NCBI RefSeq assembly: GCF_007860175.1
Contig: NZ_SJPX01000004.1
Span: 558,001-622,000, forward strand
From: Rubripirellula reticaptiva
GTDB lineage: Bacteria; Planctomycetota; Planctomycetia; Pirellulales; Pirellulaceae
Reading direction: 5' to 3'
DNA length: 64,000 bases
Shown: piece by piece, positions 1-64,000 of the stretch
Numbering within the stretch: the stretch's first letter is position 1
Layout of the letters: every line of letters begins with the position of its first letter
The notes under the pieces: model-generated
Told to the model about the DNA's origin: nothing
Seen by the model: only the letters and a program-made list of their open reading frames with translations
Databases searched by the model: none
Position numbers and translations under genes: made by a program

Positions 1-1134
1 ACGAGCGAACTGGGAAAACTGCTGTTTGGCACGGTGAAGGTGGGAGCGCTCGGCAGAAACACCGGTGAGGTACTGGGCGTCTTTGGCCACGCCGAGATTG
101 AGGATCACGAGTTGCTTGTTCCTCGTAAGTACGCATCAACGGTGAACAAGGCGAACCTCCTCGAAATTGAGGACAGCCTTGAAAGATTGTGGTCGCCAGA
201 ATGGCCCACGGCTTTTGGTGCGATTGATAAGTCACGCAAACTCCGCGGTGAAGCGTTGTTTGTAGAGAATTGCCAAAGCTGCCATCAGGCTATTGATCGA
301 ACCGCAGATGATCGCAAGGTGACCGCCATGATGTCGGACGAAGGAACCGATCCAGCAATGGCGATGAACTTTGGCCGAACAGCAAAAACGGGTGTGCTGG
401 AAGGACGACGCATTTCGTTATCCGATCACGAACGATTCGGCTCCGAAGCACCGATTGGTTCTCTGCTCAAGCACCTTGTCCAACGCGTGATGCTCAATTC
501 GCTGCCGCGAGCTGAGATCAAAAATCTGTTGGTCACTGGCAAGGCGGGGGATGAAGAACTGAGCCCCGGCTATCAGAACACAGCGGTCATTCGATTTGGC
601 GACAACTCGGTTAACGTGCCTCTTGATTCGCTCGCTCGTATTGGCGACGCGACTATCCAAATATCCGCAGGCAATGAAAAACTGAATTCGCTGGCTGACA
701 TGATCCGGACGAAGTTGGCTGCTGATCCCAAAGTTGCTGGTGCGCTAGAAAGCGTGGTGTCGTCCCAAGAGCGAGTAACGCTTTCGCAACCGGATGATGA
801 GGGAAGCGGTGGGGAACTTCGTGTAAACGAAGCAACGGCGTCCTTCGCCTACAAGGCAAGGCCGCTGAACGGCATTTGGGCAACTGCCCCGTACTTGCAC
901 AACGGGTCGGTTCCAACGCTCTGGGAACTTTTGCTTCCAGAGGGCAAGCGGAAGCCTACGTTTCATGTCGGAAGTATTGAGTTTGATCCGGTCCACGTCG
1001 GTTTCGTTGACGATGCACGCTTTCCAACCTTCGACACGTCGGTCGACGGTAATCTCAACATCGGCCACGAGCATGGGGTCGACCTTGAAGATGACCAGAA
1101 GCTCGATTTAATCGAATACCTGAAGTCACTCTAG
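1..1134 (+). CDS. Di-haem cytochrome c peroxidase-like protein, 5' end missing
   Basis: The reading frame is open from base 1, so the gene starts outside the window; the first possible internal start is at 34. One haem-binding CxxCH (CQSCH) lies at 271-285. Near the C-terminus is the stretch GIWATAPYLHNGSVPTLWEL, typical of the second haem domain of di-haem peroxidase-like cytochromes of planctomycetes. Such proteins sit in the periplasm and move electrons from a quinol or cytochrome donor; the actual substrate cannot be read from the sequence. The next gene starts 22 bases downstream on the same strand and also has a CxxCH, so the two may work together. The first haem site, if present, must lie upstream of the window. 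Confidence 0.8.
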   Translation, partial: TSELGKLLFGTVKVGALGRNTGEVLGVFGHAEIEDHELLVPRKYASTVNKANLLEIEDSLERLWSPEWPTAFGAIDKSRKLRGEALFVENCQSCHQAIDRTADDRKVTAMMSDEGTDPAMAMNFGRTAKTGVLEGRRISLSDHERFGSEAPIGSLLKHLVQRVMLNSLPRAEIKNLLVTGKAGDEELSPGYQNTAVIRFGDNSVNVPLDSLARIGDATIQISAGNEKLNSLADMIRTKLAADPKVAGALESVVSSQERVTLSQPDDEGSGGELRVNEATASFAYKARPLNGIWATAPYLHNGSVPTLWELLLPEGKRKPTFHVGSIEFDPVHVGFVDDARFPTFDTSVDGNLNIGHEHGVDLEDDQKLDLIEYLKSL

Positions 1135-1156
1135 CAATCGAAAGTTGAACAGAATC

Positions 1157-2482
1157 ATGCGAACTATCTTGATCGGTCCGTTGTGTGTCGTTGCGTTGAG
1201 CATCACATCAGTAGCACGCGGCGAAGCTCCGAAACTCGATATGAATGACGTTTCTTGGTTGTGGCCGGCACCGCAAAATGCGGCCGACCTGGATCGAGTT
1301 TTGTCAATCTCGTCGATTCAAGCGAAGGATGGTAGCGACGTCTGGTCTGACGACCAATTCCAGGATTTGATAGCGACCATCGAAAGCGATGCGTCCAAGC
1401 TTGGCGAGAGTCAGATTGGATTGCGTGATTCATTCCGGAATAAGCAAATGTGGAAGATTGCTGCCATGCGAATTGATCCGACGGCACCGGGAGGCCATGT
1501 CAGCATTGTCGATGCGTTCGGCAGCTCACCACAAATTCGGCTTGTCCTTCAACCAGTGGACGTTTCAGGTGAAGCCGTCGTTGTCCACGATGTCGCGGTT
1601 CACCTGGTGTTCGATTACACCGTTGCCGACGCTACATCGAGCCGAAAGGTACCGGACCGCGAAGCGTTCACGTCAATCCTCAGAGAGTTGGACGGCCTCA
1701 AGGCAATGTCGGAGATCGCTGGTGCAACCACGACGGGCAAGTCGCTTGGCGTGCATCCCGGATTGAAAGCCGAAGTCGATGGCTTGTCTCAGGCGGTCAA
1801 AGACTTCCTTGAAAGTCATCTCGCATCCGAGAATCTGTCCGCGATGGCGATCATGGGGCTAGACAGGACGCTTCCCGAGCCTTGGATGTTTCTGGCGCTT
1901 GGCAAATCGCGTCAGCCGCCAGGTTGTTTCGGGCCGGTCCCGTTCCTCCCGGTGCAAGTGATTGACTTTCGTTCTATGAGCGTGTCGCCGCCACCAATCG
2001 TTAATAATCGTTCTCTCATTGATTCTCGTTTCGTTGTGCCAGTGAACGAACGTCGTGGAGTCGCGACCGCTGCGCTGTTCAATCGAGGCGTCGTTTTGGA
2101 CGATTTTGCAATTGTCGGAACGGACGGTGATGACGAAGTGTTCGACGGTGAGCTGCGCTATAGAGATATCGCTGATGTCGTTGCTAACCCTGTCATGTCA
2201 CACTTTTTCAATACAGACTGCGTTAGTTGCCATACGGAGACGAGGCGTCGCATCGCGTTAGACCTTGAACCTGGCACATTTGCGTTCCGAGTCGGCTCGC
2301 AAGTCCCTGAGATCGCCGACGAAGTACTCCCCAAGCACGATTGGAACGTCAGGAACTTTGGTTGGTTTCCGCCTCACCGTGTGATTGGCGGAGGGCCAAC
2401 AGTTGCCACTGCAACACAGCGCACCGCCAATGAAACAGCGGAGGTCGTTTCCTTCATCGCGGAAGAGTACGGCGAGCGTTAG
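1157..2482 (+). CDS. Exported protein with a single c-type haem site
   Basis: About 441 residues. I chose ATG 1157, although a TTG at 1145 is in frame; from 1157 the protein begins MRTILIGPLCVVALSITSVA, a good signal peptide. A single CVSCH haem motif is near residues 355-359, preceded by HFFNTD. The rest (150-350) has no domain I recognise. It follows the peroxidase-like gene on the same strand, so I infer a periplasmic electron-transfer partner or a haem-bearing accessory protein. The trypsin-lipase gene starts 88 bases downstream and may be a separate unit. Confidence 0.7.
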   Translation: MRTILIGPLCVVALSITSVARGEAPKLDMNDVSWLWPAPQNAADLDRVLSISSIQAKDGSDVWSDDQFQDLIATIESDASKLGESQIGLRDSFRNKQMWKIAAMRIDPTAPGGHVSIVDAFGSSPQIRLVLQPVDVSGEAVVVHDVAVHLVFDYTVADATSSRKVPDREAFTSILRELDGLKAMSEIAGATTTGKSLGVHPGLKAEVDGLSQAVKDFLESHLASENLSAMAIMGLDRTLPEPWMFLALGKSRQPPGCFGPVPFLPVQVIDFRSMSVSPPPIVNNRSLIDSRFVVPVNERRGVATAALFNRGVVLDDFAIVGTDGDDEVFDGELRYRDIADVVANPVMSHFFNTDCVSCHTETRRRIALDLEPGTFAFRVGSQVPEIADEVLPKHDWNVRNFGWFPPHRVIGGGPTVATATQRTANETAEVVSFIAEEYGER

Positions 2483-2569
2483 TACGTCCTTCGTTTCTCT
2501 TAACCAAAGGTCACGATTCAGTCGCCAGCCGTTACAATCAAAAGCACAGCAACTCTCGGAGAAAAATCT

Positions 2570-4873
2570 ATGGCTAAGAACAAGTTGACCGACCAAGAAC
2601 GCGAAAACCGTTTACGGAAATTGCTTGGCAACATCGCACCGGAAGGGGCGTTGGGCAATCTCAAGGAGACACTGGAGTCTACATCGCCGATGGCCGGGGA
2701 AGCGACCGAATCGCTTGACAATCTGACCCTCGGTGGACCGAATGCATCGGACGAGCAGATAGCGGTCGAGTCGCTCGACGTACTTATCCAAGATCCTGGT
2801 GAAGGTGTGCTTCGTCCCGATCAGTTGTTCGGTCTGGAGGCAATCGTTCACAAACGTTTTCGCCCGGCTGAGTTCATCTTGAATAACTCTTTCAAGAACC
2901 TGCCGCATCCATGGACACATCTTGGGAACGGGGACTCGCGAACAGCAATTGAAACCGCATGCCGATCTATCGGACGCATTGAAGTTCCAGGACACCCCAG
3001 CCTACCATATGCTGGCACAGGCTTCCTCGTCGGAACCAATCTGTTGATGACCAATCGCCACGTCGCCGCGATTTTCTGTCGAGGACTGGGACGCAAGCAT
3101 GTCAAGATTATCACTGGCATGAATGTCCAGATTGACTTTCTGGAAGAGCATTTAAACCCAGAAGAGTTTGTTTTGGAAGTTGATGGTGTCGAGTTGATTC
3201 ACCCGTATTGGGACATGGCTCTCCTGCGAGTGAAGCAGCTTCCCGAGGGCGTCGTTCCGTTGACTCTCTCGACGGCGCGGCCCGAAGCGTTTGAGAACCA
3301 GGACGTCGTTGTCGTTGGCTACCCAGCTATGGATCCACGCAACGACATCACACTCCAAAATCAAATTTTCCACGGCGTTTACGACGTCAAACGCTTGCAG
3401 CCAGGAAAGTTACTCACCAGACAAGAGGTTGGCAGTTTCGGCAAATTGGTCAACGCTCTAACACATGACTGTTCCACACTTGGCGGGAACTCGGGGTCAG
3501 CCCTCCTGCACATTCCGAGTGGTCAGATCATCGGCCTACACTTCGCCGGAATCTATTTGAAGGAGAACTACGCGGTTCCGACCTTTGACTTGGCTTCTGA
3601 TCAAAACGTTGTCCAAGCAGGCGTGAATTTCGCTCCAGGTGACGTGCCATTAAGCAATGACTACTTGCAATTTTGGAACGACGCTGATTCCGAAATCGCC
3701 GAATCATCGGGTACGTCGAGTGGCAGGCTGAACGCTTCGACGACAACCGGCTCGTCACCCCAGACACCTTCGCTTCAGTCGCCTCCTCCGCACGGTGGCG
3801 CGGGGAACAACGACTCGCCACTGTCGTTTGAATGGACTCAACCACTCCATTTTTCGGTTCGGCTTGGCAATCCTGTTGCGGGACATCCCGCGCCAAGCAT
3901 GATTGCCTCGCTTTCGCCGACTAATGCGAGTGTTCCGACCAGTGAGGGGCGTTTTCGTTCACAACAGACGAGCGACAATGAGTTGGCTGGTGAGTTTGAT
4001 TCGCTGAGTCTGCTTGCCGACGGCGATGCCATCGCCGCCGCGTACTCAACGGCGTTCTGCAGTCAGCTTGCGTATGAATCTCCGGCGGTTGTTGACCGTG
4101 TTGCCCGTCGATGGAATTTTCAATTCTGTCGGTCCATTCATGTTGGCGACACGCAATGTTTCTTTGCTTCCAACGAAAATGTCAACTTGATTGCTTTTCG
4201 TGGCACTGAAAGCCTTGCTGATTGGCTCACCGACTTGAAGATACTTTCCATTCAACGAACCTACGGGCGAGTTCATCGAGGCTTCGTCGGCGCGTTCCAG
4301 GATGTCGAGTCGCAACTGCTTGAACTGATCGAATTGAATCCTGGAAAGCGATTGGTCATTACGGGTCACAGTTTGGGTGGCGCATTGGCGGTCGTCGCTG
4401 CGGCAGAGTGGAGTGGTCGCATCAATGTCAACAGCGTTTTTACTTTCGGTCAACCAGCAGTTGGGAAAGGAAACTTCGTACCATTCATGACCAATCAATA
4501 CGGCGAGCGGCACTTGCGAGTGGTCAACGACGATGACATTGTCGCGATGGTGCCTCCGACCTTCGTTCATACCGGTCGTCTGCTACACATGCGCAACGGT
4601 GTTCAGATAGAATCGTTAGCGCTGGGCCACTCTGCGACCGACGAAGTTGAGCCTAGCGGCGAGGCAGTCAACGATCCACCAACGATGAGCGAAGAAAAGT
4701 TTGGCACGCTTCAAGACCAACTACGAGTGGCGAAAGCTATGACGCCCACGACTGACATCGCTGAAGAAGGCCCCTTGCATGCCGAAGGTTTGCTGCCAAG
4801 TTTTCGCGACCACAAAATGGCGAACTACATCGCAGGATTGAAACGATTGATGCGGGGAACCAACGGACAATAA
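2570..4873 (+). CDS. Trypsin-like protease fused to a class 3 lipase
   Basis: 767 residues, with GGAG ahead of the ATG. Residues 145-340 form a trypsin/V8-like protease: His in TNRHV (164), Asp in YWDMALL (215) and Ser in GNSGSAL (308). A Ser/Pro-rich linker covers about 378-420. Residues 485-690 form a class 3 (Rml-like) lipase: RGTESLADWL (544-553) for the oxyanion region, nucleophile Ser601 in GHSLGGAL, Asp in VVNDDDIVAMVPP (near 656) and a His just after. No signal peptide is visible, so both enzymes would act in the cytoplasm unless exported another way. The stop overlaps the next start (TAATG), so it is coupled to the membrane protease. Function as a two-headed hydrolytic effector is inference. 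Confidence 0.85.
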   Translation: MAKNKLTDQERENRLRKLLGNIAPEGALGNLKETLESTSPMAGEATESLDNLTLGGPNASDEQIAVESLDVLIQDPGEGVLRPDQLFGLEAIVHKRFRPAEFILNNSFKNLPHPWTHLGNGDSRTAIETACRSIGRIEVPGHPSLPYAGTGFLVGTNLLMTNRHVAAIFCRGLGRKHVKIITGMNVQIDFLEEHLNPEEFVLEVDGVELIHPYWDMALLRVKQLPEGVVPLTLSTARPEAFENQDVVVVGYPAMDPRNDITLQNQIFHGVYDVKRLQPGKLLTRQEVGSFGKLVNALTHDCSTLGGNSGSALLHIPSGQIIGLHFAGIYLKENYAVPTFDLASDQNVVQAGVNFAPGDVPLSNDYLQFWNDADSEIAESSGTSSGRLNASTTTGSSPQTPSLQSPPPHGGAGNNDSPLSFEWTQPLHFSVRLGNPVAGHPAPSMIASLSPTNASVPTSEGRFRSQQTSDNELAGEFDSLSLLADGDAIAAAYSTAFCSQLAYESPAVVDRVARRWNFQFCRSIHVGDTQCFFASNENVNLIAFRGTESLADWLTDLKILSIQRTYGRVHRGFVGAFQDVESQLLELIELNPGKRLVITGHSLGGALAVVAAAEWSGRINVNSVFTFGQPAVGKGNFVPFMTNQYGERHLRVVNDDDIVAMVPPTFVHTGRLLHMRNGVQIESLALGHSATDEVEPSGEAVNDPPTMSEEKFGTLQDQLRVAKAMTPTTDIAEEGPLHAEGLLPSFRDHKMANYIAGLKRLMRGTNGQ

Positions 4874-6246
4874 TGAGTTCAGTTCCCTACCCGAAAAGTT
4901 GTGTTTGGTACGTCGAAGCACGGTCCGGCAAGGACTCGGATGCGGTGCGTTCGGTTGGAAGCGCGGTGTGCGTCCGGCTCAAGCGAGCGTCCGATGAGCA
5001 ACCTCGCAAGTATCTTCTGACGTGCAGTCATGTGGTGCGGGCCAAGTCCGCCGATGGACGCCCGGCGGCGGGTGCTTTGCTTCCGTTCATCTTGTGCTGG
5101 GCACCCGGTCGTGGATTTGTACCGATCAAAGATTCGAGCGACTGGCCTAGTGAAGCCGACTGCGGCGTTTGGACGGCAAAGGTTGTCGACGTTTTTAATC
5201 GTGCAACTGACGGCGTTGCAGCAGACGATTTGGAAGAGTCTCGCGACTGGGTGCTGCTTGATGTCGAGCAAGCCGACTTCCAGGATTACCCAAGCGTCAT
5301 GTCATGGGCAGAGCCCGATGATGCAGGAATCAGCATCGTCGGGTTTCCGGCTGGAGCAGCTCTTTGGAAGCCTAGCATGATCGTCGAAAGCCTTTCGGCG
5401 GACAGTTTTCGACGCGAAGTATCAGCCAGTTCGCCAGCGTTGACTTTATTGACCAGTCCAGAAGAAACCGCACCGGGTATGAGTGGTGGCGGCCTTTTCA
5501 ATCAGGATGGCGGATTCTCTGGTTTGCACAGAGCACAAAGCGTCGCCGCTCGCCAGACTAGCGGAATCCGAGCGAAGCATATAGAGCAAGAATTGGGCGG
5601 TAGAGGCTACACGGCCATTTCGGCACAGCCCAGTGCTGTTCAACGGGATGAAGATCCGGTTGTTGAAGCCCGACCGACTGCTGAGTTTTTCCAGTTTGTT
5701 CAGGACGCGGGAAGCATGTACGCGAAGGTTGCGTACGGCGTGGTGCTCTTGCCGATCGTCGCCTATTTCGCTGGAGTCGCAAGTCCGTTTCCCAACGAAA
5801 CGTTCATGGGAATCGCTGCCTCCATCGCCGCATTCTTCTCTCTGATGTTCGCCTTCCAGCTTTGGCTTCACGGGGAAACGACAAAGAAGCGGCGCGACAA
5901 GTTATTGGTTCGCAATGGTGTCGCTGCTTTGATCTGTGTGGTTCTCTACACCGGCTTGTTTTCTATGTTCGTAGTAATCGACGACCGGCAAGGGAGCAAA
6001 GAAGTCGTCGGCTTTCGGTATCAACCTGATATAGAGATCGTCCGAGGAAGCCAGTCGCCACCCTTGACCGACAGGCAGCTACTAGAAAACTTTGAAGGTG
6101 AACCGGAGCGAATTTGGACGAAATTCTCGTTAGCCATCACGCGAATGGGGATGCTGGCTGGTTGGATGCTGATGTGGTTTCTTCTTACGATAACGATTGG
6201 AGTGTTCTTATGCGATTCATGGCTACGACAGCGAAAAACGAATTGA
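4873..6246 (+). CDS. Membrane-anchored trypsin-like protease, copy 1
   Basis: 457 residues, start coupled to the preceding stop by TAATG. The N-terminal 220 residues are a trypsin-like domain with His53 (TCSHVV), Asp125 (RDWVLLD) and Ser204 (PGMSGGGLF). It is followed by about four membrane segments (near 287-305, 312-335, 350-370, 425-445). There is no signal peptide, so the protease domain probably faces the cytoplasm. A clear paralogue lies at 7174-8562, with the three catalytic residues at matching positions. The C-terminus overlaps the start of the next gene by 37 bases. The substrate is unknown. The arrangement (cytosolic protease, membrane tail, exported partner gene) suggests a membrane-linked effector, which is inference. 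Confidence 0.75.
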   Translation: MSSVPYPKSCVWYVEARSGKDSDAVRSVGSAVCVRLKRASDEQPRKYLLTCSHVVRAKSADGRPAAGALLPFILCWAPGRGFVPIKDSSDWPSEADCGVWTAKVVDVFNRATDGVAADDLEESRDWVLLDVEQADFQDYPSVMSWAEPDDAGISIVGFPAGAALWKPSMIVESLSADSFRREVSASSPALTLLTSPEETAPGMSGGGLFNQDGGFSGLHRAQSVAARQTSGIRAKHIEQELGGRGYTAISAQPSAVQRDEDPVVEARPTAEFFQFVQDAGSMYAKVAYGVVLLPIVAYFAGVASPFPNETFMGIAASIAAFFSLMFAFQLWLHGETTKKRRDKLLVRNGVAALICVVLYTGLFSMFVVIDDRQGSKEVVGFRYQPDIEIVRGSQSPPLTDRQLLENFEGEPERIWTKFSLAITRMGMLAGWMLMWFLLTITIGVFLCDSWLRQRKTN

Positions 6247-7094
6247 GTTTCGGTTCATCATTTGATTCTTGGTACATTCGGATCGTCGTCGCTTTGGGTT
6301 GCGCTTTGTTTGCGGGAACACATGCAATGGCTCAAGTCGTTCAGCCAATGCAGCCGGTGCGTACCTTCGGCGAAGATGTCCGCAAATTCTACAGCGAAGC
6401 GATTGATGGCGAACTTGTGCCGGAAGTGACGATCTCAAACGGAGAACTCCGGTATGAACTGCCCTGGCCATCATCCTTCGATCCGATGCAAGCAGCTCCG
6501 TTGGAAATCGCCGCGATCGAGCAGGCAAGAGTTGAAGCGATCAAGCGGCATCGAATGGACACAGATAACCGACGTCGGAATTGGAACACGGTGCTTCCGG
6601 TTGTGGAGAAAGAAATCGAACGCATCCTTGCAATCGATAGGCAGCAAGCTGGCCGACCGGCCACTAAGGAACAGATGCAAAAGGCCTTGGACGTGTCATA
6701 TCGAATCGACCAAATTTACTATCAGTTCTTCAAGGACATCGCGACGCGAGGCAATCTGCGACTCAATACCGAAAAGGCTGTCGAGGCCTACCCCGTGGCG
6801 ATCTACGCGGTTCCTGATGGTGCCCAGGTTTTGGAGATTGACCGTGGTACTTACTTAATTCACCAACACTACAAACGTCCGATTCCTTGGAAGCCCGTAT
6901 CCATCGGTGGGTTCGGTCACTTTAGCTACGGACGCGTCGTATTGAAGGCGCAGTGGCCTGACAATACCGGCTTCGGCGCAAAAGAATGGACGTACACGAA
7001 GGGGCGCGTGGTCGAGGTGCTGCCCAACGGCCCCCGCGATGCTGGACCAGACGACGAATACGAGCGACCAGCGATTGGGAAATTTATCCCGTAG
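6210..7094 (+). CDS. Exported protein of unknown function, partner of protease copy 1
   Basis: About 294 residues. An open frame reaches back to 6114, but ATG 6210 (or 6219) places a hydrophobic stretch IRIVVALGCALFAGTHAMA close to the N-terminus, which reads as a signal peptide cut after AMA. The start lies inside the end of the membrane protease gene, implying translational coupling. The middle (about 110-200) is charged and helical; the last 80 residues (AVPDGAQVLEIDRGTYLI onward) look like a small beta domain. No family is recognised. Its place after the protease matches that of the gene at 8564 after protease copy 2, but the two partners show no obvious similarity. Confidence 0.65.
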   Translation: MRFMATTAKNELSFGSSFDSWYIRIVVALGCALFAGTHAMAQVVQPMQPVRTFGEDVRKFYSEAIDGELVPEVTISNGELRYELPWPSSFDPMQAAPLEIAAIEQARVEAIKRHRMDTDNRRRNWNTVLPVVEKEIERILAIDRQQAGRPATKEQMQKALDVSYRIDQIYYQFFKDIATRGNLRLNTEKAVEAYPVAIYAVPDGAQVLEIDRGTYLIHQHYKRPIPWKPVSIGGFGHFSYGRVVLKAQWPDNTGFGAKEWTYTKGRVVEVLPNGPRDAGPDDEYERPAIGKFIP

Positions 7095-7173
7095 CACCGT
7101 CATTTCATGTCAGAATTGACGCTGCTCTTATCGACGAGGGAGGATCGCGACCGAATCACGGAGAAAATTGGGG

Positions 7174-8562
7174 ATGCCACGTCGCAAGTCAATCTCATGG
7201 TACATCGAAGCACGAAGCAGCAAGACTGCATCGGCGGTCGTGGCGTGCGGGAGTGCAGTGGCCGTTGTCCTTACGCCGCCGGGTGACAAAGTCGCTCCCC
7301 GACGATTCCTTTTAACGTGTTGCCATTGCGTTCGAGCGCCAGTAGGCAGCGGGGACGAACCTCGCGGTCAATTGTTACCACACATACTCTGTTGGCCGCA
7401 CGGCAGAGGTTACTCCCCGATTCGCAGTGATGACGATTGGCCATCTTCTAGTCGAGATGGCAGTTGGTCTGCCACAATCGTCGACATCTACGATCGACCA
7501 GAAGACGTGTTGACCCAAGATCAGATTGGGCCTGGCGTGGACTGGATTCTGTTGAACATTGATGAAGCCAGTTTTCAAGAGTACGAAACTGTTCATCAGT
7601 GGAGCGATACTGGTCACGACGATGTTTCGATTGTTGGTTTTCCTGAAGGCAACCGACACTGGCATGTCGGCTCCAGAGTTGAGGCCGAAGAGGTACCGGG
7701 ATTTCGTCTGGAGGTGACGCCTGAATCGCCCGCCCAAACAAGACTTAGCGGCCCTGCAGAAACGGCTCCAGGAATGAGCGGCGGTGGAATGTTCAATGCC
7801 GATGGAGAGTTGGTTGGGATTCACAGGTCGCGACGTAGGGTCGGCAACTCGGTCGGTGGTGTATCAGCAGCACACATCGCGCACGAATTGCAGCTTCATG
7901 GCTATCGGATTGCGTCGTTTCAACCTGTCCCCAAGCGGCGATCGGTTCAGGAAAGTGCAGTCGACTTCGTTTCTTTTATCGCCAACATTCGATCAATAGA
8001 ATCGAATCTTTTGAAGCTAGTCTTAGCTGCCCCTTTCTTGGACTTGATCCTGAAGGTTGGCCCTTCGCTCACTGACAGGACAGTGACTTCATTCATTATT
8101 GTCTTATTGCAGGCAGTCGCTTATCTCCTCGTTTTCATCCTTTGCACACAGTTTCTGCGGTTGCGTCGCTCAATCGTTCCAGTCGTCGTATGTGGTGCGT
8201 TGTTCGTTGCAACACTGATGGGCTACGGCCATTTTCGGAATGAGTACGTTGTGACGATCGAGCAGAAGAGCGATGAAGGCATCGAGCAATTTTCGACTCA
8301 AGAAGTCATCGGTGCCCGAGATGTTTTTCAACCGGGCTTCGAGAGTCTCGCGAATAAGCCCCCGCGTGAATGGCTCCGGGACTTTCCCAACCCCGAATCG
8401 GTCCAACCAATCGATTCGATTCGCTCATCCAAAATGAAACTATGGTGGAGCTGGATCGGTGTGTGGCTTTTCGGATCGCTGACGCTTGGATTCTTTCTCT
8501 TCAAGTCTGGTCCGTTACCCCAATTCGACGAAGGTATGTCGACGACATCGGAAGGTGCCTAA
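7174..8562 (+). CDS. Membrane-anchored trypsin-like protease, copy 2
   Basis: 462 residues from ATG 7174, which has GGAG about ten bases upstream; a TTG at 7168 is the alternative. It is a paralogue of the protein at 4873: the openings SISWYIEARSSK and SCVWYVEARSGK match, and so do LLTCCHCVRA (His51), GVDWILLN (Asp123) and PGMSGGGMF (Ser202). Four membrane segments follow in the C-terminal half (about 275-290, 305-328, 335-352, 422-442). The two copies differ clearly in sequence, so the duplication is old. The stop is separated from the next start by a single base. Confidence 0.75.
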   Translation: MPRRKSISWYIEARSSKTASAVVACGSAVAVVLTPPGDKVAPRRFLLTCCHCVRAPVGSGDEPRGQLLPHILCWPHGRGYSPIRSDDDWPSSSRDGSWSATIVDIYDRPEDVLTQDQIGPGVDWILLNIDEASFQEYETVHQWSDTGHDDVSIVGFPEGNRHWHVGSRVEAEEVPGFRLEVTPESPAQTRLSGPAETAPGMSGGGMFNADGELVGIHRSRRRVGNSVGGVSAAHIAHELQLHGYRIASFQPVPKRRSVQESAVDFVSFIANIRSIESNLLKLVLAAPFLDLILKVGPSLTDRTVTSFIIVLLQAVAYLLVFILCTQFLRLRRSIVPVVVCGALFVATLMGYGHFRNEYVVTIEQKSDEGIEQFSTQEVIGARDVFQPGFESLANKPPREWLRDFPNPESVQPIDSIRSSKMKLWWSWIGVWLFGSLTLGFFLFKSGPLPQFDEGMSTTSEGA

Positions 8563-8563
8563 A

Positions 8564-10093
8564 ATGTTTCGACTTTTCATATTCTTTCCAGTCTTTTTCT
8601 CCCAGATATCCATTGCTGCGGCGCAGCAGGGAAACGGCGTTGTCGTCAACGTCGCAAAATCTGCGACGACGATCGTTGTGAGACAGCAGGGCGCTGCGGT
8701 CGAACAGACGATCACTCTGACCCCCGGCGACACGGTTCGTCTCCGCAACTTTGAAAAGTATGAATTGTTCATTCCGACGGAGACCTCAGTCTACGATTTG
8801 GACGCTAGCTCTTTACCAGGAGGGATGACTCCGTGGCATCAGCAATTCTACTGCGTGTTCCAAGACGAACGGGGAAGTTGGAAGCTCGGCAAAGGCCTTG
8901 TCAAGGGTTTCCGGGATGCTGCGCGCCGATACGTCCAGACCACGGAAAGTGAATTGCGTGAGAAATGGGATCGACGACTCGATGACACGCATGAACTGAG
9001 AGTCGATCCGGCGCAGTTGCGGTATTGCGAGGCGTTCATGTTGGAGGCGTACTTACGCCGCAAACTTGGGTTAGAGCTTTTGATTCATCCTGATCCATGG
9101 TCAACCGGGCAAGATGCTAACGATCCCGCTACGATTTCAATCGAGGCACTTACCTGTGAACAAGTGCCCGCGTCGCTTAAAAGTGAGCTTGAGAAAATGG
9201 TGAAAGACGCACTCGAAAGCCCTTTTGCGAATGTTCAATTCGATTCCGTTTGCACCGATGACGATGTCGCCGACGCAATTTGGGACGGAGTTAGACGACT
9301 CGCTCAAACCTCGTCAAGAACAGTGAAACCACCATCGCGTCGAGTTTCGGTAATTGAGAACGCCGGGGGACAGTTCTCACTCATTGGCACTGGGAAGTAT
9401 TTTGGTGTCGATGGATCGGCAAGCATAATTGATGACGCGGTTGGAGAGTTAAAGAAGCTGAGCGAGATCGAATCCAGATCAGAATTCGACTACCTTGCTG
9501 GCGCAGTAAAACCGATTCGAGACGACGTCAAGCGACTTGCCGCTCTATCGGTTGAATCGAGCGACAGGTCGGAGCAACGACGAGCGCTGATGCACTCACG
9601 AATCAATGCGCACTACGGTTGCTCGTTTCTCTATACCCGGAACCCAGCACTTGAAAACATGGCAGTCACGCTCGACGACCGCCCGATCGTGGATTTATTC
9701 ACCATCGACGAGACGGGGAATGTCAAGCGAAGCAAGTATTTCACTTACCAAACCGTACGAATTCATACCTTATCAAATATCGAAATTTCGCTCGCGGGCT
9801 ACGACTATGCCGAGTACCGTTATAAAGGTTTCTGTGACATCATTGCGCTTGCCGCAAACGACCAAGCAAGAAAAGAATTGGAGCAGAGGTTTAAATGGGA
9901 ATCACTCCCCATTGGATTCGATGTTGGAAATCAATTCCAGGCTTCCAAACGATTCTGCGTGCGTGGAGTTGATGTTGGCGCAAACGGACAAATCCTCAAA
10001 CGCTCCAGGGTGCTTTCATTCGAGCCCAAGTCCGGCCACAAGTTTGTCATTGATGGGCAAAACTTGGTTATCTCCCCGCTTCCATTAAATTGA
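8564..10093 (+). CDS. Exported protein of unknown function, partner of protease copy 2
   Basis: About 509 residues. The frame is open back to 8486, but ATG 8564, one base after the protease stop, gives a signal peptide FRLFIFFPVFFSQISIAAAQ. The following 60 residues look like a small beta domain (TITLTPGDTVRLRNFEKYEL). A more helical, charged central part and a mixed C-terminal part follow. No family or catalytic motif is recognised. It closes the operon-like run that began at 2570. Its role as a periplasmic sensor or target for the membrane protease is speculation based only on the repeated gene order. Confidence 0.65.
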   Translation: MFRLFIFFPVFFSQISIAAAQQGNGVVVNVAKSATTIVVRQQGAAVEQTITLTPGDTVRLRNFEKYELFIPTETSVYDLDASSLPGGMTPWHQQFYCVFQDERGSWKLGKGLVKGFRDAARRYVQTTESELREKWDRRLDDTHELRVDPAQLRYCEAFMLEAYLRRKLGLELLIHPDPWSTGQDANDPATISIEALTCEQVPASLKSELEKMVKDALESPFANVQFDSVCTDDDVADAIWDGVRRLAQTSSRTVKPPSRRVSVIENAGGQFSLIGTGKYFGVDGSASIIDDAVGELKKLSEIESRSEFDYLAGAVKPIRDDVKRLAALSVESSDRSEQRRALMHSRINAHYGCSFLYTRNPALENMAVTLDDRPIVDLFTIDETGNVKRSKYFTYQTVRIHTLSNIEISLAGYDYAEYRYKGFCDIIALAANDQARKELEQRFKWESLPIGFDVGNQFQASKRFCVRGVDVGANGQILKRSRVLSFEPKSGHKFVIDGQNLVISPLPLN

Positions 10094-10160
10094 CGGCAGT
10101 GGCAGTGTGGTCTTACTTGAGATTGCGAATCACAGCAGAGTAAAAGCATCACGCTACCGC

Positions 10161-10174
10161 CGTCACCGGTGACG
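10161..10174. other. Perfect 14-bp palindrome CGTCACCGGTGACG
   Basis: Perfect inverted repeat 68 bases after the end of the gene at 8564, in a gene-poor stretch (10094-10438) where nothing else could be supported. There is no loop and no T-run, so it is not a convincing terminator; a protein-binding site is possible. Confidence 0.3.
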
Positions 10175-10438
10175 CGGCATTGGGGCCAAAGACATGACGC
10201 TTACCAGTACGCGAGCGTCGGAGGGGGCGAGTTGCCTCGGAAGTTAGAGAACTAAATGACCCACAGATGCCAACAAGCACGATTTTTTCCGCGTTCTAAC
10301 GTTGTAAAGATCTCTCGAGCAGCCAATACAGGCGAAGGTTTCCATAAGATACATTATCACTCAAACAGCCTGTCAGGCAGACGTGATTCTCAATTCCCCG
10401 CACGATACGAAATTTGAACATCAGCCGCTGAGGGTTCG

Positions 10439-10705
10439 TTAACTTGGACCAGTGTTTTCCATTGTTCGAGATTCGGCCTGTTGTTGATCGTGGATCCATG
10501 CGTTGGCTTGGTCCGCTAACTTCGCAAGATGAAGCAAGTCGTCGCGTCCGAAGCTGTCGCTGTGCTTCCAGTGCTCGCCGTCCTTGTAGCTTCCGTCGGA
10601 TTTGGCATTGTAGCTGACGCAACCATCTTCGCTGACGTTGCGGAATACCGCCGCTGAGATGGTGCTCAGTCGGAGACGATGCACTGGCTTGTTTTCATTG
10701 GGCAT
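10439..10705 (-). CDS. Small plasmid-type protein of unknown function
   Basis: 88 residues, ATG 10705 with GAAGGG about eight bases upstream. The core reads ISAAVFRNVSEDG, then SYKDGEHWKHSDSFGRDDLL, then a helical end (LAKLADQANAWI). The pattern (I-x-A-x-(V/I)-(W/F)-R-N ... YK-DG-W-K-x-(T/S)-x-SF ... LxxLxxKxxDxxxxWI) is shared with the 92-residue protein at 49400-49678 inside the plasmid block, so I see two members of one family in this window. A short beta-sheet fold with an amphipathic C-terminal helix is likely. The function is not known to me. Confidence 0.7.
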   Translation of the reverse strand: MPNENKPVHRLRLSTISAAVFRNVSEDGCVSYNAKSDGSYKDGEHWKHSDSFGRDDLLHLAKLADQANAWIHDQQQAESRTMENTGPS

Positions 10706-10796
10706 AACGATGCCCTTCGTTTGTGGTGAGTTTGGACATTCCTAGCACGAGAGCTTCGCGGGTCAAAGCAAAATCATCGGCAACAAGAATACGGAT
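10695..10796 (-). pseudogene. Remnant of a response-regulator receiver domain
   Basis: Read on the minus strand from 10796, the frame gives IRILVADDFALTREALVLGM and stops within the start of the small gene at 10439. The first 14 residues match the N-terminal beta strand and acidic pair (RILVADDxxLxRE) of NarL/LuxR-type receiver domains. Only about 33 codons remain: the phosphorylated Asp, the rest of the receiver and any HTH are missing. Most likely the broken end of a gene displaced when neighbouring DNA arrived. Confidence 0.4.
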
Positions 10797-11115
10797 TGGG
10801 AAGGCGACGCAGCCAGCCGAATGAAATGCAGTTCCGACAACGCTCTATTGGCGATTCAGTTGAGTGAGCTGCGAGTCGAGAATGCCCCGCTGATTTGAAA
10901 CTAAATGCCGAGACCAAACCTCCCGGCAGCAACGATCACTCGCCGGTTACACGCTCACAGCGTGGGATCAACTGCTCTCTACTTGGCATTGCCCTGTCGG
11001 CGAAAAATTGCGTATCTGCCGTTGAGCAAGCCCTAGGTCCGTTTTCGGTGTAAAATGGACGGAGTAGACTAAAGGGGCACAACGCATTCCCGATCTTTAG
11101 TTTTTATGTGGTTCC
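10797..11115. other. Gene-free stretch upstream of ietA
   Basis: About 320 bases with no convincing frame on either strand. It should contain the ietA promoter. A TAAAAT at 11051-11056 could be a -10 box, but the nearest -35-like TTGAGC (11022) is 23 bases away, too far to call. Confidence 0.3.
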
Positions 11116-12102
11116 GTGGCTACCGCTCAGCAAATCAAATCGCTTGTACGCAGCTTTACCGCAGGTGACGAGGAACACTTCGTTATGGTTGCGTTGCAGA
11201 TTGCTGCGAACTCGGCGAAGAGGGGCGATGGGAAACAAGCAAAGGAATTGCGGGATCTCGTTGACGAAGTCAAGCGGCGTCAAAGTCACGATCGGCAGTC
11301 GAGTCCTGTTCCGATCGCTCGGCCTTCGGGGGATCTTGCTGGCCTGCTCGCCACCAGTTTTCCCAAGACACGATTGTCAGAAATGGTGCTGTCGAAGGAA
11401 ACTCTTGGCCCGCTCTCACGCGTCATCCATGAATACCGCCATCAAGAAAAGTTGCGTAGCCATGGATTGTCGGCTCGTCGAAAGTTGCTGTTGGTCGGCC
11501 CGCCGGGGTGCGGAAAAACAATGACCGCATCAGCAATTGCTGGGGAATTGCACCTTCCCTTGTTTTCCGTCCAGCTGCACGGGCTGATTACTAAGTTCAT
11601 GGGCGAAACGTCCGCTAAGTTGCATTTGCTTTTCGAAGCGATGCATTCCACACGTGGTGTCTATTTTTTCGATGAGTTCGATGCCATTGGAGGCAATCGC
11701 GGCGCGTCCAACGATGTTGGCGAAGCTCGCCGCATTCTCAACTCCTATCTGCAGTTCTTGGAGCAAGACGATTCAGATAGCTTGATTCTGGCAGCAACCA
11801 ACTTCGTGGACATGTTAGACGATGCATTGTTTCGTCGCTTCGATGACGTAGTGCGTTACTCGCGGCCATCCAAGCAAGAAGCAGAGTCATTGATCCGCAA
11901 TCGCCTGCATGCATTCCTCCCCTCTCGCGTAGGTTGGAAGAAGATACAATCGGCCGCAGAGGGGCTTAGTCATGCCGAGATTGCTCGGGCTTGCGACGAC
12001 GCCGCAAAGCAATGTGTGATCGACGACAGAGCGAAAGTGACGACCTGTCACCTGGCAGAGTTTTTGAACGAACGTCAGTTAGCTCGATCACCAAACGAAT
12101 AA
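11116..12102 (+). CDS. ietA: AAA+ ATPase IetA of the IetAS module
   Basis: 328 residues, GTG start at 11116. Residues 1-90 are a helical N-domain. The AAA+ core has Walker A GPPGCGKT (128-135), Walker B YFFDEFDA (183-190), sensor-1 Asn229 in LAATN and the arginine-finger pair in LFRRFDD (240-241). The C-terminal lid runs to about 320. It lies 30 bases ahead of a subtilase gene. This size and order match ietA-ietS, described on Agrobacterium Ti plasmids as a stability/toxin-antitoxin module and later listed as an anti-phage system. In that family the ATPase and protease act together; which of them senses phage I cannot read from the sequence. Confidence 0.85.
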   Translation: MATAQQIKSLVRSFTAGDEEHFVMVALQIAANSAKRGDGKQAKELRDLVDEVKRRQSHDRQSSPVPIARPSGDLAGLLATSFPKTRLSEMVLSKETLGPLSRVIHEYRHQEKLRSHGLSARRKLLLVGPPGCGKTMTASAIAGELHLPLFSVQLHGLITKFMGETSAKLHLLFEAMHSTRGVYFFDEFDAIGGNRGASNDVGEARRILNSYLQFLEQDDSDSLILAATNFVDMLDDALFRRFDDVVRYSRPSKQEAESLIRNRLHAFLPSRVGWKKIQSAAEGLSHAEIARACDDAAKQCVIDDRAKVTTCHLAEFLNERQLARSPNE

Positions 12103-12132
12103 ACTTCTCGTTGATTGAGTGAGCTGGGGCCT

Positions 12133-14589
12133 ATGGCAACGTTACCGCACTTGTTTCCCCAAGAAACGGTCAAGACGGAAGAGTACGTCTATCCGCGTGA
12201 GGTCCGAGGTGGCCCCACTTTCAATAGTCCTCCGCGCGATCGGATTCCTCACTCTGACGATTTGATTAGCCAGCTCAACTCGCTTGAGGCGACGGACGAT
12301 GTGTCCGGCGAAGAGCCAAGCGTCGATAGATCCAATTCACTCAGCGGGAAAGTTCTCGAATTCTCGGGAGCTTGCGGATTCGATTTGAAATCCGACAGTC
12401 TTGGATTTAGACCGAGCGGCATTGAACTCCGCTCCGTTCGTCGCGATCGCGAAGGGACAATGCACGCAACCGTATTTGTCCCCGATGGAAAGATGGGATT
12501 CTTTGTCAAGCGGTGCGAGGAATATGCGAGAGAAGAAACGGGAGGCAAGACGCCGCGACCGAAGCACAAAGACTTGATCGAAGGCATTAGCCAGATTCGC
12601 CTCGCTTCCCTAAAATCATTCTGGAGCGATGCCGGAAGCTTCCCCACCGAAGTGGAAAATGAATACTGGTGGGAGCTATGGCTCAGCAGTGTGTCCCAGG
12701 ACAACGTCGCCAGCAAATTTCAAGCGGACGCACAACCGATAGGAATTACGGTCGCACCCGAGAAGTTGCGTTTCCCAGAAAGAATGGTCGTTCTTGCGAA
12801 GGCAACTGCCAATCAATTGAAGTCAATCCCGAATCTGTTTGAGTATCTGGCAGAGGTCCGGCTCGCAAAGCTATTGTCGAGCGAACTTCTCGATTTGCCG
12901 CCAATCGATCAGGCTGAATACGTCAACGAAGCACTAGGGAGGATCACCTTTGCGATGGCGGCTTCGCCGGCCGTCTGCCATTTGGATACTGGGGTCAATC
13001 GCGATCATCCGCTATTGAAACCAGCGATTCACGAAAATCATGTTTTGACAGCGAACCCAGATTGGGCGGCAACTGACCGCGTGGGTCATGGCACCGAGAT
13101 GGCAGGTATCGCACTTTATGGCTGTCTGACAGAAGTATTGAATCAACCGCAGTTGATCTCGTTATCGCATCGGATTGAGTCCGTTAAAATTATGGGTTTG
13201 GGTTCAACGACCGATCCCGCGCTCTGGGGAGCATTGACTCAGCAGGCGGCAAATCGCATTGAGATTGTATCACCTGAGAATTGCTGCCGTAGCTTTTGCC
13301 TAACGGTCACGGCACAAGCCCGAGATGAGGGATATCCCTCATCTTGGTCCGCTGCAATTGATCAGTCCGCTGCTGCGATGGATGAAAACACTGATCATCG
13401 ACTTTTCATTGTGTCGGCTGGAAACTTATCTCTTGAGCAACGTCGAGAGTATCCGGATCGCAATTTCGTTGAAGGGATAGAAGATCCGGCGCAATGCTGG
13501 AATGCCATTACGGTGGGTGGCTACACCGAGAAACAGTCGATTCGACAGAGCGGCCTCGAAGAATGGGAACGCCTTGCGGTCGGTGGTTCGCTGAGTCCCG
13601 CAAGTCGAACCTCGCGCGTTTGGGACGACAAGAGTTGGCCGATCAAGCCTGAAATTGTCATGGAGGCCGGAAACATGCTCCGCAATCCGACCACCGGTGA
13701 CGCAGACTTTGCCGACGACCTTTCACTGCTCACAACTCGTGTTGATCCAAGCGGTTCACTGTTAACCACGACGGGCGACACGAGCGCTGCCGCAGCATTA
13801 GCGTCGCGGTTTACTGCACGATTGTGGGCTGAATATCCACGCCTATGGCCCGAAACGATTCGTGCGCTGACCATACATTCGGCGACATGGACTGATTCCA
13901 TGCACGCCATTGCCCAGGGCGAGAGCCGGGAAACACTCTTGCGAACCTTCGGATACGGAGTTCCCGATTTTGGCTCGGCTTCGCGAAGTGCCAAGAATTC
14001 CGCAACGATGATCATCGAATCCCAAATGCAACCTTTCGAGAAGACATCCGCGCGAATTAAGACCAAGGACATGCACTTTCATCGTTTGCCGTGGCCTCGC
14101 GCAGTGCTGGCGAGTCTAGGTGAGATTGAAGTGCGGTTGAAAATGACGCTGTCCTACTTCATCCAGCCGAGTCCCGGTCGTCGAGGATGGACCAATAAGC
14201 ATCGCTACCAATCACACGGCCTACGTTTCGATGTGAAGCGTCCCGCAGATACGGATGACGAATTCCGAAAACGACTCACGGCGTCGGCTCGCGCAGAAGA
14301 CGAAGGTTATCAATCGGAACCCGATGATCGGAATTGGCTGATGGGTCGCAACCTGCGCTGCAAGGGTTCCATTCACTGCGACACATGGACCGCCACGGCA
14401 GCCGATCTCGTGGCCGCGAATTATATCGCGATCGTCCCAGTCACTGGATGGTGGAAAGAGCGTCCTCATCTGGGCTACCACGACAGCACAACAAACTATG
14501 CACTGGTTGTTTCGATTGAAACAGACGACATCGAAACGGATCTCTACACTCCTATTGTTAACGAAATTGCGATCTCCAATTTGATTTGA
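12133..14589 (+). CDS. ietS: Subtilisin-like protease IetS of the IetAS module
   Basis: 818 residues from ATG 12133, which has GAGCTGGGG just upstream; a TTG at 12115 is in frame. Residues 1-270 are an N-terminal extension without a signal peptide, so the enzyme is cytoplasmic. The S8 domain has the full triad: Asp285 in HLDTGV, His319 in GHGTEMAG, oxyanion Asn431 in VSAGN and Ser551 in GDTSAAAA. The usual G-T-S-x-A-x-P is altered to G-D-T-S-A-A-A, as is common in this branch. A C-terminal domain of about 200 residues follows. The gene is coupled to ietA. Function: protease partner of the ATPase in plasmid stability and phage defence. Confidence 0.85.
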   Translation: MATLPHLFPQETVKTEEYVYPREVRGGPTFNSPPRDRIPHSDDLISQLNSLEATDDVSGEEPSVDRSNSLSGKVLEFSGACGFDLKSDSLGFRPSGIELRSVRRDREGTMHATVFVPDGKMGFFVKRCEEYAREETGGKTPRPKHKDLIEGISQIRLASLKSFWSDAGSFPTEVENEYWWELWLSSVSQDNVASKFQADAQPIGITVAPEKLRFPERMVVLAKATANQLKSIPNLFEYLAEVRLAKLLSSELLDLPPIDQAEYVNEALGRITFAMAASPAVCHLDTGVNRDHPLLKPAIHENHVLTANPDWAATDRVGHGTEMAGIALYGCLTEVLNQPQLISLSHRIESVKIMGLGSTTDPALWGALTQQAANRIEIVSPENCCRSFCLTVTAQARDEGYPSSWSAAIDQSAAAMDENTDHRLFIVSAGNLSLEQRREYPDRNFVEGIEDPAQCWNAITVGGYTEKQSIRQSGLEEWERLAVGGSLSPASRTSRVWDDKSWPIKPEIVMEAGNMLRNPTTGDADFADDLSLLTTRVDPSGSLLTTTGDTSAAAALASRFTARLWAEYPRLWPETIRALTIHSATWTDSMHAIAQGESRETLLRTFGYGVPDFGSASRSAKNSATMIIESQMQPFEKTSARIKTKDMHFHRLPWPRAVLASLGEIEVRLKMTLSYFIQPSPGRRGWTNKHRYQSHGLRFDVKRPADTDDEFRKRLTASARAEDEGYQSEPDDRNWLMGRNLRCKGSIHCDTWTATAADLVAANYIAIVPVTGWWKERPHLGYHDSTTNYALVVSIETDDIETDLYTPIVNEIAISNLI

Positions 14590-14703
14590 TCTGGCATCGC
14601 AATCTGAAGTTTTGCAATTGGATGCGGCTGCGGATATTGTGATCCAAGTTTGCCGTATCTCCTCGCACGAATCATTTTCACGACGCTTCTGGAAACTTGA
14701 TCG

Positions 14704-15918
14704 TTGGCAAAAATCTTAGTGACATGGGAGCTTGGCAGCGGCCTAGGGCACTTGCTTCCTTTGCGAGTCCTGTCAGAGCAATTAGTTACGGCCGGGCACG
14801 AAGTCGCTCTCGTATGTCGCGGAGCCTCGCAGCTTGACCAATCTCTAATCGCTGGCCCATTCACCATCATTGACGCTCCTGTATTTTCTTCAACAGAAGA
14901 CTCAGGCTATCGAGAGGCATCGAACTTTGCCCACACCTTGATGGATGATGGCTTTCTTGTTGCCGGTGAACTTGCTGAGCGTTGCCAACTTTGGCGAAAC
15001 CTATTTGATGAGCTAAAGCCTGATTGCGTGCTGTTTGATCACAGTCCAATCGCTCTTCTTGCGGCGCAAGGCCTTGGCTTTGCAACGGCTACTCTGGGAA
15101 CCGGCTTCTGCTGTCCACCGGATGCAGAGCGACTACCCAACTGGCGTCCCTGGCTAGACCGTACAGACGACGAATGCCATGCAGCAGAGCAGCTGGTAAC
15201 TGCGAACATCAATCACGCACTTTGCCTCTTCGAGCAACCAGAGATTCGCACCATTGGCGAATTATATTATCGTGTTGATCGTCAGTTTCATCAAACCTAT
15301 CCCGAGCTGGATCACTTCCCTGATCGAATTGGCGCCAACTACGTCGGCATCGTCCCCGTGGATGGTGGTGAAATGCCCAAGTGGCCGCTCTCGCTCGGGA
15401 AACGAATATTTGCCTACCTTAAGCAATCACCATGGGCCGAAAAGGTGATCAAAAATCTTGCGATGCTTGGGATGCCAACCCTGGTCTACGGCCCCACTCT
15501 CGACGCTGGTGTCGTGGAATTTTATGAAACGAACTATCCCGCGATTTCATTTGCACGAAGCCCGCTTTGTATCGAGCATGTCACGAAGCAATGCGACATC
15601 GCGGTCCATCATGGCACGCACGGTGTTTCCGCAGCAGTCTTGCTTGCCGGCAAACCATCCGTGCTATTCCCCATTGCCCTGGAGCAACGAATCACTTGCG
15701 TCAACATCCACAAAATGGGTGCAGGCCGACTTGCCAATCCGTTCCGCGAAGCCGAAGTCTTAGACGCGATTCATGACGTGCTGGTAAATGAATCTTACCT
15801 GCGGAACGCTGCTTGTTTTGCAGAACAATACCGGACCTGGGACCTGTTTGAGCGTCTAATGAGCGTCGCCCAGTGGATCAGCGAGGCTGCATCCGCCCAC
15901 GCAGCTCAACATTCATGA
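14704..15918 (+). CDS. GT-B glycosyltransferase of the MGT/UGT type
   Basis: 404 residues, TTG start at 14704 giving MAKILVTWELGSGLGHL. The opening strand plus a Gly-rich loop and His (GLGHLLPL) are typical of the acceptor-binding half of GT1 (UDP-glycosyltransferase-like) enzymes. The C-terminal half has VHHGTHGVSAAVLLAGKPSV followed by FPIALEQ, the nucleotide-sugar binding signature (HHGG-like, here HHGT). It would transfer a sugar to a small molecule or lipid in the cytoplasm; the acceptor is unknown. Its last six bases overlap the tail of the convergent gene at 15913. Confidence 0.8.
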   Translation: MAKILVTWELGSGLGHLLPLRVLSEQLVTAGHEVALVCRGASQLDQSLIAGPFTIIDAPVFSSTEDSGYREASNFAHTLMDDGFLVAGELAERCQLWRNLFDELKPDCVLFDHSPIALLAAQGLGFATATLGTGFCCPPDAERLPNWRPWLDRTDDECHAAEQLVTANINHALCLFEQPEIRTIGELYYRVDRQFHQTYPELDHFPDRIGANYVGIVPVDGGEMPKWPLSLGKRIFAYLKQSPWAEKVIKNLAMLGMPTLVYGPTLDAGVVEFYETNYPAISFARSPLCIEHVTKQCDIAVHHGTHGVSAAVLLAGKPSVLFPIALEQRITCVNIHKMGAGRLANPFREAEVLDAIHDVLVNESYLRNAACFAEQYRTWDLFERLMSVAQWISEAASAHAAQHS

Positions 15919-17646
15919 GCTTGGCAATTTTGGGATGATTCTTTCCTGCTCGTTGTTCCAATCGACCACATCTGCAAATCCGGCACCAACGATCGAACTC
16001 GACCCTTCGTATTTCCGACTTCGAAAACTGACGAGTGAGATATCGCCTTGAGTCGCGATTTTTCGCCCCAGCAGCCTGTACTTTTCGGCATTGTATGTAC
16101 GTTGGTTGCGAGCAATCTCGCGGCCAACAACACCTGAAAGATCTGAAAGCCATTTGAAGTGCAGGATCGCTCCGGACGGAGCGGAAAAGTTACGCTCAAA
16201 CGGGTAAGCGACATGCGGATTCCAATTCCAAGTCTCAGCTTTCCAGTACATCAGCGGAACCTTGGCGAGCCAGCCGCAGGGTGCGTTCATTTCTCGCTCT
16301 ATTGGCCCTCCCGACCAAATGACTCGAGGGACGCCGTCGGCTGGATCGTTCAATTCAAGTCGCACATATCCTTCGCTATCAAACAGCGGGCAGCAATCAA
16401 CCATCTGCTGATTCGGATCCAAGACCGACGTCAGAAATCCTCGGTCCGAGTAGCAATCGATCGTCACGCACGGCAGCGACGATTGCCCGCTATCTTTCAG
16501 CAACCGCACGAGATCGTGCAAATCATGGCGTTCGCAATCGTGATAGACCATCTGTTCATCGGCGTCGGTGCAAACGACCCAACGGCCGGTGCCATAAAAC
16601 TCTCGTATCAGGGTCGACGACCAACCTGATCCGCCCACCGAACTTCGATACGCATGAGGCATGAAATAGACATCGCAGTCGTGCTGCGATAGGAGTAGTT
16701 CAACGGTGCCGTCATCCGATCCATTATCGATGATCGCAAACCGGTCAACGCCCAAACTGCGATAGTGCCGCAGCGTGTCGGGCAATCGCAATCGTTCGTT
16801 GAAAGTGATCATGACGCATAAGACCTTGTCCAGCGGCAGCGAAGGCAGTCGCCTGGAAACCTGCAAGTCAACAAAGGCATTCGACATAGCATTTTGCAGT
16901 TCCGGCAATTCAGTAGGCGGCTTTCCACTCTCTGGATTCGCCGAGTGCTCCCACCCCAGCACGAGCGGAGTTCCCTGCCCAAGAGCTCGACAAGTGTCGG
17001 TGTACCAATCAATCGCGATCGACTTTCGGATATCGCCGACTTCACAGTAGTCGGCCAACCGACCAATCTCGAATTCCGGTTCGCGTCGTAGACGTTCGTA
17101 GTCAAAAACCAAATGTTCGACGCCCTCGAGGCTCGAATCCCGGCAACGGATCAGGTCGTGAACAATGTCCTCTACGTCCCCGCGAGGCCACCATGGGTGC
17201 CCGTTGGGAGACTTTGATTTTCGCCACGCCGAAATGATCGATTCAGCATCCCGGGATACTGAGACCAGTTTCGCAGCAGATCCGCCATCACTTGTCCAAG
17301 CATCGGTCAATTCAGGTACCAATTTGCACAGCGTCGGATGCTTGCCAGCGATACCACATGCATCTTCTTCCACCGCTCGCCATCTCGCCCACTCACTCCA
17401 CCGCGAAAGACGCTCAACACGAGTGGCAAAGTCAGCTCGGTGACTCCAATTTCCCTCACGCTCGTCAAAGCACTCCAGACATAGCCGCCTTAGGTAAACA
17501 TCTTCGTAAGTCCAATACCCGTTCCACGCGTTGAAGAACGCGTCTCCGACGAAAAAACCGAAGTGCTTAAGCAGTCCCGTAACAACAGAGGTGCCGCCAC
17601 GGTAGGAACCCAGTACGGCGACGGACGATAACTTGGGCCTATTCAC
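15913..17646 (-). CDS. Sulfotransferase-like domain fused to a family 2 glycosyltransferase
   Basis: 577 residues, ATG 17646. Residues 8-250 look like a sulfotransferase: VLGSYRGGTSVVTGLLKHFG resembles the PAPS-binding loop, and LVSVSRDAESIISAWRKS the 3'-phosphate site. Residues 280-480 look like a GT2 (Glyco_tranf_2_4-like) domain: VMITFNERLRLPDTL, IDNGSDDGTVELL and the metal-binding DADE motif in VCTDADEQM. A protein with both activities could add and sulfate sugars on an extracellular polysaccharide, common in marine planctomycetes; that role is inference. It is the last of three minus-strand genes running from 20114. Confidence 0.75.
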   Translation of the reverse strand: MNRPKLSSVAVLGSYRGGTSVVTGLLKHFGFFVGDAFFNAWNGYWTYEDVYLRRLCLECFDEREGNWSHRADFATRVERLSRWSEWARWRAVEEDACGIAGKHPTLCKLVPELTDAWTSDGGSAAKLVSVSRDAESIISAWRKSKSPNGHPWWPRGDVEDIVHDLIRCRDSSLEGVEHLVFDYERLRREPEFEIGRLADYCEVGDIRKSIAIDWYTDTCRALGQGTPLVLGWEHSANPESGKPPTELPELQNAMSNAFVDLQVSRRLPSLPLDKVLCVMITFNERLRLPDTLRHYRSLGVDRFAIIDNGSDDGTVELLLSQHDCDVYFMPHAYRSSVGGSGWSSTLIREFYGTGRWVVCTDADEQMVYHDCERHDLHDLVRLLKDSGQSSLPCVTIDCYSDRGFLTSVLDPNQQMVDCCPLFDSEGYVRLELNDPADGVPRVIWSGGPIEREMNAPCGWLAKVPLMYWKAETWNWNPHVAYPFERNFSAPSGAILHFKWLSDLSGVVGREIARNQRTYNAEKYRLLGRKIATQGDISLVSFRSRKYEGSSSIVGAGFADVVDWNNEQERIIPKLPSS

Positions 17647-17685
17647 ACCGGACTTTTCTTCTTAAAGCGATGAAACACGTCAAAC

Positions 17686-18933
17686 TCAAAAGTCTGCCGC
17701 AATGGGCTCGGCCGATCCACGACTACCGAGTGCCCCCCAAAGTCCGTAAGGGCTTTTCGATCCTGGAACCGTCGGAAGCGTTGGATCCATCGCGGCGCCA
17801 TTCTGGCGAACGCTGGCATGACCACTGTTCCCCGCTTCGATCGAGTCAGTGATGAACCGAACCGCACCGTCGGCTAAGAGGACATGAGCGCCTCCTGGAT
17901 GTCGACTCGCGGCGCTAAGCACTCCCTCATCCAGCAAGTCCGTAACATTCCCGAAGGAACTGTTCCAAGTACAACTTTGTCGGTTCGGTGGCAGGATTGT
18001 TTGAAACCCCGTGTATCCTACGCGACCACACGCCCATTTATGGCCGCGCCGATTTGTTGGAATCGTCCCCGCTTCCGGAGTCCCTGGCAACCAGAAACTT
18101 GGGCGTAACGGATCAATCATCGTTGCGCAAGCGTTTGGATTTGTCCTTAACTCCACCGCGGATGCGCCGATCACCGATCGCACATCGCCGTCACCAAGAT
18201 CGGTAATGACTTCTCCCATCGCGATCGTGTTCGACAACCCGTCTCGGATATCGGCAAAGCTCGTAAACATTCGATTTACAAAAACTCCACGGCATGATTC
18301 ACGAGCTCGTTGTGAGGGAATTGAGGTAAAGCGTCCCTCGGGATCCCCCGGCCCTATGTTTGTTTGTTGAATCGCATCACCAACACAAAATGTGAAATTG
18401 GTTCTTCCCAGTGCCGGTAGACCAACGCCCGGATCGCTCGGGCATCGAAGCGTTTGAATCTCTGCCATCCATGGTTCATACAAATGAGCCGCTTGCTCGT
18501 CCAAGTTCATATTGGGGTGTGGCCCCATCGCGGCGAAGTACGTTCCGGGGCTTCCAACCTGGACTTCGTAAACATTGCTAATCTGCTCCCAGAGTGCCTG
18601 TTGCTCCATGAAAGGCAACAGTCCCGGAAAGGCACTCAACTCATTGCCGTTCGTGCTACCAGCCTGCTGCGGAGTTGCCCCTGTGACATAGCCAAAGGTA
18701 CCGCAGAAAACCGTTCCGCCCATTTGCTTCGGCAGATTTTTGAAGGCTGAGTGGTAGTTGTGAAGTGCCAAACCAACTTGCTTGAAGTTATTTCCGCAAC
18801 TCATACGTCGGGCGGCTTCGCGAGCGGACTGCACTGCCGGCAAAAGTAATCCGACCAAAACGCCGATGATCGCAATCACTACAAGTAACTCGACGAGCGT
18901 AAAGGCTCGAAAACGAACGAGATTTTTCTGCAT
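17686..18933 (-). CDS. DUF1559 protein with pilin-like N-terminus
   Basis: About 415 residues from ATG 18933; a GTG at 18966 is also in frame. The N-terminus has the type IV pilin-like methylation and helix motif FTLVELLVVIAIIGVLVGLL, followed by AVQSAREAARRMSC. The C-terminal end has the H-x-G-G-A ... DGAVRFI signature (near 375-395) of the planctomycete DUF1559 (SBP_bac_10/H-X9-DG) family. These are abundant envelope proteins of planctomycetes, thought to form pseudopilin-like structures at the cell surface. It lies between two sugar-transfer genes, with a 40-base gap to the downstream one. Confidence 0.9.
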   Translation of the reverse strand: MQKNLVRFRAFTLVELLVVIAIIGVLVGLLLPAVQSAREAARRMSCGNNFKQVGLALHNYHSAFKNLPKQMGGTVFCGTFGYVTGATPQQAGSTNGNELSAFPGLLPFMEQQALWEQISNVYEVQVGSPGTYFAAMGPHPNMNLDEQAAHLYEPWMAEIQTLRCPSDPGVGLPALGRTNFTFCVGDAIQQTNIGPGDPEGRFTSIPSQRARESCRGVFVNRMFTSFADIRDGLSNTIAMGEVITDLGDGDVRSVIGASAVELRTNPNACATMIDPLRPSFWLPGTPEAGTIPTNRRGHKWACGRVGYTGFQTILPPNRQSCTWNSSFGNVTDLLDEGVLSAASRHPGGAHVLLADGAVRFITDSIEAGNSGHASVRQNGAAMDPTLPTVPGSKSPYGLWGALGSRGSAEPIAADF

Positions 18934-19016
18934 CAGATTCACTGCCCCAGACTTGCGACGACCCACGTTATTTGCACCAATTCTACACGAAACTACCTCG
19001 CGATTTTACTACCCAT

Positions 19017-20114
19017 TCAAGAAGCGATGCCTCGCAAAAACGACTTGACCACGGCCGATTCCGAAAACTGGGGCCGTTCCACCGATGACCACCCTGCCGT
19101 GCGAAGATTCGAGTAGAAATCGCGACTATGAAGTAGCTCTTCGATGATGCGTGCCCAGCTTGCCGCGTCTTGATACTCGTCGACAAGAACCCCGCCGCCT
19201 CCGACGCTTTCAGGAAGCCCTCCGCGGCGGCTAGCGATGACCGGAACTCCCGCCGCTTGAGCTTCGGGCACGACCATCCCAAACCCCTCCTCCCAGACCG
19301 ACGGAACTACCAATGCGGATGCGCCCCGATAGACGGGACGCATATCGGGAACCGCTCGTTGGAAATCGACGTTGGGAAAATCTGCGAGTCGATTGGAAAG
19401 ACCTTTCACGTCGGCCAGATGCATCGGCCAAGACTGCTGCAAGCGAAAATTCACATTCGGCAGCAACGCGGCAAAACCGAGAAAGGTTTCAATTCCTTTT
19501 AGCGGATGCGGATTGATCATCAACACATATCCCGTTTCCCGATTATCCGTACTGAGATCCCTATCGCCGGGATCAAAATCAAAGATTGGATAGACGACTT
19601 TGGCTTTTCCGCCAGCATCCTTCCCGATCCGATCAGCGATATACTGGGACAAGCCCACAAACTTCGTTCCAAGAAGGGCAGTCGAGCGGACTGTCGCAGC
19701 GTCATACACACAGTCCATCATGTATTGCATCGAGGCATATCCTTTGGACACCGCCTCTCGTACAAGACCGGGTGCTCCCTCCAGTTGCCCCCAGACCAAT
19801 GTTGGTTGAAAGGATGCGAGTTGCCGATCGTATTCGACATTCAACTTTGTGGTGGCGACACATCGATACCCCATGTCAAAGCTCAGGCCCGTTTCCATGG
19901 CTGCGGTCGCATGAATGCCCAATGCGTCCCAAGCATCTCTGCCTGGAACAAACTGCGCTAATTGAACAGGCGATGCACCACCGATCCACATGACCTCAAC
20001 CTCCGGCCGTTTCGACAGGGCCAGTAGCAGTCGGTGCGTAACCCGCGCCGCACCACCAAGAAGCATTGGATAGGGTGGGCGTCCCTGGATGACAAGAATT
20101 CGAGTTGTCGACAT
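19017..20114 (-). CDS. Family 4-type glycosyltransferase
   Basis: 365 residues, ATG 20114. GT-B fold: the N-terminal RILVIQGRPPYPMLLGGAAR has the usual Gly-Gly loop near the start. The C-terminal half has a donor-binding region with ALVVPSVWEEGFGMVVPEAQ, then AGVPVIASRRGGLPESVGGG. That is the E-x7-E nucleotide-sugar signature of GT4 enzymes. It acts in the cytoplasm on an unknown acceptor, probably an envelope polysaccharide judging by its neighbours. Confidence 0.85.
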   Translation of the reverse strand: MSTTRILVIQGRPPYPMLLGGAARVTHRLLLALSKRPEVEVMWIGGASPVQLAQFVPGRDAWDALGIHATAAMETGLSFDMGYRCVATTKLNVEYDRQLASFQPTLVWGQLEGAPGLVREAVSKGYASMQYMMDCVYDAATVRSTALLGTKFVGLSQYIADRIGKDAGGKAKVVYPIFDFDPGDRDLSTDNRETGYVLMINPHPLKGIETFLGFAALLPNVNFRLQQSWPMHLADVKGLSNRLADFPNVDFQRAVPDMRPVYRGASALVVPSVWEEGFGMVVPEAQAAGVPVIASRRGGLPESVGGGGVLVDEYQDAASWARIIEELLHSRDFYSNLRTAGWSSVERPQFSESAVVKSFLRGIAS

Positions 20115-20159
20115 TTCCCACCGTGCTTTGATCGAACGACCTGCCTTGCGATTGTTTCG

Positions 20160-20843
20160 TCACTCCGGTGGCGGAGTCTTCTTCGGGCGACCTCGCGGAC
20201 GCAAGGTTGACTCCAGGTCATACCGGCGAGCGATTGATTCTACCCAAGCTTCACCGCCAAAGGGGCTTCCACGCTGAACGCACCATCGCAGCCTTTCCAA
20301 TTCGTGATCCGACAATGTCCGCCGCACCCAAGCGATCCAATCGGGGCGTCTGGCAATCGGCCACGGTGTAAGTAGCGAACGCTCGGTTGTCGTGCCTGAG
20401 TTCCAACGCCAGAGGCTTCCGAATCGCCAGTCCTCGGGTGATTGACAGAGCTCTGCCGAGAAGGCGTTTCGTTCGACGTAACGATTGACCGTCAGGAAAT
20501 GCTCATCGTCTTGAACGGGGAACGACTTGTATCGGCCCTGGTACAGATGGCCCCGGCCCGCCGAGTGATGATGGGCGTGATAGCGCTGAGTATGCGTCAA
20601 CTGCAACCACTGGGCGAATCTCGACATTTCACCATCCTGTCGCGGACGAACGACCATGTGCCAGTGATTGGGCATCACGCAGTAACTGAACAGATCAATC
20701 TCGAAACGGGTGACCGCGTCGACGAGGATTCGTTCGAAGGCTTCATAGTCGGCCATCTTCTCGAACAGCTCAGTCCGCCAATTGGCACGATTGAGCATGT
20801 GGTAGATCGCACCGGCAGCGTCCGCCCGCTTGGCTCTTCCCAT
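20160..20843 (-). CDS. REP-associated tyrosine transposase (RAYT), Y1 family
   Basis: 227 residues, ATG 20843. The HUH pair is seen in CVMPNHWHMVV (His-x-His, near 79-81) and the catalytic Tyr in LTVNRYVERNA. AIYHMLNRANWR at the N-terminus and GHLYQGRYKSF are also typical of the RAYT/IS200-like Y1 group. These single-copy enzymes cut and move short palindromic repeats instead of a full insertion sequence. Two such repeat arrays lie directly upstream of this gene (20875-21004 and 21125-21165), which supports the assignment. No matching terminal ends enclose the gene, so it is not a complete insertion sequence. Confidence 0.9.
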   Translation of the reverse strand: MGRAKRADAAGAIYHMLNRANWRTELFEKMADYEAFERILVDAVTRFEIDLFSYCVMPNHWHMVVRPRQDGEMSRFAQWLQLTHTQRYHAHHHSAGRGHLYQGRYKSFPVQDDEHFLTVNRYVERNAFSAELCQSPEDWRFGSLWRWNSGTTTERSLLTPWPIARRPDWIAWVRRTLSDHELERLRWCVQRGSPFGGEAWVESIARRYDLESTLRPRGRPKKTPPPE

Positions 20844-20874
20844 CGCCCGATTCCAGTCGCGTTAAAGCTGGATT

Positions 20875-21004
20875 CTAACAAAATGCCAGGCATGGCGCAT
20901 AGAAACGGTACCTGACACCTTTTCCTTGTCCTAACAAAATGCCAGGCATGGCGCATAGAAACGGTACCTGACACCTTTTGCCTGTCTGACACCTTTTGCC
21001 TGTC
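20875..21004. repeat. RAYT-linked tandem repeats
   Basis: Two 56-bp direct copies (20875-20930 and 20931-20986) plus a short third piece ending at 21004. Each full copy has an inner palindrome ATGCCAGGCAT and the segment GGTACCTGACACCTTTT. The copies differ only near the end (TCCTTG against GCCTG). They start 32 bases from the RAYT start codon, as expected for its substrate. Confidence 0.85.
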
Positions 21005-21124
21005 CGGACCGATACGAACCTAGAGTCCTCAAGCGAAGACAGAAAAACTACAAGCTGATGCAAAAGCCAAGGCACGACTACAAACCAGGCGAGGCATAGG
21101 ACTTACGTCGATTAAGTGCCATTC

Positions 21125-21165
21125 GTACCTGACACCTTTTCCTTGTCTGACACCTTTTCCTTGCC
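21125..21165. repeat. Short RAYT-linked repeat pair
   Basis: GTACCTGACACCTTTTCCTT is followed at once by a second TGACACCTTTTCCTTG. It is the same unit as in the array at 20875, but without the ATGCCAGGCAT palindrome. It lies just beyond the end of the candidate immunity gene at 21172. Confidence 0.75.
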
Positions 21166-21171
21166 TTTCCC

Positions 21172-21594
21172 CTAGATAGATTCCATCGCATAGGCAAAAC
21201 GCTTTAACGCTCGCTCGAGATCTTTCATCGAAAGCTCCCCCATTTCTCGCAATCTCAGTTTCTTTTTATCTTCCGAAGCTAGTGCATCACCGATGAGCGG
21301 CAACAGCTCACTAGCACCCAGATCAAATATCTCCACAAGAACCGTACTGCAACATTTAATTAGCACCTCGCGACTGATTCGCTCAGCCGCAACAGTCGCT
21401 GACGCGGCCCCCACCGTAAAATACACAAGAGCCTCGCGGTAGTTCGTCTCGAACTTAAATCGCGTTGAATCAAGAAACGGAAGTGAATTACCGATTAGCA
21501 CGCGAAGTAGGAAACACAATTCTTCATCAAAGTCGTCATCTAGCATTGCACTTTTATTCCACGATTCTGCTATTAATTCCTTCAAACAACACAC
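21172..21594 (-). CDS. Small helical protein, second candidate immunity gene
   Basis: 140 residues from GTG 21594; ATG 21546 is an alternative that would leave a 7-base gap after the upstream gene instead of a 41-base overlap. It is predicted mostly helical with a hydrophobic middle (ALVYFTVGAASATVAAERIS) and a charged C-terminus. No family is recognised. It is the last gene of the minus-strand unit that begins with the giant RHS gene, the usual place for an immunity or orphan immunity protein. That role is inferred from position only. Confidence 0.55.
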   Translation of the reverse strand: MCCLKELIAESWNKSAMLDDDFDEELCFLLRVLIGNSLPFLDSTRFKFETNYREALVYFTVGAASATVAAERISREVLIKCCSTVLVEIFDLGASELLPLIGDALASEDKKKLRLREMGELSMKDLERALKRFAYAMESI

Positions 21595-22126
21595 CTGAGC
21601 ATCTCGCCTCTATGAGGTGCTTCATGAATGCCGATGTGCAAAAAATGGAATTCCCTCCTCCTTTTACTTGAAACAAACAAGACTTTCCGATTTCTTTACT
21701 GGAAACAACTAGTTCGTTAACGTCCCGAATTGTGTCGGTGCCTGTGAAGTACTTTAAATCTGAATCCGCGCCAACGCTTACTTGACGAGTAAAGTGAAGC
21801 ACGAAACCATGAAAATCGTCGGGGAAATAGCTTGGAAGTTCAGTGAATTCTTTTATCGGCAGAAACTCAACGCCTTCGACGTCTGAAAATTTACATAGAG
21901 CCTTCGAGTTTACAATTACAAAACTGTCAAATGGATATACGTCGAGCTCTCGCGCCCCCTCTCCTCCATCAAATTCAACGGGGACAGGAACCCATTTGTC
22001 CGCTTGTGATTCGAGAGCTTCCATAGCACCAATGAATCTCGCATCTTCAGTTTCTGAAACAAGATCTTGCGCTAAAGTGAAACAATCGCCACTGTCATCG
22101 GTTGCAATAAATTCAAAAATTTCCAT
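21554..22126 (-). CDS. Candidate immunity protein for the giant RHS toxin
   Basis: 190 residues from ATG 22126, preceded by GAGAAG at good spacing; the frame is open to a TTG at 22186, overlapping the RHS stop codon, and ATG 22159 is a third choice. The C-terminal end (IFCTSAFMKHLIEARCSGVLF) resembles the closing motif of Imm11/DUF1629-type immunity proteins (S-x-x-F-K-x-x-(I/L)-E-x-x-x-x-x-G-(V/L)-x-F). It lies directly downstream of the toxin tail, the classic immunity position. The pairing is inference from order and this weak motif match. Confidence 0.6.
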   Translation of the reverse strand: MEIFEFIATDDSGDCFTLAQDLVSETEDARFIGAMEALESQADKWVPVPVEFDGGEGARELDVYPFDSFVIVNSKALCKFSDVEGVEFLPIKEFTELPSYFPDDFHGFVLHFTRQVSVGADSDLKYFTGTDTIRDVNELVVSSKEIGKSCLFQVKGGGNSIFCTSAFMKHLIEARCSGVLFEGINSRIVE

Positions 22127-22182
22127 GGCGTGACTTCTCGTTAAATGAATTAATTTCATGACTGGGTCAGAAACTGTCTGAA

Positions 22183-25100
22183 TCAAGTCGTGCGTCGAGG
22201 GATGTCGCTCAGACGGAACCTTGTGGCCCCCGTAATTTTGTAAGCGGTTTGTTGCTGCTCGGCAAGCTTTACCATCTGTCTTGCTTCGGTATTTGTAAAT
22301 CCAGAATCAACTAAAGCTTTCCTAAGTGCAGAATTGTACTGTCTCACGGTCGGGAGAGTGCTCGCACCTCGAACGGTGTCCCACCAATTGTCTAAGGACT
22401 TATGAAATTCGAAATGCTGGAGGCCATCAGCGATAGCACCTTTCATGTTGACCGTCAAGCCTTGGCCATACGGAATTCCCCCCATGGGACCGAGACTTCT
22501 GAAAGCGCGATCCTGGCTGAGGTGATTTCTCTGGAACACTGACGAACTGATTCCCGATGCGCGGTTAAACTGGCCAAGCATCCTATGCCCAGCTACATAG
22601 ATCTTGCTATTTCCAGATCTCTTGAGCAGTTCGACGGGATACTTTGCTCTGGAAGCCCCTTTGAAAAGCGTTCTAGCGGCGCCGGAAATGCTCATCGCCG
22701 CACTCGCAACTAGAGGCGGATTTACGCTCGGCTCGGGTGCTGGGCCGCTCCCCAGGGCCTGATTTATTCCAGACGAAACCCAACTCAACGCAGATTCTTC
22801 TGAGACGGTGCCCCCCCTAGTGCCGAAGCTACTTTCTATGAAGATTCCCGCCTCAAGAAACGGAAGAGCCTGTCGCAGCAGACCGCTCGTAAAGGATATT
22901 GCACTTCCTAACGCGGAAAGTAAAGAAGAGAGCGCGAGCCCCATCGGGTCAAGCATTACCTGTCTAGCAAGTAGGCCGCCTGCGACATCTTGTCCAGCAC
23001 CCACAACGGCATCGTTGTAAACGGTCCCGAGGGAATTACCTACTGAAATTGACGATACGGTGCTAACGGCGCTGAAACGTCCCGTCGGATCGGAAAGCGA
23101 AATAGGATCGCCTTGCGTGTATACGTATTTGTGCAAACTTTGCGGCTCTTCCAGGTTTCCGCCATAAGTGTCCAGTCGATTAAAACGACCATTTGCTGGA
23201 TCGTAGAACCTGGCCCGCAAGTACTGCTGTTGGGCCTTCGCGTCGAAGTGCTCTCCGGAGTAGCCCAGTGACGAGATCGCGTCGGTCGACGGCAACGCAA
23301 GTGCGTCGGGACCGTGGATGGCCACCATGTTTCCGTAGGCGGCAAAGGTAAGGACCTGGGCGACGCTGCCTGCCAAGTCGTAAATGACGCGAACGCTTCC
23401 GTGGCCGTCGTGGCCAAAGACGTGTGTCTCGTCAGTCGGCGTGCCGTCTGCTTTGACACCGTGAACGCGTTGGGCGATTTCGTCATGGCCGAATGTGTAG
23501 TCGGTGATCAGCGTATTGCCGTTCTCAACTTTCGTTTCCCGAATGGTCTGCGTGTAGCCAGTGTGATTGCGATGATCAGCTAGGAATTCAACACTCGACG
23601 TTTCAGTCCACGTATTGGAGGCAACGCCGCTTGTGACGACGTCGTCCTCGTTGGTCAGTTTGACTCGGTACGATTTGGCGTCGTATTCATAACTCGTTCG
23701 CTCACGAGCGATCAGCGTTCCGCTGCTGTAGGTGTCGTTGACAACCGAACTCATCCGGCCTAGCAAGTTGTAGCCGAAGTGCTGCTGAGTCAGCGTCACG
23801 GTGGAGTTCGATATCTCTTTCAGCGTTTGCTGCGTCTTTTCGTACTCGTAGGTCGTCGTCCGATCATTCGTGCTGTCCACAAGATCTTCGAGCGTTTCTT
23901 CGAGCAGCCGGTCATTGACGTCGTAAAGATAGCTGACTTCCTGATCGATTCCGTCGTTGCCGTGATCCCGAGAGAGTGAAAGGCGGTTGCCGGTCAAGTC
24001 ATACTCAAACGATTCGGTCTGATCGAAGTTATCGTCCCAGTGATTGATCACTTCGTCCGTCAGTCTGCCGACGTCATCGTAATCCCACTGGTAAGTGGTT
24101 TCCTTCAGTTCGCTCGGCTGCTGAATTCCGTCGCCATTGTCGAACCAGAATGTTTCGGTCAATCCGATTCGTTTTCCGTTGGCGGCGACCGCGTAGTCGT
24201 ATTCCGCGACCGTGACTTCTTCACCGGTCGTTTCGTTAAAGTTGGTGTCACGCATCACGTCCAATCGACCGATCGCGTCATAGACGTACGACTCGGTCGT
24301 GCCACCGGGCAACTGCGTTCGCCCTAGCGAACCCGCAAGCGTGTAACGGTACTCGGTATCCAACGTCGCATCATCGGCAATCGCGGGAGTCAGGTCTTCG
24401 GTCACTGACTGCAATCGACCGAAGGTATCGTACGTGTTGATCGTGACACGCTCGGCGGGAGCGGACCAAGAATCCGTGGAGCGATTGGGAACGGAAACTC
24501 CAGCCGCACGGACGGCCGTGTGGGTCTTACGGCCCAAGTCATCATAGCGGTATTCGATCGTGCCTTCGGGGCTGGCGACGACCCATAGCTGACCAGAATC
24601 GTCATAGGAATTTTGTTCGATACGCGACGCATAGAAATCGGTACCGCCGATGTTCAGAACCGCTGCACCACCGGTCGACTGTTGGGTCAACAACGTCTTG
24701 GTTCGTTCGCGTCCGAAAGCGTCAAAGGTGTAGGTCCAAATTTCCGTCGGAACTCCCTCGCCGTCGGCATACGCCGCCAGATCGTCATAGTACCGAGTGG
24801 CAACCATCCGGCCTGTGGACGTTCCATCGGGGTTAGTGGGATCGGCTGCATCGTCGAAGATCGTTTCGGTAACGACATCTTCAAAAGAAACGTGCAGATA
24901 CTGGCGGCCCCGATCGTCATAGCGGAACGACTCGGTAAAGCTCTCGGCCGACACGTCGTCGGCGGTACCCAGCATCCCGTCGTCACCAAACCCGAGTGGC
25001 AGCGTTCGAGTGAGTTGACGCCCTTGGTCGTCAAACGTGAACCGTGTTTCGCGACCGAGTGGATCCACGATCAGGTCCTGATTTCCAAACGCGTCGTAGC

Positions 25101-28100
25101 CATACTGATAAGTTGGACGTTGCATCACTTCGGCTGCGTCCAAGACGCTTGGCAATACAACCGAGGCCAACCGGCCATCCGGATCGTAATTTTGACCTTT
25201 GGTCGGGATCGACGACCCAGGTGCCAAAAACTCGGGCGGAACAAAGCCATCGTGGACCCCATCGCCGTTAGCGTCCCAGCCCGTCACCACGAACGACTCG
25301 TCTGTTTCCGACCAAGCGGTCAAGTAGCGACCGTCGATCTGCTGTCCTTCGGCGACCAATTCGCCTCGGTCGTTGTATCGGTACTCCATGAACGAGCCGT
25401 CGTTCATGGTCGTTCGGACAACGTTGCCGAACATGTCGAACGTAGGCTCACTCCATCGGCTTTGGCTCGCGTCGATTCGCAACACGGTGCCGTCGGCCGA
25501 CTCAACCTGCATGAGGTTCGTAATCGTTTTGCGGGCTCGACCTTTTGAATCGTATTGCGTCTCGCTTCGGACCCGAACATAGTCACCGGCCGCAAAGTCG
25601 GCTTGGTTCAATCCTTCAACCTCGGCGGCCAAAATGCGCGGGCCGACCGATGCCCACTGGCGACCCTGGCTGTCAAATTCGTAGTTGGTGACCAATCCCG
25701 TCGATGATACCGATGCGACGGTGCGTCCCTGAGAATCAAAGATCGTTTCCGTTGAAGATTCAATGACGGCGCCCGGCATCAGCGAAGTGTTGCCTTGGCT
25801 ATCGAGGCTGACCACAACGTCGGACAACCGATCAGTCTTCCATGTACGCCCTTTGGAATCAAAGTGCGTGTAGGTCGCCGTTACTTCGCTTTGAATCGTT
25901 TCGATTCCATCGGTGTCGATGAAGACGAGGTAGCGATTGGTGCTGACAAAGGCACGCCCAAAGCTGTCGTAAACGGTTCGAGAAACCAGCCAAGCTGATG
26001 CCGTGTTGGCGGGACGTTCAAAATCGGCGGATAACGAGACTTCTGAGCGAGATTCGGTCAAATCGCCGAACTGATTAAACGTGCTGCGAGATTCGAGCCC
26101 GTTGTTATCGACGGTGCTGACCGCACGCCCCAGAGCATCGTAAGTGGTTCCTGACTTGGACAAGACCGTCGCGTTGGCTAACAGCCAAGCGTCGAGTGGT
26201 CCGTGAGTTGTCTTGTCGTAGACGACGCCATGGATCGCGGGGACGGACCTTTGGTTCGGGAAGTCACCAGTGATGATGATTTGCACACCCTTCAGACGGT
26301 AACTGGCATCAACCCGACCGAGACCGTCGTAGAGGGTATAGGACACGTCCGCGACCGTTGTGCTATCAAACTGACCAACTGGAGTCGCTGCATCTTCGAC
26401 AAAATTGGTCGTCAGAATGGAACGCCCGTCGCCGTCGTAGAGAGTGCGAGAGACTTGATGGGCGACCAAGGGGGGCGTAGGCGACAGCGGATCAAATCCG
26501 CGAGACTCGCTTCGCGTCTGAATCCCAAGCCCGCGGATGTCGTAGGTATACGATGTGACAGCGCCACTCGGGGCATCGCCACTACGCTGCTCTGAGAAGG
26601 AAACTTGTCCTAGTGCGTCATACTCGGTCAAGTTGACCGACAACGTACTGGTCTCTCCACCGCGAGTCAGTTGCCGTTCAGATCGAGTCGTTCGTCCCTC
26701 GGCGTCGTACACCGTGATGTCGGTAAACACGACGGTTTCACCATCATCACCCGTCTCTGTTCGAATCACATGGGTTTGACGCCCCAGAGCGTCGTACTGG
26801 AACGAAGTCGACTGCCCAAAGTTATTCTCGACTCGCTCGAGTTGGCCCAGTGCGTCGTAGTGGTTCGTGATCGAGGGAACAAAAACGCCGTCGATTTCTT
26901 GCAGAACCTTCGTGGCGTTTCCGTCACCGTCGTACTCAAATCGAGACCGGCCGGAATCCGATGTAACGAGACTGACGTTGCCTTTGTCATCGTACTCAAT
27001 GCCGGTCGTATTACCGAACGAATCACTCGACGATTGCAACTGACCTTGCGTGCCACCGGACGCATTGAGGACTGCCTGCTCATCCCCATCAAGGAACCCT
27101 GGGTTTCCATTGCCATCGCGTGCAACAAGGACGGGCGTGTCGGCTTGATAGTTAAGCGTTTCACTGTTCCCACGAGCATCGCGTGACGAGATCAGACGCC
27201 CATCAGGTTTGTAGGCGTATTGTTGAACGATATCGTTATACTCACCGTTTTCGGGGGAATCTAAGTCCCCAACCACAACGGTCTCTCGCTTCAGCAGATC
27301 ATTGTCAAAGTGCCGGATGACCAACCGCTCGCCGGGGCCTTCTTCGCGAATGACATTCCCACGATGATCGAATGTGATGGTGGAGGTCACGTTCCCATCA
27401 TCGTCGAGAACTTCTTGTACGCGAAGATCACTCGAAAACGAAACACCGGCAGATTCGTTAGTTGCATCGGCGAGTTCTTGTAACCGCCCGTCAGCATCAT
27501 ACGTGTTCGTCAGAGCACGACGCCCTAACGCATCAATCACTCCGGTGATGTGATGGGCGAAGGCATTGTTTTCGTAGACGAAGTTTGTGGTGCGATCGGT
27601 GCGATCAGTGACACTGATCAAGTTACCCGTCGCTGGATCGTATCCGTAGTCAACCGTTTTCCCGAGCGGATCAACAAGTGCGCTGATGCGGCCGTTCGTG
27701 CGTTGAATCAGGATCTCGCGACCGTTCGAATGAGCAATGCGGTCCTTCGAATAGGTAACACGATTGCCATTCCTGTCCTCCACCCAAACATCTTCCGAAC
27801 GACCGGTGATGTCCATTCCGTAGACGGTTCCGTCACCTAACTGGATTTCGAAATAGCCGCCGAATTGTGGATGCGATGGGTTGTACGAAAGATTGGCGGA
27901 TGCGTCATTGGTGACACTGATTAATTCGTTGCCGCCGCCGAGCTTGATCAACGTAAAACCTTGCTTGACGAATAGTCCACTGGTGTTGCCGTCGTCAGGA
28001 ATGAAAGCAGGCTGATAGACCTCGGTAAATCCGAAACCGTAACCGTCAACATTCTTCTTGATGGGAGTAAACGTGAATCCTTCGGTAGTCCCGTCTGGCA

Positions 28101-31100
28101 ATTTGACGAGAACTCGTGTTCCGGCGAGCATAGGTCGTCCGCCATTGCCCGACAGCGTTCCCTGAGCGTATTGAATTTCGTATTCGGGGTTGCCAAAATC
28201 GAAGCTCCAGCCCTTCCCAAAGTCGAGGTCTTGGTCCGCCTGAGTCGTGGAATAGGCTCTTGTCACACGTAGAGGGATTCCCGGTGCGGGAATTTCCATG
28301 TCGACGTTTGCAAGGCTGAATGCCCCTGACTTCAGGCGTCCATCGACGGTGACTTGGCGGCGTGATACGGCTGTGTTCCCTTCTGCGTCACTGCCAGTCA
28401 AGGTCAACAGGTAAGCCCCATTGGTAATCAACGTCGTATCAAACGACCCCAAGGCTCCCGAACGAACTTCGTTGACCAAGCCACCACTGTCTCGAATGAC
28501 GATGGGTTCGCCCGCGCCATCGACTCGTTCAGCTACCAGTCGATAAGAAATCTGATCATTGTTTTCGGCGTTGTCGATCGTGCCGAACAGAATTGTTGGC
28601 GCGGTGATGGTGTCACCGTTTGCAATTGCGAGCGAAACCAATGGTGGCTGGCCGTCCGGGTAAACAGTGACGTTCAGATCCTTTGTTGTGACGTTGCCCG
28701 CCACATCCGTTGCGGTCACGCTCAATTGATAAGCTGGCACATTGCCCGAGACGCCATCTGTCGGGACATTCGCGTCAAACGTACCATTTCCATTCGCGTC
28801 AAGTGTTACCGTGTAGACGTTTGGATTCGCCGGGTCCGACGGATTCGGTTCTGTGACTGTCAATTGCGAAAGTGTTACACCACTCACGTTGTCTCGCGCA
28901 GTGACGTGTACCGGAACGGTCGTGCCAACGGTCACGGGCGTGGCGACCGTTATTTCGATGGTCGGCCCGATTTCGTCGGGGATCACATTCACAAGGAAAG
29001 TACGCGACACCGTGCTAAGCGTTTGATCACGAAAGCGGTCCGAAACGCTTACTTGCAATGCAAACTGCTGGGGAAGCGCGCCGGACAAAGCATCGGTCGT
29101 ATCCCACTGGATTTCACCCGTCTTCGGATCGATCGAAACCCCCGTCGCACCACCGTCCGCAGTGATAAAGAAATGCAATTCGTCTTCCGCATCGGAATCA
29201 AAAGCGACTGCCTGCCGAGTGAGCAATTGTCCTTCGGTAATCGTGACCGGGCTGATTGGCTGAAGGACCGGTTCGTCGTTGTCACGAACCGTTAAGGTGA
29301 ACGGTTGTGCAACAGTGAACCGTCCATCTGAGACAGCGATTCGGACGGGGTACTCGCCGATATCGCTTGTGGTGGGCGAATCCCAGTACAAATCGCCGAT
29401 GTGCGAATCCAAGACGCTCAGTCCCGAGATAGTGCTTGTTCCCACACGCAAATAGGTCAGCGGATCGACCGCGTTGACGCCCTGATCGCTCGCAGCGATT
29501 GGGTAGCTATAGGGTTGCCCCACCAAGGCAACCAGTGTCGGCGACGAGGTGATCGTAGGCGGTTCATCGAGGGTGGGATCATAAAATTCGATATTGAACC
29601 GCCGTTCAACTTCAGCGCCTCGATCGTCGGTCACAACGACCGTAAACGAATGCGTATCTTCACTGGTAGGCAGGTTCGTCGTCCAACTGAAGTGACCATC
29701 GTTGTCGATGGCCATGCCGCCGAAGCTTGGCACAATCTCATCACCATCGCGAAGACCATAGGTAATTATGTTCTGATCGGGATCCGTTGCCGATATTGTC
29801 GCAGTAAAAGGTGAACCAATCGGCCACAAGCTAGCGATTTGCCCGTCAATGATCGGGCTGAGATTTTGCGAACGTACGGTGATGTCAAATTTTTGCCTGT
29901 CAGTCTTCCCGTAGGCGTCCGTGACACGAATTTCAACTGGATGGTTGCCTAAGTCGGCGGTGCCGAACTGACGATTCCAAATCAGCTTCCCCGATGCGTC
30001 AAGCAATAGGTCGTCCGGGCCCGATACGATTGCCCAAGCCAATGGGTCGTTGTCGAGGTCGTCAGCCAAAGCTTGATACTGGTAGCCATAGCCAAACGTT
30101 GCACTGAGAATCGGATCCGAAACGATCACAGGTGCATTGTTGACCAGCCCATCCGTCACTGTGACCTCATAAATCTCACTCAGCGTGACAAGGTTGTCCC
30201 GAGAGGACGTCACTGCGACTTGAAATTTGTAGGGTTCGGCGCGAACAAATGATGAATCAGGAACCCAGGTAACGTGCCCCTTAGAACCTGAAATGACCAG
30301 CCCCGTCGGAACATCGGCCGCACTAACATTGTCCAGCACAAGGGCGTAACTGAGATCGTCTCCATCGGCGTCTGTGGCAAGCACTTGGTGTCCGAACACC
30401 CAACCGGCTGGCGTCGTTATTCGCGGTGAGTTCCCAATGACCGGAGCGTGGTCCACACCCAAAACCAAGGCTTGAACCTCGATCGTTCCGGTAACACGAG
30501 CCCCATCGGGATCGGTGGCAACAATGGTGAACACATTCAGGCCGACATTGTCGATCGTCGGATTCCAAGTGATCACCCCCGCATCGATGGTTGCCCCGCT
30601 CGGGGAGAACTCGGTAACCAACTCGATAGAAAGCGCGTCTGCGTTGGGGTCGTGAACTATGGGGAAGTCAATTCCGTGATTCCCAATCGCTGCGGGAGTG
30701 GCCCGCAAGTCCAACGTGAAAGCAGTGTCAGCAAAGACATGCAATCGATCAATCGATTCAAAGATCGGCGTTGCATTTTTCAGCACTCGCAGCCGGAAAC
30801 GGTGATCAAAGAACAAGGGTTCCGCGTCCCCGTCAGAAACTTCTGTGACTCGGACCACATACTCGCTTCCCAATACGTCGGCGACGCTTGGCGTCCATTG
30901 GATAAGACCATCGTTGGCGTTGATGGTCATTCCATTGTTAACGGGTCCACCATTCGCGTCGAACAGTTCGTACGTAAGCTTGTCTTGGTTAACGTCGGTA
31001 GCAATCACCTGGTACCGGTACAGTAAATCCCGAACTGCCGGGCCAGGAGCAGTCGATCGCACCGTGGGCGCTTCGTTCAACTTGTACTGATTGACTTGGG

Positions 31101-34100
31101 AACCATGGAACTGCTGAGTCGTGACCCTGCCTTCGGAATCAGTGACAATGATATAGATAGGAGCGTTATAGAGATCCGACGGAGTCCAAGTGACAAGGCC
31201 AGTGTCGTTGACGGTCAATGAAGTTCGAACTTCGGTTGTCGGGCTTGTAACGTCGTATTTCAGTCCACTGGTATTTCCATCCTTGTTCAACGCAACAATT
31301 TGATGCGTTGTTGCTTCACCAATCACAGCTGCGACAGGCGGAAGTGATTGGATCTTGGGGGCGTCCACGTCCACCGAATCAACGCGTGTGACCACAAACA
31401 TTTGCTGGACATGTCCGACTTGCCCGACGGCGGCCCAAGCTGCGGCCGACGCCGACGGATCTGGAATGTTCGCGTCAAACGCCGAAATCACAACCGGAAC
31501 GCTCACTGGACTCGAAACAGTCGGATTCCATGTCAACGTGGCTGAAGTAATCCCGCCAGCAGATACAGGCGTCGACAAAACGAAACCGTTGTCGATTGCA
31601 TGCTGGTCAACTTCGAGTGTGAGGTTGCCCTCGGCGTCTTGCACCTGGATGTTATAGGTCAATGTCTGACCGGCCACGGCTTGGACTGAACTACCACTCG
31701 TCACGGCACTATTCTGTGGCGACGACGCAATGACCGGATTCTGATTTCGTTGAACGAGTGGAACATTGACCGTATAAATGGTTTCGGGGCCACCCGTTTC
31801 ATCGATATAAGCACGAACCTGCAGCGACTTGTCTCCCGGCAACACTCCGACCGGCATTTGATACGCAACAACCCCCGTTGTCGCAGAAACTACAAACCCG
31901 TCACCCGAAAGAACTTCAAAGCGGAAGTCACTTGGTTGGTAGCTGCCTGATGGATCGATCGCCTCAATTTTATAATTCCACTGTGACGGAGAATCATAAA
32001 GAATAGGGCCCGTGGGAGTGCTAACGATGGCCGGTTGACCGATCGGTGGCAGTTGAATATCCCATGAAGCCCCCAATTGTTCGACAGTCTCGCCGCCGTG
32101 TCCATCGGCTGCCTTCAATGTAACAATATCCGCCGTGTAGCTTCCAACTTGAGGCAACCACTCCAGGAAAGTTCGTCCAGCCACAGTGTCATTGACGATA
32201 GCGAAATCGTGTGGGTTTTCGCCGTCAATCGTCCAGGTTACGTCATCCCCATTTGGATCATGGGCTTGCAGTTCATAACGCCACAAGTGACCGGCATACT
32301 TCGGTTCCCATGGCACGCCCACGATCTGGGGCGGGTGATTGATGGTGGTAACGGGAAGCTCGAAAGCGTGGCTGGAATAGCTGAAACCATCATCAACCAA
32401 AATTTGAACACGATAGTTTCCAGTCGCGATGGGATTCCACTTCACCAATCCCGTCTTCGGATCAATCGTCATGCCGTCTGGGGCATTGTTGAAGCTGTAG
32501 TGCAGCTTGTCGCCATCGGCATCCGTCGCCAGGACTGGATACGTCCATTGGTTACCGATTAGCGCAGGACCTTCGGGTATCGAATTAACCACCGCCGGGT
32601 GATTCGGAACGTTGTAAGCACTTACTGGAAGTGTAAATGTCTGGAAGTCCTCGTTACCCGCGTTTCCGTCGGTGACACGGATCGAGAGGGGAGCGCCATT
32701 GATGATGTAGGAAACGTCACTCGGTGTCCACGTGATTACGTTGCCTTCAAGCTTGAGCCCCGGAGGAAGAGGATTTTGGGACGTATCCAGGCTAAAAGTA
32801 AGTGGATCGTTCTCTGGATCGTCGGCCGAAAGTGTGTAACGCCATTCATTTCGATACTGGGCGGGCCATGGTGGGCTAGACGTAAATACAGGTGGCAAAT
32901 TAGTGGGCTCGGCCTGCACCAGGATCGTGTAGGTGATGAATGTTACGCCACCGAACTGGTCGTCAGCTTTGAGTACGACGTCGTACTCATCGTCAATTTG
33001 AGACGAGCTCGGCGTCCAATTGGTGATGAAATACTCGTCAGTACCATCGCCGTCCGTATCCTCAACCACGAGTGCGGCGCCACTTGGAAGCGTCGAGGCG
33101 GCATCCAGCGAAATAACTACCGGATCGCGATCGGGGTCTAAGGCGATGATCGAGAACCGATAAGGTTGGTCAACCATCGCAATGTCGACAAAGTTCTCAG
33201 TCACCGATGGAGGAGGCGTTGGTGGTGAGAAGAAAACCGGATCCTGGTTTGCGTTGACCGGCACATAAAATCCTTGCCGATCTTCACCGCCACGGCCGTC
33301 ATCAGCCACCAGTCGCACATACGCATACCCTAGTTCGTTGTACTGGCCGTAGACTGTCTTGAGTGATTGGGGCGAGGGGTTCCACTGGATCTCCCATCCA
33401 ACATGTACGCCACCAGCGCCCGTGGTCTCGACAATTTGCATATCGGCAGGGTGGCTATCGTCAAAGAAGTAGAACTGAATGTCATCACCGTTCGGATCCG
33501 AGGCTTGCAATGGGTAGGTCCAAGGATGACCGATCGTCGCTTGGATGCCGCTTGGGTCGGACAAAATTTTTGGTGGATCGTTCAAGTTTACGACATTCAC
33601 GACAAACGATTGCAGGTCGAATGCGTCATGGCTGTCAAGCACTCGGACGGAGAACTCGTGATAGCCGACTTGGTCAAGAGTCGGTACCCAACCGAGAAGA
33701 TTCGTATTAGCGGCGTTACTGTCACGCACAAAGCCAGCACCATTCGGCCCGAGTAGCAGTTCATAAGAAATCGCGTCGCCATCTTCGTCATCGGCTACGA
33801 GATCGTATCGGTATGGAATGCCAACAACGGCATCGAGCACGGGTGGCGACGTAATTTCAGGGGCATGATTTATCGCAACTGGACGACTGCGAACGGTGAG
33901 ACCAAAACTCTGCGAGTCGCTACCCCCTCGCCCATCGAGAACGTAAACAGTAGGCGAGTAGGTCAGCCGCGCTTGCTCTGGTCCAGGTGTCCACGACACG
34001 ACACCAGTCACTCGGTCGATTACCATCCCGGCCGGTCCATCGACGACGTAGTAGTCCAGTTCGTCATTGTCCGTATCAATAGCGTCCACGTCGTACGTGA

Positions 34101-37100
34101 ACGAGTCTGAAACACTAACAACGTCAATCGTCGGCGTCGTCTGGATCTCTGGAGCCGCGTTTCCGCCAACGACATCCGTGAGCGAGAGTGTTAACGCTTG
34201 CGTGACCGGTGCATTAAACCCATCGCTAACTTCAATTTCCAGGACATAGCTCGTTAGTACGCCGCTTTCAAGAACGGGTGGACTCCAAGACAAAATGCCT
34301 GTCGATGGATCAATCGTTGTATCCTCAGGCCCCGAAATAAGCCGATAAGACAGTTCATCACCATCTGGGTCCGACGCTCGCGCAAAATAATAGAACGTGT
34401 TGTTCATGACGACAGGAACCACGCCATGAACGTTTCCAAACTGGTCTTCGATCGTTAGTTCAAACGCTGTTGGGCCGCTAGCACCGTGTAGTTGCACCTC
34501 GAAACTGGCGGATTCCCCAAACTCTAGCTCTTGAGATTGAGGCGTTACATTTGTGACAAATTCGTTGGAGGAGTCGACAACTGACAAACTCCTGCTTTGG
34601 GTAGCACCAAGATTCGAAATGTAGACTGTCGTATCGTACGCGTCATCATTAGTATCGCCGATAATGAATATTAAATTGTTGGTTTGGCCACCCATAAGAA
34701 CCGGTGCCGTGAAGGAAACGGTAACATCGTTGAAGTCGGACGCAACGGTCGTCAGAGGAGTGAGACTCGGCAACAGCATGCCATTAAGCTCAGTTCCAAA
34801 AGCACTTCGCATGTACGGGTGATTGATATTGATCGGATAGTACTCGGACGCTGCTCCCTCCTCCGTCATCACTGCGGTCTGCGCAATGTTCACTCCGTTC
34901 AAGAAAATCCCGAATCCGTCAACGTATTTTTGGTTGACGAACTTCTCGTACTCTTCCGAGCCAAAGACAATGTCAAATGAAATCGTGTCGAAACCAGGCT
35001 GCACCGTAAAATCAAGGTCCAGTTGCGAAACATCAAAATACTCATAGTCCTTGCCTGTAACCTTATCCAACAACCGCTTTTGCGAAGCAGTGGCTTTAGT
35101 GACTTTAGTGGCTTTAGTGGCTAAGGGGTCGAACGCCGTTGACCAGTGATCGGATTCACCGTCACCACTACTGTAGTCCCCAGCGTAACCGGTGCTTAGA
35201 ACAACTCCGTAACGCCCGAGCCCAAATAGATGGTTGTCGTTGACGTAATACCCTGTCGATGATTTCGTTGTGGATTCTTCGTCGTATTCAGGTCCGAATT
35301 CAGGGAGCAAGGCGGGTGGCGTTCCAACGGTAATCACCAAGACTCTGGACGACGTATTTCCTAAACTGTCCATTGCCTCAAGTCTTACAGGAAGTTGACG
35401 ATCAACAAAGCCAGCGTTTGGCGTCCACGCCAAATGAAAGGTGTCGTTCTCATCAACGGGAGGCACAATAGTGACCCCCATGGCCTGAGAGTTTCGATCG
35501 AGTTGCAGACCGAAACTATCAGGGATGTTAGGATCCGTTACGGTGAATCCAACGTCCAAGCTAGCTCCGTTAGCAATCGACTGATCCGCAATGTCCGAGA
35601 CAATGGGGGCGGTGTTTTGAAAGTCGATTAGGTTGACGGATTGCAATTGCAACCCAGAACCACCACCTACCAGCAGCATACCCGCCAGATCGGTTGCTGG
35701 TGTATCGATGCGATCCGAGACAACTAGTTCATAGGGCACACCCACGGGAAGTGTCAGATTGGAATTTGGGGTAATCAGATCAATGTCGATCACTTGTGAT
35801 GTACGCTGTGCTGGTAACAACTGCAAATCGATCAAAGTCGGGCTAACGGTACCAAGGGGCGGCACGGTAGGTAACGCAACGGTGTGCGATTTACTAACCG
35901 TGCTACCATTCAAGAATGACGGCGGAAGATTCACTCCCGGGCTGACCGTTACCTGGAACGATTGCTCGTCGAATCCACCGCGTCCGTCGACTGCCCGAAC
36001 TAAGACATCGTTGACTTCAAATTGCTGGTCGTAAGTTGGCCTCCAATCAAACTCACCAGAAATCGGATTAATCTTCATTCCAACAGGGGCTTCGGCAAGG
36101 AAGAACCGAACATCGTCACCGTTGGGGTCGGTGGCAGTAACCTGATATTGATAGTTATCGCCGGCAACTGCGGAAACGACAGCAGCCGAGTCAATGATTG
36201 GATTTTCGTTGGCCAATCGCGAAAAAACAGTCAACTCAAACTCCTGTCGAGTTGATCCGCCGAAGTCGTCCGAGGCCTCTACCACAAAGCTGAAAGCACC
36301 AGACTCTTTCGGCAACCAGCTAAGTTCTCGTGTCTCGGCGTTGAACGTCGCGTCTTCCGGCGCCTCGATAACTGAGTAATGGACCTCATCACCATCGGAG
36401 TCAACCGCATCCAGAAAATATGAGTAGGAGTTGTTGATGCCGACGGGAATGCTTGCCAACAAGGTTCCCGTTAGTACATCCACCAGTTGAACATCGAAGA
36501 CTTGAGGAATCCCAAGGCCTGTAATTGTCGTGTCGAACATGACCTGTTCACCCGGTAATCCGACAAGCGTGCCGCTGTGGTTGATCAGCGGAGCATCGGG
36601 AGGCGTGACGAGCTCGACAGCTCGCGGCCCAGGACCAAGGGTGCTCAATCGAGAAATGTAGACCGTCGTGTCCAGCATCGCGTCCGCAGCGTCAGCCAAC
36701 GCGAACGTGAGAGTATGCTCCGCGTCAGAAACAGGTACCGAAACAGCAAACGTTAACACCGGATTGTTGTCCGGGGCGAGAATCCCATTCAGCCGTGAAT
36801 CCGCGAGCTGAGGTAACTCACGCTTATGTTCAGACGCCTGCTGCAAATAGTCTCGGCCGTCTGGAAATCGCATATCAGCGTGAGCAACCTTGATTGCTGT
36901 CGAACAGCCAAAGTAAGCATTTCCGCCTTCATCGCAATCATTGGGAGCTTCTCCGGGCGTGAACGCGACGTTGACAAGTTCGTAGTTAGTGCTAGCCCCA
37001 TTTAGGAATAGCCCAAATACGTCTTGGAACTCGGATTCAACAAACTCAGGAAACTCTTCAGAACCAAAGACCACATCAAAATAGACCGTCTCAAAACCGG

Positions 37101-40100
37101 GCTCGAGCTTGAAAGGCACCGTCAACTCTGTTAGATCACGTAAGGTTTCTGGGCTCAGTTCGTCCAGGCCCGGATGAACAATAACGGCGTCGCTATATTC
37201 AACGGTAAGCCCAGCCGATCGACCTGATGGATGGACGCTAGCCGACCCGTAGTCCTCAACTGATCCCGTGCTAAGAACGATGCCAAATTCCGCCATCCCA
37301 AACGCGCCTGAATTATTCGCAAACACACCAACTGAGCCTACTCCCCCACTCATCGTTTGGGATGGGGCGGCCGGCAATGAATCAGATGTGTTACCAATCG
37401 TCAAAACAAAGCTCTGTGTTGATTTCGCAAGAACCCTCTCATTCGTAAAAAGTGTCTGATCTTGAATGACACTGGCGTCAACACTAAACACGTAGTGCCC
37501 CTCTAAACGACTGGGGTCAAAACCAGGCACATCGAGTGCATCAAGCAAAGCTTGCGAATCCCAGCCTATAAACGCCGAACCAGTTTCGACATAAGCATAG
37601 CCCGGGCCGTTCAATGAATTTTCAACATTTAATGTCGCTAAAGAATTGCCGTACAATGGAGCTGACAGATCGAACAGTTCGGACTCTGAAAGATCCTGGA
37701 TCGCAGTGGACTCAACAAGGCGTAGCTTTAGGGAAACTTGAGAATAGTCTCCGTTTCCGCCAATACTCAATGGCAGCTCCAGTCGATCGCCCAGAGAAAT
37801 TACTTGATTGCCAATCGGTTCAAAGCCTGGAGCATCTACAAAGTGACTACTGAGACTCGGGACACCAAATTCGATTCCCGAATTGCCTCCACTGCTCAAC
37901 ACATCGATTAGTCGAATGGGATTTCGTTCCCGCGTAACTGTGAGTAGTCCTTCCGGCCCCGACGGCGGAACAAATGCGTTCGACGATCCTGAAACATTGA
38001 TTGCAATCGGCTGCGAGATGCTCTCGCCAGGATCCAGCGTTAGGCCAATTGTCGACGGTGTAGCGGTCCCAAGTTTCAACTGCAACTCTGAAGCGAGCTC
38101 ATGACTAAGATCGGGGGCGCTGATAAATTGTGGCGCGGAGTTTGATCGGTGCACCTGAATTAGAAATTTCTGAGTGGCGTCACCACCGTGTTGATCTTCG
38201 ACATGTATCTCGACGTCGACCATTCTGCCGACATCTGAAACCGACGGTGTCCACGTGATTCTGCCGGAGCCTGGATGCTCCAAACGGAGTGCTTCACCGC
38301 CAACATTTAGTGCGAAAGTGAGGGGATCGTCATCCGGGTCAATTGCTGTCGGAGTGTAATCAAACTCTTGGTTAACATAGGCGTCGACAATAGGTAACCC
38401 CATGAAATACGGATCCTGATTGGTTGACCAGGGCAACACTTCAACCGTCAGCGATCCACTTCCCCATCCAGAATCGGAATCCTTCACCAGGTACGTGAAA
38501 GTCTCAGTCCCGACAAAGCTATTGGGTGCTGTATATTCAAAACCACCAAACTCCCCGATCGACAAATAACCGCCATTTGGAGTGATTCCATTTTGCTCTT
38601 TAACGCGTAATTCAACTCGATTCAATGAATCGCCATCGTTGCGCAGAACCCCCGAACTGGCATTCACTTTCAGCAGATGCCCTTGGAGCACTGCGTAGCG
38701 ATCGTCACCAATTGGTCCAATGTCATCATCAATGATGGTGATCGCGACATGAAAGGGATCCGACGGATTCGGGATCGTGACGTTCTCTCCAGCAAAGAAG
38801 CGAACGAAAACCGTCTCCGATGGTTCGTTTTCGTTATCGTCGATTAACGGGATCCGAACCGAACGACGAGTTTCTCCGGGAAGAAAAACAACGACGCCAG
38901 AGTTCACACCAACAAAGTCAACACCTTCCGTGGCGGTACCCATCGCGTTCAGTGTCTCGTAGAATATCGACACACGATCGTTGCGAGGAACACTCAGTGT
39001 GACTTCGACGACTGCCGATCCGGTGGTCGAATCTTCGCGAACAACGACGGTTTCAGCGAACGAAGCAACCGGAATCTCGTTTAGGCTGAGCTCGCTAATC
39101 GCCGATGCCTGTTGGTCGTCTTTGTCGACGACGGATACCAAAACGTCATGTAGGCCAAATCGTTCAAATCGATGCGAAGCATTGACACTAAATTGGCCGT
39201 TTGCTCCTGTCACTATACCTTTCGTAAAGGTCCCGTCGCCCCAGTCGATATCGGCCGTGTAGTCGCTGCTTGCATCATTCAAGTTGACATCCGAGAAGGT
39301 GGCAATTGCGCCATCGAAGGACAGCGAGTCCTGAGAGGTATCAACTCCAACCACCCGAAGAGAAGCGGCTGAAACAAGGACATTGGTAGGGCGAAGCAAG
39401 GTGCTTCCGGATCCAGTATCCAAATCGAAAGCATCAACCGAAAGATTGCTGATCGCAATCGAAATCGGAAAATTACCCGGAGAGTTGTACAAATGTGACA
39501 ATGAGAAGTTCAACGAACGAAGATCCTTAGGTAGATCGGCAAGCTTCGTTCTCGATATCGGCCCGCCGTTCATGTAGTAGACGGAGTTGATCAGAAATCG
39601 CGATGAATAAATGAGCTGCTTCGGGTTCTGATCGGCCCAGCTCTCGCTCGCGAAGTAGCCCGATCGGAGCACGCCATCTGGGGAAATAAATTCTCGGTAC
39701 GTCGCAGCATCCGTATTGACGTGCCAAGGCGAAGCCCCAAAGACTGAGCGGGAAACGTCGTTCGCGTCAAGTTGAATGACGCTCGACTGGCCATCACCCC
39801 ACCCAACATCGATCTTGGGCGCACCGAATCCATAGATTAAGAACCCCGGTGTGGCAGTGTCGCCACTATCGAACAGCTGTGCGAGGTGCCCGCTGCTGTT
39901 CACGAACCAATTCGTATAGGCCGATGCTTCCTCGGTGGGTTCCCAGGCAGCATCACCGGGAACAAGCCGACGATAAAGGTCATTGCCGGTATCGTAAGTA
40001 CCAACACCTAGATCAAAGTACTGAAACTCACTGCTGTCAAATTCAGAAAGCGTGTATCCGACTTCGCCATCTTTTCCGAAAGAGACGAAAAACACTCGCT

Positions 40101-43100
40101 CACCCTGCACGAATATCCGTCCGTGATCAGTAATGACAGGATTCTCCAGCCATCCGTCTTCTTGGAATGGCAAGGTCGCGTTTTGTTCGCCCAGTTCCAG
40201 ATGCGTGTACTCGAAGGGCCCCGAAAAACCTAGCCGATCAGAACCTGCGTCGTAGCGAACCATTTCCACATCGGTTGTCAACATATCCACATCGCTTTGA
40301 GGACGAATGGAAAGCAGGAAAACCCCGTCGGGGCGAACCAATGGATAGGAAATCACTTCCGACGCCGGAACAAAAATCTGCCTAGATTGCTCGACGACTG
40401 CGCCGGTACTTGGCGATATCTCCTCGTAGCTTTGCGTGTCAATAAGCAAGGACCGCCGGATCCCCAAATCAGAATCAGAACAATCCCAGGCTTGATGCTC
40501 GTTCACCGTAAAATGACCAAGACTAAATGTCGTCTCCAGACCCTCCGTCGCTACCAGCGTGCCGGTTTGGGGGAACGGCCGATATTGCGAACCGTGAACC
40601 GCGATCGTAACCGAAGCTGTATCGGTGTCATTGCCATCGGTAACAACGTACGTGAACGAGAAATCGCCAACGAATCCCGGACGGGCACTGAAGACAAACT
40701 GGCCGTCGTCATCAAGAGTGACCTTGCCATCATGGCTGCAGCTGGATTCAACCACGCTCAATAGTCGATTGCCTCCGGTATCATTTGCCAACACACCCAG
40801 GCCATCGACAATTAGGTCAGCCGTTCCGGCGTCGTGATCGTTCCAGGCGTAGAACTTCGCAGTGTTGCTTCCGGCTGCACCACCGTATCCACCACCGTAT
40901 CCACCACCGTATCCACCACCGTATCCACCACCATTCGCTTCGGCGTCTACATAGATATCATCGCCATCAGCGTCGTGAGTCCATTCCGTGTAGGCTGCAC
41001 CAGTCGGGCAACTGCCGCAGGCTGTGTCGCTTGGGTCATCGCGGGCAATCAGTGGTCCGTTCCAGTCCTCGACGTTGATCTCAACCTTTGCATCCTGCAT
41101 CAAGCCTTTTCCGTCGCTGAGAAAGTAATAAAACTCAGCAACGCCTTCAAAACCACTAGGCGGTTGAAAATTAAAAGTTCCATCAGCGAACATCGTCAAC
41201 CCGGACGAAGCGGCCTGGGTATCAGTGGAGCCCTGACTCAAAACTAGGAAAGAGGAAGGTGGCACATAGGAATAGAAATCGGATCGCTGTAAAAAATCGG
41301 CGGGATAGCCCGGGAATGGGTGAGCTGGCCATCCGCGTGCCTGGTATGTGTAGAGCGGGTAATTTCCGTCGCTGTAGTCGTTTTCGAGAACGCTGTCTGT
41401 AAATGAAATCCAAGGTGAGTCAATCGTCGATTGATAGCCGTACCCCTGATAGCTAAATAGGTCATCATTCGCGGTCGGCTCCTGCCAGTAACTTTCGTTC
41501 ACTTCAACAGTTAGCAACCCTTGAGATGATGCCCCGCCAGTGTCGGCAGCCTGGAAAAACGCCGAGGTTTCAATCGCGTCAGCAACTAAGACGCTCCCAC
41601 TTTCAAAGACAAGTAGCGGGTTCGCGGACCGAGGGCCGGAGAATGAAACGGACTCACCATCGCTGTACCCGTAGTAAGTATTGCTGTAATCCAATTGACG
41701 ATCGAAAAAACTATTGAACGAACCAGCTTCGACTTGCAGCACAACTTCCGACTCGATGTCTGGTGGGTCGTTGATCATTTCGAGCGTCGCTGTAACAACA
41801 CTGCTAGTCACATTTCCATCTGTGACCTGATAGGTAAACGTGTCAATTCCGGTCAAGCTGCCTTGACCTTTGGGCGCGTAGCTAAAGTGCCCATCAGCAA
41901 AAAGATTCAGATCACCCCTAGATGCATCTGAAATGAGCTGGACTCGAAAGTGTCCAGGACCACTTCCGCCAGTGTAATGGTCGTTGCCTAGCACAAACCC
42001 CGTTGAATAACCGTAACCATAGCCGAACCCATAGCCGTAACCGTAGTAATTTTCTGAAAGGTGTTGGCTATAAGGGATCGAAATTGTTTCTCCTGATGCT
42101 TGGATGCTGCCAGTTGTCGCAGAACCTTGCCCTGGGTTTGTCACAACGGCTCTTGCCTTATCAAACCTCCCCCACGGCGATTCTACATTGAAGAAGAAAT
42201 CACCCGCGCCAGGCCCTCCGCTTCCTCCTCCATATCCGCCGCCGTAACCTCCTCCGTAGCCTCCAGAACTCTGGGTTTGGACCTGTACCGACTTAGTCGT
42301 TTCCCCGGCGTTAAATGTCAGCGTGCCGCTTGCTCCCGTAAACGAATAACTGCTCCCAAGTTCCGTTTGGTAGAAGACAGATGCTTCACGGTCGAGCGGG
42401 AATGAAAGCGAAACATTGAAAGTAGCAGTTGACCCACCGGAGACCAGCACGTCGTCGACGGTTACAAGCGGGTACACATCGTCCAGAATCGTGACCGTAG
42501 CCTCGTCGTGGTCCCCCCATGGTGTTTCCAAATGCACAAAGAAGATCTCGCTATCTTCCCAAAGTAGATCCGTATTTGCAGTAACGTCAATCGTTTTTCG
42601 AACCTCACCTGGACTGAAGGTGACTGATCCTCCTAGCGGCACAAAGTCACTTGGCGTTGTTCCGCCATAGAGAGCCGAATAGGTAAATGTGACCGGCAAG
42701 GACTCAGGCCGCTCCAACTCAACTGCAAGCGTAGCTGAAGCACCTTCCACGACTCTCAACTGGGCCTGACCTGCCCCTCGCGCGCCCGCGAAGGAGACCT
42801 TTGGTATCGATTCGCGGTTGTCTTGTATCTCACCACGTCCGACGTAACGGTATCCATGTTGGGTTACCGCTTGCAAAAAGAAGTCTTCAGTGGGTTCGTA
42901 CGTCCAGTCAGTAAAGGTGGCAACAGAAACCGCAATCGTGACGTCTTCCGGCTTGAATGTCACAGACCCAACAACTTGCTCGAAATCATTGCTACTTGCA
43001 GACCAGCCGTAAGCTGAATAAGAGACGACTAAATCGTCTTGCCGAACGCCAGAAGGTGAGACGATCGATATCTGAAACTCTGCAGCCTCACCCTCAAGCA

Positions 43101-44232
43101 CTGTGGCATCAGTGATTGCAATCGTTGGAATGTTGCTTGGGTCGTCCAAAACTGAGCCAACGCCAATGGCGTCCTCGCCCCAGGGAGCAGAGACATCAAG
43201 CAAGAACTGTTCGTCACCCTCGTTGCCGGATACCCAGTCCTTGTTTGTGTCAACATAAACTGATGCGGTCGTACTGCCTGGTGGGAACACGAGTGAGCCG
43301 GACACTGCGTCATAATCGCCTGATGTCGCGGTCCAATCACGCGTGGCATATGTTAAAACATATGCCTCATCGCGAGTTTGCGATGACAAGTAAGACTCGT
43401 TGATGTCGACAGTAAATTCAACCTGGCTACCCTCGGTTGTGGCACCACCAGTCACCCGAAGGCCTTTTTCTTCAGCGAACATTCCGTTCTGAGGATGTCC
43501 TGTGAACGAGGCGGATTGCGATGTCAAATGACTTGATACAAACTCGATTGAGTATTGAAACGCGTCGTAGGTTGCTGGTGTTGTGAACGTTTGTGGGTTG
43601 GATTCACTCCAGATTGGCGGAAGTGAACCGACCAGCCCAAGATCCATGGAGGTCACTGCAACGTAGTATGTCCCTGCTGCTGGTGGAGTGAATTCAATGT
43701 ACGGGTCGTTTCCGTCGATGGGATAGTCATTTGCACTGCGAGCGTGATCGTTGAACACCAACAGATCCCCGGAGGAGTCAAACACGGCTAGCAGCGCGTC
43801 GCCCTGATTGGGGCCGTATCCCTGTCTGCCAAAATTGTCACGAAACTGCGAATCGACATCGATCTGAATGGACTGACCGAAATCGAGTTGAATTGAAAAT
43901 ATGTCGCGGTCTAACAATTGCGTAGATAGGACATCTACCGTTCCCAGTATTTCCCTGGTGACCGTCTTTTCCCTCGATATCGATCCTCCAAGGGAAACTC
44001 GTTCGCCAGGCGCAAGTGCAATTGGGTGCGAAGCCACTCCTATGGTGTCTCCATAAGCGTCTTCCGGGAACGACACGAATGAATTGGGGGCGATTGGCCC
44101 CAGCGTAGATGCCAGAACGCGCCGTGATTCGAGTGTTTCAATCAAAGCGATTCGCTGTTTCCGGCGAAGCACCTTTCGCTTTCGATCGGCTGTGCGCGCA
44201 GAAACCCTGTCAAGATGTTGAAAGAAACGCAT
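22183..44232 (-). CDS. Giant secreted RHS-repeat protein with C-terminal toxin-like tail
   Basis: 7349 residues, ATG 44232. Order: Arg/Lys-rich leader ending LESRRVLAS (about 1-45); Calx-beta-type repeats (about 250-700, another near 1715-1840); Gly-Tyr-rich strings (near 725, 1115); cadherin/VCBS-like domains; two FGSEE-type choice-of-anchor L domains (about 2335-2430 and 2990-3150); roughly two dozen Ig-like repeats of the DPDGD...GMTIDxxTGxIxWxP type (about 2590-5080); RHS/YD repeats from about 5300; the RHS core ending YVYTQGDPISLSDPTGRF (about 7004-7051). The last 298 residues have no YD repeats and read like a toxin, with RNHLSQD and QHFEFHKSLDNWWD. The leader indicates export; the long stalk suggests surface display and contact-dependent delivery. 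The two short genes downstream fit immunity proteins. Confidence 0.85.
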   Translation of the reverse strand: MRFFQHLDRVSARTADRKRKVLRRKQRIALIETLESRRVLASTLGPIAPNSFVSFPEDAYGDTIGVASHPIALAPGERVSLGGSISREKTVTREILGTVDVLSTQLLDRDIFSIQLDFGQSIQIDVDSQFRDNFGRQGYGPNQGDALLAVFDSSGDLLVFNDHARSANDYPIDGNDPYIEFTPPAAGTYYVAVTSMDLGLVGSLPPIWSESNPQTFTTPATYDAFQYSIEFVSSHLTSQSASFTGHPQNGMFAEEKGLRVTGGATTEGSQVEFTVDINESYLSSQTRDEAYVLTYATRDWTATSGDYDAVSGSLVFPPGSTTASVYVDTNKDWVSGNEGDEQFLLDVSAPWGEDAIGVGSVLDDPSNIPTIAITDATVLEGEAAEFQISIVSPSGVRQDDLVVSYSAYGWSASSNDFEQVVGSVTFKPEDVTIAVSVATFTDWTYEPTEDFFLQAVTQHGYRYVGRGEIQDNRESIPKVSFAGARGAGQAQLRVVEGASATLAVELERPESLPVTFTYSALYGGTTPSDFVPLGGSVTFSPGEVRKTIDVTANTDLLWEDSEIFFVHLETPWGDHDEATVTILDDVYPLVTVDDVLVSGGSTATFNVSLSFPLDREASVFYQTELGSSYSFTGASGTLTFNAGETTKSVQVQTQSSGGYGGGYGGGYGGGSGGPGAGDFFFNVESPWGRFDKARAVVTNPGQGSATTGSIQASGETISIPYSQHLSENYYGYGYGFGYGYGYSTGFVLGNDHYTGGSGPGHFRVQLISDASRGDLNLFADGHFSYAPKGQGSLTGIDTFTYQVTDGNVTSSVVTATLEMINDPPDIESEVVLQVEAGSFNSFFDRQLDYSNTYYGYSDGESVSFSGPRSANPLLVFESGSVLVADAIETSAFFQAADTGGASSQGLLTVEVNESYWQEPTANDDLFSYQGYGYQSTIDSPWISFTDSVLENDYSDGNYPLYTYQARGWPAHPFPGYPADFLQRSDFYSYVPPSSFLVLSQGSTDTQAASSGLTMFADGTFNFQPPSGFEGVAEFYYFLSDGKGLMQDAKVEINVEDWNGPLIARDDPSDTACGSCPTGAAYTEWTHDADGDDIYVDAEANGGGYGGGYGGGYGGGYGGAAGSNTAKFYAWNDHDAGTADLIVDGLGVLANDTGGNRLLSVVESSCSHDGKVTLDDDGQFVFSARPGFVGDFSFTYVVTDGNDTDTASVTIAVHGSQYRPFPQTGTLVATEGLETTFSLGHFTVNEHQAWDCSDSDLGIRRSLLIDTQSYEEISPSTGAVVEQSRQIFVPASEVISYPLVRPDGVFLLSIRPQSDVDMLTTDVEMVRYDAGSDRLGFSGPFEYTHLELGEQNATLPFQEDGWLENPVITDHGRIFVQGERVFFVSFGKDGEVGYTLSEFDSSEFQYFDLGVGTYDTGNDLYRRLVPGDAAWEPTEEASAYTNWFVNSSGHLAQLFDSGDTATPGFLIYGFGAPKIDVGWGDGQSSVIQLDANDVSRSVFGASPWHVNTDAATYREFISPDGVLRSGYFASESWADQNPKQLIYSSRFLINSVYYMNGGPISRTKLADLPKDLRSLNFSLSHLYNSPGNFPISIAISNLSVDAFDLDTGSGSTLLRPTNVLVSAASLRVVGVDTSQDSLSFDGAIATFSDVNLNDASSDYTADIDWGDGTFTKGIVTGANGQFSVNASHRFERFGLHDVLVSVVDKDDQQASAISELSLNEIPVASFAETVVVREDSTTGSAVVEVTLSVPRNDRVSIFYETLNAMGTATEGVDFVGVNSGVVVFLPGETRRSVRIPLIDDNENEPSETVFVRFFAGENVTIPNPSDPFHVAITIIDDDIGPIGDDRYAVLQGHLLKVNASSGVLRNDGDSLNRVELRVKEQNGITPNGGYLSIGEFGGFEYTAPNSFVGTETFTYLVKDSDSGWGSGSLTVEVLPWSTNQDPYFMGLPIVDAYVNQEFDYTPTAIDPDDDPLTFALNVGGEALRLEHPGSGRITWTPSVSDVGRMVDVEIHVEDQHGGDATQKFLIQVHRSNSAPQFISAPDLSHELASELQLKLGTATPSTIGLTLDPGESISQPIAINVSGSSNAFVPPSGPEGLLTVTRERNPIRLIDVLSSGGNSGIEFGVPSLSSHFVDAPGFEPIGNQVISLGDRLELPLSIGGNGDYSQVSLKLRLVESTAIQDLSESELFDLSAPLYGNSLATLNVENSLNGPGYAYVETGSAFIGWDSQALLDALDVPGFDPSRLEGHYVFSVDASVIQDQTLFTNERVLAKSTQSFVLTIGNTSDSLPAAPSQTMSGGVGSVGVFANNSGAFGMAEFGIVLSTGSVEDYGSASVHPSGRSAGLTVEYSDAVIVHPGLDELSPETLRDLTELTVPFKLEPGFETVYFDVVFGSEEFPEFVESEFQDVFGLFLNGASTNYELVNVAFTPGEAPNDCDEGGNAYFGCSTAIKVAHADMRFPDGRDYLQQASEHKRELPQLADSRLNGILAPDNNPVLTFAVSVPVSDAEHTLTFALADAADAMLDTTVYISRLSTLGPGPRAVELVTPPDAPLINHSGTLVGLPGEQVMFDTTITGLGIPQVFDVQLVDVLTGTLLASIPVGINNSYSYFLDAVDSDGDEVHYSVIEAPEDATFNAETRELSWLPKESGAFSFVVEASDDFGGSTRQEFELTVFSRLANENPIIDSAAVVSAVAGDNYQYQVTATDPNGDDVRFFLAEAPVGMKINPISGEFDWRPTYDQQFEVNDVLVRAVDGRGGFDEQSFQVTVSPGVNLPPSFLNGSTVSKSHTVALPTVPPLGTVSPTLIDLQLLPAQRTSQVIDIDLITPNSNLTLPVGVPYELVVSDRIDTPATDLAGMLLVGGGSGLQLQSVNLIDFQNTAPIVSDIADQSIANGASLDVGFTVTDPNIPDSFGLQLDRNSQAMGVTIVPPVDENDTFHLAWTPNAGFVDRQLPVRLEAMDSLGNTSSRVLVITVGTPPALLPEFGPEYDEESTTKSSTGYYVNDNHLFGLGRYGVVLSTGYAGDYSSGDGESDHWSTAFDPLATKATKVTKATASQKRLLDKVTGKDYEYFDVSQLDLDFTVQPGFDTISFDIVFGSEEYEKFVNQKYVDGFGIFLNGVNIAQTAVMTEEGAASEYYPININHPYMRSAFGTELNGMLLPSLTPLTTVASDFNDVTVSFTAPVLMGGQTNNLIFIIGDTNDDAYDTTVYISNLGATQSRSLSVVDSSNEFVTNVTPQSQELEFGESASFEVQLHGASGPTAFELTIEDQFGNVHGVVPVVMNNTFYYFARASDPDGDELSYRLISGPEDTTIDPSTGILSWSPPVLESGVLTSYVLEIEVSDGFNAPVTQALTLSLTDVVGGNAAPEIQTTPTIDVVSVSDSFTYDVDAIDTDNDELDYYVVDGPAGMVIDRVTGVVSWTPGPEQARLTYSPTVYVLDGRGGSDSQSFGLTVRSRPVAINHAPEITSPPVLDAVVGIPYRYDLVADDEDGDAISYELLLGPNGAGFVRDSNAANTNLLGWVPTLDQVGYHEFSVRVLDSHDAFDLQSFVVNVVNLNDPPKILSDPSGIQATIGHPWTYPLQASDPNGDDIQFYFFDDSHPADMQIVETTGAGGVHVGWEIQWNPSPQSLKTVYGQYNELGYAYVRLVADDGRGGEDRQGFYVPVNANQDPVFFSPPTPPPSVTENFVDIAMVDQPYRFSIIALDPDRDPVVISLDAASTLPSGAALVVEDTDGDGTDEYFITNWTPSSSQIDDEYDVVLKADDQFGGVTFITYTILVQAEPTNLPPVFTSSPPWPAQYRNEWRYTLSADDPENDPLTFSLDTSQNPLPPGLKLEGNVITWTPSDVSYIINGAPLSIRVTDGNAGNEDFQTFTLPVSAYNVPNHPAVVNSIPEGPALIGNQWTYPVLATDADGDKLHYSFNNAPDGMTIDPKTGLVKWNPIATGNYRVQILVDDGFSYSSHAFELPVTTINHPPQIVGVPWEPKYAGHLWRYELQAHDPNGDDVTWTIDGENPHDFAIVNDTVAGRTFLEWLPQVGSYTADIVTLKAADGHGGETVEQLGASWDIQLPPIGQPAIVSTPTGPILYDSPSQWNYKIEAIDPSGSYQPSDFRFEVLSGDGFVVSATTGVVAYQMPVGVLPGDKSLQVRAYIDETGGPETIYTVNVPLVQRNQNPVIASSPQNSAVTSGSSVQAVAGQTLTYNIQVQDAEGNLTLEVDQHAIDNGFVLSTPVSAGGITSATLTWNPTVSSPVSVPVVISAFDANIPDPSASAAAWAAVGQVGHVQQMFVVTRVDSVDVDAPKIQSLPPVAAVIGEATTHQIVALNKDGNTSGLKYDVTSPTTEVRTSLTVNDTGLVTWTPSDLYNAPIYIIVTDSEGRVTTQQFHGSQVNQYKLNEAPTVRSTAPGPAVRDLLYRYQVIATDVNQDKLTYELFDANGGPVNNGMTINANDGLIQWTPSVADVLGSEYVVRVTEVSDGDAEPLFFDHRFRLRVLKNATPIFESIDRLHVFADTAFTLDLRATPAAIGNHGIDFPIVHDPNADALSIELVTEFSPSGATIDAGVITWNPTIDNVGLNVFTIVATDPDGARVTGTIEVQALVLGVDHAPVIGNSPRITTPAGWVFGHQVLATDADGDDLSYALVLDNVSAADVPTGLVISGSKGHVTWVPDSSFVRAEPYKFQVAVTSSRDNLVTLSEIYEVTVTDGLVNNAPVIVSDPILSATFGYGYQYQALADDLDNDPLAWAIVSGPDDLLLDASGKLIWNRQFGTADLGNHPVEIRVTDAYGKTDRQKFDITVRSQNLSPIIDGQIASLWPIGSPFTATISATDPDQNIITYGLRDGDEIVPSFGGMAIDNDGHFSWTTNLPTSEDTHSFTVVVTDDRGAEVERRFNIEFYDPTLDEPPTITSSPTLVALVGQPYSYPIAASDQGVNAVDPLTYLRVGTSTISGLSVLDSHIGDLYWDSPTTSDIGEYPVRIAVSDGRFTVAQPFTLTVRDNDEPVLQPISPVTITEGQLLTRQAVAFDSDAEDELHFFITADGGATGVSIDPKTGEIQWDTTDALSGALPQQFALQVSVSDRFRDQTLSTVSRTFLVNVIPDEIGPTIEITVATPVTVGTTVPVHVTARDNVSGVTLSQLTVTEPNPSDPANPNVYTVTLDANGNGTFDANVPTDGVSGNVPAYQLSVTATDVAGNVTTKDLNVTVYPDGQPPLVSLAIANGDTITAPTILFGTIDNAENNDQISYRLVAERVDGAGEPIVIRDSGGLVNEVRSGALGSFDTTLITNGAYLLTLTGSDAEGNTAVSRRQVTVDGRLKSGAFSLANVDMEIPAPGIPLRVTRAYSTTQADQDLDFGKGWSFDFGNPEYEIQYAQGTLSGNGGRPMLAGTRVLVKLPDGTTEGFTFTPIKKNVDGYGFGFTEVYQPAFIPDDGNTSGLFVKQGFTLIKLGGGNELISVTNDASANLSYNPSHPQFGGYFEIQLGDGTVYGMDITGRSEDVWVEDRNGNRVTYSKDRIAHSNGREILIQRTNGRISALVDPLGKTVDYGYDPATGNLISVTDRTDRTTNFVYENNAFAHHITGVIDALGRRALTNTYDADGRLQELADATNESAGVSFSSDLRVQEVLDDDGNVTSTITFDHRGNVIREEGPGERLVIRHFDNDLLKRETVVVGDLDSPENGEYNDIVQQYAYKPDGRLISSRDARGNSETLNYQADTPVLVARDGNGNPGFLDGDEQAVLNASGGTQGQLQSSSDSFGNTTGIEYDDKGNVSLVTSDSGRSRFEYDGDGNATKVLQEIDGVFVPSITNHYDALGQLERVENNFGQSTSFQYDALGRQTHVIRTETGDDGETVVFTDITVYDAEGRTTRSERQLTRGGETSTLSVNLTEYDALGQVSFSEQRSGDAPSGAVTSYTYDIRGLGIQTRSESRGFDPLSPTPPLVAHQVSRTLYDGDGRSILTTNFVEDAATPVGQFDSTTVADVSYTLYDGLGRVDASYRLKGVQIIITGDFPNQRSVPAIHGVVYDKTTHGPLDAWLLANATVLSKSGTTYDALGRAVSTVDNNGLESRSTFNQFGDLTESRSEVSLSADFERPANTASAWLVSRTVYDSFGRAFVSTNRYLVFIDTDGIETIQSEVTATYTHFDSKGRTWKTDRLSDVVVSLDSQGNTSLMPGAVIESSTETIFDSQGRTVASVSSTGLVTNYEFDSQGRQWASVGPRILAAEVEGLNQADFAAGDYVRVRSETQYDSKGRARKTITNLMQVESADGTVLRIDASQSRWSEPTFDMFGNVVRTTMNDGSFMEYRYNDRGELVAEGQQIDGRYLTAWSETDESFVVTGWDANGDGVHDGFVPPEFLAPGSSIPTKGQNYDPDGRLASVVLPSVLDAAEVMQRPTYQYGYDAFGNQDLIVDPLGRETRFTFDDQGRQLTRTLPLGFGDDGMLGTADDVSAESFTESFRYDDRGRQYLHVSFEDVVTETIFDDAADPTNPDGTSTGRMVATRYYDDLAAYADGEGVPTEIWTYTFDAFGRERTKTLLTQQSTGGAAVLNIGGTDFYASRIEQNSYDDSGQLWVVASPEGTIEYRYDDLGRKTHTAVRAAGVSVPNRSTDSWSAPAERVTINTYDTFGRLQSVTEDLTPAIADDATLDTEYRYTLAGSLGRTQLPGGTTESYVYDAIGRLDVMRDTNFNETTGEEVTVAEYDYAVAANGKRIGLTETFWFDNGDGIQQPSELKETTYQWDYDDVGRLTDEVINHWDDNFDQTESFEYDLTGNRLSLSRDHGNDGIDQEVSYLYDVNDRLLEETLEDLVDSTNDRTTTYEYEKTQQTLKEISNSTVTLTQQHFGYNLLGRMSSVVNDTYSSGTLIARERTSYEYDAKSYRVKLTNEDDVVTSGVASNTWTETSSVEFLADHRNHTGYTQTIRETKVENGNTLITDYTFGHDEIAQRVHGVKADGTPTDETHVFGHDGHGSVRVIYDLAGSVAQVLTFAAYGNMVAIHGPDALALPSTDAISSLGYSGEHFDAKAQQQYLRARFYDPANGRFNRLDTYGGNLEEPQSLHKYVYTQGDPISLSDPTGRFSAVSTVSSISVGNSLGTVYNDAVVGAGQDVAGGLLARQVMLDPMGLALSSLLSALGSAISFTSGLLRQALPFLEAGIFIESSFGTRGGTVSEESALSWVSSGINQALGSGPAPEPSVNPPLVASAAMSISGAARTLFKGASRAKYPVELLKRSGNSKIYVAGHRMLGQFNRASGISSSVFQRNHLSQDRAFRSLGPMGGIPYGQGLTVNMKGAIADGLQHFEFHKSLDNWWDTVRGASTLPTVRQYNSALRKALVDSGFTNTEARQMVKLAEQQQTAYKITGATRFRLSDIPRRTT
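40878..40932 (-). repeat. 12-bp tandem repeat coding for GGYGGGYGGGYG
   Basis: About four and a half copies of a 12-base unit (plus strand CACCACCGTATC) inside the giant gene. It encodes a Gly-Gly-Gly-Tyr string near residue 1115. Such a run can expand or contract by slippage, and 12-base steps keep the frame. A related run lies at 42219-42270. Confidence 0.8.
42000..42050 (-). repeat. Low-complexity Tyr-Gly coding run
   Basis: Encodes alternating Tyr and Gly (YYGYGYGFGYGYGYS) near residue 735 of the giant protein. The DNA is a degenerate run of CCGTAACCATAG-like units. Confidence 0.7.
42219..42270 (-). repeat. Gly-Gly-Tyr coding run
   Basis: Encodes GGYGGGYGGGYGGGSGG near residue 660 of the giant protein, directly after a Calx-beta domain. 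The unit length is again 12 bases, but the copies differ at third codon positions (CCATAT, CGTAAC, CGTAGC), so selection keeps the peptide while the DNA drifts. Confidence 0.7.
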
Positions 44233-44988
44233 TGTGCCCGCTCAGGTTGAATTAAAAAGAGTTGCCCGTCTCGCTGAAACCGTTTCCTCGCCCAGGGGGA
44301 GGTCGGCTAGTTATTGTGCTCCCAATAGCCTGTGTCAAGGAAATTCCGGGGTTCATTTCACTAGAAGGTAGGAACGCTTTGCTCGACTCATCTAATTTGC
44401 GATTGAGAGCCGGGATCAGTCGCGATGTAGATGGCGTGAAGCGTGCGAGCTTGGAGACCATCGCGAAGGCTGACGTTGGCTAGAAACGTCTTGGGGAAGC
44501 GAATTTGCAGGACGCCACAAATCCTCTTGGGGCACCATTCGAGGACTCGTCCGTGAGATGACTAAAGCTCTCGCAGTCGCTTTTCTGAGATCCTGAAGCG
44601 ACCAAAATTCTCGCGAGTAATCAAGAAGTCCGAGGCCAATCCGGTCGATGAATCAACGAAGCTTTACTCATCGGAATGCCCTGCCTTTTAAGAGAACATT
44701 GCAGATGTCATACAGTATGTTGCATGTGCGATCGCGCGTCCAACAGCGAATATTGGCGAGGCCACTACGACTCGAAAATACCGAATTTCTCTGCCCCTGC
44801 GTTCTGCCAGAATGGGAAGTAAAAGTGGCAAAGCCACGCAATGGCTGTGGACAGTTTCGCAGTGAACCGTTGCGATTTCGGACCATGCGTGGAAGTCTTG
44901 GTTTGTCCAAAGCTCTGCTTAGGGGACAAGCCTATCTAATTTTTACTTCTTCATTTGCCCCTGAGTCAGGTGGTTCATATGGTTCAAC
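44233..44988. other. Intergenic region between the giant gene and the relaxase gene
   Basis: About 750 bases between divergent genes. No frame on either strand looks coding; a frame from 44648 overlaps the relaxase start and is probably not real. An oriT is often next to a MobF gene, but I see no nick-site motif I can name here. The promoters of both flanking genes must be in this stretch. Confidence 0.4.
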
Positions 44989-47898
44989 ATGCTCATCGCA
45001 ACTCAAGGAAAAAACGTCGCTGCGACCTGTCAATACTTTGACCAAGTTCTGACGCAGGGTGACTACTATCTCGGCCAAGAAGTGAACGGCCAGTGGCATG
45101 GTCGCGGTGCCAAACTGCTGGGTCTTGGACTCGGCAGTGACGTCACCAAACAACAGTTCAGCGAAGTGCTTCTCGGCAAACATCCTGTCAACGGAACAGA
45201 CCTAACGCAGCGATCACGGAAAGACCGTCGTCCCGGAATGGACCTGACGTTCTCGGTTCCTAAAAGCGTTTCACTCGCGTGGGCGATCAACGAAGACGAA
45301 CGCTTGATCGAAGCCCTCCGCGAAGCGGTGCGTGAAACGATGGAGCGAGATGTTGAACCGCTGATGCAGCGGCGCGTGCGAACAGGCAAGCACGCTAACT
45401 CGGAACAAAAAGCGACGACCGGCAAACTGGTCTACGCCGATTTCCTTCACAAGACTTCTCGCCCGGTTGATGGCACCGCCGATCCGCATTTACATGTCCA
45501 TGCCTTCGTTATTAACTGGACCGAAGAAAATGGCGTTCACTACGCCGGCCAAATGGGCGAGATCGTTCGGCAACGTCCGAGCCTCCAAGCAAAGTTCGAA
45601 TCACGCCTGGCAAGCAAGCTTCAAAAAGAGCTTGGCTATGCGGTCACTCAAACGCGGTTCACACAATCGGGAAAGATCAAAGCGGGCTGGGAGATCGATG
45701 GCATCGACCGCAAGACGATTGAAAAGTACAGCCGACGCACCGCACAGGTCGAACAACATGCCAAAGAAAATGGGATTCACGGTGCCGCAGAGAAAGGTTC
45801 GCTCGGGAAAAAGACTCGCGAAAAAAAGGACAACGGTGCATCCGTCGAGAAATTGCGAGACGAATGGCAATCCCGACTGACGAACCAAGAGAGATTGGCC
45901 TTTTCCCGTCTGTTGGACGGCAAACGAATTGACCAGGGGGAAGACGAGCAAAGCCAAGCGATCGCATCGGTGAAATACGCTCTCGATCATCATCTGTTCC
46001 GTCAATCGACCGTCGAGCGACATCAGATCGTCGGGACGGCTCTCGAGCATGCCCTAACAATCAAGCCTGAACAGATCGAAGATGCCCTGAATCGAGTCGA
46101 CAAGATCGAGCGGTCGATGCCGGACCATGGCTGCGTGCGAGAACTGATTACCACTCGCGAAGTGCTGAATGCAGAAAAACGCTTGATCGACTACGCCCGT
46201 GACGGACGTGGGACGCGAAAGGCGATCGGTGATTCAGAACATGAGTTCTCGCGAACGTGGCTGAATGATCAACAGAAGGACGCCGTTCGTCATGTCGTCC
46301 GGTCACGCGACGCCGTCATGGCGGTCACAGGTGGCGCGGGAACGGGAAAATCCTCCCTGATGCAGGAAGCTGCCGAAGCGATCGCGAAATTCGGGAAGAC
46401 GGTTTACACGTTCGCTCCAAGTACTGGCGCGAAGGAGGTATTGCAGCAAAAGGGTTTTGGAAATGCTCAGACGGTCGAGCATTTGATTTGCAACACAAAG
46501 CTTCACGCTGACGTGCGTGATCAAGTGTTGTGGATCGATGAAGCCGGGTTGATGGATGTGCGTTCGATGAATGCCGTATTCAACATCGCCAAAGAACAAA
46601 ACGCTCGTGTCATCCTATCGGGCGATACGCGGCAGCACTCATCACCGAGTCGTGGCGAGGCGATGCGATTGCTCGAGCGCGAAGCCGGATTGAACATCGC
46701 CCGCGTTGAAGCGATCCAGAGACAAAAAGGCCGCTACAAAGCAGCCGTCGAACTCATCAGCCGTGGCAACGAAGTCGTGAATGCCGAGACCGGGCAAACG
46801 GGATTGCTCGCGGGCTTTGACGCACTCGACGCGTTGGGCAAGATCCATGAAATCGACTTGGACGATAGGCATGAGAAGCTCGCCGATAACTATCTCGCTG
46901 CCGAAAAGTCTGGCAAGTCCACGCTTGTCGTCGCACCAACGCATGCGGAAGCGGCGGCGGTGACCGAAAATATTCGGACGTCGCTTCGCGACGAAGGGGC
47001 TTTGTCGAACGACGAACGTGAGTTCATTCGATTGAAATCGCTGAACCTGACGAATGCGGAGAAGAGTGAAGCGATCACCTACGCATCCCAGTCCGGTGGG
47101 ATCGTGCAGTTTCATCAGAACGCAAAAGGTGGTTTCAAGCGGGGATCTCGCTACCGCATCGCGGGGGCAATCGGAAAAGAGGTGTTTATCGCGCCCGTCG
47201 GTGGTGGTGAAAAGCAAAAGCTTCCCTTGGCAGCGGCGGATCGGTTCGAGGTCTACGCCGAACATAAGATCGCTATCGCGGCCGGCGACAAAATCCGCTT
47301 CAGCTTGGGCGGAACTGCCCGAGGTGGAAAGCAACGGATTAGCAACGGGCGGCTAGACGAAGTGAAAGGCTTCGACAAAAGCGGCAATCTAATTTTGAAG
47401 AACGGTTGGATCGTCGAGCGTGACTACGGGCACATGGATTTGGGGTACGTCATCACCAGTCACGCAAGCCAAGGTAAAGACCGCCACATCGCGATGGCGG
47501 CAATGGGTGAGTCATCCCTCCCCGCAATCAACGCGAAACAGTTTTACGTGACGGTCTCGCGTGGTAGCGAAGATGTGATGATCTTCGTTGATGACAAGGC
47601 AAAGATACGGCAAGCGATCATGCGAAGCGGTGAGCAATTGTCGGCAACCGAAATGATGAAGCAGCCAGCCAATTCACGAGAACAGAAGTCTCCGTCGCCT
47701 GAACCAACTCGCCATCAACAAGATTCAAGGCAAAGCCGGCATGCTTGGCGTTCCTTCCGCGACCGCGTCGTTGGGTGGTGGCGAGGCGATACACGCGAGC
47801 AACCGCTATCACCCGACACCCGCCATCGCTCTTTGAATGACCGAGGTCGCACTGTTGCGACTGGAGTGATGTTCCCCGAATTCGGAAGGAGTATTTGA
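44989..47898 (+). CDS. MobF (TrwC/TraI-type) relaxase-helicase
   Basis: 969 residues, ATG 44989. The N-terminal relaxase has catalytic Tyr candidates 16, 26 and 27 (CQYF and GDYYLGQ), the MDLTFSVPKSVSL motif (84-96) with Asp85, and the metal-binding His trio in DPHLHVHAF (167, 169, 171). The C-terminal RecD-like helicase has Walker A GGAGTGKSS near 448-456 and a DEAG box in LWIDEAGLMD. A UvrD-like end motif (GYVITSHASQGKD) follows. It nicks plasmid DNA at oriT, stays bound to the 5' end and unwinds the strand for transfer. No coupling protein or secretion genes follow in the window, so transfer would need a helper. Confidence 0.93.
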   Translation: MLIATQGKNVAATCQYFDQVLTQGDYYLGQEVNGQWHGRGAKLLGLGLGSDVTKQQFSEVLLGKHPVNGTDLTQRSRKDRRPGMDLTFSVPKSVSLAWAINEDERLIEALREAVRETMERDVEPLMQRRVRTGKHANSEQKATTGKLVYADFLHKTSRPVDGTADPHLHVHAFVINWTEENGVHYAGQMGEIVRQRPSLQAKFESRLASKLQKELGYAVTQTRFTQSGKIKAGWEIDGIDRKTIEKYSRRTAQVEQHAKENGIHGAAEKGSLGKKTREKKDNGASVEKLRDEWQSRLTNQERLAFSRLLDGKRIDQGEDEQSQAIASVKYALDHHLFRQSTVERHQIVGTALEHALTIKPEQIEDALNRVDKIERSMPDHGCVRELITTREVLNAEKRLIDYARDGRGTRKAIGDSEHEFSRTWLNDQQKDAVRHVVRSRDAVMAVTGGAGTGKSSLMQEAAEAIAKFGKTVYTFAPSTGAKEVLQQKGFGNAQTVEHLICNTKLHADVRDQVLWIDEAGLMDVRSMNAVFNIAKEQNARVILSGDTRQHSSPSRGEAMRLLEREAGLNIARVEAIQRQKGRYKAAVELISRGNEVVNAETGQTGLLAGFDALDALGKIHEIDLDDRHEKLADNYLAAEKSGKSTLVVAPTHAEAAAVTENIRTSLRDEGALSNDEREFIRLKSLNLTNAEKSEAITYASQSGGIVQFHQNAKGGFKRGSRYRIAGAIGKEVFIAPVGGGEKQKLPLAAADRFEVYAEHKIAIAAGDKIRFSLGGTARGGKQRISNGRLDEVKGFDKSGNLILKNGWIVERDYGHMDLGYVITSHASQGKDRHIAMAAMGESSLPAINAKQFYVTVSRGSEDVMIFVDDKAKIRQAIMRSGEQLSATEMMKQPANSREQKSPSPEPTRHQQDSRQSRHAWRSFRDRVVGWWRGDTREQPLSPDTRHRSLNDRGRTVATGVMFPEFGRSI

Positions 47899-47900
47899 TC

Positions 47901-48308
47901 GTGACACGTCCCGCCCAGGCCTTTGCCGACCATCGCGGCGCCAATGTGCATAACATTGGACAAACGCCCGCCTCCAAATCTGACGAACTGCCCTATGGAA
48001 AAATTCGCAACGGCGAGCTGCCGCCAATGATGTTTCAGATTCGGATGAACAACGGGCAAACGGTCAGTTTCGCCTACAGCGATGTTCGCGAAATTCGTAG
48101 CCGCGATGCGGGTTTCGTACAGATCGGTGTGTTCGCAATGAGCCGAGTCATGATCACCATCGAAGGCCGCAATCTCATAGAACTAACGAACTTGCTTGGC
48201 ATGGCTATGATTCGATGGATCTCGGAAGCCGATCCACGCGGTGAGGAACGCCCTGAAACGTCACCAGAGATCGACAGCATCAGCATCGAACCAATCGATG
48301 CGGGATGA
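47901..48308 (+). CDS. Small protein of unknown function after the relaxase
   Basis: 135 residues from GTG 47901, with GGAAGGA about ten bases upstream and two bases after the relaxase stop; a TTG at 47895 is also in frame. The middle (MFQIRMNNGQTVSFAYSDVR) and AGFVQIGVF ... VMITIEGRNLIELTNLL are beta-rich with a final helix. I do not recognise the family. The coupling to the relaxase gene suggests a role in plasmid transfer or its control. Confidence 0.75.
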   Translation: MTRPAQAFADHRGANVHNIGQTPASKSDELPYGKIRNGELPPMMFQIRMNNGQTVSFAYSDVREIRSRDAGFVQIGVFAMSRVMITIEGRNLIELTNLLGMAMIRWISEADPRGEERPETSPEIDSISIEPIDAG

Positions 48309-48454
48309 GTCAGCCCAAAATCCCAAATTTGGGATTTCTTCCAATCGGTAGAAAAGAAGCGTCTTCGGCGGGGCAATGGGAAACGAAGATTCGGGCCGGG
48401 TGCTTTGATGACGAGCCCAACTCTGAGCAAGAGCGTGAGTTCGCCGCGATGTGA
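48305..48454 (+). CDS. Possible 49-residue protein coupled to the upstream gene
   Basis: ATG 48305 overlaps the previous stop (ATGA). The frame encodes MSQPKIPNLGFLPIGRKEAS and continues as a plausible acidic sequence (QWETKIRAGCFDDEPNSEQE) to a TGA at 48452-48454. Composition looks like protein rather than chance, and the coupling is of the usual type. A perfect 20-bp palindrome lies within it (48318-48337). Too short to assign to a family. Confidence 0.45.
   Translation: MSQPKIPNLGFLPIGRKEASSAGQWETKIRAGCFDDEPNSEQEREFAAM
48318..48337. other. Perfect 20-bp palindrome AAATCCCAAATTTGGGATTT
   Basis: Both halves match exactly with no spacer. It lies between the convergent gene ends at 48308 and 48503 and within the possible 49-residue frame. 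No T-run follows on either strand. It could be a regulator-binding site or a weak bidirectional terminator. Confidence 0.5.
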
Positions 48455-48502
48455 CAGCTTCAAGGCATGCCACGCCAGCCCTCAGGCGGACTGGTGGCAA
48501 CT

Positions 48503-49282
48503 TCAAAAAAGGTCAAGCTGTGAGGCCGTATCATCGTGGTCACGACTCGTCGTGTCTCTGATAGTGAGCTCGCTCGCTGACGTTTGACGGATTGGGGCGT
48601 TGGCATTGGTCACCGCCGTCACATTAAACGGTGATCGCTCGACGGGCACGTCCGCAATGACGCCACCGGCCGGATTGAAGCCGATCTTGTAAACGCGGTG
48701 CACTTCAAGGGTGAGCGTGTTCTGATGCACGGCCCAGCCGTGTAGTCCGTTCAAGCCGAGGTTGATCGCCGTCATCATCACGGCACGGTGGTCGATATCT
48801 TGTCCGATCAATTCCCAGTGTGGTTGATGCTTGGCGACGGCCAATAGTTGCCGACCCGATCCGCAGGCAGGGTCGCAAACGGACTTGGGTTCATCGGTCC
48901 GCTCGGCCGGCACCGTCATCGACGCCATCAAATCACAAACACTGTCGGGTGTGAAAAACTGGCCGTTCTCGCCGTAGGTGATGGCACCTTGAAAGATATC
49001 GCCCAGCACATCGGCTTGGGTTTCTTCCATGGCGTTCACGAGCATCGCAAAGCCTTGGGCAAGCGTGTCGATGCCGCGTTTGCCTTTCGGGCCGTCGGTG
49101 TAACCCTGCTCGATGGTCGCATGATACTCGGCTTCCATCGTCTGGCCTGCCAAAGCACATTTGCTGACGGTTAAGAAGTCGGTAAAGACTCGACCTCTCG
49201 CGTGCCCGGTTTGCCGAGCGGTTTGAGCGAAGAGTTCGACGAGTGTTTTGCTCGCCGGTAACGTGAAGAATTCTTTTGCCAT
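48503..49282 (-). CDS. N6-adenine methylase-like protein without the NPPY motif
   Basis: 259 residues, ATG 49282. It has the methylase entry motif GQFFTP (107-112), SAM-binding motif I DPACGSG (137-143) and an acidic residue in GQDID (near 162). The catalytic NPP(Y/F) motif expected about 50-60 residues later is absent: the region reads GFNPAGGVIADVPVERSPF. So SAM binding is likely, but normal adenine methylation is doubtful. The C-terminus is DDTASQLDLF; QLDLF is the consensus sliding-clamp binding motif. The leader (49280-49344) carries a short peptide frame and a hairpin nearly identical to those before ArdC. Confidence 0.8.
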   Translation of the reverse strand: MAKEFFTLPASKTLVELFAQTARQTGHARGRVFTDFLTVSKCALAGQTMEAEYHATIEQGYTDGPKGKRGIDTLAQGFAMLVNAMEETQADVLGDIFQGAITYGENGQFFTPDSVCDLMASMTVPAERTDEPKSVCDPACGSGRQLLAVAKHQPHWELIGQDIDHRAVMMTAINLGLNGLHGWAVHQNTLTLEVHRVYKIGFNPAGGVIADVPVERSPFNVTAVTNANAPIRQTSASELTIRDTTSRDHDDTASQLDLF

Positions 49283-49344
49283 GCCGCCCTATGCTTTCGG
49301 GCGGGCGGTTCCTGTTGTTGGAGTCATCGGACTGCCCTTTCTCT
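49280..49344 (-). promoter_or_regulatory. Duplicated leader with hairpin over the methylase start
   Basis: 65 bp that match 50888-50952 with only three differences. On the transcribed strand, CCGCCC (two placements, plus-strand 49299-49304 or 49303-49308) can pair with GGGCGG (49284-49289), which covers the AGGG that would serve as ribosome-binding site for the gene at 49282. The 12-codon leader frame (49289-49327) runs through the 5' arm and stops in the loop/stem border, so its translation could open the hairpin. Confidence 0.7.
49289..49327 (-). CDS. 12-residue leader peptide MTPTTGTARPKA, copy 1
   Basis: Starts at ATG 49327 with AAAGGG seven bases upstream and ends at TAG 49289, six bases before the methylase start and in the same frame. 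The same peptide is encoded at 50897-50935. The two DNA copies differ at two codons, both synonymous (ACA/ACC for Thr, GCA/GCG for Ala), which points to selection on the peptide. Function by translational coupling or ribosome stalling is inference. Confidence 0.6.
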   Translation of the reverse strand: MTPTTGTARPKA

Positions 49345-49399
49345 AACTGGTTTCGGTTTGGTGGAGGATGCCGGCCACATGTCGGCACCCTCGATCGTC

Positions 49400-49678
49400 T
49401 TATTCGTTCTCGGACGTTGTCGTTTGACCTGATGCGTCAATCGCCTTCAACTCGGCGATGCGGTCGGTGACTTTGCCGACCAAGTGCCCAAGTTTCAGAT
49501 TGTCGATCGCACTGAAGGATGTCGTTTCCTTCCACTGCCCGTCGGCGGTCTTGTAACTGCGGCTGTAGCTGACGGTGTATCGATCGGGTTTTCCATCCGT
49601 CCCCGGATTTCTCCAGATCGTTCCCTTCAGTCCTCCGAAGCGTTCGGTGAAAGCTGGTTTGTTGGTTTCTTGTGTCAT
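49400..49678 (-). CDS. Small plasmid protein, same family as 10439-10705
   Basis: 92 residues from ATG 49678, preceded by AAGGAAAA. An upstream extension of the frame to 49852 is not needed. The core is LKGTIWRNPGTDGKPDRYTV, then SYKTADGQWKETTSFSAIDN and a helix (LVGKVTDRIAEL). The pattern matches the 88-residue protein at 10439. Not a known enzyme; probably a compact beta-sheet domain. It sits between the methylase-like gene and ardC, all on the same strand. Confidence 0.75.
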   Translation of the reverse strand: MTQETNKPAFTERFGGLKGTIWRNPGTDGKPDRYTVSYSRSYKTADGQWKETTSFSAIDNLKLGHLVGKVTDRIAELKAIDASGQTTTSENE

Positions 49679-49879
49679 GGCGTTTTTTCCTTTCGTTTTG
49701 GTTGACCATGGTCCGCGTGCAAGCCGCGGTCGGGGTTCTGTCTGCAAGGGGTGTTGGTGCGGCACGCAGCGAAGCGAGTACACGGCCCCTTGCTGAGAGA
49801 ATATCGATCGTGGCAGCGTGTCCTGGTTTGTCATCCGAAGCCGAAAGGCCAAACGTGATGTCAGGTTCGTCCCACATAC

Positions 49880-50890
49880 CTAGAACAGATCCAATTGGAT
49901 TGAAGCAGGATCGGCTGGTTTGTTGACGAACTGTTCCAGGTCGTCGATACGCTGTTGCGACGATGCGATTTTCTGTGTCGGCGTGGCTACGGTTTCAAAC
50001 GTGGTTCCCAGAACCAGATCGGCGGCTTTTTGCGCGGATGCGGCTGCACTGACCACCAATCGTTTATCGCCGCGAAGGACATTGATCCAGCTTTGCAGAT
50101 AGGACGCAGACTGCTCGATCGTCGGCGGACTGATCCCGGCCGATGCACTCAAGAATGCGGCCCCCATCTCGGCCACAAGTTCTTCTTTCGAATAGTCGTT
50201 ACTGCCGAAAGGTGCCAGCTTCGTATCAAGCCCTCGATCCAGCCGCTTCGAATGTCCAGTGGAGTGTGTGATCTCGTGGAACAAAGTCGAATAGTAACTC
50301 TCAGGATTTTCAAAACGCCCCTGCTCAGGCATGTGAATGGTGTCCGTCGAGGGTCGATAGAACGCCCGCCCTCCTCCGTCATGTTCAATCGTCGGTTTGC
50401 TGGCGTATCCGTCGACGATCCGCTCCGCAGCTGTGATCCGCTCAAAGGGGCTGGCATCAGAGGGCAGTTTCGGAACATCCGGTGACGCGATGCCTTCGAT
50501 CTGATCGAGGTTGAATGCGGTGTAGTGCTTCAGCATCGGGATTTCGACATCCAGTCCGATTTCGCGGTCTTTGGTTACATACATCTTCCAGAACGTCACC
50601 AGTGATCCCTTCTCGCCTTTGCGAACTTGACCGCCGGCAGCGGCTGCCTGCTTGAAGGTCAGCCAGAAGTCGGATGAATAGCCGCGTTCCCAGCTGGTCA
50701 GGCCGAGCAGAAAGACGTTGATGCCGCGATAGCGTCTACCGCTGTCGAGATTCTTCGGCCATCCGTCGCCGGTTCCGCGCTGGATTGGATTTCGCCATGG
50801 TGCGGTGCCTTGTTCGAGATGTCCGATGATCTTGTCGGTTACCTCTTGATAGATGTCGCGTTTTGCTTTGCGTTTGGTTTGTTGTGTCAT
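49880..50890 (-). CDS. ardC: ArdC-type antirestriction metalloprotease
   Basis: 336 residues, ATG 50890. The N-terminal 105 residues have the ArdC single-strand-DNA binding pattern (YQEVTDKIIGHLEQGTAPW, LLGLTSWERGY). The C-terminal zincin has HEITHSTGH (205-213: His205, Glu206, His209) and a later acidic helix (KEELVAEMGAAFL, 235-247) giving the third ligand. ArdC coats incoming single-stranded plasmid DNA and protects it from host restriction during transfer. The protein ends DPASIQLDLF, a clamp-binding-like tail shared with the methylase at 48503. Its leader, 50888-50952, is the second copy of the hairpin and peptide element. Confidence 0.9.
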   Translation of the reverse strand: MTQQTKRKAKRDIYQEVTDKIIGHLEQGTAPWRNPIQRGTGDGWPKNLDSGRRYRGINVFLLGLTSWERGYSSDFWLTFKQAAAAGGQVRKGEKGSLVTFWKMYVTKDREIGLDVEIPMLKHYTAFNLDQIEGIASPDVPKLPSDASPFERITAAERIVDGYASKPTIEHDGGGRAFYRPSTDTIHMPEQGRFENPESYYSTLFHEITHSTGHSKRLDRGLDTKLAPFGSNDYSKEELVAEMGAAFLSASAGISPPTIEQSASYLQSWINVLRGDKRLVVSAAASAQKAADLVLGTTFETVATPTQKIASSQQRIDDLEQFVNKPADPASIQLDLF

Positions 50891-50952
50891 GCCGCCCTAC
50901 GCTTTCGGGCGGGCGGTTCCTGTGGTTGGAGTCATTGGACTGCCCTTTCTCT
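50888..50952 (-). promoter_or_regulatory. Duplicated leader with hairpin over the ardC start
   Basis: Second copy of the 65-bp element at 49280-49344. The GGGCGG arm again overlaps the AGGG ribosome-binding site of the gene, and the arm and loop sequence are kept except for one base in the loop. The similarity ends abruptly at both sides: after 50952 the sequences diverge, and the coding regions downstream differ apart from the start codon. Confidence 0.7.
50897..50935 (-). CDS. 12-residue leader peptide MTPTTGTARPKA, copy 2
   Basis: ATG 50935 to TAG 50897, six bases before the ardC start and in frame with it. Identical in peptide to the copy at 49289. The upstream AAAGGG is kept, at the same distance from the ATG. 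Confidence 0.6.
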   Translation of the reverse strand: MTPTTGTARPKA

Positions 50953-51013
50953 TCTTTGGTTTTCGGAACAATGCGTATGTGGCACGCATTGGCTGGTCAC
51001 GTCAATCATTTCT

Positions 51014-51217
51014 TTATCCATCCGACTCGTCGGCCAGATGATGAATGAGTTGATAGTCGGTTTCTCGCTCAAACGCACTGACGAAGTCGAAGCCGTTCTC
51101 TTTGGCGATGGCTTCCAGTGCCCATTGCATTGTCGGATGTTCGTAGAGACGGTTTGTCATTACAGCGACACCTTCGGCGTACCAGTTGTTGTTTTCAAAT
51201 TGAATGACGATTGTCAT
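51014..51217 (-). CDS. Small plasmid protein of unknown function
   Basis: 67 residues, ATG 51217 with AGGAAA upstream. A three-codon frame (ATGAAAACATGA) overlaps the start. Begins MTIVIQFENNNWYAEGVAVM and ends acidic (HHLADESDG). It looks like a compact alpha/beta domain. No family is recognised. It sits between ardC and the next gene on the same strand and is probably co-transcribed. Confidence 0.7.
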   Translation of the reverse strand: MTIVIQFENNNWYAEGVAVMTNRLYEHPTMQWALEAIAKENGFDFVSAFERETDYQLIHHLADESDG

Positions 51218-51277
51218 GTTTTCATTTCCTATTTGTTAAGTTTGATCGGGGCGTGATTGCCCCGATCGTGTGTCGGT

Positions 51278-51718
51278 TTAGTGTTCGCTCGGCAGATACA
51301 ACGTCCAATGCTCGCCGTCGAAAGCGGCCCAGATATCAATCTGTTGGAGCGGGAAGTCGGTGTATTCGATCTCTTGGACGATGAATGGTTCATCGGGACT
51401 GTCTGCCTTGGCAAAAAGCTGAGCGGTGGTCCCTTCCCCGAGTTTGAGCGTCCAGAAGTGCATTTGACTGATGCGTGGATCATCGGCCGCAGCTTTGTTG
51501 AATGGTTCGCTACCGATCCAGGATGCGATCGCATCGATGAGCCAGTACGCCTGCCCTCGTTCGGCAACATGCTCGACTCCAGGTGTGTAGATGACTTGTC
51601 GATTCAGCCCGTGTCGTGTGCGTTCTAGATCGCCGGTGAAGTGTCGGAGTTCTTGCTCCGTGAGCGGTCCCTCCTCTTTTGGCTTTCCTGTCACATGGAT
51701 GATTTCAATGTCTGGCAT
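51278..51718 (-). CDS. DUF6876-like protein
   Basis: 146 residues from ATG 51718, preceded by AAAGGAGAAA; the longer open frame to 51892 is unlikely to be used. The sequence LTEQELRHFTGDLERTRHGL, then YTPGVEHVAERGQAYWLIDA, then FWTLKLGEGTTAQLF matches what I remember of DUF6876 proteins, common on plasmids and in cyanobacteria. The function is not known. It is the first gene of the minus-strand group that contains ardC and the methylase. Confidence 0.7.
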   Translation of the reverse strand: MPDIEIIHVTGKPKEEGPLTEQELRHFTGDLERTRHGLNRQVIYTPGVEHVAERGQAYWLIDAIASWIGSEPFNKAAADDPRISQMHFWTLKLGEGTTAQLFAKADSPDEPFIVQEIEYTDFPLQQIDIWAAFDGEHWTLYLPSEH

Positions 51719-51759
51719 GGTTTGTTTCTCCTTTTGTTGATTGACCATGCTGCGATTAC

Positions 51760-51868
51760 CCCGCCTGGTTCGCCGGCATCGTGACAAGGGTTTTCGCGTA
51801 GCGATTTTCCGAAGCGGCCGAAGGTGTAGCTGGCAGGAAAACCCTTGCCGCGAGGTTGGCAAGGCGGG
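51760..51868. other. Long imperfect inverted repeat between divergent gene groups
   Basis: The outer arms CCCGCCT (51760-51766) and AGGCGGG (51862-51868), and the inner arms CAAGGGTTTTC (51785-51795) and GAAAACCCTTG (51837-51847), are exact inverted matches about 20 bases apart on each side. The centre of 41 bases is unpaired. It sits between the minus-strand group ending at 51718 and the plus-strand genes from 51967, the sort of place for an origin of transfer, a partition site or a two-way control region. Confidence 0.5.
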
Positions 51869-51966
51869 ACGCTGCATGAAAAAGTCAGTCAACCGAAAGG
51901 AGAGGCGGTCACGCGAGATTCAAAAACCTGTTGACCGGCAACGCCAAGGGTGGCACTGTCCGCGCC

Positions 51967-52230
51967 ATGGACCCAGAAGAAACCCTTTCAGCGATGTTTG
52001 ACGCTTTGGCAAGCGGCGATCGGGATCAAGCCCTCGAGCACGCCCAGGATCTGAAGGATTGGCTGCGTCGGGGAGGCTTTGTGCCTTCGATTGAACTGAA
52101 GATTGGAACGCGGCGCCCCCAGATCTTGCCAGCTGCCTTGAGCCGCGCCTTCGTTGAAACAGCACTACGCTTGCCCGAACAAAGACCAGTCCATCAGCCC
52201 AATCCAGGACGAGATCCGCAACATGGATGA
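51967..52230 (+). CDS. Small plasmid protein of unknown function
   Basis: 87 residues from ATG 51967. It starts MDPEETLSAMFDALASGDRD and continues HAQDLKDWLRRGGFVPSI; the pattern HAxxLxxWLxRGGFxP recurs in small plasmid proteins I have seen but cannot name. The end overlaps the start of the next gene by eight bases. The C-terminal third is Pro/Arg-rich and may be disordered. Confidence 0.65.
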   Translation: MDPEETLSAMFDALASGDRDQALEHAQDLKDWLRRGGFVPSIELKIGTRRPQILPAALSRAFVETALRLPEQRPVHQPNPGRDPQHG

Positions 52231-52492
52231 GGCGATCGAACGACTGACCAATGAAGTTCAAGTCCTTCGGGAAAGCGTTGACCAACTAAAGACCGCACTG
52301 GAGCACGCCATTCGAAACGGGCGGATCGTGGTTGAGTTCGCGGAAGCATCAGCGAATGATCGACAACGACCATCAACGCTGCTCGATGCCAAGGATATTG
52401 ATGACGATTGCCCAATCGCGTTGAATGCTGAAGAGTTAGACGATGATGTAAGTCCCAGACCCCCTCCTCCGCTTCCAGGCGATTTGTTTTAG
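52223..52492 (+). CDS. Small coiled-coil protein
   Basis: 89 residues from ATG 52223; the open frame goes back to 52154, but the coiled coil (MDEAIERLTNEVQVLRESVD) starts here. The C-terminus is acidic and Pro-rich (SPRPPPPLPGDLF). Overlap with the preceding gene suggests coupling. No family is recognised. Confidence 0.55.
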   Translation: MDEAIERLTNEVQVLRESVDQLKTALEHAIRNGRIVVEFAEASANDRQRPSTLLDAKDIDDDCPIALNAEELDDDVSPRPPPPLPGDLF

Positions 52493-52501
52493 GCGATGCC
52501 A

Positions 52502-52717
52502 ATGTCAGAGGACGAAAACCAATCACTTGCCAAAGACATTCGCGAACTCCGTCAAAGCATCGACGAGCTGAACGGACTGCTGCGTTGCATTTTTCAGGCT
52601 CAGGCCGGCAAGTTACCAGCAGCCCCGAAAGCGAAATCAAGAACGAAGCGAGGTTCTGGGAAACCCCAGCAAGATTCGGGTCAAGAACGCCCACCTCCAG
52701 CCGGCAATCATTTCTGA
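52502..52717 (+). CDS. Small helical protein with basic tail
   Basis: 71 residues from ATG 52502 (52496 is also possible), starting MSEDENQSLAKDIRELRQSI and ending in a Lys/Pro-rich tail. From about 52660 another frame, ending at 52839, also looks protein-like (see findings), so the true 3' end may be shifted. Confidence 0.5.
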   Translation: MSEDENQSLAKDIRELRQSIDELNGLLRCIFQAQAGKLPAAPKAKSRTKRGSGKPQQDSGQERPPPAGNHF

Positions 52718-52927
52718 TTTGCAGAAAGCCGCATTTACGATTTGCAAGAAGCACAACAAGACGCTTCGTCGTGAAAACGTTGCGCCGTATTACTGCAAAA
52801 GCGTGCTTTAGACCAAGCGTGGAAACGACAAACCGCAATTACGATTGAACGTTGTTCAGTAAACACGTATCAACGCATTATCGTGACTACGAAACACAAG
52901 CATTCTGTGTCGCCGTGAATACGTTCA

Positions 52928-53893
52928 TCAGCCCAATCGCATTTCTGGCTTTGCGGCATTGCGACGATCCTGCAATACGTCGTTCCAGTCTTGTCCGGGT
53001 ACTGGCGGATAGTGCTCCACAATAGGGACACCTGAATGTGCGAGTTCTTCTTTGATCCGTGCCGCGATTTTTCTGCCGCCATCGTCGTTGTCCAAGGCGA
53101 GTACGACCCGTGATCCTTCGGGCATTCGAGAGATTGCGGATCGAAGGCACTCGGCCTGCATGGGACTGATTTGACCGGCCGTGCTGAAGAACCGCCGATG
53201 ATCAGTACCTTCACGATCCGCGATGCTGAGCATGTCGATGGATGTCTCGCAGATTACGGCTTCGCGGTCGGTGTCACGGGGGCGAGAGCAGGCGAGGGCT
53301 TTCACGCCGCCGGGCGCAAACCCTGTGAAGGTGGTTCCATTATGATTCCCGTTCTTGAGTTCGTATCCGCACAGACCAGAACGATTGAAGTGAGGGAAGA
53401 CCGCATTGCCCTTCGCGTCGATCCGGATACGGTCCCGAAAAATTGGGTCAGTTTGAACTTCGGCGGAAATGCTGCGGATGTTGGTCAGGTAGGCGTGGCC
53501 TGAATTGATCGGCCGCATTGACATCCAGGCGGCCAAGACGCGAGCGGCATCATGTTCAGACGGCTGCAGAACGAACGGCAATGGTGAGGAGGGGACATGA
53601 TGATCGATCGAACCATCGAATGCGCGAAGCGTTTTACGTACGTCGCCAAGGTTGCCACCATCGAGCATTTGGCACAGGTCGATGATCGTTCCCGAATCAC
53701 CACCTTTGGCATTGAAGTAGTAATACTTGCCCGACGGATCGCGACCAATGATCAGCTTGTCGCCGCGAGGATGTCGCAGCACCATGCTGTGCTTGGAGCT
53801 CGCACGGCGATCAGCGACGAATCCACGTGACGCCGCGTAGTCGCAGAGATTCAACTTTTTGAAGTTCTCCAATTCGTCATTTCGATCAAGCAT
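52928..53893 (-). CDS. TOPRIM-domain primase-like protein
   Basis: 321 residues from ATG 53893; the frame is open much further upstream but that part looks out of frame. The N-terminal part (FKKLNLCDYAASRGFVADRR, KYYYFNAKGGDSGTIIDLCQ) is the DUF3991/zinc-finger-like region of plasmid primases. The C-terminal TOPRIM domain has the Glu in VICETSIDML and DxD in LALDNDDGGRKIA. Proteins of this type are found on mobilisable and integrative elements and probably prime the complementary strand after transfer. Confidence 0.8.
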   Translation of the reverse strand: MLDRNDELENFKKLNLCDYAASRGFVADRRASSKHSMVLRHPRGDKLIIGRDPSGKYYYFNAKGGDSGTIIDLCQMLDGGNLGDVRKTLRAFDGSIDHHVPSSPLPFVLQPSEHDAARVLAAWMSMRPINSGHAYLTNIRSISAEVQTDPIFRDRIRIDAKGNAVFPHFNRSGLCGYELKNGNHNGTTFTGFAPGGVKALACSRPRDTDREAVICETSIDMLSIADREGTDHRRFFSTAGQISPMQAECLRSAISRMPEGSRVVLALDNDDGGRKIAARIKEELAHSGVPIVEHYPPVPGQDWNDVLQDRRNAAKPEMRLG

Positions 53894-54057
53894 GATTCCA
53901 CAGTAGCGCGGACAGCAAACAACGTTCAAGTTTGTTTTCATGTTTGTCCACCGAGCCGATTTTTCTGTCTGAGCGCGAACACGACGGCACGATGAAACGA
54001 CGACAAGATTGCTGGTTGTGGAGTGGCCGGAGCGGGGTTTGCTCCGACCACTGCTGG

Positions 54058-54420
54058 TTACCACCACGAGTCATGGAACACCGTGTAGCCATTGGCGATT
54101 GCTTTGCGGGCTTTCTCGATGAATTGGAGGTCTTCCTCGTATTCATCACCCTGCGTTTGACCGAAGAAGAAACCGGCGGTCTCCGGAAGTTCATGATGAA
54201 TGATCGCTGCTTCCAACTGTTGAAGATCATCGAGCGTCAAGACAACCGGCACGCAGCTAAATTCTTGAGTACCGCCTTTGTCGTAGTAGAGTTGCTCCAT
54301 CCAGCCGTGGAGATTGGGATGTTTCCTCCAGAAAAACAGTTCTCCGGCGTCATTGACTTTGAAATCGACTTCACGATCGAGTTCTTGTGTCGTGGTCTTT
54401 ACGTACATATCGAGTCCCAT
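54058..54420 (-). CDS. Small conserved plasmid protein of unknown function
   Basis: 120 residues, ATG 54420 with AGGAG upstream. It opens MGLDMYVKTTTQELD and has FFWRKHPNLHGWMEQLYYDK and FFFGQTQGDEYEEDLQFIEK. The opening MGLDMY and the WRKHxxLHGWM motif mark a family common in phages and plasmids; its role is unknown to me. Its promoter region contains a 19-bp palindrome (54474-54492). Confidence 0.75.
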   Translation of the reverse strand: MGLDMYVKTTTQELDREVDFKVNDAGELFFWRKHPNLHGWMEQLYYDKGGTQEFSCVPVVLTLDDLQQLEAAIIHHELPETAGFFFGQTQGDEYEEDLQFIEKARKAIANGYTVFHDSWW

Positions 54421-54473
54421 GATGTGCTCCTTTCGTTGGTTGCGTTTGAGGACGCACGAAAGAAGCCAACGGG

Positions 54474-54492
54474 CTTGACTGAGTCAGTCAAG
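54474..54492. promoter_or_regulatory. 19-bp palindrome CTTGACTGAGTCAGTCAAG
   Basis: Nine-base arms around a single central base. It lies 54 bases upstream of the start at 54420, between that gene and the iterons of repA. Position and symmetry fit an operator for a dimeric repressor. Confidence 0.5.
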
Positions 54493-54823
54493 AACAACCC
54501 GGTTGAGCAAAGCGAAAGTGGTGCGGGCAGTTCATTGACGGAGGAGGGGACCGGTGGCAACGTGCTGGCCAGACTTCAGACGCCAACTGCTAATGAAAGT
54601 TCATGGGACGATCAGGTGACGAAGCAACCGATTCGGTTCATCGAACCAGTCATCAATTTCTTTTCCAATCGCCCAAGTGACATCACGCCAGTTGGGTTCA
54701 TCGAAATCACGCCTTGAGCGATGCGAACTATCGACTGGGTGTGTTAAACGGAGTTTAGTTTGTGTTAGACCATCGAAAACCGTCTGCAACTCATTGTTCG
54801 AATTGAGAGTTTTCCGGCGACGG

Positions 54824-54969
54824 GTGGGTAAAAGCACGAAAGAAAGTGTGCAACTACACGCTCTTGGGTGTGCAAAAGCACGAACTGAACCACTCGGTGT
54901 TTGATAGCACAATCATTGCGTTTCGGTGTGCGGTAACACAAAGTGCTTGACTCTGGCGTGTAAAAGCAC
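54824..54969. repeat. Iteron-like repeats upstream of repA
   Basis: Six copies of a degenerate 14-base unit, consensus GTGTGCAAAAGCAC, start at 54824, 54846, 54868, 54897, 54926 and 54956. The spacing is 22, 22, 29, 29 and 30. The AAAAGCACGAA form is exact in copies 1, 3 and 6; copies 2, 4 and 5 deviate in the middle. They end 12 bases before the repA start, as expected for initiator binding sites of a plasmid origin. Confidence 0.75.
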
Positions 54970-54981
54970 GAATGTCGAAAG

Positions 54982-56052
54982 ATGAAGGACGAATCATCGA
55001 TCACGCGAAACCCATTGCTGCCGGAACGCTATTCCGACGATCTATTTATATGCGACATCACAGATGCGATTCCCAAAGATGACATGGGAAGCATGGAACA
55101 TCCAATCTTTTCTCTGTCGACGAAACCAGACACGCGAATTCGTGAGTACAACCACAACGACATCAACATCACGGTCACACCGAGCAGCAGTGGTTTAGCG
55201 ACCATCCACGACAAAGACATACTGATTTACTGCATCAGCCAACTGATTGCCAAACTGAATGACGGTCAAGAAGCCAAGCGGGCACTTCACCTGACTGCCC
55301 ATGACCTATTGGTGACAACCAACCGCACGACCGACGGGCGCGGATACGAACAACTTATCGCAGCGTTCGACCGACTGAGCGGAACGCGGATCAAAACGAA
55401 CTTAAAAGCGGGTGGCGAAGAGATCACCGAAGGATTCGGGCTGATCGACAGTTGGCGAGTCGTTCGTCAAACCAAATCCGGGCGGATGTCTGAGATCCGC
55501 GTGAACCTATCCGATTGGATTTTCAATGCGGTTCATGCTCGTGAAGTGCTCACCCTTTCGAGAGAGTACTTCAGGCTCCGCCGTCCGTTGGATCGCCGGA
55601 TGTATGAATTGGCAAGGAAACATTGCGGCCGAAAGACGGAGTGGAAGATTTCCCTCGATCTACTGCGCAAGAAATGCGGCTCAGGAAGCACAAGCAAAGA
55701 GTTCAAGCGTCTGGTCAAGAAGGTGGTTCAGGACGATGCGGCGAACAGTCACTTCCCGGACTACCGCGTTCGGTTGCTGGAGCGGGGCAATGGGGAAGAA
55801 GATCAGGTTGTTTTTCAGAGCAGGGGGAGCATTCCTGCGATTGCTGGGAAGGAAGCAGCGGCATTCATCCCCGAACTTGACCCTGACACCTACCACGACG
55901 CCCGGCTTGAATGCCCAGGCTGGGATGTTCGAGAACTGGAAAAACAGTGGCGGGATTGGCTAGCCATGTCAGACGCCCAGCCACCAAGAAACGTCAACGC
56001 TGCCTTCATCGGCTTCTGTCGGAAGTGGAACGCTCGTAGGGGTTTGTCGTAG
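54982..56052 (+). CDS. repA: Plasmid replication initiator RepA (RPA family)
   Basis: 356 residues, ATG 54982. Typical family sequence: LPERYSDDLFICDITDAIPK, then GLATIHDKDILIYCISQL, then EVLTLSREYFRLRRPLDRR followed by MYELARKHCG. This is the RPA (replication initiator protein A) family of plasmids, with winged-helix DNA binding. It would bind the iterons just upstream and open the origin. The gene ends four bases before the tail of the convergent kinase gene. The presence of this gene and its iterons is the main evidence that the 45-56 kb region is a replicon. Confidence 0.95.
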   Translation: MKDESSITRNPLLPERYSDDLFICDITDAIPKDDMGSMEHPIFSLSTKPDTRIREYNHNDINITVTPSSSGLATIHDKDILIYCISQLIAKLNDGQEAKRALHLTAHDLLVTTNRTTDGRGYEQLIAAFDRLSGTRIKTNLKAGGEEITEGFGLIDSWRVVRQTKSGRMSEIRVNLSDWIFNAVHAREVLTLSREYFRLRRPLDRRMYELARKHCGRKTEWKISLDLLRKKCGSGSTSKEFKRLVKKVVQDDAANSHFPDYRVRLLERGNGEEDQVVFQSRGSIPAIAGKEAAAFIPELDPDTYHDARLECPGWDVRELEKQWRDWLAMSDAQPPRNVNAAFIGFCRKWNARRGLS

Positions 56053-56056
56053 AAAG

Positions 56057-58732
56057 CTATGGACCACGCCCGCCGAAGCCTATCACTGATCGGTCCTCCC
56101 GCAGTTTTCTTTCTTCATTGAGTTGTGCCTTCGGCGAAGGTTGCGATGGGCCAATCACACCGTTGCTTCCGCCATCAGCTGAAGAAACACTGCGCGGAAC
56201 CGGACGCGAATCGTTGCCGCTTTCGCCGTGACTACCATCTGCATACAGTGGGATGCGCAGCGAAGCAGACCGGTCGACAAAGGACGCTCGAACATAAAGC
56301 ACGGAAGCATGACGAAATTTTTCACCGCGAGCTCTTAGATTCCGATTCAATTGCTCAGGTGTCCCGACGAAAGGAGGGGTTTTGGCAAAACCACCACTGG
56401 CTCCAAATGGGGTTTTGGCGTTCCAAGCGATTGGAATACTCGTTTCCGGAGCATGGTAGATTCCACGTGAAGGCGGAGCAGATAGCTTCAATGACTCCAA
56501 ATGCCTCTCCCATTTCGTGTAGAAATCTTCAGTGAAATGCCAGCCCTCTTTGGCCGAATAGGCAAAGAGGCGTTTGGGGAATGTTTCCTTCTCTTCAGCC
56601 GTGAGCGTTTCGAGGCGAAACGCTGCGCGACGATCAAAAACTCGTTTCGATGACTCCTTGTTGCCGGGAAGTTTCAGCTGAACATACAGGCGGTCGAGGC
56701 GATCATATTGGTGAGGGAGAGCGAGCGCCGCGTCCTGAAGCTGCTCAGATGGCAAATGGTACTCCCCGAAATGGCCGCCTTCGTCGGCATAAATGGTCAT
56801 ACCTTTGATGTCTTGAAGGTAGGGCTGGATCTCGGGAGTAAATCTCCAGTGTCCATCAAAGGTGATCCAGGCGAAGTTATCAAGGTCGACCATGTTCAGC
56901 CGATCAAGTTGAGCCTGCTCGCTGTCCAAGTACGTCGCATGGATGGCCTTGAGGCTGTGTCCCAATGAGAACGGTCCAATTGAAGTCCTCCCAACTACTG
57001 GGCCAGGCTCATCGTCAATTTGAATATTAATCGATCCTTCTCGAAGCAGATCCTCTTCGGTAAACGATATCGCAACGGAGTTGTCACTCAACTTCACACA
57101 CGACCGCCAAGGCGAATCACCGAGCCGTAGCTCAACCCCGCTTGCAAAATCATCCACTCGATCACTGAGTACGATGTCCAGACTGCCGAGCTTGTAGAGA
57201 TTGCGAGTCGAGTCAGAAAAATCGTACGTGAACGCGAAGTCATCCAGGCTGATTTCACCCGGTGAGATCGCTTTGTCTTGTAGGATCCGCTCGACCCATG
57301 TTGGTTCCGGTTGAGGATTCATTGAAGCGACCGAACGTTTTATCTGCTCGTCGATTGATTCTATTGCGGATTCAAACTTCGAATTGATCGCTTCGTCTGT
57401 CGAAGGTTGTCGCTTTAGAAGTACAAACGCAACCAAAGCCAACACGAGCGAAGAAACGGCCGCGACCATTGCGATTGACTTGCCCGAGCGGGAGCGAGAT
57501 GCTTCTTCAGGAAAGATGGATCTTAGCGTGTCACGGAACTCAGAAGCCGACTCAAAGCGTTTGCTCGGGAACGATTCGGTGGCCTTGATGATCGCGTCAA
57601 CAAAGAGTGTTGGAACCGAATCAAGTTGTCTGAGTCGGGTGATGAACTCTGCCCGATCCAAGACAGCCTCTCGGAGCAGAGCGTAGGCGAGCGTCTTTCC
57701 CAACCCGTAAATGTCAGATCGCTCGTCAACGTAGATCGCACCTTTGTCGTCGACCAGATAACCACGCTCGTTGGACTCGTCATCAATTTTCGTGAGCGAA
57801 TGTTCTGGACTTGCAAAGAAAGGAGTGTCGTTATCAGCTTTAACCAGTGCAAGCGAACCGTTTCCCGCATCGCGATTCTTTGCCAAGCCAAAGTCGATCA
57901 ACGTGGCAATTGGAGGTTCGTCTTCCCAACGCTGCGTCAAGCGGATATTCCCTGGGTGGATGTCGAGATGCAGGCAGTTCGCTCGATGCACGTGCGTGAT
58001 TGCGTCTGCGATTTGCATTCCGACACTGCCCAAGTGCGCGACCGGCATTGATCGCTTGTCTGCCAGCGAGACACCTTCGACAATCGGCATCCACAGGTAG
58101 CAAAACCCCTCCGCTTCTTCCTCGGGACCACAATCAATCATGTTGTGGTTTTTGGGTGCCTTTTGGATGTGACGGATAATTGCAGCTTCCCGATGAATGC
58201 GTTCAACACCAGCCGGATCATCTGATCGAACGAACTTGAGAGCACCACGCGTACCACGCCCTCTCAATGCCGCAACCTCGACAACGCTTGCTTCGCCGCC
58301 GACACCGAGAGGACGTATCACTCGATACCCGCCAATCGAAACCTCCGACCGATATTCCGGTGTTACGAAGATATAAGAGAACTCAATCGCCGCAGCCATC
58401 TTCGGATAAAGTGACGCGTAGTCAGCAGCGGAAGGCACCGGTTTGCCTAGGCACAGGTAAGACGCATGCAACTCTTCTTTCATTAGGGCTGCAAGCAGTT
58501 GCACCCGAAAACTCGTTGACGTTTCAGGCTGCCGTTTAAGAAAGTTTCTGTAGGCGCGATCTAAAGCTGGCTTGGTCAAGACGTCATTATTCTCGGGGTC
58601 CGCATAATGCCGGAATTCGCTTGCGAACATATCGCAGACATCCGAGATTGCATCACTCTCGCTCTCCGACAATCGACTTAAAAACGGATCCTCAGATTTG
58701 TTCAATGTATTGAAATCACTGTCAAATTGCAT
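56057..58732 (-). CDS. Membrane Ser/Thr protein kinase
   Basis: 891 residues, ATG 58732. N-terminal 125 residues helical, with CLGKPVPSAADYASLYPKM, common before planctomycete kinases. Kinase domain about 130-405: Gly loop GVGGEASVVEVA, Lys in ALKFVR, catalytic loop CLHLDIHPGNIRL (HLD in place of HRD), DFG in LIDFGLAK. One membrane segment (AMVAAVSSLVLALVAFVLLK) near 420-440 and a large extracytoplasmic domain of unknown fold (450-891). The HRD-to-HLD change keeps the catalytic Asp. The divergent gene at 58775 and the sigma-like gene at 59412 lie next to it; an inverted repeat overlaps the promoter. Confidence 0.85.
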   Translation of the reverse strand: MQFDSDFNTLNKSEDPFLSRLSESESDAISDVCDMFASEFRHYADPENNDVLTKPALDRAYRNFLKRQPETSTSFRVQLLAALMKEELHASYLCLGKPVPSAADYASLYPKMAAAIEFSYIFVTPEYRSEVSIGGYRVIRPLGVGGEASVVEVAALRGRGTRGALKFVRSDDPAGVERIHREAAIIRHIQKAPKNHNMIDCGPEEEAEGFCYLWMPIVEGVSLADKRSMPVAHLGSVGMQIADAITHVHRANCLHLDIHPGNIRLTQRWEDEPPIATLIDFGLAKNRDAGNGSLALVKADNDTPFFASPEHSLTKIDDESNERGYLVDDKGAIYVDERSDIYGLGKTLAYALLREAVLDRAEFITRLRQLDSVPTLFVDAIIKATESFPSKRFESASEFRDTLRSIFPEEASRSRSGKSIAMVAAVSSLVLALVAFVLLKRQPSTDEAINSKFESAIESIDEQIKRSVASMNPQPEPTWVERILQDKAISPGEISLDDFAFTYDFSDSTRNLYKLGSLDIVLSDRVDDFASGVELRLGDSPWRSCVKLSDNSVAISFTEEDLLREGSINIQIDDEPGPVVGRTSIGPFSLGHSLKAIHATYLDSEQAQLDRLNMVDLDNFAWITFDGHWRFTPEIQPYLQDIKGMTIYADEGGHFGEYHLPSEQLQDAALALPHQYDRLDRLYVQLKLPGNKESSKRVFDRRAAFRLETLTAEEKETFPKRLFAYSAKEGWHFTEDFYTKWERHLESLKLSAPPSRGIYHAPETSIPIAWNAKTPFGASGGFAKTPPFVGTPEQLNRNLRARGEKFRHASVLYVRASFVDRSASLRIPLYADGSHGESGNDSRPVPRSVSSADGGSNGVIGPSQPSPKAQLNEERKLREDRSVIGFGGRGP

Positions 58733-58757
58733 TTAAGTTGCGCGGAAATCGAGAAAA

Positions 58758-58780
58758 CAGCATACTAGTTATATATGCTG
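58758..58780. promoter_or_regulatory. Inverted repeat in the divergent kinase promoter region
   Basis: CAGCATA (58758-58764) and TATGCTG (58774-58780) with nine bases between. It sits 26-48 bases upstream of the kinase start and overlaps the presumed start of the gene at 58775, so one bound protein could control both. The regulator is unknown. Confidence 0.4.
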
Positions 58781-59374
58781 TCAAATTTATGGAAGAAGCT
58801 AGTTCGAAACTATCCAGAGTCTTCACGTCGTGCGGCCGTTGCGGCGGATGGGACTCCCACACCGCCGCCATTTCAAGCACGGATCATCTCGAATGGTGCG
58901 ATGGAACTGAAAGAGCAGATTCACGATCGGCTGAAGTTGTTGATGTTCTACGTTCACGAGTTTACCACGAAAGACGCGAGGGATATCTGGTTGTCAGCAA
59001 GCCCAGATGCTCATCCAATTGGTGACCTGACAGTAATTATCGCAGACGTCATGACTCGATTGAACGAATACGCGGGAGTCTCGCCCGAGACGCGAAACGT
59101 CGCCGCCGTCTGGTCAGCTCGGTCAATCTATCCAGCCACTGCCGTTCTGCAGGCATGTCATCTATTGAGACAGTCAGGATATATCGGGAATCCTTGGAAA
59201 GCCCCTGTAACCGAACGTCGCAACCTAATGAAGTCGCTCCTTTCCCCTGAGATGTTCGAGGAGTTCGCATCGAGCTCACCGCCGTGGCCGGATGCCGATC
59301 AGCGTGATCGAGTTCACCGCAGAGCGACCATGAGCGAGGCGAGCCGAAAATTCGCAATGACTTACCAAATTTAG
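58775..59374 (+). CDS. Protein of unknown function next to the kinase
   Basis: 199 residues if it begins at ATG 58775, which lacks a ribosome-binding site; a start at 58901 is possible. It is helical (MELKEQIHDRLKLLMFYVHE, SARSIYPATAVLQACHLLRQ) with a Pro/Trp-containing end. No family is recognised. It lies between the kinase and the sigma-like gene and may be part of that signalling group. Confidence 0.5.
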   Translation: MLSNLWKKLVRNYPESSRRAAVAADGTPTPPPFQARIISNGAMELKEQIHDRLKLLMFYVHEFTTKDARDIWLSASPDAHPIGDLTVIIADVMTRLNEYAGVSPETRNVAAVWSARSIYPATAVLQACHLLRQSGYIGNPWKAPVTERRNLMKSLLSPEMFEEFASSSPPWPDADQRDRVHRRATMSEASRKFAMTYQI

Positions 59375-59411
59375 CCTCGAATATCAGATAAGCCGAGGTT
59401 TGCGAAGCACT

Positions 59412-60089
59412 TTATTCGAGGCGTTGCTCGGCCGCATCAAGGCAAGCCTTCGTCATCAGTTGATTGATCTTTTGGCGGCTCCTCTCGACTTTGGCAATGG
59501 AAATTTTCAAAGCGGATGCAACCTCTGAGTTCTCCTTTCCACTCAGCCCTAGCAACGCGATCTGGACCCAAACACCATTTTCTAGCATCGCTGACAGTGT
59601 TTCTTTGATCCACTCACCGGTTTCTGCAATCGCCGCCAATTTCATGCGATCAGCCTTGGTTACCTTTCCCTTCTCGTTGGAAGGTGGCAGGTCGGGCTGT
59701 TCTAGGTTTGCTAGAAAAGATCCCCCATCCTCCTCGTCACCATTTGTTGATAGCGAAGCGTCATTTCGAAACAGCTGGTAATACTTCACTGCATCGCGGT
59801 GGTATTGTGCGTTTTTCGCGTTCAGCTTTTTCAACAACAGCTTGAAAGTCGGGTCGTTCTTGTCCGTAGTCAACGGCATCGGGTGGTTTTTGAGATGGCT
59901 CTTGAACGTTGTGACCGCTAAATCGAGCGGTGTTCCGATGGGGTTATCGAAACTTAGGTAACGGGATGCGTATCGCAGGATCACATCCCAAACCTGCTGT
60001 TCGACCTCCGGCAAAGCAAGCTCCTCGTGTCGTTCGCCAGTTGTATGGTCACCGTCGATTGTTGGGCTTTCTTGATCACGCATCGGCAT
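59412..60089 (-). CDS. Sigma-70-like transcription factor
   Basis: 225 residues from ATG 60089; a GTG at 60149 extends it by 20 residues. The C-terminal 50 residues look like sigma region 4 (WVQIALLGLSGKENSEVASA, then KISIAKVERSRQKINQLMTK), with the HTH needed for -35 contact. The middle is charged and has no clear region 2, so it may be an unusual ECF-type sigma or an HTH regulator. Planctomycetes often place such factors next to Ser/Thr kinases, as here. Confidence 0.5.
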   Translation of the reverse strand: MPMRDQESPTIDGDHTTGERHEELALPEVEQQVWDVILRYASRYLSFDNPIGTPLDLAVTTFKSHLKNHPMPLTTDKNDPTFKLLLKKLNAKNAQYHRDAVKYYQLFRNDASLSTNGDEEDGGSFLANLEQPDLPPSNEKGKVTKADRMKLAAIAETGEWIKETLSAMLENGVWVQIALLGLSGKENSEVASALKISIAKVERSRQKINQLMTKACLDAAEQRLE

Positions 60090-60410
60090 GTTTCCGTTGG
60101 CAGGCAGTGTTTCGGGAAAACGTGAACGGAGGATTCTACGCAAAAGCACTCCATAGTGCCGCAGGCGTACTCCGAAAATCCATGATTTCCACCGGAGCCC
60201 CTACTGCTTCGCTTGGGGCACATCCAATTCCATGGGTTACCCAAACGCCCCCGTAACAGTCGCGGGACAAATTCTTTGCAAAAAAGTTCTGGATCAGGAT
60301 GCCGGTTCACCCCAAAAGACCGTGCGCATCGATAGATGACGAATTCTTGCGAGCGACGGGCGTCCGAAGCTCAATCACTTCTTCTGCAATGAATGAATGG
60401 GATAGCCACA

Positions 60411-61058
60411 ATGAAAACGAGCGAGAACAGGATCCCCCCGGCGCGCAAGCCAAAGCCAATGGGTGCAGTGACTGCCGGCCTGGGGTACATCCTCATCATA
60501 GCGACCTGCTTGCTTCTCCAATCTGGCTGTGTTTCTCAAGCGAGACATGAGCGTTTACTGGAGGAGCAAGAATTGCGGCTTGAGGGCGAGAAGAGCCAGG
60601 CGGTTTCTTCCGCCGTCGCACAAACACGTGCAACGCTGACCGCGAATCATCGAGAGGAACTGCTTCGGCTCAATGAACAGCACGACGCAGAGCTCGCGAG
60701 CATCGCCAAGGAGAACGAAGCGGCAACCGAGGCGTTAAAGAAGTCGCACGAAACAAAGATTGCTGATTTGACGCAACAGCATGAGCAGCAACTCGCAACC
60801 GAATTGGAAAAGACGAGAGTTCAAGCGATCAAAGACAGCGAGACGAAGCAATGGCTCGCCGCCAACGTCGCGAACATCGGCGAGCATCAAGCGTTGACTT
60901 GGGCGGTCGTTTCTCTCGGCATCGCAGCACTCTACTTCTCCTTCAATCGCCGTCTAGGGCTTTTGGTGAGCGAGATCAGTCAGCGGAAGTCTGAGATTGT
61001 GCGGCCTCGGCCCGACGAAGATTTCGGCGCGGCGGAAATGGGAGAAGGGAAGCTATGA
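60411..61058 (+). CDS. Membrane-linked coiled-coil protein, first gene of the ExbB-vWA operon
   Basis: 215 residues from ATG 60411 (60393 also in frame). An N-terminal membrane segment GYILIIATCLLLQSGC ends in a weak lipobox, then a coiled coil (about 45-150, Glu/Ala/Gln-rich) and a second membrane segment (ALTWAVVSLGIAALYFSF) near 165-185. The stop overlaps the next start (ATGA). Its two membrane anchors with a coiled coil between could span the periplasm. No family is recognised. Confidence 0.7.
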   Translation: MKTSENRIPPARKPKPMGAVTAGLGYILIIATCLLLQSGCVSQARHERLLEEQELRLEGEKSQAVSSAVAQTRATLTANHREELLRLNEQHDAELASIAKENEAATEALKKSHETKIADLTQQHEQQLATELEKTRVQAIKDSETKQWLAANVANIGEHQALTWAVVSLGIAALYFSFNRRLGLLVSEISQRKSEIVRPRPDEDFGAAEMGEGKL

Positions 61059-61756
61059 AGAGCTCTGCTAATCCATTCGCGGACATCCGGCAGTGGTTTG
61101 CCATGGTGCTGGGATTTTCACTCGCGGCATGCCTTGGAATCGCGACCGGTCAAACCGGATTTGTGATGACGGTTGAAATCATCGCCGTTGGCCTGATCCT
61201 ACTTCATCGCGCCGGTGGCTATTTGAGAAAGCTGATGGATGAACGAAGGGAATGCTACCGAGACTTTTGCCACGCCAAGGAGAAAGGCATCAAGTCGCTT
61301 TGGGATTCCGCTGCGGCAGCCCAGCCATCGCTCTTTTTCAAACTCACAAAATTTGCTTACCGGAATGGCACGGGTAACACCGAAGCCGTGAGTGCTTGGT
61401 TGCGATATCGACGGACGGAGTTGAACGGTCCGCTCTACGTTTCGCGAAGCTCATGCTCTTTGCTTTTCAACCTTGGAATGATCGGCACAGTTTTTGGTCT
61501 GACGATAACGTTTGCAGCGATCTCATCGGGCATGAGCGACACGTCGGACATCGTAGCGGTGACGGAGTCGCTTCAGTCGGCACTTGCGGGGCTTGCAACG
61601 GCTTTCATGACCACACTCGCCGGGGCGTTCTTTGGCGGTGTGCTGGTATCGCGAGTGAATTTAATCACCGGCCGCTATCTCAATGAGTTTCTGGCGATTT
61701 TGGAATTGTGGCTTCGATCCACTGACTTTGACAACCCAAACGAGGAGGGAAAATGA
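61055..61756 (+). CDS. MotA/TolQ/ExbB-type proton channel subunit
   Basis: 233 residues. Three to four membrane segments: VLGFSLAACLGIATG, VEIIAVGLILLHRAG, LLFNLGMIGTVFGLTITFAA and GLATAFMTTLAGAFFGGVLV. The last two, with GTVFGL and the T-T-x-A-G run, match the core of MotA/TolQ/ExbB proteins. A cytoplasmic loop of about 90 residues lies between segments 2 and 3. It should form a ring that uses the proton gradient to move a partner. Start and stop overlap both neighbours (ATGA), so it is strictly co-translated with the vWA protein. Confidence 0.85.
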   Translation: MKSSANPFADIRQWFAMVLGFSLAACLGIATGQTGFVMTVEIIAVGLILLHRAGGYLRKLMDERRECYRDFCHAKEKGIKSLWDSAAAAQPSLFFKLTKFAYRNGTGNTEAVSAWLRYRRTELNGPLYVSRSSCSLLFNLGMIGTVFGLTITFAAISSGMSDTSDIVAVTESLQSALAGLATAFMTTLAGAFFGGVLVSRVNLITGRYLNEFLAILELWLRSTDFDNPNEEGK

Positions 61757-62670
61757 TGGATGAGCAGCAGGAATTGAGAGACCAGCTCGATGTGCAAACT
61801 GGATCAAATGACCTGATTTACGCAACTATAGGTATATTCGCCATTATCGTCTTTGTGCTGATGCTATTGGTGCGAGTCGGAGCCACAACGATCGATCAAT
61901 TAAAAGTTGATCTCGACCAGTCCGCCCAAGTCCAGGCCCGCCAAGGTGAAGAGTTAGACAAAACGAAGTCGCAAAGAGACACCGCCGAACGCGAGCGTGA
62001 CGATGCGATCCATGAGGGTGAGCAACTCGTCAAAAAGATTGATGAACTCGAAGGCCAAGCAATCGCGACCAAGGGAGTTTCAATCGCGATCGCGTGTGAC
62101 CAAACGGGATCAATGGCAAACGTCCTCGCGAGACTGCGAGCCGTTCTGCTCGCTATCGCTGAGATGTTCCCAATGGCGACCGACAACTTCAACATTGGAG
62201 TCGTTCTTTACGGAAACGGCCCCCGGGTCACGTTTCCGTTGCAGCGTATCAAGCAAATCGATCAGGACGGCGGTGACTCCCTCGCGGAACTGCAAGACTT
62301 TGCCACGCAAATGAAGTGCGCCGGCGGACAAGCAGACATCGGTCTTGCTGTCGCCGAAGCGATGGAGATGTTGGACGCCGCACCCAACTCTGACAAGTCT
62401 CGACAACTGCTGATGGTTTGCGGCGATGTCAGTCATGGTGAATGCGTTCATCACGGCCCCGGTGACGACGACAAGCTGGTGCGCACCGTGGCAGCGTGGG
62501 CGACAGCCAGCGGAAAACACCGTCGCGTTCTCGGATTGCACACCGGCGTGGAAACGCATCCGGCGCGTGCGTTCTACGAGCGTCTTGGGCAAGCCAATCA
62601 AGAGAGTGGCTTCGGCAGCGATCCTGCCGAAATCTTCAAGTCCATCTTCGCGGCGTCTTTTGGAAAGTAA
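61753..62670 (+). CDS. Single-span membrane protein with a von Willebrand A domain
   Basis: 305 residues, ATG 61753 with GAGGAGGG upstream. One membrane segment (about 21-43, LIYATIGIFAIIVFVLMLLV) with Asp20 just before it, at the place of the proton-carrying Asp of MotB/ExbD/TolR. Then a coiled coil (about 50-105) and a vWA domain (110-300) with MIDAS motif DQTGSM (Asp116, Thr118, Ser120) and further acidic residues. By gene order it replaces the MotB/ExbD partner of the channel protein at 61055. Inference: ion flow moves the vWA domain, which binds a metal-dependent target. Confidence 0.8.
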   Translation: MMDEQQELRDQLDVQTGSNDLIYATIGIFAIIVFVLMLLVRVGATTIDQLKVDLDQSAQVQARQGEELDKTKSQRDTAERERDDAIHEGEQLVKKIDELEGQAIATKGVSIAIACDQTGSMANVLARLRAVLLAIAEMFPMATDNFNIGVVLYGNGPRVTFPLQRIKQIDQDGGDSLAELQDFATQMKCAGGQADIGLAVAEAMEMLDAAPNSDKSRQLLMVCGDVSHGECVHHGPGDDDKLVRTVAAWATASGKHRRVLGLHTGVETHPARAFYERLGQANQESGFGSDPAEIFKSIFAASFGK

Positions 62671-62674
62671 TCAA

Positions 62675-62932
62675 ATGAGTGAATCGACTCCGAATGAAGT
62701 TGAAATCGAATTCGACTTCGAGGGCTGGGGCGACGTCCGTCCGGCACGCCGAAACGATGAAAGTCGCAGCGTGAAGCGATCGCCACTGTCGCCGAAGTTG
62801 ACTCTTCGAAAGGGAATTAGTAGCCCCACGAAAGACTGGCTGGCACTCAATGCGGTTTGGATCTTTTCTGTTTCCTTCGCAACGCTGAGCGTCTGCGGAT
62901 GGCTTTTTAACTTTCTCATGAACCCTCTCTAG
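62675..62932 (+). CDS. Small single-span membrane protein
   Basis: 85 residues from ATG 62675, four bases after the vWA stop; the open frame to 62426 is not used. A charged N-terminus (EVEIEFDFEGWGDVRPARRN) is followed by a membrane segment at the end (LNAVWIFSVSFATLSVCGWL). Same operon. No family is recognised. Confidence 0.65.
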   Translation: MSESTPNEVEIEFDFEGWGDVRPARRNDESRSVKRSPLSPKLTLRKGISSPTKDWLALNAVWIFSVSFATLSVCGWLFNFLMNPL

Positions 62933-62989
62933 ACAACGGACCAACTTGACCTTGTCCACTCAAAACCCTTTTCATCGGGAGACACAAGA

Positions 62990-63373
62990 ATGCAAAATCT
63001 TTCCGCGATGCTCTTTTGCATCGTTACCACATTAATGGCCGTCTCTGTCGGCCTATCGCTTTGGTGCGAAACGGTTGAAACCACGGATCCAAAGACTCAT
63101 ACGGACTCGCTGTTTTCGGTCTGTGAACATTGCAAGATCCAGTATCTCGCAGAGTTGGAAAACCCAAAGCAGTTTGTCGCTCGCACTCGATTGGTCGCAC
63201 ATATGTCGGGTTATGTCAGCGCAATGAGCTTCGTCGCCTTATTTCTCGTTTCAGCCAGTCAGCTGATCGAGCTCTGTTTCACCACCGCGATCAAAACGCT
63301 GATTTCGTTCACGCCAGCTCGGATCGCAAAATTGCGGGCAACACAATTTCCTAAAACGAGGCAAACGCCATGA
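62990..63373 (+). CDS. Small two-span membrane protein
   Basis: 127 residues, ATG 62990 with a GGGAGA upstream. Membrane segments at about 5-24 and 70-95, with a CEHC pair (CEHCKIQYLAEL) between them that could bind metal. The stop overlaps the next start (ATGA). No family is recognised. Confidence 0.65.
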   Translation: MQNLSAMLFCIVTTLMAVSVGLSLWCETVETTDPKTHTDSLFSVCEHCKIQYLAELENPKQFVARTRLVAHMSGYVSAMSFVALFLVSASQLIELCFTTAIKTLISFTPARIAKLRATQFPKTRQTP

Positions 63374-64000
63374 ACAATCTATATCACCTCATCTGCGAAA
63401 ACTCCACTCGCCCGGATCTAGCAAGGTCGGTGTTGGATCAACTCGCTGAAACAAGTGACTTTGATCTGGGGACGCAAGCGAGATCACTGACGGACACACA
63501 ATTTAGAACGGTCGCCGATTGGATTGTCAGCGAGGTTCTGGATAGCGCGAAGTTCAACGCAATCTTTACGGGTGCGTTGTTTCATATGTTTCTGACTGCG
63601 ACCCAATATGGAGGTCGCGGTGAGTTAGTCGCAGAATTTGAGACAAAGGTGAAGATCTCTCGATCTCAGCTCTACCGACTCAAAGACATTCACTTGTCAT
63701 TTGGGCGTTTGCTCATCAAAGAGCCCGGTCTACGCCATCGATTCCCGATGGAGTCATTCAAGCTGCTTTCATCTTCGGGTACTGAGCAAGCAGCAAGAGA
63801 CGAAGCAACCGAATTGGCTCGGAAGGGTCAGGCAGTCACGATCAAAAAGGCAAGGGAAATCATCGCAAAGCACTCTTTGCCGAAAGATCCCGCCGACCAT
63901 GGGGAACGACCTTCATGCGACGTCGGGCTGCTTGCCAATTCCGAAGAAACGCTTGTCGTAGAAGCTCCGGTCGCGTCTGGCGTCCTCTGGCGTTACTGCG
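63370..64000 (+). CDS. HTH-like DNA-binding protein, 3' end missing
   Basis: ATG 63370 overlaps the preceding stop (ATGA) and the frame stays open to the window end (210 residues visible). The middle (KISRSQLYRLKDIHLSFGRL, then KLLSSSGTEQAARDEATELA, then RKGQAVTIKKAREIIAK) resembles the helical DNA-binding region of phage and plasmid regulators such as DUF3102 or ParB-like proteins. It may control the operon it ends. Confidence 0.6.
   Translation, partial: MNNLYHLICENSTRPDLARSVLDQLAETSDFDLGTQARSLTDTQFRTVADWIVSEVLDSAKFNAIFTGALFHMFLTATQYGGRGELVAEFETKVKISRSQLYRLKDIHLSFGRLLIKEPGLRHRFPMESFKLLSSSGTEQAARDEATELARKGQAVTIKKAREIIAKHSLPKDPADHGERPSCDVGLLANSEETLVVEAPVASGVLWRYC

Follow-up and report, generated by a model that had tools for sequence, protein, structure and literature searches.

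Genes and leader copies

Within the window, by which we mean the whole stretch of 64,000 nucleotides analysed, ardC and a methylase-like gene are each preceded by a copy of the same short element (Table 1). The identity of ArdC is borne out by its ArdcN and MPTase-PolyVal domains (E 2.9e-36 and 3.1e-40), while the methylase-like protein matches DPACGSG and positions 3-134 of the 311 of N6_Mtase. N6-adenine DNA methyltransferases are marked by a SAM motif together with a catalytic (N/D/S)PP(Y/F/W) motif. The NPPY-type motif is absent from all 20 of the 20 aligned rows of the methylase-like protein, and in this respect the protein does not fit an HsdM-like N6-adenine DNA methyltransferase. The host element of the two genes is a probable planctomycete mobile element, its placement in planctomycetes following from named relatives.

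Table 1. Positions in the window of the two leader copies and the features around them
Feature	Position	Strand	Basis
Leader cassette of methylase-like gene (SD, leader frame, spacer)	49283..49340	-	repeat comparison, peptide pattern, relatives
AAAGGG, Shine-Dalgarno-like (SD) site of the methylase-like gene's leader	49335..49340	-	sequence; similar in relatives
Leader frame MTPTTGTARPKA and stop, methylase-like gene; TAG overlaps the gene's SD	49289..49327	-	pattern and relatives
Hairpin, methylase-like gene: 5' arm in leader codons 7-10, 3' arm GGGCGGC beside the gene ATG	49283..49308	-	folds, swap and recoding tests
Methylase-like gene; N6_Mtase matched over residues 90-213, NPPY-type motif absent, product ending in QLDLF	48503..49282	-	domain search and alignment
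QLDLF codons, C-terminus of methylase-like protein (sliding-clamp-binding consensus)	48506..48520	-	alignment; consensus from the consulted part of PMC11139829
Leader cassette of ardC	50891..50948	-	repeat comparison, peptide pattern, relatives
AAAGGG, SD-like site of the ardC leader	50943..50948	-	sequence
Leader frame MTPTTGTARPKA and stop, ahead of ardC	50897..50935	-	pattern and relatives
Hairpin across the ardC start region	50891..50916	-	folds, swap and recoding tests
ardC (ArdcN and MPTase-PolyVal), C-terminus QLDLF	49880..50890	-	domain search and alignment
QLDLF codons, C-terminus of ArdC	49883..49897	-	alignment
Promoter-like block TTGAC-N16-TGCCA upstream of the ardC leader, read as -35 and extended -10	50980..51005	-	block comparison
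80-aa gene that separates ardC from the methylase-like gene, with an ordinary RBS and no visible leader; presumed operon member	49437..49679	-	sequence and domain search

Positions 49271-49344 and 50879-50952 form a repeat pair (92% over 74 nt). As originally predicted, the 65-bp copies at 49280-49344 and 50888-50952 lie directly before the two genes and differ at three bases, namely a G/A change immediately ahead of the leader ATG and the codon pairs ACA/ACC (codon 4) and GCA/GCG (codon 12). Both in-frame differences are synonymous, and the two copies encode the identical 12-residue peptide MTPTTGTARPKA. On the minus strand, each frame runs from ATG to TAG with AAAGGG seven bases ahead of its start; the six bases GGCGGC then separate the stop from the gene ATG (TAG-GGCGGC-ATG, at 49282 and 50890). 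The prediction of this layout was confirmed.

A degenerate MTPTTGTARPKA pattern, allowing up to three mismatches, finds these two sites only within the window and none in 100 shuffles. The 80-nt DNA of the element has two matches only in the whole genome, and the exact peptide was found only in the two window copies and in two copies of one sister genome (G151). A search of plasmid records, which had been proposed along with the prediction, gave no match when run with the 80-nt element. Rfam covariance models returned a single match over positions 48000-52500 of the window (E 3.2, away from the element), and viral contigs yielded matches to the pattern (11 and 22), of which, on reading, none combined a leader with a gene start; all of these were judged to be chance.

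The leader frame in related loci

Relatives were recruited by protein. From 54 ArdC matches listed, 30 were made into loci and read (L156 has almost no upstream sequence), with G206:342170 added via L018; a later listing of 40 ArdC matches gave 28 new loci, all of which were also read. Among 79 named ArdC loci, the upstream region was read for 39 (L021-L059). In addition, a frame caller blind to sequence and stem was applied to every protein-recruited locus, including all 79 named ones.

In 28/32 stem-type elements, an ATG opens a frame of 11-16 codons whose TAG stop lies 6-7 nt ahead of the gene. The stop is TAG in all 28 intact leaders, and their lengths (11, 12, 13, 15 and 16 codons) amount to indels in threes. 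Among 265 other frames of at least 200 aa in 464 kb of the contig, a set that excludes the two window genes, a TAG at -6/-7 occurs once and any such short frame precedes 17. The 32 elements were hand-picked, partly by similarity to a frame-bearing copy, and the blind-caller count is less biased: a TAG at -6/-7 was called in 8/79 named ArdC loci, in 10/30 and 2/28 further ArdC loci and in 7/16 methylase-like loci, while the only other frames called were five with different stops (L063, L138, L165, L176 and L193). Furthermore, the nonsynonymous/synonymous ratio is 0.47 in the leader frame versus 1.14 and 0.66 in the other two frames (48 pairs). AAAGGG or a similar site precedes the leader in most rows, and is weaker in G027 and G028. 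Hence, the elements carry an upstream frame with its own SD that ends near the downstream start, the first mark of translational coupling by an upstream open reading frame (uORF), through unfolding or reinitiation, which is a named class (PMC12548453).

Copies with a broken frame or a lost stem were to refute the original prediction, and this outcome was seen in part: 28/32 elements keep the in-frame TAG and four are without it. In L030 and L034 the TAG is out of frame and the leader frame overlaps the gene start, extending 17 nt into the gene; L160 has the stem and no leader frame; and L109, which has lost the leader TAG, lies alongside a decayed ardC. Two stemless relatives, L138 (TAATG) and L176 (TGATCATG), have a 13-codon frame ending at the gene start.

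It is quite improbable that the element acts as DNA or RNA (an operator, a single-strand promoter hairpin, or a site for an sRNA or protein) and that its frame is accidental. The conservation of GAAAGGGCAGTCC beyond what the SD seems to require, and a promoter-like block upstream in 20/34 elements, would fit such a role; however, the frame is kept, with indels in threes and TAG throughout, it was found again by the blind caller, it has the lowest nonsynonymous ratio and it is retained by the stemless variants. Still more improbable is suppression of the TAG to yield an N-terminally extended protein. Leader and gene do share a frame at six-base spacing, as in 24/28 intact leaders, but in L032, L036, G335 and G027 the spacing is seven bases, which puts the leader out of frame, and the variants L138 and L176 are out of frame as well.

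In a hand-chosen ArdC tree of 49 rows, the leader occurs in 21/34 rows of one branch, along with the two stemless variants, and in 0/15 rows outside it. As the leader is absent from 11/34 rows of that branch, and as frame and stem are both missing from 7/16 methylase-like loci (the fragment L169 was not judged), the leader is dispensable. Besides the window's own family, the cassette occurs in named members of Lacipirellulaceae and Phycisphaerae. A covariance-model search of 241 genomes of the window's family placed 19/20 matches before ardC or the methylase-like gene, the twentieth (L112, E 0.008) being judged chance; the covariance-model matches L112 and L121-L127 and the BLAST matches L010-L015 were judged chance on reading and removed before counting.

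A hairpin at the gene start

For the two window copies, folding is only about one SD more stable than in shuffles (z -1.15 and -1.08), with a stem drawn as GCC(C)GCCC/GGGCGGC or CCGCCC/GGGCGG. The hairpin had been predicted to cover the gene's own AGGG; its GGG is indeed paired, but the A is unpaired and lies inside the stop codon, and the stem is weaker than the earlier drawing suggests. Single folds, mostly within 2 SD of shuffles (13/16), are weak evidence by themselves. The support for frame and stem lies in the relatives, and not in the window folds alone.

RNAalifold on 15 aligned copies gave five pairs only, one of them with a two-sided change, in our opinion because MAFFT cannot align bulged and unbulged 5' arms. 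Swap and synonymous-recoding tests were used as well. In the swap test, a 5' arm pairs better with the gene-SD arm of its own element than with that of another (P 0.002 and 0.003 for two runs with 32 elements; P 0.016 for 23 non-redundant elements), although these P values are optimistic because the sequence pairs are related. In 26/28 leaders, opening the gene start costs more than it does in synonymous recodings (mean z 1.36), with 9/28 reaching 0.05 singly; for L007 and L111, the synonymous versions form the stronger stem. Several arms have changed and still pair, namely GCGACU/GGUCGC in L017, CCGUCCC/GGGACGG in L038 and GGCCC/GGGCC in L025. Compensatory changes in the stem had been named as support for the prediction, and such co-varying arms are seen. 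Taken together, the elements also have the second mark of coupling, a fold overlapping the leader frame that shuts the gene start; it is weak in L007 and L111 and absent from the variants L138 and L176.

In a weaker form of coupling, the leader ribosome would simply feed reinitiation as an 'antenna', and the hairpin would arise from GC-rich codons and gate nothing. An antenna of this kind has been proposed for leader genes near start codons in the consulted part of Korolev 2016 (PMC4833913). We regard this weaker form as possible but on the unlikely side. L138 and L176, with a frame and no stem, are in its favor, whereas the swap and synonymous tests favor a selected stem and the altered arms of L017, L038 and L025 still pair.

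In the erm and cat translational attenuators, a leader peptide is combined with a hairpin over the gene SD, and stalling at conserved codons is required. The element had been likened to these; on such a reading, a drug, amino-acid shortage or other stress would stall the ribosome at particular leader codons and free the gene SD. A leader frame and a partly masked SD are indeed found, and Thr codons are abundant in several leaders from the window's family. However, conserved stalling codons or a conserved peptide are lacking: outside the stem codons, the 28 leaders keep no residue save the start, and the Phycisphaerae leaders (L025, L032, L036 and L040) have little in common with that of the window. 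Attenuation by Thr was rejected, as the richness is not kept in Phycisphaerae. Likewise, the tests gave no support for a competing pairing between the leader region and the 5' arm, of the kind that a switch might exploit. By eye, L017, L111 and L120 seemed to offer such a double lock, with the leader SD pairing to the 5' arm, but cognate pairs did not outperform swapped pairs (P 0.60 for 32 elements and 0.74 for 23). Since the frame runs through the stem, a stall is not needed. Given the varying peptide, this path of the frame and a TAG that overlaps the gene SD, the comparison fits poorly, and we consider a stalling attenuator improbable.

Probable translational coupling and a possible establishment module

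On these comparisons the leader layout is real and conserved: a short frame with an SD-like site, its last codons forming the 5' arm of a hairpin whose 3' arm holds the gene SD and abuts the start codon. It is common to ardC and the methylase-like gene, as had been predicted. We consider it likely that the element serves as a translational-coupling cassette, whether strongly gated or not, a reading that overlaps with the ungated form discussed above; most likely, the leader would be translated first so that the gene start can be used. On naked mRNA, the gene start would be partly closed. A ribosome loading at the leader SD would translate 11-16 codons, unfold the hairpin and terminate on the TAG six or seven bases ahead of the gene, whose start could then be used by the same or the next ribosome, leaving the leader peptide as a presumed by-product. 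That a leader ribosome would open the hairpin was part of the original prediction, and a stem kept with co-varying changes supports it.

Leader coupling of a replication gene is known from R1 tap-repA, akin to S004-repA of SGI1. Coupling by unfolding and reinitiation as in the latter fits well: in the part of PMC7826253 consulted, S004-repA has a short upstream frame needed in cis, an inverted repeat that hides the downstream start, and reinitiation. The cassette differs in that it precedes ardC and a methylase-like gene, has a leader of 11-16 codons with a TAG overlapping the SD, and is reused on two unrelated genes. Korolev 2016 (PMC4833913), a statistical survey, describes leader genes positioned shortly before gene starts across many phyla, of which Planctomycetes is one, and its peak is most pronounced for UAG; short leader, short gap, UAG and phylum are shared with the cassette. 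The peak in the consulted part of that survey is at 10-11 in its own counting, against six or seven intervening bases here, and 'ardC' and 'methyl' have no match in its main text. Plasmids of the Bacillus pLS20 family likewise repeat one conserved sequence before ardC and other establishment genes (EGeRS1/2; PMC8708921). However, as far as that source was consulted, EGeRS1 spans 420-750 bp and EGeRS2 is a promoter with Reg operators, and 'leader peptide' has no match in its main text.

That ArdC and the methylase-like protein share a QLDLF tail was unexpected. These are the only such ends among the 247 frames of the window, and none occurs elsewhere among 1998 frames in 400 kb of the same contig. 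A C-terminal QL(S/D)LF or close variant is the sliding-clamp-binding consensus in the consulted part of PMC11139829, and both proteins carry it. Our hypothesis is that the two are candidate clamp binders through QLDLF, which would suggest concretely where both proteins act. The ArdC of plasmid R388 is required in the recipient cell, according to the consulted part of PMC7213743, and hence it would matter when, and in what amount, the protein is made after entry; the cassette is a conserved translation-level candidate for this, reused on a second, unrelated gene. We tentatively propose a two-protein establishment module of planctomycete conjugative elements, with a coupling leader in front and a clamp tail at the end. 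ArdC and the methylase-like protein might be made together soon after entry and dock on the clamp copying the incoming strand, shielding newly made duplex at the fork against restriction, with the leader as a portable translation-level cassette tying unrelated genes.

Other window matches of the promoter-like block (51931 and 54535) were judged chance, with three found versus 0.65 expected. Expression of ardC and of the methylase-like gene would depend likewise on leader translation whether or not each has its own promoter; in three methylase-like copies downstream of ardC, the promoter block is absent and the leader is kept.

Leader frames and their stems

The 65-bp segments ahead of the methylase-like gene and ardC share the arrangement AAAGGG-CAGTCC(G/A)-ATG...TAG-GGCGGC-ATG. 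The near-identity described in the original prediction was confirmed: the pair differs at 3 bases over 65 bp of window sequence, and both in-frame differences are indeed synonymous. A genome search returned exactly these two copies in the 7.85-Mb genome, on a contig of 1.12 Mb. Given that a TrwC relaxase and a Toprim/DUF3991 protein are encoded nearby (domain search), the two genes likely lie in a conjugative element. The 80-aa gene between them (49437-49679) has relatives that begin GAAAGGACAAAGCC-ATGACACAGACACA (L161:1100-1174, L136:177-251, L166:1158-1231), resembling the leader start GAAAGGGCAGTCC-ATGACAC; the leader may be derived from a gene start of this kind.

Features of the two leader-bearing genes in the window
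Feature	Position	Strand
65-bp segment before methylase-like gene	gene start 49282	minus
65-bp segment before ardC	gene start 50890	minus
Promoter-like block before ardC leader	50980-51005	minus
QLDLF codons, methylase-like gene C-terminus	48506-48520	minus
QLDLF codons, ardC C-terminus	49883-49897	minus

An ATG frame closed by TAG precedes the gene in 28 of 32 stem-type elements, six bases ahead in 24 and seven in 4, and these intact frames have 11, 12, 13, 15 or 16 codons. Copies with a broken frame or stem would speak against the original prediction; the exceptions found are L030, L034, L109 and L160, the last a stem without a frame. L109 has a decayed gene and has lost the TAG, while in L030 (Botrimarina hoheduenensis) and L034 (Adhaeretor mobilis) the TAG is out of frame and the shifted leader frame overlaps a GTG start, ending 17 nt inside ardC. 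These two have the C-terminus LRVGRxGxGR in common. Two variants without the GGGCGG stem, L138 (MHIRPIRTARRNA, stop TAATG) and L176 (MHKRKVTNRLKFG, TGATCATG), each carry a 13-codon frame.

In a background set of 267 frames of at least 200 aa (window plus 400 kb of contig), a 10-17-codon frame ends at -12 to +2 in 19, and TAG falls at -6/-7 in 3; without the two window genes, these counts become 17 and 1 of 265. A frame caller blind to sequence and stem was run on all protein-recruited loci and placed TAG at -6/-7 in 8/79, 10/30, 2/28 and 7/16 of them, every one an element already listed. It also called five frames with other stops, L138 and L176 among them.

The nonsynonymous/synonymous ratio over N-terminal leader codons is 0.47, versus 1.14 and 0.66 in shifted frames (48 non-independent pairs). 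Because the residues themselves vary among the listed leaders, selection seems to fall on the act of translation and not on the peptide. The copies support the predicted stem, with altered arms that still pair in L017, L038 and L025; the predicted peptide conservation is not seen.

The gene's own SD arm pairs with the 5′ arm in the leader better than swapped arms do (P 0.002 and 0.003 for 32 elements; P 0.016 for 23 non-redundant elements). In 26 of 28 elements the gene start opens less readily than that of their synonymous recodings, 9 of them reaching ≤0.05 singly; L007 and L111 show the opposite. Single folds are more than 2 standard deviations more stable than shuffles in 3 of 16 cases (L020, L035, L038), and the other 13 are not. 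Pairing of the leader's SD with the same 5′ arm has no support (own versus swapped, P 0.60 and 0.74).

Distribution and history of the leader

A DNA search of 241 family genomes matched 14, and reading of the matches left 14 real elements in 8 genomes, own genome included; six short matches (L010-L015) look like chance. With a covariance model based on 15 copies, 13 of the 241 genomes gave a total of 20 hits, 19 of these before ardC or this methylase-like gene, including the decayed ardC of L109; the remaining hit, L112, looks like chance. Among 392 phylum-wide genomes the model hit 9, with accepted copies only in the own genome and G544, and a phylum ArdC search found the leader in G544 again and in G335.

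The protein search gave 54 ArdC matches in the family. Among the 13 with at least 60% identity, 11 have the leader, one the stemless variant (G111) and one neither (G137); a frame of the tested kind is absent from all 18 other fetched family ArdC loci, with almost no upstream sequence at L156. Among the named ArdC loci the frame is intact at L022, L025, L026, L032, L035, L036, L038 and L040, and L030 and L034 belong to this set too. The 16 methylase-like matches comprise 7 with the leader, one with the stem but no frame (G210), 7 with neither and one fragment (L169). Two leader-bearing ardC genes, L134 (G028) and G206:C1:342170-343075, each contain one in-frame TAA within the match.

In a tree of 49 ArdC proteins, all leaders fall within one 34-row branch (support 96/90) that includes the window's family, Lacipirellulaceae and Phycisphaerae. 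This branch holds 21 rows with a leader (two off-frame), 2 variants and 11 rows that lack a leader, which is also absent from the other 15 rows of the tree. At least nine changes are required, and we would read the history as one old gain followed by repeated losses.

Promoter-like block and precedents for coupling

In 20 of 34 elements a block TTGAC-N15/16-TG(G/C)CA stands ahead of the leader, versus 5 matches in 800,000 background bases; set against the -35 and extended -10 consensus, it reads as a putative promoter of that type. In the leaderless L166 and L177 the same block lies 15 bases from the gene (TG to ATG), so their mRNA would begin at about the ATG and be about leaderless. Three methylase copies downstream of ardC (G000, G151, G206) keep the leader without the block, which points to a translational role for the leader. 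Four ardC-type rows likewise lack the block in a loose scan.

Translational coupling is a known mechanism class. Models of it are reviewed (PMC12548453), leader genes close to starts are surveyed (PMC4833913), SGI1 S004-repA provides a tested case (PMC7826253), and stop codons that overlap the SD have been described for spacings of 5-8 bp (PMC2784483). EGeRS are Bacillus plasmid sequences repeated before ardC (PMC8708921). Open-access literature searches found no paper pairing ardC with a leader peptide, a clamp-binding motif with antirestriction, or planctomycete with conjugative and ardC, and a looser search gave no ardC in a title among the matches listed. Since the class is known and no open-access paper on an ardC leader was found, we judge the element a new candidate within it.

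The two proteins and their C-termini

Domain searches found both expected domains in ArdC. The methylase-like protein (48503-49282) matches the first part of N6_Mtase and, in a stretch of about 100 residues, also EcoR124II M (E 3.2e-5). It has a SAM-binding motif; an NPPY-type motif is absent from it and from the relatives listed. As a guess, it may be an inactive M-subunit mimic.

Both leader-bearing window genes encode proteins ending in QLDLF, the only QxxLF/QxxMF ends among 247 window frames (at least 80 aa, six frames); such ends occur in 0 of 1998 frames in 400 kb of contig. The sliding-clamp-binding consensus published in PMC11139829 is QL(S/D)LF. The tail is absent from the leader-bearing ArdCs of Phycisphaerae and Lacipirellulaceae, and hence leader and tail are not strictly linked. 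Of 17 distinct methylase-like loci, 14 have a QLxLF end, the others being L164 and L170, which match to the first part only, and the distant L096. QLDLF closes 8 of the 13 close ArdCs, in G028 on a piece that follows a stop; G215 ends in QLGLF and G111 in QLKLFQ, while G209 and the second copy of G206 have QPxLF and G137 has QQNLFE.
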